Notes under the pieces: generated by a model
The model's database searches: none
What the model was told of the DNA's origin: nothing
Seen by the model: the letters and a program-made list of their open reading frames with translations, nothing else
NCBI GenBank assembly: GCA_005880175.1
Contig: VBJR01000161.1
Span: 1-27,989, forward strand
Length of the DNA: 27,989 nt
Source: Chloroflexota bacterium
GTDB taxonomy: Bacteria; Chloroflexota; Dormibacteria; Dormibacterales; Dormibacteraceae
Direction of reading: 5' to 3'
Program-made: the position numbers and the translations under genes
Part shown: positions 1 through 27,989 of the stretch, one piece after another
How the letters are laid out: each line of letters opens with the position of its first letter
How positions within the stretch are numbered: the first letter of the stretch is position 1

Positions 1-1
1 C

Positions 2-415
2 CTGACGGCCTGGGCGGTCACCCAGACGGATCGGTTCCGGGCCGGCGTGATGATCGCGGGGGTCAGCGACTGGAGCCTGATGACGATGACGAGCGACGTG
101 CCCGGGTTCGAGGCCGCGCTGGCCGGCGGCCCGCCGTGGGACGGGCCGCGGTTCCTGCGCACCGACGAGCGCTCACCGGTCCGGCACGCCCGCCGCGCCC
201 GGACCCCGCTGCTGATCATCCACGGCGAGCGGGACCAGCGCGTGCCGGTGGGCAACGCGATCGGCTTCGAGCGGGCGCTGCGGGACGCCGCCGTCGAGGT
301 GGAGCTGGTCGTGTACCCGCGCGAGGGCCACCGGTTCGAGGAGCGCGCCCACCGCACCGACGAGTACCGGCGCGTGCGCGACTGGCTCGTGGCCCGTGTG
401 CGGGACGCCACCTGA
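2..415 (+). CDS. Prolyl oligopeptidase-type (S9) alpha/beta-hydrolase, C-terminal part
   Basis: The reading frame is open from the first bases of the window, so the N-terminus lies outside. What remains is the last third of an alpha/beta-hydrolase of the S9 (acylaminoacyl/dipeptidyl peptidase) type. The segment TPLLIIHGERDQRVP carries the catalytic Asp in the usual setting after a beta strand, and YPREGHRFEE carries the catalytic His. The Ser (GxSxGG) would lie just upstream of the visible start, because the LTAWAVTQTDRF stretch normally follows it. The gene ends at TGA 413-415, 66 bases before the next gene, on the same strand. Family members cleave short peptides in the cytoplasm; the exact substrate cannot be told. 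An esterase of the same fold is the main alternative. Confidence 0.85.
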   Translation: MTAWAVTQTDRFRAGVMIAGVSDWSLMTMTSDVPGFEAALAGGPPWDGPRFLRTDERSPVRHARRARTPLLIIHGERDQRVPVGNAIGFERALRDAAVEVELVVYPREGHRFEERAHRTDEYRRVRDWLVARVRDAT

Positions 416-430
416 CGTCCGAAATGTGCG

Positions 431-454
431 TATACTGACAACGCTTATATCAGT
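431..454 (+). promoter_or_regulatory. Candidate promoter and inverted repeat upstream of the GlsB-like gene
   Basis: A near-consensus -10 hexamer TATACT lies at 431-436 with no clear -35. An inverted repeat ACTGA (434-438) / TCAGT (450-454) overlaps it and could be an operator. The gene 28 bases further on has a Shine-Dalgarno AAGGGG at 471-476. Confidence 0.4.
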
Positions 455-481
455 GTACATAGAAGTGGACAAGGGGAATTT

Positions 482-826
482 ATGAGCGTCACCTTGCCGG
501 GCATCGACATTCCGAGCCATACCATCGACCTCGGTGGTCTGGCCACCAACGACTTCCTGGTCCTGCTGGTGGTCGGCCTGATCGCCGGGCTGCTGGCCAG
601 CCGGGTGGTCGGGACGGCCGGCGGCATCTTCCTGGACATGGTGATCGGCGTGATCGGGGCGTTCCTCGGCCGCTGGCTGTTCGGCCTGTTCAACATCAAC
701 ATGGGTCCGGGCGTCCTGCCGCTGATCATCGAGGCCTTCGTCGGCGCCGTCCTGCTCCTGCTGATCTGGACCGCGCTGAGCGGCGGCCTGGCCCGCCGCG
801 GAGGCGTGCGCCGCCGGGCCCTCTGA
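482..826 (+). CDS. GlsB/YeaQ/YmgE-type stress-response membrane protein
   Basis: A 114-residue protein with three hydrophobic helices: about residues 22-40, a glycine-rich segment 44-70 and 78-98. The order short helix, GGIFLDMVIGVIGAFLGRWLF and a final helix ending in a basic tail is typical of the transglycosylase-associated (GlsB/YeaQ/YmgE) family, a group of small membrane proteins often linked to envelope stress. The family is usually 80-90 residues; this one has an extended N-terminus (SVTLPGIDIPSHTIDL) and an Arg-rich C-terminus. ATG 482 was chosen because AAGGGG lies five bases upstream. The molecular function of the family is not known. A strong GC hairpin follows the gene, so it is probably transcribed alone. 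Confidence 0.8.
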   Translation: MSVTLPGIDIPSHTIDLGGLATNDFLVLLVVGLIAGLLASRVVGTAGGIFLDMVIGVIGAFLGRWLFGLFNINMGPGVLPLIIEAFVGAVLLLLIWTALSGGLARRGGVRRRAL

Positions 827-836
827 CGGGCTCCGG

Positions 837-866
837 GCCCGGCGTCGGACGCGCCCGACGCCGGGC
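837..866 (+). terminator. Strong GC hairpin after the GlsB-like gene
   Basis: A perfect 12-bp stem, GCCCGGCGTCGG (837-848) with CCGACGCCGGGC (855-866), closes a six-base loop 11 bases after the stop codon. No T-run follows, so this is a hairpin-only terminator candidate. Confidence 0.5.
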
Positions 867-892
867 TCGCCGGCACCGGCAGTTGAGCGGAA

Positions 893-898
893 TATACT
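893..898 (+). promoter_or_regulatory. -10 element of a leaderless PadR mRNA
   Basis: TATACT lies six bases before ATG 905, and there is no Shine-Dalgarno sequence. The transcript would begin at or next to the start codon. Confidence 0.6.
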
Positions 899-904
899 GC
901 CGGC

Positions 905-1243
905 ATGGTCAAGCGGGCGATGCAGGAGGCGACCTTCCTGATCCTGACCGCGCTGGCGGCCGGCAGCCAGCACGGCTACGCGATCCTGACCGACGTGGCC
1001 CGGATCTCGGACGGCCGGGTGCGCCTGCGCGCGGGGACCCTGTACTCGGCGCTGGACCGGCTGCGGCTGGACGGGCTGGTCGCGATCGACCGCGAGGAGA
1101 TCGTGGAGAACCGCCTCCGCCGGTACTACCGGCTGACCGCCGAGGGCGGCGCCGAGCTGGCCGCGGAGGCGGCCCGACTCCGCGACAACGCGGCCGCGGC
1201 GTTCGCCCGGCTCGGGGGCCGGGCGGAGGGCACCGGCGCGTGA
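905..1243 (+). CDS. PadR-family transcriptional regulator
   Basis: A 112-residue winged-helix repressor of the PadR family. The opening segment (TFLILTALAAGSQHGYAILTDV) is the family's helix 1-2 signature, followed by RAGTLYSALDRLRLDGLV (recognition helix) and the wing with RRYYRLTAEGGAEL. The C-terminal helix that dimerises is short, as in subfamily 2 proteins. It has its own -10 element and a leaderless start. Its stop codon overlaps the GTG of the next gene (GTGA), so the two proteins are made together. PadR regulators usually control the adjacent membrane protein or transporter, so the target is probably this operon. The ligand cannot be read from the sequence. Confidence 0.92.
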   Translation: MVKRAMQEATFLILTALAAGSQHGYAILTDVARISDGRVRLRAGTLYSALDRLRLDGLVAIDREEIVENRLRRYYRLTAEGGAELAAEAARLRDNAAAAFARLGGRAEGTGA

Positions 1244-1818
1244 CGGACGCCATGGCGCTGGAGCGCGGCTACCGGCGGTGGCTGCGGTGGTACCCGGCGT
1301 CGTTCCGCCGCGAGCACGAGGAGGAGATGGTGGGCGTCCTGCTGGCCGGCTCTCGCGCGGTGCGGGTGCGGCCCGGCGTCCCCAGCTCGCGGCGGCCGGT
1401 CTTCCAGGCGGTGCGGCTGCTGTGCTTCGGGGCCGTGGTGGAGCTGGCGGCCGCGGTCACGATCCTGGCCACCGTGGGCGACGTCGCGGCGCGCGTGCCC
1501 AGGAGCCACCCGGGCCTGACGGACGGCCAGTGGCACGCGGTGGTGGCCGGCCAGGTGGAGCCGAAGGCGGTGGCGGCGTTCGTCGCGGTCGGCTTCTGGC
1601 TGTGGATGGCCTGGTCGGTCGGCCGCGGCCGGCGGTGGACCCGGATCGCGTTCGCGCTCTTCTTCGCCCTCAACACGTGGAGCCTGCTCGACGGGCTGGC
1701 CAGCGGCTCGGCCGTGTACGCGCGGGCCGACCTGGCGATCGGCAGCCTGCTCTGGCTGGTCGAGGTCGCGGCGCTGGCCGCGGTCTTCCGCCTCGCGCCG
1801 GCGCCGCGGGTGGACTGA
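1240..1818 (+). CDS. Small membrane protein coupled to PadR
   Basis: A protein of 192 residues from the overlapping GTG at 1240 (188 from the in-frame ATG 1252). The N-terminal segment RGYRRWLRWYPASFRREHEEEM resembles the short cytoplasmic prefix found before permease or membrane domains in PadR-linked actinobacterial operons. Four hydrophobic segments follow, at about residues 52-72, 108-125, 137-155 and 163-183. The four-base overlap with padR supports translational coupling. Function is unknown; by analogy with other PadR operons it may sense or respond to membrane-active compounds, but this is inference. The next gene begins 27 bases later with its own -10-like sequence. Confidence 0.75.
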   Translation: MTDAMALERGYRRWLRWYPASFRREHEEEMVGVLLAGSRAVRVRPGVPSSRRPVFQAVRLLCFGAVVELAAAVTILATVGDVAARVPRSHPGLTDGQWHAVVAGQVEPKAVAAFVAVGFWLWMAWSVGRGRRWTRIAFALFFALNTWSLLDGLASGSAVYARADLAIGSLLWLVEVAALAAVFRLAPAPRVD

Positions 1819-1845
1819 TCCGCGCCACCTCGTCAGACTGTCCAT

Positions 1846-2499
1846 GTGCCCAATCCCTTCTGGCCGTTCTTCGACCTGCGGATCCGGACCCCGCGGCTGG
1901 AGCTGCGCATCCCCCGCGACGACGAGCTGATCGAGGTGGCCGCCGTGGCGGCGGCCGGCGTGCACGCCGAGGACTTCATGCCGTTCACGGTCCCGTGGAC
2001 AGAGCGGCCGTCACCGGAGCTGGAGCGCAGCCTGTTCCAGTGGCACTGGCGCTGCCGGGGCGAGTGCCGGCCGGAGCGCTGGCGTCTGACGTTCGCGGTG
2101 TACGAGAGGGGACGGGCCATCGGCGCCCAGGACGTGCACGCCGACGACTTCGCGAACGTCCGCACGGTCGCGACCGGGTCGTGGCTGGGCCGCGAGCACC
2201 AGGGGCGAGGGAACGGCAAGGAGATGCGGGCGGCGGTGCTGCACCTCGCGTTCACCGGCCTGGGCGCCCTGCTCGCGCAGTCGAGCGCGTTCGCGGACAA
2301 CGCGGCGTCGATCGGGGTGTCGCGGGCCGTCGGCTACGTCCTGGACGGCGAGGAGCTGATGGCGCGGCGGGGGGGCGCCAGCCGCCACCTGCGGTTCCGG
2401 CTCGAGCGGGACGAGTGGGAGCGTCGGCGCCGCGACGACATCGTCCTGGAGGGGGTGGAGCCGTGCCTGCCGCTGCTCGGCGCGGGGCCCCTGGACTGA
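1846..2499 (+). CDS. GNAT-family N-acetyltransferase (RimJ-like)
   Basis: A 217-residue acetyltransferase of the GNAT fold. It opens with the RimJ/RimL-type strand RTPRLELRIPRDDEL, and the acetyl-CoA pyrophosphate-binding motif is WLGREHQGRGNGKEM, matching Q/RxxGxG/A. It then continues with the usual ALLAQSSAFADNAASIGVSRAVGY segment (strand, Asn, helix, final Gly-Tyr). Start choice: GTG 1846 keeps the frame and has a -10-like CAGACT (1834-1839) six bases upstream, so it may be leaderless. An ATG two bases earlier is out of frame. The substrate is probably a protein N-terminus or a small amine and cannot be specified. The stop lies 21 bases from the convergent broken HD gene. Confidence 0.88.
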   Translation: MPNPFWPFFDLRIRTPRLELRIPRDDELIEVAAVAAAGVHAEDFMPFTVPWTERPSPELERSLFQWHWRCRGECRPERWRLTFAVYERGRAIGAQDVHADDFANVRTVATGSWLGREHQGRGNGKEMRAAVLHLAFTGLGALLAQSSAFADNAASIGVSRAVGYVLDGEELMARRGGASRHLRFRLERDEWERRRRDDIVLEGVEPCLPLLGAGPLD

Positions 2500-2520
2500 C
2501 CTGCGCGCGGTGGCCGGGGG

Positions 2521-3072
2521 TCAGACGCGGGAGCAGAGGGCCGCGAACCACTCCAGCGGGTCGGGCCGCTTGTCGCCCGTGGCGTTGTCGGCCCGGTAGA
2601 AGGCCAGGTACAGCGGCAGCCGGGGACCGAGCCGGCCGATGAGCCGGCGGGCGCGGGCCTCGGCCCGCTCCCAGTCGCCGCGCCGGCGCCCGACCAGCCA
2701 GGAGTTGTACGCCTAGTCGTGCAGCTCGACGAGGGCGAGCAGGCCGGCGTCGTCCGTGTAGCCCTCCAGGAACCGGCGGGCGATGGCGCCGTGGTGGTTG
2801 TCGCGGGTGCTAGGCCGGCGCGGATCGACCTCGGCCTTGAACGCGTCGTGGACGAGCGCGGCGACGCGGAGCCGGCGCCGCGCGTCGGGCGCGAGGTGGA
2901 GGCGCTCGAGGTTGGCCAGCACGTCGCGGACGTGGCACGCGACCTGGCCCTCGGGGTGCCCGGGCCGGGGCCGGCCCCACGCCACACCGGCCCGCCAGCG
3001 CGGATCGGCGACGATGCGCCGCTCGAGGTCGTTCTCGGGCCGGATGCCGTCCGCTGCGTCGATGCCGCACAG
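2521..3072 (-). pseudogene. HD-domain protein gene interrupted by an in-frame TAG
   Basis: Read on the minus strand, one frame is open from about 3114 to the TGA at 2521-2523 except for a single TAG at 2713-2715. Upstream of it lie the HD-type metal-binding motifs HVRDVLANLERL, RVAALVHDAFK and DNHHGAIARRFL. Downstream the same frame gives a sensible tail (AYNSWLVGRRRGDWERA... ending in EWFAALCSRV). The tag most simply replaces a GAG/Glu codon. The frame also lacks an ATG or GTG before residue GTG 2985, although the natural-looking sequence RPENDLERRIVADPRWRAG lies upstream, so the start may be lost or be CTG 3072. HD proteins are phosphohydrolases. This copy is either a pseudogene, a truncated product or a sequencing error. 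Confidence 0.75.
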
Positions 3073-3118
3073 CCTACGGGAGGGCCACTGGTGCGCCGGC
3101 GGCGATCCGTTCTGTTAA

Positions 3119-3131
3119 GGTCACCGTGACC
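3119..3131. promoter_or_regulatory. Perfect 13-bp palindrome upstream of the SPFH gene
   Basis: GGTCACCGTGACC (six-base arms, one central base) sits 18 bases before the GTG start and just before the Shine-Dalgarno AAGGAGG (3134-3140). The position suits a repressor site or the start of the mRNA. Confidence 0.4.
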
Positions 3132-3148
3132 ATAAGGAGGTTCGAGCG

Positions 3149-4177
3149 GTGGCAGACATCAGGAGCTATCCCGGTCTCCGGCATCTGCGGGGGACCCCGA
3201 CGACGTACGTGCGACACCTGCGACGCGGCCGGCTGGCCCACGAGGGGACCGGCCTCTCGTTCTGGTTCCGGCCCCTGACGGCGGTCCTGTCCGAGGTTCC
3301 CGTCGACGACCGCGAGCTGCCGCTGCTGTTCCACGCCCGGACGGCGGACTACCAGGACGTGGTCGTCCAGGCGACGGTCACGTTCCGCGTCACCGACCCC
3401 GGGCTGGCGGCCAGCCGCATCGACTTCTCTATCCACCCGGACACCGGCGCCTGGCGAGTCACGCCGCTGGAGCAGGTGGCCGGCATGCTGACCGAGTCCG
3501 CCCAGCAGCACGCCCTCGAGCTGCTCGCCCGGACCACGCTGACCGAGGCGCTGGCGACCGGCGTCGCGGCCATCCGGCAGCGGGTCGCCGCCGGCCTGGC
3601 GGACGACGCGAGGCTGATGGAGACCGGCCTGGCCGTCATCGGCGTCCGGGTGGTCGCCATCCGGCCCGAGCCCGAGATGGAGCGGGCGCTGCAGACCCCG
3701 GCCCGGGAGCTGGTCCAGCAGGAGGCCGACCGGGCCACCTTCGAGCGGCGGGCGGTCGCCGTGGAGCGTGAGCGGACGATCAGCGAGAACGAGCTCCAGA
3801 GCCGGATCGAGCTGGCCCGGCGCGAGGAGCTGCTGGTCGCCCAGCAGGGCGCGAACGCCCGCCGCCAGGCGGAGGAGACGGCGGCGGCGAACCGGATCGA
3901 GACCGAGGCCCAGGCCGGCCGCGAGCTGCTGCTGGCCGAGGCCCGCGCCAACGGCACTCGCGCGATGGGCGAGGCCACCGCCGCGGCCGAGGCGGCCCGG
4001 CTGGCAGCGTACCGCGAGCTGTCGGAGGCGACGCTGTTCGGGCTGGCCGCCAAGGAGCTCGCCGCCAACCTGGGCCAGATCGACAGCCTCGTCGTCACGC
4101 CCGACCTGCTGGCGCCCCTGCTGGCGCGCCTGGGCAACGGCGGCGGCGGCGGGAGGCAGCCGGTGGCGCGCGAGTGA
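3149..4177 (+). CDS. SPFH/Band 7 domain protein (soluble stomatin-like)
   Basis: A 342-residue SPFH (stomatin/prohibitin/flotillin) protein. Residues about 10-180 form the SPFH domain (SFWFRPLTAVLSEVPVDDRELPLLF, then VQATVTFRVTDP, and ALQTPARELVQQEADRATFERRA at its end). Residues about 180-320 are an Ala/Glu/Arg-rich coiled coil with the EARANGTRAMGEATAAAEAARL pattern. It ends in a glycine stretch. There is no N-terminal membrane helix, so membrane contact would be peripheral. GTG 3149 was chosen because AAGGAGG lies eight bases upstream, the best ribosome site in the window. The stop overlaps the GTG of the NAD-kinase-like gene, so the two products are probably partners. SPFH proteins form ring-like scaffolds that organise membrane microdomains; a specific role here is unknown. 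Confidence 0.9.
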   Translation: MADIRSYPGLRHLRGTPTTYVRHLRRGRLAHEGTGLSFWFRPLTAVLSEVPVDDRELPLLFHARTADYQDVVVQATVTFRVTDPGLAASRIDFSIHPDTGAWRVTPLEQVAGMLTESAQQHALELLARTTLTEALATGVAAIRQRVAAGLADDARLMETGLAVIGVRVVAIRPEPEMERALQTPARELVQQEADRATFERRAVAVERERTISENELQSRIELARREELLVAQQGANARRQAEETAAANRIETEAQAGRELLLAEARANGTRAMGEATAAAEAARLAAYRELSEATLFGLAAKELAANLGQIDSLVVTPDLLAPLLARLGNGGGGGRQPVARE

Positions 4178-5088
4178 GCCTGGCCCCGCGCGTCGTGATC
4201 GTCTACCGGCACACGGAGCTGCAGGAGATGCGCGCGCGCCACGCGACCCGCGGCCAGGCCGAGTTCTACCTGGCCCAGCGCCACCTCACGCTGGAGGAGG
4301 TGGAGGCGGGCCAGGAGGCGCAGACGGCCGCGGTCCGGGCGGTCACCGCGGCGATCCCGGTGGACTGGCGCCGGGGCAGCGTGGAGCGGGCCGACGTGCC
4401 CCGGTTCCTGTTCGAGCCGGACGACGTGGTCGTCGCCGTGGGCCAGGACGGGCTGGTCGCCAACGTCGCCAAGTACCTGGAGGGCCAGCTGGTGATCGGG
4501 ATCAACGACGATCCCCGCCGCAACCCCGGGGTCCTCGTCCAGCACGCGCCGATGGCCGCCGCGGCGCTGATCCGGGCGGCGGCCTCGGCGACGCCGCCGG
4601 TGCGCGTCCAGGAGCGGACCATGGTCGAGGCGGTCACCGACGACGGCCAGCGCCTGGTCGCGCTCAACGAGGTGTACGTCGGCCAGCCCACGCACCAGAC
4701 CGCGCGGTACACGGTGCGGCTGCCTGACCGGCGGGTCGAGCGCCAGGCCTCCTCGGGCCTGCTGGTCGGGACCGGGACCGGCGCCACCGGCTGGTGCCGC
4801 TCGGTCTGGCTGGAGCGGCACAGCGGGCTGACGCTGCCCCGGCCCGACGCGGGGGAGCTGGCCTGGTTCGTGCGCGAGGCGTGGCCCTCGCCCGCGACCG
4901 GGGTGACGCTGACCGAGGGGCTGCTCGCGGAGGGCACGTCGCTGGCGGTCACCGTCGAGTCGGACCGCCTGGTCGCGTTCGGCGACGGCATCGAGGCCGA
5001 CACGCTCCCGGTGATCCGGGGCCAGACCGTCGAGCTGCGCGTGGCCGGCCGCCGCCTGCGGCTGGTGGCGGCGACGGGCCACCATTAG
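4174..5088 (+). CDS. NAD-kinase-like protein with a modified GGDGT motif
   Basis: A 304-residue protein with the two-domain layout of NAD(H) kinases. The N-terminal half ends in DDVVVAVGQDGLVANVAKYL (residues about 83-102), which occupies the place of the GGDGT nucleotide-binding motif. The C-terminal half has SSGLLVGTGTGATGW (about 192-206), matching the second glycine-rich loop normally written as TPTGSTA. The first motif reads GQDG rather than GGDG and the Thr is missing, so kinase activity on NAD is doubtful or altered. The GTG start overlaps the SPFH stop (GTGA), so the two are translated together. The next gene begins six bases after the stop. It may phosphorylate or merely sense a dinucleotide; a diacylglycerol/sphingosine-type kinase of the same fold is another reading. 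Confidence 0.8.
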   Translation: MSLAPRVVIVYRHTELQEMRARHATRGQAEFYLAQRHLTLEEVEAGQEAQTAAVRAVTAAIPVDWRRGSVERADVPRFLFEPDDVVVAVGQDGLVANVAKYLEGQLVIGINDDPRRNPGVLVQHAPMAAAALIRAAASATPPVRVQERTMVEAVTDDGQRLVALNEVYVGQPTHQTARYTVRLPDRRVERQASSGLLVGTGTGATGWCRSVWLERHSGLTLPRPDAGELAWFVREAWPSPATGVTLTEGLLAEGTSLAVTVESDRLVAFGDGIEADTLPVIRGQTVELRVAGRRLRLVAATGHH

Positions 5089-5094
5089 GGCACC

Positions 5095-6079
5095 GTGTCC
5101 GACATCCCCACCCGCCGGCTCCGCGCTCAGCGGCTCACCGGCGAGCCGTTCGCCGCGATGCATGACGCGGTCGGCTGGATGGGCGCGGTGCAGTCGCAGG
5201 ACTACCCCGCCGCCAAGTGGGCGCTGGCCCTCCGCACCGGCGGGCTGACCGACGCGGGGGCCGATCGGCTGTTCGACGCGGGCGAGGTCCTGCGCACGCA
5301 CCTGATGCGGCCGACGTGGCACTTCGTGCTGCCCGAGGACGTCCGCTGGCTCCTGGAGCTGACGGCGCCGCGGGTGAAGGTCTCGATGCGCGCCCGCCAC
5401 CGCCAGCTCGGGATCGACGAGGCGGTGGTCCGGCGCAGCCATGCCGCCATCGCATCGGCACTGGAGGCGGGCTCGCCGCTGACGCGGACCGAGCTCGGCG
5501 CCGTCCTGGAGCGGGCGGGCGCGCCGGCGCGCGGCGAGCACGTGACCCACCTGCTGATGCTCGCCGAGCTGGACGCGCTGATCGTCAGCGGCCCGCGCCG
5601 GGACAGGCAGCACACGTACGCGCTGATGGACGAGCGGGCGCCCCGGGCCCGGTCGCGCCAGCTCGACCGCGACGAGGCGCTGGCCGAGCTGGCGCGCCGC
5701 TACTTCACCAGCCACGGCCCCGCCCAGCTGGCCGACTACACGTGGTGGTCGGGGCTGACCGCGGCCGAGGCGCGGCGCGGCGTGGCCCTGGCGGGCCCGG
5801 CGCTCGCCGAGGAGGCGATCGACGGCGTGTCGTTCTGGTCCGCGCCGGGCGATACGCCGCCCGCGGCGGCGGGACCGGTGCTGCACCTCCTGCCCAACTA
5901 CGACGAGTTCCTGGTCGCGTACCGGGACCGCAGCGTCGCGCTGGACCCGCGGCTCGACACGTCGCCGCTGCCCCGCAACAGCGTCCTGGCCAACGTGGTG
6001 CTGCTGGACGGCCTGGTCGCGCGCGGTGAGGGACCTGGAGCGGTTCCTCGGTCTGCCGGTCTCGATCGCCGGGCGATAA
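5095..6079 (+). pseudogene. AlkZ-type (HTH_42) winged-helix DNA glycosylase family gene with a frame break near its 3' end
   Basis: From GTG 5095 the first 309 codons give a typical winged-helix protein of the HTH_42/AlkZ group. MGAVQSQDYPAAKWAL carries the QxQ motif (Gln33 and Gln35) used by AlkZ-like glycosylases. LMRPTWHFVLPEDVRWLL and LLPNYDEFLVAYRDR are other family signatures. After NVVLLDGLVAR (about 6022) the frame runs into the following gene without a natural end. The family's C-terminal ending reappears in the +1 frame as DLERFLGLPVSIAGR with TAA at 6077-6079. The 35-odd residues usually found between these two parts are absent, so an out-of-frame deletion is likely. AlkZ-type enzymes unhook alkylated or cross-linked bases. 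Because of the frame break this copy is probably inactive or altered at its C-terminus. Confidence 0.7.
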
Positions 6080-6090
6080 CCTCCCGTCCC

Positions 6091-6096
6091 TACAAT
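6091..6096 (+). promoter_or_regulatory. -10 element of a leaderless PhoD-like mRNA
   Basis: TACAAT lies seven bases before ATG 6104. No Shine-Dalgarno sequence is present between them. Confidence 0.6.
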
Positions 6097-6103
6097 CCAG
6101 CCG

Positions 6104-7738
6104 ATGCCGCGCCTGCTCCTGGGGCCGATGCTCCGATACGCCGGCGAGCGGGAGGCGACGATCTGGGTCGAGACGGACGGCCCCTGCACCGCCCAGGTGC
6201 TCGGGTGTCGCGCCCACACGTTCGCGGTGTGCGGCCACCACTACGCGCTGGTCCGGGTCCGCGGCCTCACGCCCGGCGCCGTCCAGCCGTACGACGTGGC
6301 GCTGGACGGCCGGGTGGTCTGGCCGGAGCCGGGCTCGGCGTACCCGCCCAGCACGATCCGGACGAGCGCGCCGGGGCGCCCGGCCCGCCTGCTGTTCGGG
6401 TCCTGCCGGCTGGCCAGGCCGCACACGCCGCCGTACACGCTGTCGCCGGACCACCACGACGAGGGCCGCGGCGTGGACGCCCTGACCGCGTTCGCGGAGC
6501 ATCTCCGCCACCTGCCGGCGTCCGAGCTGCCCGACCTCGTGCTGCACCTGGGCGACCAGGTCTACAGCGACCAGCCGCCGGCCCCGGTGCGGGACCTGCT
6601 GCGCCGGCGCCGGCCGGCGGTGCCCGGCCCCGACGACGAGGCGGTGGACTTCGAGGAGTTCGCCGCGCTGTACCTCGACGCGTGGAGCGAGCCGTCCCTG
6701 CGCTGGCTGCTCTCGACCGTGCCCAGCCTGATGATGTTCGACGACCACGACGTCCACGACGACTGGAACACGTCGCTGGCGTGGCGGGTGGAGCGCGACC
6801 GCCTGCCCTGGTGGCACGACCGCATGATCGCGGCGCTGATGACGTACTGGATCTACCAGCACCTGGGCAACCTCGACCTGGACGCGTGCGCCGAGGAGGG
6901 CGTGCTGGACCGGCTGGAGGAGCACGGCGGGGACGCCACCGAGGTGCTGCGCGGGCACGCCGAGCGCGGCCACGCGGACCCCGAGGCGGTGCGCTGGAGC
7001 TGCCGGCGGGACCTCGGCGGCTCCCGGCTGGTGGTGGTGGACTCCCGCGCGGGCCGGGTGCTGGAGCCCGGGCACCGGGACATGCTGGACGCCTTCGAGT
7101 GGCGCTGGCTGGAGGAGCAGCTGGGCGGCGACTACGGGCACCTCCTGATCGCCAGCACTGTGCCGGTCCTGCTGCCGCCCGCCCTGCACGACCTGGAGGC
7201 GTGGAACGAGCGCGTCTGCGACGGGGCGTGGGGGAGGCGGCCGGCCCGGTGGGGCGAGGCGGTGCGCCAGGAGCTCGACCTGGAGCACTGGGCGGCGTTC
7301 GGCGCGGGCTTCGGGCGCCTGCTCGACCTGGCCCGCCAGGTGGCGGCCGGGGAGCGGGGGCCGGCTCCGGCGACGGTCTGCCTGCTGGGCGGCGACGTGC
7401 ACTTCGGCTACGTGGCCGAGGTCGCGCAGCCGGAGGGGGCCGCGCCGATCTACCAGCTCGTGGCGTCGCCGATGCGCAACCGGCTGGAGCGGCGGTTCGT
7501 GGCTGGCCTGCGGGCCAGCCTGACCCCGGCGGCGCGGCTGCTCACGAGGACGATGGCGGCCGCCGCGCGGGCGCCGCGGCCGCCGGTCGGGTGGCGGCTG
7601 ACGCACGGGCCGTGGTTCGAGAACCACGTCGCCGACGTGCGGCTGGATGGCCGCGAGGCGTCGCTCGCGATCCTGGAGGCGCAGCCGGGCAGCCACCCGG
7701 AGCTGCGCACGCGCCTGCTGGTCCGGCTGGGCGAGTAG
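6104..7738 (+). CDS. PhoD-like metallophosphatase
   Basis: A 544-residue protein of the PhoD-like (alkaline phosphatase D) family. The N-terminal about 95 residues form a small beta domain (LGPMLRYAGEREATIWVETD), as is usual in PhoD. The metallophosphatase core follows: LLFGSCRLARPH, LPDLVLHLGDQVYSDQ, SLMMFDDHDVHDDWN and VCLLGGDVHFGYVAEV carry the Asp, His and Asn ligands of the metal centre. No signal peptide or Tat motif is seen, so unlike classic PhoD it should stay in the cytoplasm. It resembles the cytosolic PhoD-like proteins annotated as alkaline phosphatase family. Its natural phosphoester is unknown. A consensus -10 seven bases upstream supports ATG 6104 and independent transcription from the broken AlkZ-type gene. 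Confidence 0.9.
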   Translation: MPRLLLGPMLRYAGEREATIWVETDGPCTAQVLGCRAHTFAVCGHHYALVRVRGLTPGAVQPYDVALDGRVVWPEPGSAYPPSTIRTSAPGRPARLLFGSCRLARPHTPPYTLSPDHHDEGRGVDALTAFAEHLRHLPASELPDLVLHLGDQVYSDQPPAPVRDLLRRRRPAVPGPDDEAVDFEEFAALYLDAWSEPSLRWLLSTVPSLMMFDDHDVHDDWNTSLAWRVERDRLPWWHDRMIAALMTYWIYQHLGNLDLDACAEEGVLDRLEEHGGDATEVLRGHAERGHADPEAVRWSCRRDLGGSRLVVVDSRAGRVLEPGHRDMLDAFEWRWLEEQLGGDYGHLLIASTVPVLLPPALHDLEAWNERVCDGAWGRRPARWGEAVRQELDLEHWAAFGAGFGRLLDLARQVAAGERGPAPATVCLLGGDVHFGYVAEVAQPEGAAPIYQLVASPMRNRLERRFVAGLRASLTPAARLLTRTMAAAARAPRPPVGWRLTHGPWFENHVADVRLDGREASLAILEAQPGSHPELRTRLLVRLGE

Positions 7739-7787
7739 CGCGGTGCTGGTCGGCGGGGCGACGCCTGGGGGCGGGTGATTGGGCTGC

Positions 7788-7840
7788 TGCCGTATCCCGG
7801 CCACCCCATGGGCCCGCTCAGAGGTGGCGAACGTACGGCA
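7788..7840. repeat. Palindromic repeat, copy 1 (53 bp)
   Basis: Arms TGCCGTA-N5-GCCAC (7788-7804) and GTGGC-N5-TACGGCA (7824-7840) flank a 19-base loop. An element with the same arm sequence, same N5 gaps and same loop length lies at 25482-25534. Similarity continues past the right arm (AAG...CCGTTCG). It lies between the PhoD-like gene and the convergent SIMPL gene and could end both transcripts. Confidence 0.7.
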
Positions 7841-7853
7841 AGACCGTTCGCGG

Positions 7854-8531
7854 CTACAGCGCCTCCGGCTCCGACATCGTGAAGCGGGCCTCCACCCGGG
7901 CGTGGACCACCTGGACCTGCGGCTCCAGCTCGATCGGGGGCGGCTCCGGCGCCTCCCCGCCCCGCGCCCTGGCCAGGCCCACCGGGGCCGCGGCGAAGAC
8001 CTGGGGCGGCGGGTGGACGTCCGTCGTCAGGCCCACGTCGGCCAGCTCGACCAGGCCGGTCAGGTGGCCGCCGACCGCGTCCGCGTACTCCCGGGCCCGG
8101 GCCACCGCGTCCCGCGCCGCCTCCTGCCGGGCCCGGCGGTGGACCGGGCTGCTCGGCCGCAGCCGCCACCACGGGCCGTTCAACGTGGTCAGGTCGCCGT
8201 CGGCGGCCCGGGCGACCAGGTCGCCCAGGATCGCGAAGTCCACGACCGTCACGTCCAGCCGCACCGTGCCCCGGTACGCGCGCACCTGCTCGCGCCTGCC
8301 GAGCCAGCGCAGCTCGGGGTAGACGGCCAGCCCGCTGGTCTCGACCCGCTCGACGCCCTCGCCGTAGCCCTCCAGCAGGCGCCGGCACTCCTCGTTGCGC
8401 TGGGCCAGCAGCTCCAGCGCCCGCTCCCGCCCGGGGTCACGCGCCGTGACCGTGATCGCCAGCTGGACGATCTCGGGCGGCACCTCGAGGTTCGCCTCGC
8501 CCCGGACGCTGACCAGCGGTGCCGCGGACAT
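7854..8531 (-). CDS. SIMPL domain-containing protein (DUF541)
   Basis: A 225-residue SIMPL-domain protein. Family hallmarks are the N-terminal strand PLVSVRGEANLEVPPEIVQLAITV, the segment VYPELRWLGRREQVRAYRGTVRLDVTV, and the late RRARQEAARDAVARAREYADAVGG helix followed by VELADVG. Most SIMPL proteins are secreted or membrane-anchored. This one has no signal peptide, so it is likely cytoplasmic. ATG 8531 is supported by the -10 element TACGCT six bases upstream, giving a leaderless mRNA. The stop at 7854 lies 13 bases from the palindromic repeat. The family is named after an IRAK-interacting mouse protein; the bacterial members have oligomeric structures but no settled role. Confidence 0.85.
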   Translation of the reverse strand: MSAAPLVSVRGEANLEVPPEIVQLAITVTARDPGRERALELLAQRNEECRRLLEGYGEGVERVETSGLAVYPELRWLGRREQVRAYRGTVRLDVTVVDFAILGDLVARAADGDLTTLNGPWWRLRPSSPVHRRARQEAARDAVARAREYADAVGGHLTGLVELADVGLTTDVHPPPQVFAAAPVGLARARGGEAPEPPPIELEPQVQVVHARVEARFTMSEPEAL

Positions 8532-8537
8532 GCGGCC

Positions 8538-8543
8538 AGCGTA
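8538..8543 (-). promoter_or_regulatory. -10 element of the SIMPL gene
   Basis: On the minus strand TACGCT lies six bases before ATG 8531, with no Shine-Dalgarno sequence, so the mRNA is probably leaderless. Confidence 0.55.
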
Positions 8544-8589
8544 CGCGGAAACACGTACTAATCCGGGTGTTCGGCGGGACGGCGAACCC

Positions 8590-8595
8590 TACGCT
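8590..8595 (+). promoter_or_regulatory. -10 element of the small membrane protein gene
   Basis: TACGCT lies seven bases before GTG 8603. It is the same hexamer as that of the divergent SIMPL gene, 47 bases away. Confidence 0.5.
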
Positions 8596-8602
8596 GGCCC
8601 TC

Positions 8603-8890
8603 GTGCCGACCCGCAGAAGCGCCCGAAGACGTCTGGTCGCGACCATCGCCGGGTGGTGCCAGCCATCGCCCGAGCTGATCCTCCTCACCGCGACCGCGAT
8701 CAGCGCGACCAACGCGCTGGTCGCGCTCGGCATCGTGCGGCTGGCCGGTGTGCACCTCGCCGTCGTCAACATCGGGCTCGCCACCGTGCTCGGCCTCGTG
8801 GCGCGCGGCCTGCTCCCCGCCGAGCCGCCGCGTCCCAGCCCGGGCGAGCGCCGACTCCCCCACCACCGAGAGAGAGGTTCCACCTCATGA
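8603..8890 (+). CDS. Small two-helix membrane protein
   Basis: A 95-residue protein with a basic N-terminus (PTRRSARRRL), two hydrophobic segments (about residues 25-45 and 48-65) and a proline/arginine-rich tail. No family is recognised. GTG 8603 was chosen because a -10 hexamer lies seven bases before it; the frame is open further upstream, but those starts have no support. The stop codon overlaps the ATG of the next gene (ATGA), which suggests the frame is really translated. A Shine-Dalgarno GAGAGAGG for the next gene lies within its last codons. It could be an anchor or partner for that protein. Confidence 0.55.
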   Translation: MPTRRSARRRLVATIAGWCQPSPELILLTATAISATNALVALGIVRLAGVHLAVVNIGLATVLGLVARGLLPAEPPRPSPGERRLPHHRERGSTS

Positions 8891-9651
8891 AGTGCATCCA
8901 CGTCGCGGTCGTGAACGCGAGCAACCTGACCGACGAGGACGTCGCCGACGGCCTGGTCGCCCTGCAGCGGCAGGTGAGCGAGGACTTCGCGCCCGTGTGG
9001 GGCGTTGACGCCGAGCTCCACCTCGTGACCCGGCAGGAGGCGTTCCGGCCCGTCAAGTTCCCCGACCGGTGGGGCCTGGTGCTGATGGACCACGACGTGG
9101 TCAAGTCGGAGCTGGGCAGCAACCACCTCCGCGGCTACCACGACCTGACGTCGTCCGGACAGCCGTTGGCCCGCGTCATGGTGGACCAGCTCGAGCCCGG
9201 CCAGGACTGGACGCTCGTCGCCAGCCACGAGCTGCTGGAGATGCTCGCCGACCCCGACTGCAACGAGTCCGTGTTCCGCCACCCCGACTCGACCACCGTC
9301 GTCTTCTACGCCCGGGAGGTCTGCGACCCCTGCGCCGGCTACGAGGACGGCTACGAGAAGTGCGGCCGCCAGGTGACCGACTTCGTGTTCCCGACGTGGT
9401 TCCAGCCCGCCGCGCCCGCGCGCGGGCAGACCCGGTTCGACGAGCGGGGCCTGATCGACGAGCCGTTCAAGGTGCGGCCGAACGGCTACATCGGCGTGTT
9501 CAAGACCTCCACCTCGACGTGGATGCTGCTGACCAGCACCGGCGACCTGCAGCCGGACGACGACGAGGAGAACGAGGTGGGCAGCCGCATGGAGCGCCGC
9601 AACACCGCCGACAACCGCTGGCTCGACAGCGACATGGGCCTGGCCCCGTAG
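8887..9651 (+). CDS. Conserved protein with HExxE motif and Cys cluster
   Basis: A 254-residue protein. The central part, WTLVASHELLEMLADPD, contains HELLE (His114, Glu115, Glu118), similar to the active-site helix of zinc peptidases but lacking the second His. It is followed by VVFYAREVCDPCAGYEDGYEKCG (Cys146, Cys149, Cys159, with Cys125 just before) and then VTDFVFPTWFQ. The helix-then-EVxDP-then-DFVxPxWF order recurs in an uncharacterised bacterial family as far as I can recall; I cannot name it precisely. A metal-bound hydrolase or a degenerate, binding-only relative is possible. It is translated together with the small membrane protein upstream. There is no signal peptide. The C-terminus is acidic, then basic. 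Confidence 0.7.
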   Translation: MKCIHVAVVNASNLTDEDVADGLVALQRQVSEDFAPVWGVDAELHLVTRQEAFRPVKFPDRWGLVLMDHDVVKSELGSNHLRGYHDLTSSGQPLARVMVDQLEPGQDWTLVASHELLEMLADPDCNESVFRHPDSTTVVFYAREVCDPCAGYEDGYEKCGRQVTDFVFPTWFQPAAPARGQTRFDERGLIDEPFKVRPNGYIGVFKTSTSTWMLLTSTGDLQPDDDEENEVGSRMERRNTADNRWLDSDMGLAP

Positions 9652-9683
9652 GCAGTCCGACCAACTACCCCTCTCCTCTTACG

Positions 9684-9716
9684 GCCGGACGTGCGGCGCT
9701 CTGCCGCGCGTCCGGC
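9684..9716. promoter_or_regulatory. Hairpin before the LuxR/ATPase regulator
   Basis: GCCGGACG-T-GCGGC (9684-9697) pairs with GCCGC-G-CGTCCGGC (9703-9716), 14 bp with one G-T pair and a five-base loop. A -10-like TACCCT follows at 9719-9724. It may end the upstream transcript and also act as an operator. Confidence 0.45.
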
Positions 9717-9743
9717 GCTACCCTCATCTCGGGGTTTCGAGCG

Positions 9744-12050
9744 ATGACCTCGAGGAGCGGCTCGCCGCCGCTGAGCCGTCGCGAGCGGGAGGTGGCCGTC
9801 CTCGTCGCCGAGGGGCTGACGGACCGGCAGATCGCCGAGCGCCTGTTCATCTCCGAGCGCACCGCGGAGGGCCACGTCCAGGGCATCCGGAACAAGCTCG
9901 GGTTCGACAACCGGGCCCAGGTCGCGAGCTGGGCGACCATGCAGGGCCTGGCCCCCGGCGCCGCCTCGGCCCGCGCGGGCGCCGGCCCCACGCCGCACAA
10001 CCTGCCCGTCCTCCTGACCAACTTCATCGGCCGGGAGCGCGAGCTGGGCGAGGTCCGGCGCCTGCTCCAGCGGGCCCGCCTGCTGACGGTCACCGGGCCC
10101 GGCGGCTGCGGCAAGACCCGGCTGGTCGTGGAGGCGGCGGGCGAGGTCGTGCACCGCTACCCGGACGGCGTCTGGTTCGTGGACCTCGGCTCGGTCGTCG
10201 AGCCGGACGTGGTGCCCAGGGCCGTCGCGGAGGCGCTGGGGATCGACGACCGCGAGGGCGTGGACCCGCTCCGGGCGGTCGCGGCGGAGCTGGCCGGGGC
10301 GCGGCGCCGGCGCCAGCGCCTGGTGATCCTGGACAACTGCGAGCACCTGGTCGAGCGCTGCGCCGAGACCGTCTCGGCGCTGCTGGCCGCGAGCCGGCAG
10401 CTCACGTTCGTCTGCACCAGCCGGGAGCCGCTGCACGTGCCGGGCGAGGCGACGTGGGCGCTTGGGCCGCTGTCCATGCCGGAGCCGGGGGCAGCCGTGC
10501 CGCTGGACGAGCTGCGCCGGTTCGAGGCGGTGCGCCTGTTCGTGGACCGGGCGACCCTCAGCTCTCCCGACTTCGAGCTCACCGGCGACAACGCGCCCAG
10601 CCTCCGCCTGCTGTGCGAGCGGCTCGACGGCATCCCGCTGGCGCTGGAGCTGGCGGCCGCGCACGTGGGCCTGCTGTCGTTCGACGAGCTGCTTCGCGGC
10701 CTCGAACGGCGCTTCAGCGTCCTCTGGCCGCGGACGTCGCCGGCCCGCCAGCGCACGCTGACCGCGGCGATCAGCTGGAGCTACGACCTGCTCGACGAGC
10801 CGGAGCGGGCGGCGCTCCGGCGGCTGTCCGTGTTCCGCGGCGGCTTCAGCCTGGAGGCGGCCGAGGCGGTGTGCGGCCAGCCCGACGTCTACGGGGTGCT
10901 GGCGCGGCTGGCCGACAAGTCGCTGGTCATGCCCGTGCCCCCGCGGCGCGAGCGCTACCGCTGCCTGGACATCATCCGGCGATACACGTCGGACCGGCTG
11001 GCCGAGGCCGGCGAGCTGGACGCGGTCCGCCGCCGCCACCTGGCGTTCTTCCTGGCGCTGGCCGAGCGGGCCGCCGGCGAGCTCAGCGGGCCCGGTCAGC
11101 CGGCCTGGCTGGCGCGGCTGGCCGACGAGCACGACAACCTGCGCGCCGCGCTCGAGGCCGGCCGCCAGGCGGACGTCGAGGACCGCCTGCGCCTGGTGCG
11201 GGCGCTGGAGTGGTTCTGGTCCATCCGCGGTCACCTCGGCGAGGCCCGCGTCTGGGCGGAGGAGGCGGTGAGCGCGTCCGGCGGCCTGGGGCCGACTGCC
11301 ATCCGGGCCCGGACGCTCGACGTGGCGGCCCGGGTGGCGCTGCAGCAGGGCGACACCGCCGGCGGCCGGGCCTGGCTGGAGGCGAGCCTGGCCATCTGGC
11401 GCGATCTCGGCGAGCGTCCCGGCATCCAGGCCTGCCTGACGAACCTCGGCGTCGCGGCGTCCCGGCTGGGCGACTGGCCCGCCGCCCGGGCGTACTTCAC
11501 CGAGAGCCTGGCGCAGGCGCGGGAGCTGGGCGACCAGCGCGCGATCGCGATCCTCGTGGACAACCTGGGCGTGATGGCGGCGTACCTGGACGACCACGAC
11601 ACCGCCCTGGTCCAGCTCGAGGAGGGGCTGCGGATCATGCGCACGCTGGGCGACCCGACCCGTGTGGCCAACTCCCTGGCCAACCTGGGCATGCTCGCGC
11701 TCTACCGCGGCGACGTGGCCGGGGCGGCCGGCCACTTCGGCGAGAGCCTGGCCATCGTGGAGGCGATGGACGCCCCGAAGTGCCTGGTCGAGTGCCTGGA
11801 GGGGTTCGCCTGCATCGCCGCGCGGCGCGGCCACGCGGAGCGGGCGCTGCGCCTGGCCGGGGCGGCGGCGGGCATCCGCGAGTCGATCGGCACGCCGCAG
11901 CCGCCGTGGTCGCGCCGGATCGAGGAGGGCTGGTTCGCCGAGGCCCGCCGCGCGGTCGGGCCGGCCGCCGGGCGGGCGTGGAGTGAGGGCCTGAGGCTGG
12001 CGGCGCCGGCGGCGGCGGCGCTGGCTCGCGAGGAGATCGCGCCCGTCTGA
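9744..12050 (+). CDS. Regulator with N-terminal LuxR HTH, NB-ARC-type ATPase and TPR repeats
   Basis: A 768-residue signalling protein. Residues about 9-65 are a GerE/LuxR helix-turn-helix (LSRREREVAVLVAEGLTDRQIAERLFISERTAEGHV), placed at the N-terminus, whereas most LuxR/LAL regulators carry it at the C-terminus. After a short linker, NFIGRERELGEVRRLL leads into a STAND-type ATPase: Walker A GPGGCGKT (about 118-125), Walker B RLVILDNCEHL (about 192), then LTFVCTSREPLHVPGE and GIPLALELAA. The last about 270 residues contain repeated helical pairs of TPR type (ALEASLAIWRDLGE, YFTESLAQARELGD, LEEGLRIMRTLGD, HFGESLAIVEAM). It should bind DNA when ligand binding releases the ATPase. The target genes are not evident. 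ATG 9744 gives the complete HTH. Confidence 0.88.
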   Translation: MTSRSGSPPLSRREREVAVLVAEGLTDRQIAERLFISERTAEGHVQGIRNKLGFDNRAQVASWATMQGLAPGAASARAGAGPTPHNLPVLLTNFIGRERELGEVRRLLQRARLLTVTGPGGCGKTRLVVEAAGEVVHRYPDGVWFVDLGSVVEPDVVPRAVAEALGIDDREGVDPLRAVAAELAGARRRRQRLVILDNCEHLVERCAETVSALLAASRQLTFVCTSREPLHVPGEATWALGPLSMPEPGAAVPLDELRRFEAVRLFVDRATLSSPDFELTGDNAPSLRLLCERLDGIPLALELAAAHVGLLSFDELLRGLERRFSVLWPRTSPARQRTLTAAISWSYDLLDEPERAALRRLSVFRGGFSLEAAEAVCGQPDVYGVLARLADKSLVMPVPPRRERYRCLDIIRRYTSDRLAEAGELDAVRRRHLAFFLALAERAAGELSGPGQPAWLARLADEHDNLRAALEAGRQADVEDRLRLVRALEWFWSIRGHLGEARVWAEEAVSASGGLGPTAIRARTLDVAARVALQQGDTAGGRAWLEASLAIWRDLGERPGIQACLTNLGVAASRLGDWPAARAYFTESLAQARELGDQRAIAILVDNLGVMAAYLDDHDTALVQLEEGLRIMRTLGDPTRVANSLANLGMLALYRGDVAGAAGHFGESLAIVEAMDAPKCLVECLEGFACIAARRGHAERALRLAGAAAGIRESIGTPQPPWSRRIEEGWFAEARRAVGPAAGRAWSEGLRLAAPAAAALAREEIAPV

Positions 12051-12092
12051 AAAAAAGACGCCCGGAGCGGTGGCCGAAGCCACCCTCTCCGG
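12049..12092 (-). terminator. Rho-independent terminator reading on the minus strand
   Basis: Read on the minus strand, CCGGAG (12092-12087) and GGTGGC (12084-12079) pair with GCCACC (12074-12069) and CTCCGG (12067-12062) around a TTCG tetraloop closed by C-G. GCGTC and then seven Ts (12056-12050) follow. The A-run directly follows the last codons of the LuxR/ATPase gene. The orientation fits only transcripts from the right. Confidence 0.85.
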
Positions 12093-12233
12093 ACGCCAAC
12101 GGGTCAGCTGCGCCAGGTCCGCCGAGCACCGCCGGCCAACGCTCCCCCTGCGCTGGCCAGACGGTACTCAGCGGCCTGGAACGCCGCTTTCCCTTCCCCC
12201 ACCGGCCTCCGCACGGTAGCTAAGCAGAGGCCC
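12050..12233 (-). ncRNA. Putative structured small RNA of about 185 nt
   Basis: A complete minus-strand transcription unit without a protein gene. The promoter is TTGACG (plus 12264-12269), a 17-base spacer and TTAACT (plus 12241-12246), so the RNA should begin near 12233 with GGGCC. Hairpin 1 (12232-12204) has nine pairs and an 11-base loop. Hairpin 2 (12188-12170) has six pairs, AGCGGC/GCCGCT, with a seven-base loop. Hairpin 3 (12158-12134) has nine pairs and loop AGGGGGA. A UUCG terminator with seven Ts ends it at about 12050. A purine-rich run (GGTGGGGGAAGGGAAA) links hairpins 1 and 2. I do not recognise it as 6S, SRP, RNase P, tmRNA or a known riboswitch. It could be a regulatory sRNA or an orphan structured RNA. 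Confidence 0.65.
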
Positions 12234-12240
12234 ACACACA

Positions 12241-12269
12241 AGTTAAGTAATCGGACCCCATTTCGTCAA
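12241..12269 (-). promoter_or_regulatory. Promoter of the putative small RNA
   Basis: The -35 TTGACG and -10 TTAACT are separated by exactly 17 bases. This is the best-spaced sigma-A-type promoter seen in the window. The predicted start is seven bases after the -10. Confidence 0.7.
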
Positions 12270-12278
12270 TCACCAGAC

Positions 12279-12359
12279 TTGACGCCCGCCTTGCGGGCCG
12301 AAATCGGGCCTCGACGTCACCCCGGCTTGACGTTGTGTTAAGCAGTGTGTCGCTTGACG
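12279..12359 (+). promoter_or_regulatory. Three CTTGACG boxes upstream of the methyltransferase
   Basis: CTTGACG occurs at 12278-12284, 12326-12332 and 12353-12359. None has a -10 hexamer 16-18 bases downstream, so they look more like regulator-binding repeats than -35 elements. The first forms an inverted repeat with the CGTCAA that is the sRNA -35. Confidence 0.35.
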
Positions 12360-12370
12360 TCGCTCGACAC

Positions 12371-12412
12371 CCTTGCGGCCGCGCTCGCCGCCCCGCCGCA
12401 AGGCGTTAGGCT
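12371..12412 (+). promoter_or_regulatory. Inverted repeat and -10 of the methyltransferase gene
   Basis: CCTTGCGGC (12371-12379) and GCCGCAAGG (12395-12403) form a perfect nine-base inverted repeat. The -10 TAGGCT (12407-12412) follows, eight bases before ATG 12421. The repeat covers the -35 region and could be an operator. The mRNA would be leaderless. Confidence 0.5.
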
Positions 12413-12420
12413 CCTCATCC

Positions 12421-13086
12421 ATGCCCACGTGGGACGAGCTGTACGCGGACCCGGCGCTCCTGCCCGTCCCCGACGAACCCGAGTCGTTCGTGACCCGCGC
12501 CCTGGAGGGGCTGGCCGCGCCGCGCGCCACGCCGGTGCTGGACGTCGGCTGCGGCGCGGGCCGCCATCTGCTCTGGCTCCAGCGCCACGGGTTCGCCGCG
12601 TACGGGACCGACCTCGCCCCCCACGGGCTGGCCCGCGCGCGAGACCTGCTGCGGGACGAGGGCGGCGCCGTCCGCGTGGTGCTGGCGGACATGCGCGCGC
12701 TGCCGTTCGCCGACGGCAGCTTCGGCGCGGTGATCGCGCACCACGTGCTCTATCACTGCGTCACCGCCGACGTGCGGCGGGCGATCGCGGAGGCCGGGCG
12801 CGTGCTGCGGGACGAGGGGGTGCTGGTGGGCACGCTGCTCTCGACGCGCGCCTGGAAGCACGGCGAGGGCGAGCGCCTGGAGCCCTCGACGTACCGGCAG
12901 GAGCGGGGCCCCGAGGCGGGCGTCGTGCACCACTACTGCGACGAGGTGGGAGCGCGCGAGCTGCTCGCGGACTACGACGTCGATGGCCTCGCGCTGGACG
13001 AGTTCTCCGACGACGAGGGCCACCGGCACAGTCACTGGCGGTTCGTCGCGATCTGGAGGAACCGGGGTCGCCCGAAGCGGCTGTAG
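12421..13086 (+). CDS. SAM-dependent class I methyltransferase
   Basis: A 221-residue methyltransferase of the Methyltransf_11/25 type. TPVLDVGCGAGRHLLWLQRHG is motif I (SAM binding), YGTDLAPHGLARARD carries the acidic residue that holds the ribose, and VVLADMRALPFADGSFGAVIAHHVLYH spans motifs II-III. It continues with AGRVLRDEGVLVGTLLSTR and a C-terminal substrate part that contains EPSTYRQERGPEAGVVHHYCDE. A nearby His-rich end (DDEGHRHSHWRFVAIW) is usual in the tellurite-resistance/UbiE-like subgroup. The substrate is unknown. The start ATG is backed by the -10 eight bases upstream. A palindrome and repeated CTTGACG boxes upstream suggest tight control. A 103-aa gene follows 49 bases later. 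Confidence 0.88.
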   Translation: MPTWDELYADPALLPVPDEPESFVTRALEGLAAPRATPVLDVGCGAGRHLLWLQRHGFAAYGTDLAPHGLARARDLLRDEGGAVRVVLADMRALPFADGSFGAVIAHHVLYHCVTADVRRAIAEAGRVLRDEGVLVGTLLSTRAWKHGEGERLEPSTYRQERGPEAGVVHHYCDEVGARELLADYDVDGLALDEFSDDEGHRHSHWRFVAIWRNRGRPKRL

Positions 13087-13098
13087 TGAGAAGGCTCG

Positions 13099-13104
13099 TA
13101 TAGT
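13099..13104 (+). promoter_or_regulatory. -10 element of the 103-aa gene
   Basis: TATAGT lies 31 bases before ATG 13136. The leader holds a small hairpin (CGGGC/GCCCG, five-base loop) and a Shine-Dalgarno GAGGAG at 13124-13129. Confidence 0.5.
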
Positions 13105-13135
13105 CGGCACGGGCTTACCGCCCGAGGAGCGAAGC

Positions 13136-13447
13136 ATGCCTATGACCGATCAGCAATACGACAGGAGGCGCGCCGTTACCGCGCGCAGACGTGAGCAGGT
13201 GCGGCACCTGGTTCGCTCGGTCGGGGTCGAGCTGCCCGACGGGGACCAGGTCCCGTTCTTCGTGGAGTCCGCGCCCGGCCGGTTCCGCCGCAACCCCGCG
13301 CTGAAAGCCGTCGACGTGACGGACGATCAGCTCCGCACGCTGCAGGTGGACGCCGAGGTGCCCGCCAAGATCCCGCCCGGAGGCCTGCCCACGGACACCC
13401 TCCGGCACCTGATCGAGATCGGCCTCAAGGGCGGCGAGGACATGTGA
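13136..13447 (+). CDS. Uncharacterised 103-residue basic protein
   Basis: The protein opens with a very basic helix (QQYDRRRAVTARRREQVRHLVRSVGVEL) and continues with DGDQVPFFVESAPGRFRRNPALKAVDVTDDQLRTLQVDAEVPAKIPPGG, ending in a short helix. No family is recognised. It has no membrane segment. ATG 13136 is supported by GAGGAG six bases upstream and a -10 at 13099. A second ATG follows two codons later. Codon use matches the neighbours, so it is probably a native gene. The stop codon is directly followed by the left arm of a 17-bp hairpin shared with the convergent gene. Its basic head suggests nucleic acid or membrane contact, but this is a guess. Confidence 0.7.
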   Translation: MPMTDQQYDRRRAVTARRREQVRHLVRSVGVELPDGDQVPFFVESAPGRFRRNPALKAVDVTDDQLRTLQVDAEVPAKIPPGGLPTDTLRHLIEIGLKGGEDM

Positions 13448-13500
13448 TCTCCGGCCTCGTCCTCGGCCGCTCGCTCAGCGGATGAGGACGAGGCCGGAGA
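13448..13500. terminator. Bidirectional hairpin between convergent genes
   Basis: A perfect 17-bp stem, TCTCCGGCCTCGTCCTC (13448-13464) with its exact complement at 13484-13500. The loop contains a further five-pair stem (CCGCT/AGCGG). The right arm is also the last codons of the minus-strand membrane gene (GLVLIR). It starts directly after the plus gene's TGA. Confidence 0.75.
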
Positions 13501-13840
13501 CCGCCATCAGCACCACCCCGAGGACGATCTTCCAGCCGCCGTCGCGCACGAACGCCAGGCCCAGCAGGAACACCATCACGGGCCACCGGGCGACGAAGTC
13601 GTTCAGGACGGTGGTGAGCGTCAGGTTGGCGGCCGACTCGAACGGGATCACCGTGGCGAGCACCAGCAGCAGCACGGCGCAGACCTCGAACAGCAGGTTC
13701 CCCCTGCCCTCGCGGGCCAGCAGGTAGCCGCCGATCAGGGGGAGGAGCCCGAGCAGCCGGAGCAGGACCTGGCCGAGGTCGAGCTGCTCGAACGTCGGGA
13801 GCTGGACGGATGTTTCGAGAACGTATGCAAGATGGTTCAT
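13475..13840 (-). CDS. Four-helix membrane protein of unknown function
   Basis: A 121-residue protein with an amphipathic N-terminus (residues 1-25, SVQLPTFEQLDLGQVLLRLL) and hydrophobic segments at about 26-44, 48-66, 80-97 and 100-120. The last helix contains the final residues that are encoded in the terminator stem. ATG 13840 is preceded by GTGAGG, a reasonable ribosome site. No family is recognised. It lies downstream of the degenerate nucleotidyltransferase-like gene on the same strand, with a 77-base gap. It could be a small transporter-like or stress protein. Confidence 0.65.
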   Translation of the reverse strand: MNHLAYVLETSVQLPTFEQLDLGQVLLRLLGLLPLIGGYLLAREGRGNLLFEVCAVLLLVLATVIPFESAANLTLTTVLNDFVARWPVMVFLLGLAFVRDGGWKIVLGVVLMAVSGLVLIR

Positions 13841-13917
13841 GGCTGCCTCACTTCGGTCAGCAGGCGGACGTGGACAAGCGTAGTGCCCAGGTGGCGAGTC
13901 TGTCAGCACCGGGAGGT

Positions 13918-14220
13918 TCAGACGAGGACGGTCTGGGGGGCGATCCGCTGCCAGGCGTCGCCCGACAGCATGTCGGCGAGGTAGATCGCGACCCGGCACC
14001 CGAGGGCCCGTTCCAGGTCGGCCCGGAAGGCCGGCAGGCTGCCCGGCACCCCCTCGACGACGAAGTCGGCCCAGGTCGGGGCGGCGGTCGGCGGCCACCA
14101 GCGGATGCCGTCGACGTCGTGCTGGGCGGCCACCCCCGCGATGGCCTGGCGGCGTGCGTGTATGAGCTGTTCCACGCCAGGCGCCGGCCGCCGGGCCGAC
14201 GCTGGCGCACAGCCTAGCAC
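13918..14220 (-). CDS. Degenerate MNT-type nucleotidyltransferase-like protein
   Basis: About 100 residues from GTG 14220, or 85 from the alternative GTG 14175 (VEQLIHARRQ). The core reads HARRQAIAGVAAQHDVDGIRWW, then ADFVVEGVPGSLPAFRADLERALGCRVAIYL, then IAPQTVLV. This matches the helix-strand-helix frame of MNT-type minimal nucleotidyltransferases. However, the GSxARG motif is replaced by WWPPTA, and the first Asp of the DxD pair is Trp. The usual metal-binding site is therefore missing, and the protein should not transfer nucleotides. MNT proteins pair with HEPN partners in toxin-antitoxin systems, but no HEPN gene is adjacent. A free-standing regulator or relic is possible. Confidence 0.5.
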   Translation of the reverse strand: MLGCAPASARRPAPGVEQLIHARRQAIAGVAAQHDVDGIRWWPPTAAPTWADFVVEGVPGSLPAFRADLERALGCRVAIYLADMLSGDAWQRIAPQTVLV

Positions 14221-14224
14221 AGGG

Positions 14225-15022
14225 TCAGGCCTTCAGCTCCTCCAGGAGTGCCTGGCTGTAGGTCACCCGGCCGGTCAGGGTTCGCGGGTCTCCCGTGCAG
14301 AGGGCGAACGCGGCGTCGGCCATGACCTCCACCGGCTCGGCCTGGTCCTCCTGGCCGGGCGGGATCAGGCGGTGGACCACCACGCCGGGCGTCGCGACCA
14401 CGCGGGCCGGGGACAGGGCGTTGACCGCGATGCCGGCGTCGTACACCTCGGCGGCGAGGCCGGTCGAGAACCGCTCGATCGCGGCCTTGCACATGCCGTA
14501 GACGGTGCCGCCCCGGCCCGCCCGCGGTCCGTAGGGCGGCCCCTGCGGATGCCGGGCGGCGCCGGACGAGATGTTGAGGATCCAGCCCCTGCCGCGCTCG
14601 CGCATGCCTGGCAGCACGAGCTGCGCCAGCTCGAACGGCGCCCGCACCTGCACCTCGAACATCACCTCGAACCGCCGCAGTGGGAAGTCCGCGACCGGCA
14701 CGAACCACGTCACCGCCGCGTTGTTGACCAGCACGTCCACGGGTCCCAGCTCGGCCTCGGCGGTCTCGACCAGGCGCCGCCGGTCGGCGGCCGAGGCCAG
14801 GTCCGCGCGGATGGCCACGGCCCGGCCGCCGGCCGCGCTGATCGCGCCCGCCGTCTCGTGGATCGTGCCCGGGAGCCGGTCGTCCGACTCGACCTCGGTC
14901 CGCGCGGACACGGCCACGGCCGCCCCCGCTGCGGCGAACCGCATGGCGATCGCGGCCCCGATGCCGCGGCTGGCGCCCGTGACGATTGCGACGCGGCCTT
15001 CCATCTCTCTTCCGGTGCTCAC
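14225..15022 (-). CDS. Short-chain dehydrogenase/reductase
   Basis: A 265-residue classical SDR. TGASRGIG (residues 15-22) binds the dinucleotide, VDVLVNNAA stabilises the fold, ILNISSG holds the catalytic Ser, and YGMCK (Tyr175, Lys179) is the active site. A short insertion (TEVESDDRLPGTIHETAGAIS) after the first Asp-like position is typical of SDRs with longer helix 2. An Arg (SARTEV) follows beta 2, which favours NADP. The GTG 15022 start has a TATATC -10-like hexamer seven bases upstream (plus 15030-15035). An ATG six codons in is the alternative. The stop lies four bases before the start of the minus gene downstream. The substrate is unknown. It diverges from the lipoprotein gene. Confidence 0.9.
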   Translation of the reverse strand: MSTGREMEGRVAIVTGASRGIGAAIAMRFAAAGAAVAVSARTEVESDDRLPGTIHETAGAISAAGGRAVAIRADLASAADRRRLVETAEAELGPVDVLVNNAAVTWFVPVADFPLRRFEVMFEVQVRAPFELAQLVLPGMRERGRGWILNISSGAARHPQGPPYGPRAGRGGTVYGMCKAAIERFSTGLAAEVYDAGIAVNALSPARVVATPGVVVHRLIPPGQEDQAEPVEVMADAAFALCTGDPRTLTGRVTYSQALLEELKA

Positions 15023-15029
15023 GAGCAGC

Positions 15030-15035
15030 GATATA
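15030..15035 (-). promoter_or_regulatory. -10-like element of the SDR gene
   Basis: TATATC on the minus strand, seven bases before GTG 15022. A CTTGACG box lies next to it on the same strand at plus 15039-15045. Confidence 0.4.
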
Positions 15036-15069
15036 GCACGTCAAGGGGTGGCCGCTCTGCGATGCTGGA

Positions 15070-16092
15070 ATGGTGCGACGCCTGACGGCTTTCGTCGGCC
15101 CGGCGCTGGCGGTCCTCCTGACCGCGTGCGCGGCGGCCGGCGCGGCCCCGGGCCCGAGCGTCGCCGCCGCCGTGCCGGGCTACCGGACCGTGGCCGACCT
15201 GCCGCTGCCCGGCGGCGCCTCCCGCTGGTCCTACCAGGTGTTCGACCCGCGCACGAGCCGGCTGTACCTGGCCCACCAGGGCGGGAGCGAGGTGGTGGTC
15301 GTGGACACCCAGCAGCAGCGCGTGGTGGCCACCGTGCCGGGGATCGAGTCGGTGCACGGCCTGGCGCTGGCGTCTTCCATCGGCCGCCTGTACGCCGGCG
15401 CCCAGGCGCGCGGCGAGGTGGCGGTGATCGACCTGGCCAGCGCCCGGGTCGTGGCCCGGGTGCCGACCGGCTCCGGGCCCGACGGCGTGGCGTACGCCGC
15501 CTCGGCCGGCCGCCTGTTCGTCGCCGACGGCACGGGCGCGGCGGAGACGGTGGTGGACGTGCGGAGCAACCGGGCGATGGCGCGGGTGGATGTCGGCGAC
15601 GGCCCGAGCGACACCGAGGTGGATCCCGCGTCGGGCCGGGTGCTGGTCCCGGTCGCCGGCGGGCGCGCGCTGGTCGCGATCGACGCGACCTCCCTGGCCG
15701 TCGTGGCGCGCTACCCGCTGCCCGGCTGCGACGACGCTGACGGCGTGCAGGTGGACGTCTCCAGCCTGGACCGCGCGTTCGTGAGCTGCGGCGGGAACGC
15801 CCGCCTGCAGGGGATCGACCTGGGCACGGGCGCCATGGACCCGCCGATCGAGGTGGGCACGGGGCCCGACCTGCTGGGCATCGACCTGGCGCTGCACCGG
15901 CTGTACGTGGCGTCGGAGAGCGGCGTCCTCACGGTCGTGGACACGGCCGGCGCGGAGCCCGCCGTGCTGACCCGCGGCTTCGCCGGGCCCGACGCGCACT
16001 CGGTCGCGATCGACCCCAACACCCACCTGGTCTACCTGCCCCTGGCCAGCGCCGGCGGCCGGTCGGTGCTCCGGGTGCTCGCCCCGCTCTAG
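15070..16092 (+). CDS. Beta-propeller (YVTN-type) lipoprotein
   Basis: A 340-residue exported protein. The N-terminus has a hydrophobic signal sequence ending in the lipobox LLTACA (cleavage before Cys20), so the protein is anchored to the membrane outside the cell. The rest consists of repeated four-strand blades with the pattern SRLYLAHQGGSEVVVVDTQQQRVVATVP, GRLYAGAQARGEVAVIDLASARVV, GRLFVADGTGAAETVVDVRSNR and similar, as in YVTN/NHL six- to seven-blade propellers. Such proteins bind or display ligands. It could be part of a cell-surface or redox system; nothing nearby decides this. ATG 15070 is used; GTG 15073 lies six bases after a weak -10-like GATGCT. It converges with the HAD gene. Confidence 0.8.
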   Translation: MVRRLTAFVGPALAVLLTACAAAGAAPGPSVAAAVPGYRTVADLPLPGGASRWSYQVFDPRTSRLYLAHQGGSEVVVVDTQQQRVVATVPGIESVHGLALASSIGRLYAGAQARGEVAVIDLASARVVARVPTGSGPDGVAYAASAGRLFVADGTGAAETVVDVRSNRAMARVDVGDGPSDTEVDPASGRVLVPVAGGRALVAIDATSLAVVARYPLPGCDDADGVQVDVSSLDRAFVSCGGNARLQGIDLGTGAMDPPIEVGTGPDLLGIDLALHRLYVASESGVLTVVDTAGAEPAVLTRGFAGPDAHSVAIDPNTHLVYLPLASAGGRSVLRVLAPL

Positions 16093-16105
16093 CCGCGGCG
16101 CCGGG

Positions 16106-16798
16106 TCAGCCGGCCTGGCGGCGGCGCATCTCGGCCAGCTCGTGCATCCGGCCCGGCAGCTCGGCCAGGGAGCCCAGCCGCAGGGTGGCAAGGTCGGCCT
16201 CCGGCCACCCGGCCTGCACCACGCCCCAGGGCCCGCGCCGGACGTGCACCGCCGCCATGCCGGCGCGGACGGCCGGCACCACGTCGTTGTCCACCCGGTC
16301 CCCGACGTACGCGATCGACGAGGCGGGCAGGCCGCTGATGTCCAGGATGCGGTCGAAGAACGCCGGGTCGGGCTTGCTCACCCCCTCGACGTCCGAGATC
16401 AGCAGCCACTCGAACGGGAGGCCGCTGCTGCGCACGACGGCGTCCGCGAGCGCCGGCTGGTTGGCGGCGATGCCGACCCGGTACCCGAGCTCGCGGACGG
16501 CGAGCATGCACGGCAGCGCGTCGGGGTACAGATGCTCCACCGAGAACACCTGGGCGCCGCCCCGGCGCCGGACCGCGTCGGCGACGTCGAGGTCGGGCCT
16601 GACCATCCGCAGGACCTCGCGCAGCACCGGCCGGTCGGGGTGGGGCGAGGCCAGCCCGGTCCTCCGGGCCAGCACCGCGCCGATCGCGGCGAAGAACGTG
16701 AGGCGGGGCACGCCGACCGAGTCCGCCCATCCCCCCATCAGCTCCGTCTCGTCCACCAGCGTCTCGCCGACGTCGAAGAAGACGGCCGCCAGCGCCAT
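16106..16798 (-). CDS. HAD-superfamily hydrolase
   Basis: A 230-residue HAD protein with a class-1 cap. FFDVGETLVDE is motif I, with nucleophile Asp and Gly at the D+2 position, as in many phosphatase-like HADs lacking the general acid Asp. AANQP is near motif II. SKPDPAFF is motif III (Lys) and YVGDRVDNDV is motif IV. ATG 16798 was chosen because TAGGGT lies six bases upstream on the minus strand; a GTG two codons earlier is the alternative. The gene converges with the lipoprotein gene, 13 bases away. Its function (phosphatase, dehalogenase-like) is not determined. Confidence 0.88.
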   Translation of the reverse strand: MALAAVFFDVGETLVDETELMGGWADSVGVPRLTFFAAIGAVLARRTGLASPHPDRPVLREVLRMVRPDLDVADAVRRRGGAQVFSVEHLYPDALPCMLAVRELGYRVGIAANQPALADAVVRSSGLPFEWLLISDVEGVSKPDPAFFDRILDISGLPASSIAYVGDRVDNDVVPAVRAGMAAVHVRRGPWGVVQAGWPEADLATLRLGSLAELPGRMHELAEMRRRQAG

Positions 16799-16804
16799 GG
16801 TCAC

Positions 16805-16825
16805 ACCCTAGCCGAACGCGGCTAG
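16805..16825. promoter_or_regulatory. HAD -10 element embedded in a hairpin
   Basis: On the minus strand TAGGGT (plus 16805-16810) is the leaderless -10 of the HAD gene. A perfect seven-base hairpin, CTAGCCG (16808-16814) / CGGCTAG (16819-16825), includes the CopC-CopD stop codon and may terminate that transcript. Confidence 0.5.
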
Positions 16826-18858
16826 CCGGTGGGCGGGACGATGGTCAGGGGAGCGTCGAAGTCGTAGTAGCGGTGCGTCATGAAGTGGGCCTGGGCGCGC
16901 ATGGATGCCTGCTCGACCAGCCCCTGACCGTCCACCGACAGCTGGAACCAGACCGGCACGCCGTCCAGGGACTCGTAGAACGACACGACCTGGAGCGCCC
17001 CGGCGGCCCCGGCGTCGAGCGCGCGCACCGCCACGGGCGCGGCGCCGTCCCAGATGAACGTGGGGACCTGGACGGCCGGCATGGTCACGGACTGCCACGG
17101 CCCGGTCGGGCCGTCCCGCGAGAACTGCCGCTGGCCGACGATCACGCTCTGGCCGCCGCCCCGGACCTGGTACTCGAGGCGGTCCGGGGCCTGGAACGCG
17201 TACTGGACGAACAGCGGCACCTTCGCCGGGCGGAGCGTCTCGTCGAGCCGGTACGTGCGCAGCGCGTGCATCGCCTGCTGGGCGCGGTCGACCACGCCCC
17301 GCGCGTTCGGGGCGGGCAGCGCGGGCACGCGGAACGACGCGGTGCCGGCGCCCGCGACACCGACCGTCAGCGACTCGCCGCCGCGCAGGTCCACGCCGGC
17401 CGCCCGGCACGCGGGCCCGCAGCGGCGGACCGTCTCCTGGTGGCCCGCCGCGGTCACCGTCACCGCGAGCCGGGAGGCGGCCGGCTCACCGCCGATCGGC
17501 AGGACGTACAGCCAGGCGGTGTTCGGGCCCGGCCGCCCCGGCCGCAGGGTCAGGCCGACGAGCACGTCGCCGACGCTCGACGCCATCGTGAGGTCGGCGT
17601 CCGTGGGCAGCGCGAGCGCGGCCTCGGGTCCCGCCTGCGCCGCCTGGGCCTCCTGGAAGCGGGCCGGAGGCAGCGGGAACGCGGCCAGCAGCGCCGAGGC
17701 CGCGACCACGACCAGCGCGAGGCCGGCCTCCACGCGGGGGGCGGGGAACAGGCGGCGCCAGGCCAGCACCGACAGCGGCACCATCAGCAGCACGGCCAGG
17801 GCCTTGAGGCTCAGCACCTGCCCGTACGCGGTCGCGACCAGGTCGCCGAGGCCGCTCAGCTCCTCGGCGCCCTGGAGCACGCCCGTCGCCGCCGTGACCG
17901 CGAAGGCGGCGAGCGCCACCGGCGAGAACCGGACGAGCAGGCGCCGGCCCTCGCGGCCGCGCCAGCCCCCGGGCGGCCGCTGCGCGGCGAGCGCCAGGAT
18001 GCCGCCGGCCCACAGTCCGGCGGAGGCGAGGTGCAGGACCGTGACCGCCACGCCCAGGGCGGGCGGCTGCACGGCCGCCGCGTGGCCGGCCGCCGCCAGG
18101 GCGACGAGCGCCGCCGCCAGCGGGAGCACGGCCAGCCGGGGCCAGCGCAGCGCGACGAGGACGGCCGCGGCCTCGGCCGCGACCCGGCCCAGCCGCGACC
18201 AGCCCGCCGGACCCGAGCCGAGGTAGGCGGACACGCCGTCGAGCGAGGGGCCGCCGGCGGCCAGCAGCGCCTCGCCCAGGACGACGGCCAGGCCGGCCGC
18301 GGCCGTCCCGGCCAGGGCCAGCGGGACGGCGCCCCGGACCCAGTCCAGCCGCGGCGTCAGCGTGGCCAGGTGGAGCACCAGCAGCAGGCCGACGGCCAGC
18401 AGCAGGCCCGCGTACTCCAGGCCGCGGAGCGCCGCCAGCGCCAGGTCGCCGGTGCCCGGCAGCGGCGCGTCCACGGCTCCGGCGCCCGGCGACACGCCAA
18501 CCCCGAACCGGAAGCCGCCGCTCAGCGTGTGGCCATCCACCGCGCTGACCGACGTCCAGCTCACCTGGTAGATGCCGGGCAGGTTGGACGTCACCGGCAC
18601 CCGGACCTCCTGCTCGGACACCGACCCCTGGTCGAACCGCTGCCCGTTCGGCGCCACGACCGACGCCCGCGAGAGCCGGATGTCCAGCGGCTGCGAGAAC
18701 GTCAGCACCACCACGCCGGGGGCCGTTCGCAGCTCCTCGCCCGCCCGCGGGGTGGACGACAGCACGGTGGCGTGCGCGCCGGCCGGCCGCGGGGCCAGGC
18801 CGAGGAAGAGGGCCACGCCCACCGCGAGCAGCAGCGGCAGCGGCCGGCGGCCCATCAC
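16822..18858 (-). CDS. CopC-CopD fusion with a C-terminal LolA/LppX-like domain
   Basis: A 678-residue membrane protein. Residues 1-28 form a signal peptide; the mature N-terminus is HATVLSSTPRAGEEL, where the first His is the usual CopC copper ligand, and DGHTLSGGFRF supplies the second His. This CopC domain ends near residue 125. Residues about 138-395 hold eight or so transmembrane helices of the CopD type. A loop-rich extracytoplasmic part follows, and the last about 150 residues (VVDRAQQAMHALRTYRLDETL... TFIWDGAAPVAVRAL) resemble LolA/LprG-like half-barrels. The family moves copper across the membrane. GTG 18858 was chosen because TATGTT lies six bases upstream. The three-part fusion is rare in my knowledge. 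Confidence 0.85.
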   Translation of the reverse strand: MMGRRPLPLLLAVGVALFLGLAPRPAGAHATVLSSTPRAGEELRTAPGVVVLTFSQPLDIRLSRASVVAPNGQRFDQGSVSEQEVRVPVTSNLPGIYQVSWTSVSAVDGHTLSGGFRFGVGVSPGAGAVDAPLPGTGDLALAALRGLEYAGLLLAVGLLLVLHLATLTPRLDWVRGAVPLALAGTAAAGLAVVLGEALLAAGGPSLDGVSAYLGSGPAGWSRLGRVAAEAAAVLVALRWPRLAVLPLAAALVALAAAGHAAAVQPPALGVAVTVLHLASAGLWAGGILALAAQRPPGGWRGREGRRLLVRFSPVALAAFAVTAATGVLQGAEELSGLGDLVATAYGQVLSLKALAVLLMVPLSVLAWRRLFPAPRVEAGLALVVVAASALLAAFPLPPARFQEAQAAQAGPEAALALPTDADLTMASSVGDVLVGLTLRPGRPGPNTAWLYVLPIGGEPAASRLAVTVTAAGHQETVRRCGPACRAAGVDLRGGESLTVGVAGAGTASFRVPALPAPNARGVVDRAQQAMHALRTYRLDETLRPAKVPLFVQYAFQAPDRLEYQVRGGGQSVIVGQRQFSRDGPTGPWQSVTMPAVQVPTFIWDGAAPVAVRALDAGAAGALQVVSFYESLDGVPVWFQLSVDGQGLVEQASMRAQAHFMTHRYYDFDAPLTIVPPTG

Positions 18859-18864
18859 GCCTCG

Positions 18865-18870
18865 AACATA
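18865..18870 (-). promoter_or_regulatory. -10 element of the CopC-CopD fusion gene
   Basis: TATGTT on the minus strand, six bases before GTG 18858. The acyl-CoA ligase gene ends at 18907, so the fusion gene has its own promoter. Confidence 0.5.
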
Positions 18871-18906
18871 CGGCGCCCGGTTACGACGGCGCGGTCGCCG
18901 CCGGCC

Positions 18907-20766
18907 TCAGGCGTACATCGCCTCGATCTCGGCGGCGTAGCGGTCCACGATCACCCGGCGGCGCATCTTCAGGGTCGGCGTCAGCTCGCCCGACTCCGGC
19001 GTCCACTCGGCCGGAACGATCGTGAAACGCTTGACCTGCTCCACGCGCGCCAGGTGCTCGTTGGCGGCGGCCACGGCCCGCTCCACCTCCGCCAGCACCT
19101 CGGGATGCGCGGCCAGGTCCGCCGCGGACCCCGCATCGAGGCCCCGCCGTTTCGCCCACACCGGCGCCATCTCCGCGTCCAGCACCAGCAGCGCCGTGAC
19201 GTAGGAGCGGCGGTCGCCGATGGCGCACGCCTGGCCGATCAGCGGGTGCTGGAGCAGCATGTGCTCGACGTTGGCCGGCGAGATGTTCTTGCCGCCGGCC
19301 GTGATGATGAGCTCCTTCTTGCGATCGACGATCTTCACGTAGCCGTCGGCGTCCATCGTCCCGATGTCGCCGGTGTGCATCCAGCCGTCCGCGTCGATGG
19401 CCTCGGCCGTCTTCTGTGGGTCCTTGTAGTAGCCCGCCATCACGATGGGGCCGCGCACGAGGACCTCGCCGTCGTCCGCGATCCGGACCTCGATGCCGGG
19501 GTACGCGTAGCCGACCGTGCCGTTGCGGACCCGGTCCATCGACGTGATCGTGGCCGCGCACGTCAGCTCGGTCATCCCCCAGCCCTCGGTCATCGAGAGG
19601 CCGAGCGCCTGGAAGAACTCGATGATCGCCGGGTCCAGCGGCGCCGCGCCGGTCACCGCCTGCTCGCACTCGTCCAGGCCGACCCGGGCGAGGAGGGCCC
19701 TGGCCACCGGCAGCGCGCGTTCGGCGCCGGCGGCCAGCTCGGCCGGCGGCTCCCGGCCCTCCTGGCGCAGCCGCACCGCCTGGCGGCGCACGGCGATGGC
19801 CGTCTCGACGGCCTGCCGGCGGGCGGCGTCGGGGTCGGCCGCGATCGCGGCGGTCAGGCCCGCGTGGAGCTTCTCCCAGATGCGGGGAACGCCCACCAGC
19901 ACGGTCGGGTGGACCTCCAGGGCGTACTCGAACAGCTTCGTGGGGTCGGGGCAGAAGTGGATCGTGCCGCCGTTGAGCAGGCCGAGCCAGTGGTCCACGG
20001 TCCGGCCGGTGGCGTGGGCCAGCGGCAGGTAGGAGATCAGGCGGCCGGTCTCGCCCTCCGGAGGCAGCACCCGGTTGTTGGCCGAGCCCAGCCAGAGCAC
20101 GTTGCGCTGCGGGATCATCACGCCCTTGGGCGGCCCGGTCGTGCCCGACGTGTAGATCAGCGTCGCCAGGTCGTCCGGCGTCACCTGCCGCCACGAGTCC
20201 TCGAACGCGCCCGGCCGGCGCTCGGCCTCGGCCCGCCCGGCCGCGCGCACCGCCTCCCACGTGGTGAGCCACTCCTCGCCGGGCCCGGGCTCGCCCTCGA
20301 GCAGGATCACGCGGCGCAGGTGGGGGAGCTGGTCGCGCACCGCCTCCAGCTTCGCCAGGAAGCCGCGGTCCTCGACCACCGCCATCGTGGCCTCGCAGTG
20401 GTTGGCGATGTACGCCGCCTGCACCGGGGCCAGCGTGTTGTACAGCGAGACCGGGCAGCCGCGGGCGTGGAGCGCGGCCAGGTCCGCGATCTGGGGCTCG
20501 GGCCGGTTGCGCGACCACAGGAGCAGGAACTGGCCGGGGCCGAACCCCAGCGAGCCCAGGCCGAGCGCGACCTCGGCCACCGCCTCGCGGTACTGGCGCC
20601 ACGTCAGCGCCTGCCAGCCGTCGGCGGTGCGCCACTTCAGCGCCACGGCGTCACCGAGCCGCGCCACCGTGTCGGCGAACGCGCTGGGCAGGGTGCGCCC
20701 GTCTACCTCGGCGTCGATCGCGGCGCGGTCCGCGGCGACCTCAGCGGTGATGTCCAGCTGCTGCAT
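18907..20766 (-). CDS. Long-chain acyl-CoA synthetase (AMP-forming)
   Basis: A 619-residue adenylate-forming enzyme of the FadD15/long-chain type. LIYTSGTTGPPKGVM is the P-loop (A3), SMTEGWGMTEL is A5, DGWMHTGDIGTMDADGYVKI holds the conserved Asp (A7), and VDRKKELIITAGGKNISPANVE is the hinge (A8), followed by a C-terminal domain with TLKMRRRVIVDRY. The catalytic Lys lies in that tail. It activates fatty acids for lipid synthesis or beta-oxidation. The start ATG is supported by GAGAGGAG five bases upstream. An open frame continues 257 codons further upstream but is a GC artefact. A disrupted membrane gene lies upstream on the same strand. Confidence 0.93.
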   Translation of the reverse strand: MQQLDITAEVAADRAAIDAEVDGRTLPSAFADTVARLGDAVALKWRTADGWQALTWRQYREAVAEVALGLGSLGFGPGQFLLLWSRNRPEPQIADLAALHARGCPVSLYNTLAPVQAAYIANHCEATMAVVEDRGFLAKLEAVRDQLPHLRRVILLEGEPGPGEEWLTTWEAVRAAGRAEAERRPGAFEDSWRQVTPDDLATLIYTSGTTGPPKGVMIPQRNVLWLGSANNRVLPPEGETGRLISYLPLAHATGRTVDHWLGLLNGGTIHFCPDPTKLFEYALEVHPTVLVGVPRIWEKLHAGLTAAIAADPDAARRQAVETAIAVRRQAVRLRQEGREPPAELAAGAERALPVARALLARVGLDECEQAVTGAAPLDPAIIEFFQALGLSMTEGWGMTELTCAATITSMDRVRNGTVGYAYPGIEVRIADDGEVLVRGPIVMAGYYKDPQKTAEAIDADGWMHTGDIGTMDADGYVKIVDRKKELIITAGGKNISPANVEHMLLQHPLIGQACAIGDRRSYVTALLVLDAEMAPVWAKRRGLDAGSAADLAAHPEVLAEVERAVAAANEHLARVEQVKRFTIVPAEWTPESGELTPTLKMRRRVIVDRYAAEIEAMYA

Positions 20767-20846
20767 GACTCCTCTCTCCAGGTTGGGGCGATCCGTCGTG
20801 AGGCCAGTCTCCGACGATCGGCCGCGGAAGTCATCCTCCCGGGCTG

Positions 20847-21745
20847 TCAATTTCGGGCGGCAGCCGCGACGCCGAACGGCCGGCGGCGGAAGACCTCCTC
20901 GCTGACCAGGAACCCGGCGAAGATCAGGAGCACGCCCAGCAGCTCGCCCAGCGCGAAGGCCCACGTGACGCCGAACCGCTCCAGCCCGCTGGTCACGCTG
21001 GGCACGAACCCGCCGAGCGCGATCAGCACCGTCGCCGGCACCCGCGAGCTCAGCCGCCCGGCGGCCAGCGCGCGCGCGGCGAGCGGCACCGACGCCACCA
21101 GGTTGACCACGACGGCCAGCACGCGGTGGAGCTGGCCCAGCACCGGGGTGCCGACGGTCCCGCGCAGCACCTTGCGCTTGGGCATGTACACGTAGACGGA
21201 GAAGACGGCGCCGAACACCAGGCACAGGGCGCCCGCGATGTTGAAGGGGCCGGTCAGGATGCGCAGGTAGCCGGGCACCGCCGTGCCCACCGGCACGTGC
21301 GTGATCGGGTCGAGCGCGTACCCGGGCGTGGCCAGCGAGGCGGTCAGCGTCAGGCCGGCGACCAGCACCGAGGCGGCGGCCAGCGCGGCCATCGCCACGT
21401 GGGCCCCCAGCTCGCGGCGGCGCGCCGTCGCCACGACGACCGCGACGCCGACCAGCGCCGACAGGCCGATGACCAGCCAGACGTTGGACCAGGCGGTCGG
21501 GTGGCCGGCCTCGATCAGGGCCAGCTGGCTGAGCCACGCGAACTGCCCGCCGAGCGCGATCGAGACGCCCGCGAAGTGCCCGAAGCCGGTGTGGCGAACT
21601 GCGTGCCCGAGCTGATGGCGTACCAGAGGAGGCCGGCGCCCCACACGAGCTGGAAGGGGCGCCGCCGCTGCCACCACTGCTCGAGCACCAGCGCGGCGAA
21701 GACCACGCTGACCAGGCACGAGGCCAGGGGCAGCACCACGTTCAT
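20847..21745 (-). pseudogene. Polytopic membrane protein gene with a frame break
   Basis: ATG 21745 starts MNVVLPLASCLVSVVFAALVLEQ..., giving 51 residues to LLWYAISSGTQFA near 21593. From there this frame is meaningless. A membrane-protein frame (shifted by one) continues as TGFGHFAGVSIALGGQFAWL to a natural stop at 20847-20849. The helices before and after are well formed, so this is one gene with a one-frame jump. Proteins I know with a similar start have about 40 further residues between these two parts, so the lesion is probably an out-of-frame deletion, not one missing base. The second part has about seven transmembrane helices. Function is unknown. The -10 CATACT (plus 21753-21758) lies seven bases upstream of the ATG. 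Confidence 0.65.
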
Positions 21746-21752
21746 GGCGACA

Positions 21753-21758
21753 AGTATG
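21753..21758 (-). promoter_or_regulatory. -10 element of the broken membrane gene
   Basis: CATACT on the minus strand, seven bases before ATG 21745. The leaderless spacing supports this start. Confidence 0.45.
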
Positions 21759-21813
21759 GTCGGAACCTGCCCGGGAGCCGGCCGAACGGACGTTTGGGTT
21801 GGGCGGGGAGATC

Positions 21814-21843
21814 TTGTGTTCGCCGGCCACCGTCTGCTACGGT
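21814..21843 (+). promoter_or_regulatory. Promoter of the lysozyme-fold gene
   Basis: TTGTGT (21814-21819), 18 bases, TACGGT (21838-21843). The predicted start is near 21850, giving an about 107-base leader. Confidence 0.45.
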
Positions 21844-21944
21844 GGCGCCCGATCGCTATCACGCGACAGCCCGAGCGGGGTCTCCGGACCGCGTTTTGCC
21901 ATCAGGTGCTCGGGTGACGCGGCCTGGGGGTAGAGCTGGGCCGC
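21826..21944 (+). promoter_or_regulatory. Structured region upstream of the lysozyme-fold gene
   Basis: Three nested or successive stems: GCCACCGT/ACGGTGGC (21826-21846, overlapping the promoter), CCCGAGC/GCTCGGG (from about 21870 to 21914) enclosing GGTC-TCCG-GACC, and GCGGCC/GGCCGC (21919-21944) ending directly at the Shine-Dalgarno AGGAGGAG (21945-21952). I see no match to the c-di-AMP (ydaO) consensus. Confidence 0.45.
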
Positions 21945-21956
21945 AGGAGGAGCGAC

Positions 21957-22556
21957 TTGGAGCAGCTGCTGCGATTCGCCATGCTGGCCGTCACGGTCGT
22001 GTTTGCCGTGGGCGTGACGGTCACATCCCGGGCCCCGCACCAGATCACGCTGTTGGGTGTGCGACCCGCGGCCAACCTGGGCCCGATGAACATGATGCCG
22101 CCGCACGCGACCATCCCGATCGAGTCGTCCGGGCGCGTCGAGGAGTGGCAGAACAGGCGCCTGCTGGCCCAGGAGGCCGCCGCGGCGGCCCAGGCGGCGG
22201 CCGCCGCGCAGGCTGCCAGGGCGAAGGCCGCGCGCACCTCCGCGTTCGCGCAGCCGGCCGCGACCTCGATCCCGAGCTACCCGGCGGGCACCGTCCAGGA
22301 CATCATCACGAAGGTGTTCACCCCGCTGGGGGCGACCGCCGTCGCGTGGGGCCTGCGGGTCGCGAAGTGCGAGTCGGGCTACAACCCGCGCGCCTACAAC
22401 GGGGCCGGGCCGTACTACGGGCTGTTCCAGTTCCTGATGTCCACGTTCAAGGCGACCCCGTACGGGGGCCAGGACATCTACGACCCGACGGCCAACGCCA
22501 GCGCGGCGGCCTACAAGTACAGCCACGGCGGCGCCGGCGCCTGGGGCTGCAAGTGA
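21957..22556 (+). CDS. Secreted lysozyme-fold (transglycosylase/Rpf-like) protein
   Basis: A 199-residue exported protein. Residues 4-23 form a hydrophobic N-terminal segment (FAMLAVTVVFAVGVTV). Residues about 62-95 are an Ala-rich, Gln-containing helix, a typical spacer across the wall. The last about 90 residues are a lysozyme-like domain: KCESGYNPRAYNGAGPYYGLFQF contains the catalytic Glu and the GLFQF strand seen in SLT and resuscitation-promoting-factor domains, and the end has a short Cys. It should cleave or remodel peptidoglycan. The start is TTG 21957, with AGGAGGAG four to five bases upstream; the neighbouring ATG has no such site. A long structured leader suggests post-transcriptional control. 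Confidence 0.85.
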   Translation: MEQLLRFAMLAVTVVFAVGVTVTSRAPHQITLLGVRPAANLGPMNMMPPHATIPIESSGRVEEWQNRRLLAQEAAAAAQAAAAAQAARAKAARTSAFAQPAATSIPSYPAGTVQDIITKVFTPLGATAVAWGLRVAKCESGYNPRAYNGAGPYYGLFQFLMSTFKATPYGGQDIYDPTANASAAAYKYSHGGAGAWGCK

Positions 22557-22559
22557 CGG

Positions 22560-22576
22560 CCCCCCTGGCGCGGGGG
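22560..22576 (+). terminator. Short GC hairpin after the lysozyme-fold gene
   Basis: Runs of C (22560-22565) and G (22572-22576) form a five-pair stem with a six-base loop just after the stop codon. There is no T-run. Confidence 0.35.
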
Positions 22577-22582
22577 ACCTCG

Positions 22583-22588
22583 TAGACT
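22583..22588 (+). promoter_or_regulatory. -10 element of the helicase gene
   Basis: TAGACT, nine bases before ATG 22598. No Shine-Dalgarno sequence is seen. Confidence 0.5.
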
Positions 22589-22597
22589 GACCGACTC

Positions 22598-25381
22598 ATG
22601 GCCGCCCCCGAGCTCCAGCATGCCGCCCTCGAGGAGCTCATCCAGGGCCTGAACCCGGCCCAGCGGGAGGCGGTCGATCATCTGGAGGGGCCGCTGCTCA
22701 TCTTCGCCGGCGCGGGCAGCGGCAAGACCCGCGTCCTCACGACCCGGATCGCCAACCTGATCGCCCAGCGCAAGGTCTGGCCCGACCGGTTGCTGGCCGT
22801 CACGTTCACGAACAAGGCCGCCCGGGAGATGCGCGAGCGCGTCGGCCGGCTGGTCGAGGGCACCGACCGGATGTGGGTCGGCACCTTCCACTCCACCGCC
22901 GTGCGGATGCTCCGGCGCGACGCCGAGCGGATGGGTCTGCCCCGCTCGTTCACCATCTTCGACGACGACGACAGCCGGGCCGCCCTCAAGCGGGTCCTCG
23001 ACGAGCTCCGGCTGGATCCGAAGAAGTACCCGCCGGCCCTGCTCGCCAACCAGATCTCCCGGGCCAAGAACGAGCTGCTCGGCCCCGACCAGTTCCCCGA
23101 CCGCACGTACCAGGACGAGATCGTCCGCCGCTGCTACGAGCGGTACGAGCTGGTCCTCCAGCGCTCGGGAGGCCTCGACTTCGACGACCTGATCGTCAAG
23201 GTGGTCCGGCTCCTGCAGACGGACGAGGAGGCGCGCGATCGCTGGCGCGACCGGTTCCGCCACGTGCTCGTGGACGAGTACCAGGACACGAACCACGCGC
23301 AGTACATGCTGGTGAAGCTCGTCGCCGAGGCCCATCGCAACCTCGCGGTGGTCGGCGACGACGACCAGTGCCTGGTCGCCGGCACGCCCGTCACGATGGC
23401 CGACGGCACGACCCGGCCGATCGAGGCCGTGCGGCCCGGCGACCTGGTCCGCTCCGGCTTCGGCAGCGGCGAGTTCCGGCCCGCGCGCGTGCTGCGCGCC
23501 CACCGGAGCTGGTCCCGGGGATCCGGCGTCGCGATCACCACGCGCGCCGGCCGCCGGGTCGTCAGCACGCCCGAGCACACGCACTTCGCCGGTCCCCGGC
23601 ACGCGGCGCCGCTGACCGCCCCCGCCGTCGTCGAGCTGTGCGGCGCGCGCCTGCGGGGCGCCCACCGGCTCCACGTGGGCGGCCGCTACGCCGAGGCGGA
23701 CGAGTTCGGCGACCTGCTCCAGCGCGCCGCCGCCGCGCCCGCCGTGGCGCTCCAGGCCCGCCTGGCCCCGGACGAGCCGCTGCCGTTCTCACCCGCCAGC
23801 GACGTCCGCCCCGGCATGGCCATGTTCACCGCGGACGGCGGCTACGACGTCGTCGAGCGGGCCGAGCGCGTGGACCTCGACGAGTGGGTCTACGACATCG
23901 ACGTGGACCGCACGCACAACTTCGTCGCGGGCGGGCTGGTGACGCACAACTCCGTCTACGGGTGGCGGGGCGCCGACGTCCGCAACATCCTGGACTTCAA
24001 GAAGGACTACCCGGAGGCCACGGTCGTCCACCTGGAGCAGAACTACCGCTCGACGCAGGCGATCCTGGACGCGGCGTACCACGTCATCCGCCACAACGCG
24101 GAGCGGGCCCCGAAACGGCTCTGGACCGACCGCGTGGGCGGCGAGCGGGTGAGCGCGGCGCAGCTCTACAACGAGGTCGAGGAAGCCGAGTACGTGGCGG
24201 ACGAGATCGACCGGCTCCGCCGCGTCGAGGGCCGCCGCTACAGCGACTTCGCCGTCCTCTACCGCGTCAACGCCCAGTCGCGGTCGTTCGAGGACGTGTT
24301 CGGCCGCCGCCGCATCCCGTACCGGCTGGTCGGGGGCGTGCGGTTCTGGGAGCGGCGCGAGGTCAAGGACCTGCTCGCGTACCTCCGCGTGGTGCAGAAC
24401 CCGGCCGACGCGGTCAGCTTCTCCCGCATCGTCAACGTGCCCCGGCGCAAGATCGGGCCGGTCACGGTCGACGCGGTGGTGACCGCCGCGACCGAGCGCG
24501 GCGCGACCATCCTGGACGTGCTGGCGAGCATCGAGCCCGTCCCGGGCGTGCCCCGGGCCGCGCAGGCGCCGCTGGAGCGGTTCCGGCAGCAGCTCGAGTC
24601 GCTGCGCGCGACGGTCGGCGCGCTGCCGCCGAGCGAGCTCATCGACCACGTGATCGAGGTCACCGGCCTGGAGGGGCACTACGCGGACGGCACCCCGCAG
24701 GGCGACGCGCGGATCGAGAACCTGCAGGAGCTGCGCGGCCTGGCCCAGGAGTTCGACACGCACGAAGACCTGGCCGAGGCGCTGGAGCTGTTCCTGACCG
24801 AGGTGACGCTGCGCTCGGACGTGGACGCGTACGCGGAGGACGACGACGGCGTCACGCTCATCACGCTGCACATGGTCAAGGGCCTGGAGTTCCCGGTCGT
24901 CTTCCTGGTCGGCGTCGAGGAGAACCTGCTGCCCCACCGCCGCGCCGTCGAGGACGAGCGCGAGCTGCCCGAGGAGCGGCGCCTGTGCTACGTGGGCATC
25001 ACCCGGGCCCAGGACCGCCTCTACCTGACGTGCGCGTTCCGCCGGCACCTGTACGGGCAGGCGCAGCCGGGCTTCCCGAGCCGCTTCCTGACGGAGATCC
25101 CGCAGACGCTGCTGGCCGCGCCCCGGCGCGGTGCGGCGCCGGTGGCGCCGCCGCGCGGCGGCTACCGCGAGCGGCTGGTCGAGCGCCAGGTCCAGGCGGC
25201 GCCGGCGGGCCCGCCGGTGCAGCGGTACCAGGAGGGCGACCGCGTCATCCACCCCAAGTTCGGCCACGGGGTGGTGATGAAGAGCACCCTCACGCGCACG
25301 GACGAGGAGCTGGTCGTGCGCTTCGACACCACCGGCGTCAAGATCCTCAACGGCACGATCGCGCCGCTGACGAAGGCGTAG
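22598..25381 (+). CDS. pcrA: PcrA/UvrD superfamily 1 DNA helicase carrying a mini-intein
   Basis: A 927-residue precursor; 733 residues after splicing. Helicase motifs appear in order: AGAGSGKT (motif I, residues 37-44), TFTNKAAREM (Ia), GTFHSTAVRML, HVLVDEYQDTN (II), VVGDDDQ then, after the intein, SVYGWRGAD (III), LEQNYRST (IV), LITLHMVKGLEFPVVF (V) and EERRLCYVGITRAQDRLYL (VI). The end, GDRVIHPKFGHGVVM, is the PcrA/UvrD C-terminal Tudor-like segment. It unwinds DNA from 3' to 5' in repair and replication restart. ATG 22598 is preceded by a -10 nine bases upstream. The intein removes no helicase residue. The gene is followed by a non-coding region with a large palindrome. Confidence 0.95.
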   Translation: MAAPELQHAALEELIQGLNPAQREAVDHLEGPLLIFAGAGSGKTRVLTTRIANLIAQRKVWPDRLLAVTFTNKAAREMRERVGRLVEGTDRMWVGTFHSTAVRMLRRDAERMGLPRSFTIFDDDDSRAALKRVLDELRLDPKKYPPALLANQISRAKNELLGPDQFPDRTYQDEIVRRCYERYELVLQRSGGLDFDDLIVKVVRLLQTDEEARDRWRDRFRHVLVDEYQDTNHAQYMLVKLVAEAHRNLAVVGDDDQCLVAGTPVTMADGTTRPIEAVRPGDLVRSGFGSGEFRPARVLRAHRSWSRGSGVAITTRAGRRVVSTPEHTHFAGPRHAAPLTAPAVVELCGARLRGAHRLHVGGRYAEADEFGDLLQRAAAAPAVALQARLAPDEPLPFSPASDVRPGMAMFTADGGYDVVERAERVDLDEWVYDIDVDRTHNFVAGGLVTHNSVYGWRGADVRNILDFKKDYPEATVVHLEQNYRSTQAILDAAYHVIRHNAERAPKRLWTDRVGGERVSAAQLYNEVEEAEYVADEIDRLRRVEGRRYSDFAVLYRVNAQSRSFEDVFGRRRIPYRLVGGVRFWERREVKDLLAYLRVVQNPADAVSFSRIVNVPRRKIGPVTVDAVVTAATERGATILDVLASIEPVPGVPRAAQAPLERFRQQLESLRATVGALPPSELIDHVIEVTGLEGHYADGTPQGDARIENLQELRGLAQEFDTHEDLAEALELFLTEVTLRSDVDAYAEDDDGVTLITLHMVKGLEFPVVFLVGVEENLLPHRRAVEDERELPEERRLCYVGITRAQDRLYLTCAFRRHLYGQAQPGFPSRFLTEIPQTLLAAPRRGAAPVAPPRGGYRERLVERQVQAAPAGPPVQRYQEGDRVIHPKFGHGVVMKSTLTRTDEELVVRFDTTGVKILNGTIAPLTKA
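23369..23950 (+). other. Mini-intein in helicase motif III (194 residues)
   Basis: In-frame with the helicase, residues 258-451. It begins with Cys at the block A start (CLVAGTPVTMADGTTRPIEA, then VRPGDLV). Block B is VVSTPEHTHF with the TxxH motif. Blocks F and G are VYDIDVDRTHNFVAGGLVTHN, ending in His-Asn, and the next extein residue is Ser. The splice points split GDDDQ|SVYGWRGA exactly, restoring motif III. At 194 residues, with about 100 between blocks B and F, there is no room for a LAGLIDADG endonuclease and no such motif is seen. It should splice as a mini-intein. Confidence 0.93.
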
Positions 25382-25420
25382 CCCGCTGCCTTCGGGCCGG
25401 GAGGGGAGGTCGTACGAAGG
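25381..25420 (+). terminator. Weak hairpins after the helicase gene
   Basis: GCCCG/CGGGC (25381-25385/25393-25397) and CCTTCG/CGAAGG (25389-25394/25415-25420) are alternative short stems directly after the stop. Neither has a T-run. Confidence 0.3.
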
Positions 25421-25429
25421 GGACGGCCA

Positions 25430-25586
25430 ATGGGCTAGCACTATGCTGCCTTTGGGTGGCAAGTGGTTCACGACAGTGCCTTGCCGTACGTCTGCCACCC
25501 CTCAGCCCGGTCGAGACGTGGCGCCCGTACGGCAAGGTCCGTTCGTGGCATAGTTGTCACCCAGAGGTGGTCCGATGCTAGCCCAC
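25430..25586. repeat. 157-bp imperfect palindrome containing palindromic repeat copy 2
   Basis: Left arm 25430-25498 and right arm 25518-25586 (69 bases each) align without gaps to each other as inverted copies, with about 47 of 69 positions paired. The best parts are the outer TGGGCTAGC/GCTAGCCCA, a CTnTGGGTG block, and the inner TTGCCGTAC/GTACGGCAA. The 19-base loop is CCCTCAGCCCGGTCGAGAC. The inner 53 bases (25482-25534) match copy 1 at 7788-7840 in arms, gaps and loop length. It may be a folded RNA or a small non-autonomous mobile element. Confidence 0.7.
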
Positions 25587-25848
25587 CGGAGGGCCCCCTT
25601 CGTTGAACTCCCACACCCGACGCGGGGGCGCCTTCCCGCGTGCCAGGCCGATGGCCAGGCAGCCACTCCGCCAGGCCCGCAAACAGGGACTCGTCGGATG
25701 TCCGAATCGACACACAATCGCAGCCGCTGTCCTCCTGCACTCGATGCGCAACTGGACCACTCGTGGTGCTCGCTGACGTGGGCCCTACTATGTTCCCCAA
25801 CCGATGAATACGATCGTTTCTTCGTTGCTTCACCGTATGACTACGTGT
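25587..25848. other. Intergenic region without a recognisable gene
   Basis: The stretch from the palindrome to the next promoter holds no convincing protein gene; the open frames have no ribosome sites and no family features. GC falls from over 70% to about 50% near 25740-25860. A minus-strand segment at 25590-25680 starts like a tRNA but fails at the T-stem. Small inverted repeats occur (TCGGA-TG-TCCGA near 25694; CCAC-TC-GTGG near 25757). Confidence 0.5.
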
Positions 25849-25863
25849 CGTCAATAGTTGACG
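25849..25863. promoter_or_regulatory. 15-bp palindrome upstream of the NRPS-linked operon
   Basis: CGTCAATAGTTGACG (six-base arms, TAG centre) ends 11 bases before the -35. TTGACG also recurs at 25947-25952 in the leader. Placement suggests an operator. Confidence 0.45.
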
Positions 25864-25874
25864 TTGTAATGCCC

Positions 25875-25904
25875 TTGTCGGCAACCTCCGCCCTCTGCTA
25901 GACT
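25875..25904 (+). promoter_or_regulatory. Promoter of the DNA-binding/NRPS operon
   Basis: TTGTCG (25875-25880), 18 bases, TAGACT (25899-25904). The predicted start lies near 25911. Confidence 0.6.
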
Positions 25905-25927
25905 GCCGCTCGATCGTTGGTGGGGTA

Positions 25928-25943
25928 GCAGCAGCGCTGCTGC
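25928..25943. promoter_or_regulatory. 16-bp perfect palindrome in the leader
   Basis: GCAGCAGCGCTGCTGC is its own complement. It lies about 20 bases after the predicted transcription start and 26 before the ATG, suited to a repressor site or an RNA hairpin. Confidence 0.4.
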
Positions 25944-25969
25944 GGATTGACGAAGAGAAACAGGCGTTC

Positions 25970-26902
25970 ATGGCCCTTTTCCCGTCTCGTTCCGCGTTGC
26001 AAAACAAGCGTTCACAGCTGCGCTTGCTGGATGCCTGTCTCACTCAGTTGGAAGATGCGCACGAGCGCGATGAATCGCGGATATCGCAGACGATGGCAAC
26101 TCGGCTTGCACCCCACGTCCCGGATCTCCGTCCCGGCATGCTGATCGCGGACGCGATCGAGCGCGTGCTCCAGGAGCAGGAGCGCTACCTGAACGGCGAC
26201 CGCGACGAGGAGCGCGAGAGCGCGCGCGCCGAGCGGCCGGTCGCGCCGCCCGAGGCCGCCACGGCCGCGACGGCGCCCCCGCTCGACGGAGCGCAGGCCC
26301 GCGAGCTGACCGCGCGCGTCCGCACCGCGCCCAGCGACGTGTGCCTGCTCATCCGCGAGGCCCACCGGCGCAACGCCGCGGCGGCGCTCGGCTACCGGTC
26401 CTGGGAGCACTACGTGCGCCAGGAGTTCAACATGAGCCGGCGCCGCTCGTACGAGCTCCTCGACCAGGCGCACGTGATGCTGGCGATCCGCGACGGCGTA
26501 CCGCTCAGTGGAATCCCGCACGTCAGCCCGTTCGTCGCCGGCTACATCAAGTCGCACCTGGAGGACGTCATCGCCGAGATCCGCGCCCGCCTGACCGAGG
26601 CGCCCCACGCCGGCGAGGAGCTGGCCGTGAAGCGCGTGATCGACGAGGAGCGCAAGCGGTTCGCCGACGAGCGCCGCCAGCGATTCGCCGCCCGCCCCGC
26701 CGCTCCCCCGGCCGCAGAGCCGGCGCCGCGCTGGGACAGCCGGCGCTTCTGGCAGGCGATCGAGGTGCTGGCCAGCCTGCCGCCGGTCAGCGACGTGGCG
26801 CCGCACCTGAGCGGGGGCACCTCGCAGCAGGAGGCGCAGCTCGCCCACGCGGCCAGCTGGCTCGCCACCCTGCTCGACCGCGCCGAGGAGCGCGTGGCGT
26901 GA
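25970..26902 (+). CDS. Probable DNA-binding protein coupled to the NRPS gene
   Basis: A 310-residue protein. The N-terminal about 75 residues are helical (SALQNKRSQLRLLDACLTQLEDAHERDE...). The middle (about 125-175) reads AHRRNAAAALGYRSWEHYVRQEFNMSRRRSYELLDQA, which resembles the GYxSWxEYxxxEFxxSRSRAYQLL segment found in phage- and plasmid-type helix-turn-helix proteins. The rest is helical and rich in charged residues and Ala/Pro. The first about 130 bases of the gene are less GC-rich than the rest. Its stop overlaps the NRPS GTG start (GTGA), so the two are translated together. It may regulate the operon from the palindromes upstream. The ribosome site is weak. A direct role in peptide synthesis cannot be excluded. 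Confidence 0.7.
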   Translation: MALFPSRSALQNKRSQLRLLDACLTQLEDAHERDESRISQTMATRLAPHVPDLRPGMLIADAIERVLQEQERYLNGDRDEERESARAERPVAPPEAATAATAPPLDGAQARELTARVRTAPSDVCLLIREAHRRNAAAALGYRSWEHYVRQEFNMSRRRSYELLDQAHVMLAIRDGVPLSGIPHVSPFVAGYIKSHLEDVIAEIRARLTEAPHAGEELAVKRVIDEERKRFADERRQRFAARPAAPPAAEPAPRWDSRRFWQAIEVLASLPPVSDVAPHLSGGTSQQEAQLAHAASWLATLLDRAEERVA

Positions 26903-27989
26903 CCGGCAGCCCCGTGCACAACGTGCCGGTGGCGCTGCGCGTGCGCGGCGAGCTCGACCAGCGCGCGCTGGAGGAGAGCCTCCGGGAGCTCGCCGAGCGC
27001 CACGCCCTGGTCGCGGCCGGCCGCGAGCTCGAGCTGCGGCGGCACGACCTGGGCGGCCAGCCGGGCGTGGAGGTCGCGCTGGCGGCCGGCCTGAGCCGGG
27101 AGGCGAGTCAGCCGTTCGACGCCGAGCGCGAGCCGCTGGCGCGCGCCAGCCTGTGGCGGCTGGGCGAGCACGACCAGGTGCTGCTGATCGTGGCGTCCGC
27201 CGGCCCGCCGGCGGGCGTGCTGGCCGCGGAGCTGTGCGCGCGATACGAGGCGCGCCGGTCCGGGACGGCGTCGCCCCCGGGACAGGCGGCGGCCCGGGAG
27301 CGGCCCGGGGCCGCGGAGCTGGAGCGGCAGCTCGGCTACTGGCGCGCGCGTCTGGCGGGGGCGCCGACGCTGGAGCTGCCCACGGACCATCCGCGGCCCC
27401 CGGTCCAGCGATTCGCCGCCGCGACCGAGTTCGCGTACGTCCCCTGCGAGGTGACCGACCGGATCGCGACCACGGCCCAGCGCGCCGGGTGCGCCGTCTC
27501 CCACGTGCTGACGGCGGCGGTGGCGGCGCTGCTGTCCCGGTACAGCGGGCAGCGGGACGTCGTGCTGGGGACCGTGACCGCGAGCGGCGACCTGCGGGCG
27601 ATCCGCCTCGACCTGGCGGGCGGTACCACGTTCGCGCAGCTGCTGGAGCAGGTGCGGGCGCGCAGCCTGGAGGCGCTGGCCAACCAGGACGTGCCGTTCG
27701 AGCGGCTGGTCGAGGAGCTGCGGCCGGAGCGCGACCTGAGCCGGAACCCGCTGTTCCAGGTGCTGGTCGCGTACGAGGAGGCGCCGGGCGCGGTGCCCGC
27801 GCTGGACGGGCTGGCGGTCGAGCGGGTCCCTGTGGACAGCGGCATGTCGCCGTACGACCTGGCGTTCGACGTCGAGGAGCGCCCGGACGGGTGGCGGGTG
27901 ACGGTGCGGTACAGCACGGACCTGTTCGAGGCGGGCCGGATGCGGCGTGCGCTGGGGCACCTGGGTCGGGTGCTGGAGGCGGCGGTGTC
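26899..27989 (+). CDS. NRPS-type condensation domain protein, N-terminal part, catalytic motif missing
   Basis: The frame runs from GTG 26899 to the window end without a stop (363 codons seen). It is a condensation-domain fold: NVPVALRVRGELDQRALEESLRELAERH (C2 region), ELERQLGYWRARLAGAPTLELPTDHPRP, AVAALLSRYSGQRDVVLGT (C4 region) and LANQDVPFERLVEELRPERDLSRNPLFQVLVAYEE (C5 and after). The HHxxxDG active site should follow LLIV, but the sequence reads ASAGPPAG, so both His and the Asp are absent. The C1 segment is missing at the start, and the stretch around the usual LIGFFVNT is shortened. It cannot catalyse a normal condensation. It may be a scaffold, an interface domain or a decayed module. 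Further domains may follow outside the window. Confidence 0.85.
   Translation, partial: MTGSPVHNVPVALRVRGELDQRALEESLRELAERHALVAAGRELELRRHDLGGQPGVEVALAAGLSREASQPFDAEREPLARASLWRLGEHDQVLLIVASAGPPAGVLAAELCARYEARRSGTASPPGQAAARERPGAAELERQLGYWRARLAGAPTLELPTDHPRPPVQRFAAATEFAYVPCEVTDRIATTAQRAGCAVSHVLTAAVAALLSRYSGQRDVVLGTVTASGDLRAIRLDLAGGTTFAQLLEQVRARSLEALANQDVPFERLVEELRPERDLSRNPLFQVLVAYEEAPGAVPALDGLAVERVPVDSGMSPYDLAFDVEERPDGWRVTVRYSTDLFEAGRMRRALGHLGRVLEAAV

Follow-up and report, generated by a model that had tools for sequence, protein, structure and literature searches.

A candidate small-RNA gene between a LuxR-type regulator gene and a methyltransferase gene in a very GC-rich genome, most likely of Candidatus Dormibacterota

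The window, meaning the whole stretch of DNA analysed here, is 27,989 bases long with a GC content of 74%, and its host most likely belongs to Ca. Dormibacterota. This lineage corresponds to the class Ca. Dormibacteria within Chloroflexota, and soil is the only habitat found for it in the account of PMC10608941. The features of interest lie between two plus-strand genes, one for a LuxR-type regulator (luxR) and one for a methyltransferase, with a putative small RNA (sRNA) gene on the minus strand (Table 1). The U7 tract of the sRNA shares its last base with the luxR stop codon (12048-12050, plus strand). LuxR and methyltransferase family members are found on equal-sized contigs in four cases (22245, 110514, 42564, 7835), and these equal sizes by themselves suggest that the neighbourhood of luxR and the methyltransferase gene is conserved.

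Table 1. Annotated and predicted features of the locus, with positions in the window
Feature	Position	Strand	Remarks
LuxR/GerE-AAA-TPR regulator gene (luxR)	9744..12050	+	ATG 9744, stop 12048-12050; convergent neighbour of the sRNA gene
Predicted small RNA, ~185 nt	12050..12234	-	start ~12234 inferred from the -10 element
U7 tract	12050..12056	-	T7 in the sequence
Terminator stem, 11+6 bp, UUCG loop 12078-12075	12057..12097	-	predicted fold
Long rod, apical loop AGGGGGA 12149-12143, 29-bp core 12179-12113	12101..12193	-	predicted fold
Purine-rich tract GGUGGGGGAAGGGAAA	12188..12203	-	12203-12194 unpaired linker in the lowest-energy fold; remainder in the rod base
5' hairpin, 9 bp, 11-nt loop UUAGCUACCGU	12204..12232	-	predicted fold
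-10 element	12240..12246	-	TTAACT 12246-12241 (spacer 17) or TAACTT 12245-12240 (spacer 18)
-35 element TTGACG	12264..12269	-	sequence match
Four TTGACG/CGTCAA hexamers, clustered	12264..12359 (12264, 12279, 12327, 12354)		from the sRNA promoter towards the methyltransferase gene
Class I SAM-dependent methyltransferase gene	12421..13086	+	divergent neighbour of the sRNA gene

Among the predicted transcription signals, the terminator is stronger than the promoter. The stem capped by a C(TTCG)G loop and followed by seven Ts that the earlier note had described is present (stem 12097-12057, T7 12056-12050), and the T7 tract is the sole run of at least five A or T in the window. At -31 kcal/mol, the hairpin is the strongest among the 28 hairpin candidates that precede T-rich stretches in a scan of the window. 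Dinucleotide shuffling of the window never produced seven or more consecutive Ts in 200 trials, nor six or more Ts preceded by 42 nt with a fold of -25 kcal/mol or lower, again in 200 trials; shuffling 12050-12420 alone yields a T7 in 20 of 1000 cases. The sRNA strand thus carries an intrinsic terminator, as predicted from sequence, which is a criterion for an independent trans-encoded sRNA. An anti-terminator arrangement was considered and rejected: the terminator arm does have complementary segments, but pairing of equal strength arises in 20% of 500 shuffles.

The putative promoter looks like a sigma-70 site with a weak -10 element. Its proposed parts, a -35 TTGACG and a -10 TTAACT separated by 17 nt, are found on the minus strand at 12269-12264 and 12246-12241. 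One base off TTAACT, TAACTT satisfies TANNNT at a spacer of 18 nt, and either choice agrees with TATAAT at only three of six positions. The pattern TTGAC-N17-20-TANNNT matches nowhere else in the 27,989 bases; it turns up in 6.5% of 200 whole-window shuffles and, when 12051-12420 alone is shuffled, in 7 of 1000 cases. No promoter emerges from a stricter scan. The TTGACG/CGTCAA hexamer recurs 15 times in the window, with four copies clustered next to the promoter and three more at 25849-25952, and the cluster beside the promoter is possibly a shared operator. Immediately 5' of the methyltransferase start, an inverted repeat, CCTTGCGGC...GCCGCAAGG at 12371-12403, could be an operator or a terminator.

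The locus is predicted to fold strongly on either strand. The minus strand (186 nt) reaches -126.8 kcal/mol (z -7.6) and the plus strand -94.3 kcal/mol (z -6.05), in each case with none of 200 shuffles as low. In a scan of 796 segments, with 24 shuffles each, overlapping minus-strand segments of the locus rank second and fourth. Folding alone proves little, because three other spots in the window also stand out, at 25411-25596, 13371-13626 and 8541-8726 (best z -7.6, -6.4 and -5.1), and the first of these outranks the sRNA locus. Three hairpins had been described at 12134-12232; they form only when 12134-12235 is folded alone, but in the full-length RNA hairpins two and three merge into a single rod in which 12193-12150 pairs with 12101-12142 (-125.9 kcal/mol, against -86.2 if 12100-12133 is kept unpaired). 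The 5' loop, the linker UGGGGG (12201-12196), the AGGGGGA loop, the UUCG loop and the U-tract are each exposed with a probability above 0.7. A G-quadruplex in the linker is possible: once such structures are permitted in the calculation, the optimal fold includes one there, at a small gain (-129.3 vs -125.9 kcal/mol).

Other structured elements of the window deserve mention in their own right. The 215 nt right after uvrD (25398-25612) form a single long hairpin (-128 kcal/mol, segment z -7.6) whose arms are 67% matched over 201 nt. A partial copy of 69 nt, 78% identical, separates two convergent genes at 7788-7854, and the two might represent a dispersed palindromic element; plasmids contain no match to the palindrome at 25398-25612. 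The UvrD/PcrA helicase encoded at 22598-25381 carries an intein (PF14890, residues 298-451), and its relatives include proteins with an intein (about 925 aa) and without one (about 733 aa). The helicase shares 91% identity, in the part compared, with a Candidatus Dormibacteraeota protein (P0248); among the 120 UvrD matches listed, all 11 that carry an organism label, including one from Ca. Nephthysia bennettiae, belong to the Dormibacteraeota lineage. A further hairpin, at 13449-13499, has perfect 16-nt arms (13449-13464 and 13484-13499) and no U-tract. It sits between a plus-strand frame ending at 13447 and a minus-strand frame ending at 13475, overlaps the 3' end of the latter, and is possibly a shared terminator. 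The sRNA region itself has no second copy in the window, and the idea of a DNA repeat was dropped (the closest match covers 31 nt at 81%, E 0.004).

Comparison with known RNAs places the candidate outside the described families. Rfam yields no match at gathering over the whole window, in agreement with the claim that no recognised family is present, and a search of 11950-12450 up to E 10 returns four matches, all far under their cut-offs and none of them 6S RNA (RF00013). 6S RNA is defined by paired ends and a large central bubble. The candidate has in common with 6S RNA and Ms1 RNA a length near 185 nt and a long rod, but its predicted fold has unpaired ends and no large central bubble; together with the Rfam result, the unpaired ends bear out the earlier decision not to call it 6S RNA. 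CsrA-titrating RNAs of the CsrB/RsmY type carry many GGA motifs in hairpin loops, whereas the candidate, with six GGA motifs against 3.4 expected, has just one in an apical loop by position. Independent intergenic bacterial sRNAs have their own promoter, measure 50-300 nt, are structured, end in a U-tract terminator and lie between protein genes. The candidate resembles them in its promoter-like site, size, structure, U-tract terminator and position between protein genes, and differs in falling outside known families, in its G-rich exposed parts and in having a transcript predicted computationally from the DNA. Ms1 RNA is flanked, as described in PMC9130861, by HAD-hydrolase and oxidoreductase and related genes; the candidate is instead flanked by the LuxR regulator and methyltransferase genes, with a HAD gene about 4 kb off. 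The C-rich-loop sRNAs, namely Xanthomonas sX13, S. aureus RNAIII and H. pylori HPnc5490, are, as portrayed in PMC3771888, highly structured with a homopolymer tract in an apical loop, as is the candidate. They carry C4 or C5 in these loops, whereas the minus-strand loop AGGGGGA carries G5, and UCCCCCU, the motif given for loop 3 of sX13 and for HPnc5490, occurs only in its complement (PMC3771888).

Relatives of the locus were also sought. Searches of genomes, viruses, plasmids and phages reached no homologous luxR-methyltransferase locus. A scan of genome contigs with 30 aligned methyltransferases found 56 loci, at most 42% identical over more than 100 residues, and shorter segments with identities up to 62% over 37 residues. 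Viral contigs contain one methyltransferase locus, at 28% identity, and none of 13 stretches searched with LuxR qualifies; plasmids and phages gave no match. UvrD searches of 2 and of 21 genomes, meant to locate a close phylum, found none. In Actinomycetota, the methyltransferase search gave 0 of 296 at E 1e-25, run without a positive control, and 9 of 396 had matches to the sRNA DNA, spanning 22-46 nt and taken as chance. At E 1e-15, two further phyla gave only distant matches (3 of 199 and 14 of 100); among those listed for the second, the eleven with a locus or full span are at most 42% identical. A narrow literature search for small RNAs in Dormibacter turned up no papers.

The independent minus-strand sRNA gene put forward in the earlier note is the best reading of the locus because of the promoter, the terminator, the fold and the absent coding signal, with the weak -10 element counting against it. 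We hold with moderate confidence that a stand-alone intergenic sRNA gene occupies the minus strand between about 12234 and 12050 and that its product would pair in trans through its exposed G-rich parts. The gene is probably real, belongs to a well-known type and is hitherto undescribed.

The leading alternative is antisense control of luxR, in which the RNA would act in cis against the luxR 3' UTR and limit luxR mRNA by transcription collision or by RNase III cleavage of the duplex. By position, the RNA is fully complementary to any luxR mRNA reaching past the stop codon, which the U-tract touches, and the neighbourhood that the four pairs of equal-sized contigs suggest to be kept favours this view. 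It is nonetheless unlikely; the luxR message may extend no further than the first hairpin (12056-12100, -23.9 kcal/mol on the plus strand), leaving little overlap with the antisense RNA. Somewhat less can be said for a bare terminator accompanied by a stray antisense promoter, where the hairpin would end luxR on the plus strand and block minus-strand transcription into luxR, the rest being functionless. The weak sRNA promoter fits a stray one, and folded gene ends are not rare in the window, since a hairpin without a U-tract also separates the convergent frames at 13449-13499. Against it, the U7 tract is unique in the window and serves the minus strand only, and the rod with its 29-bp core and the 5' hairpin would be superfluous for a mere terminator, so this account is improbable.

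The strand is assigned from the promoter-like site and the U-tract, which both face minus. The minus-plus energy difference of -31.6 kcal/mol lies below all 300 shuffles (mean -20.4, z -2.6) and favours the minus strand weakly, as composition alone gives -20.4. A bias in G-U pairs (seven on the minus strand, none on the plus strand) was discarded as a strand argument: base composition explains it, as 262 of 300 shuffles differ by at least 7 and shuffled sequences average 12.3 such pairs on minus vs 2.8 on plus. A functional RNA read from the plus strand, an sRNA from the luxR 3' UTR with the loop UCCCCCU and the linker UUUCCCUUCCCCCACC, would resemble sX13 and HPnc5490, for which this loop motif is reported (loop 3 in sX13; PMC3771888), and would draw on a plus-strand fold that none of its shuffles equals. 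The plus strand, however, has neither a T run nor a TTGAC-type promoter in the window scan, and its fold is weaker by 32 kcal/mol, of which composition alone accounts for about 20, as it does for the missing G-U pairs; we regard such an RNA as distinctly improbable. The minus-strand transcript might also be a short mRNA, with GGAGG in the 5' hairpin as a sequestered ribosome-binding site for a 32-codon open reading frame (ORF; GTG 12202, end 12104). GGAGG stands 3 nt ahead of the GTG, and the ORF stops right before the terminator. At -0.73 bits per codon, however, the ORF scores under all 160 gene pieces of the same size (mean 0.60), a score that 42% of 604 off-frame pieces (mean -1.04) reach, and its GC content is flat across codon positions (0.75/0.72/0.75), leaving this reading very little credence; the codon score speaks against a small protein from the ORF. 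The minus-strand frame of 45 codons that includes this ORF scores -0.90 bits per codon and shows no coding signal, which upholds the earlier claim that no protein gene lies on that strand here.

Under the preferred reading of an independent sRNA gene, minus-strand transcription would start at about 12234 and end at the U-tract terminator at 12050. The 5' hairpin, the long rod and the terminator would keep the RNA rigid, and the rod is of a kind that RNase III could cut. The linker and the AGGGGGA loop, both G-rich and predicted to be exposed, might act in trans by base-pairing with mRNAs or other sRNAs that contain C/U-rich stretches, and such pairing would be the most likely mode of action. 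The targeting idea of the earlier note found no support among 16 chosen translation starts of the window, where the pairing of a 26-nt probe around the linker does not exceed that of its shuffled versions; the largest excess, at 8531, is -30.0 vs -26.8 (sd 2.5), and none of the 16 starts stands out. G-rich pairing parts are unusual. The preferred reading is weakened by this feature, by the weak -10 element, by the three other strong folds, by the lack of a homolog in the searches and by the null result with the probe.

A bolder and rather doubtful extension is that the candidate founds a Dormibacterota sRNA family mirroring the C-rich-loop sRNAs, with a G5 loop and a G-quadruplex-capable linker that would sequester C-rich sRNAs or capture C/U-rich leaders. 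If real, the gene would encode an sRNA in Ca. Dormibacterota, an uncultured soil lineage. Its U-tract terminator marks this non-coding unit alone, because the window contains no other A or T run of at least five bases, which hints that sRNA genes may be found cheaply in very GC-rich uncultured genomes.
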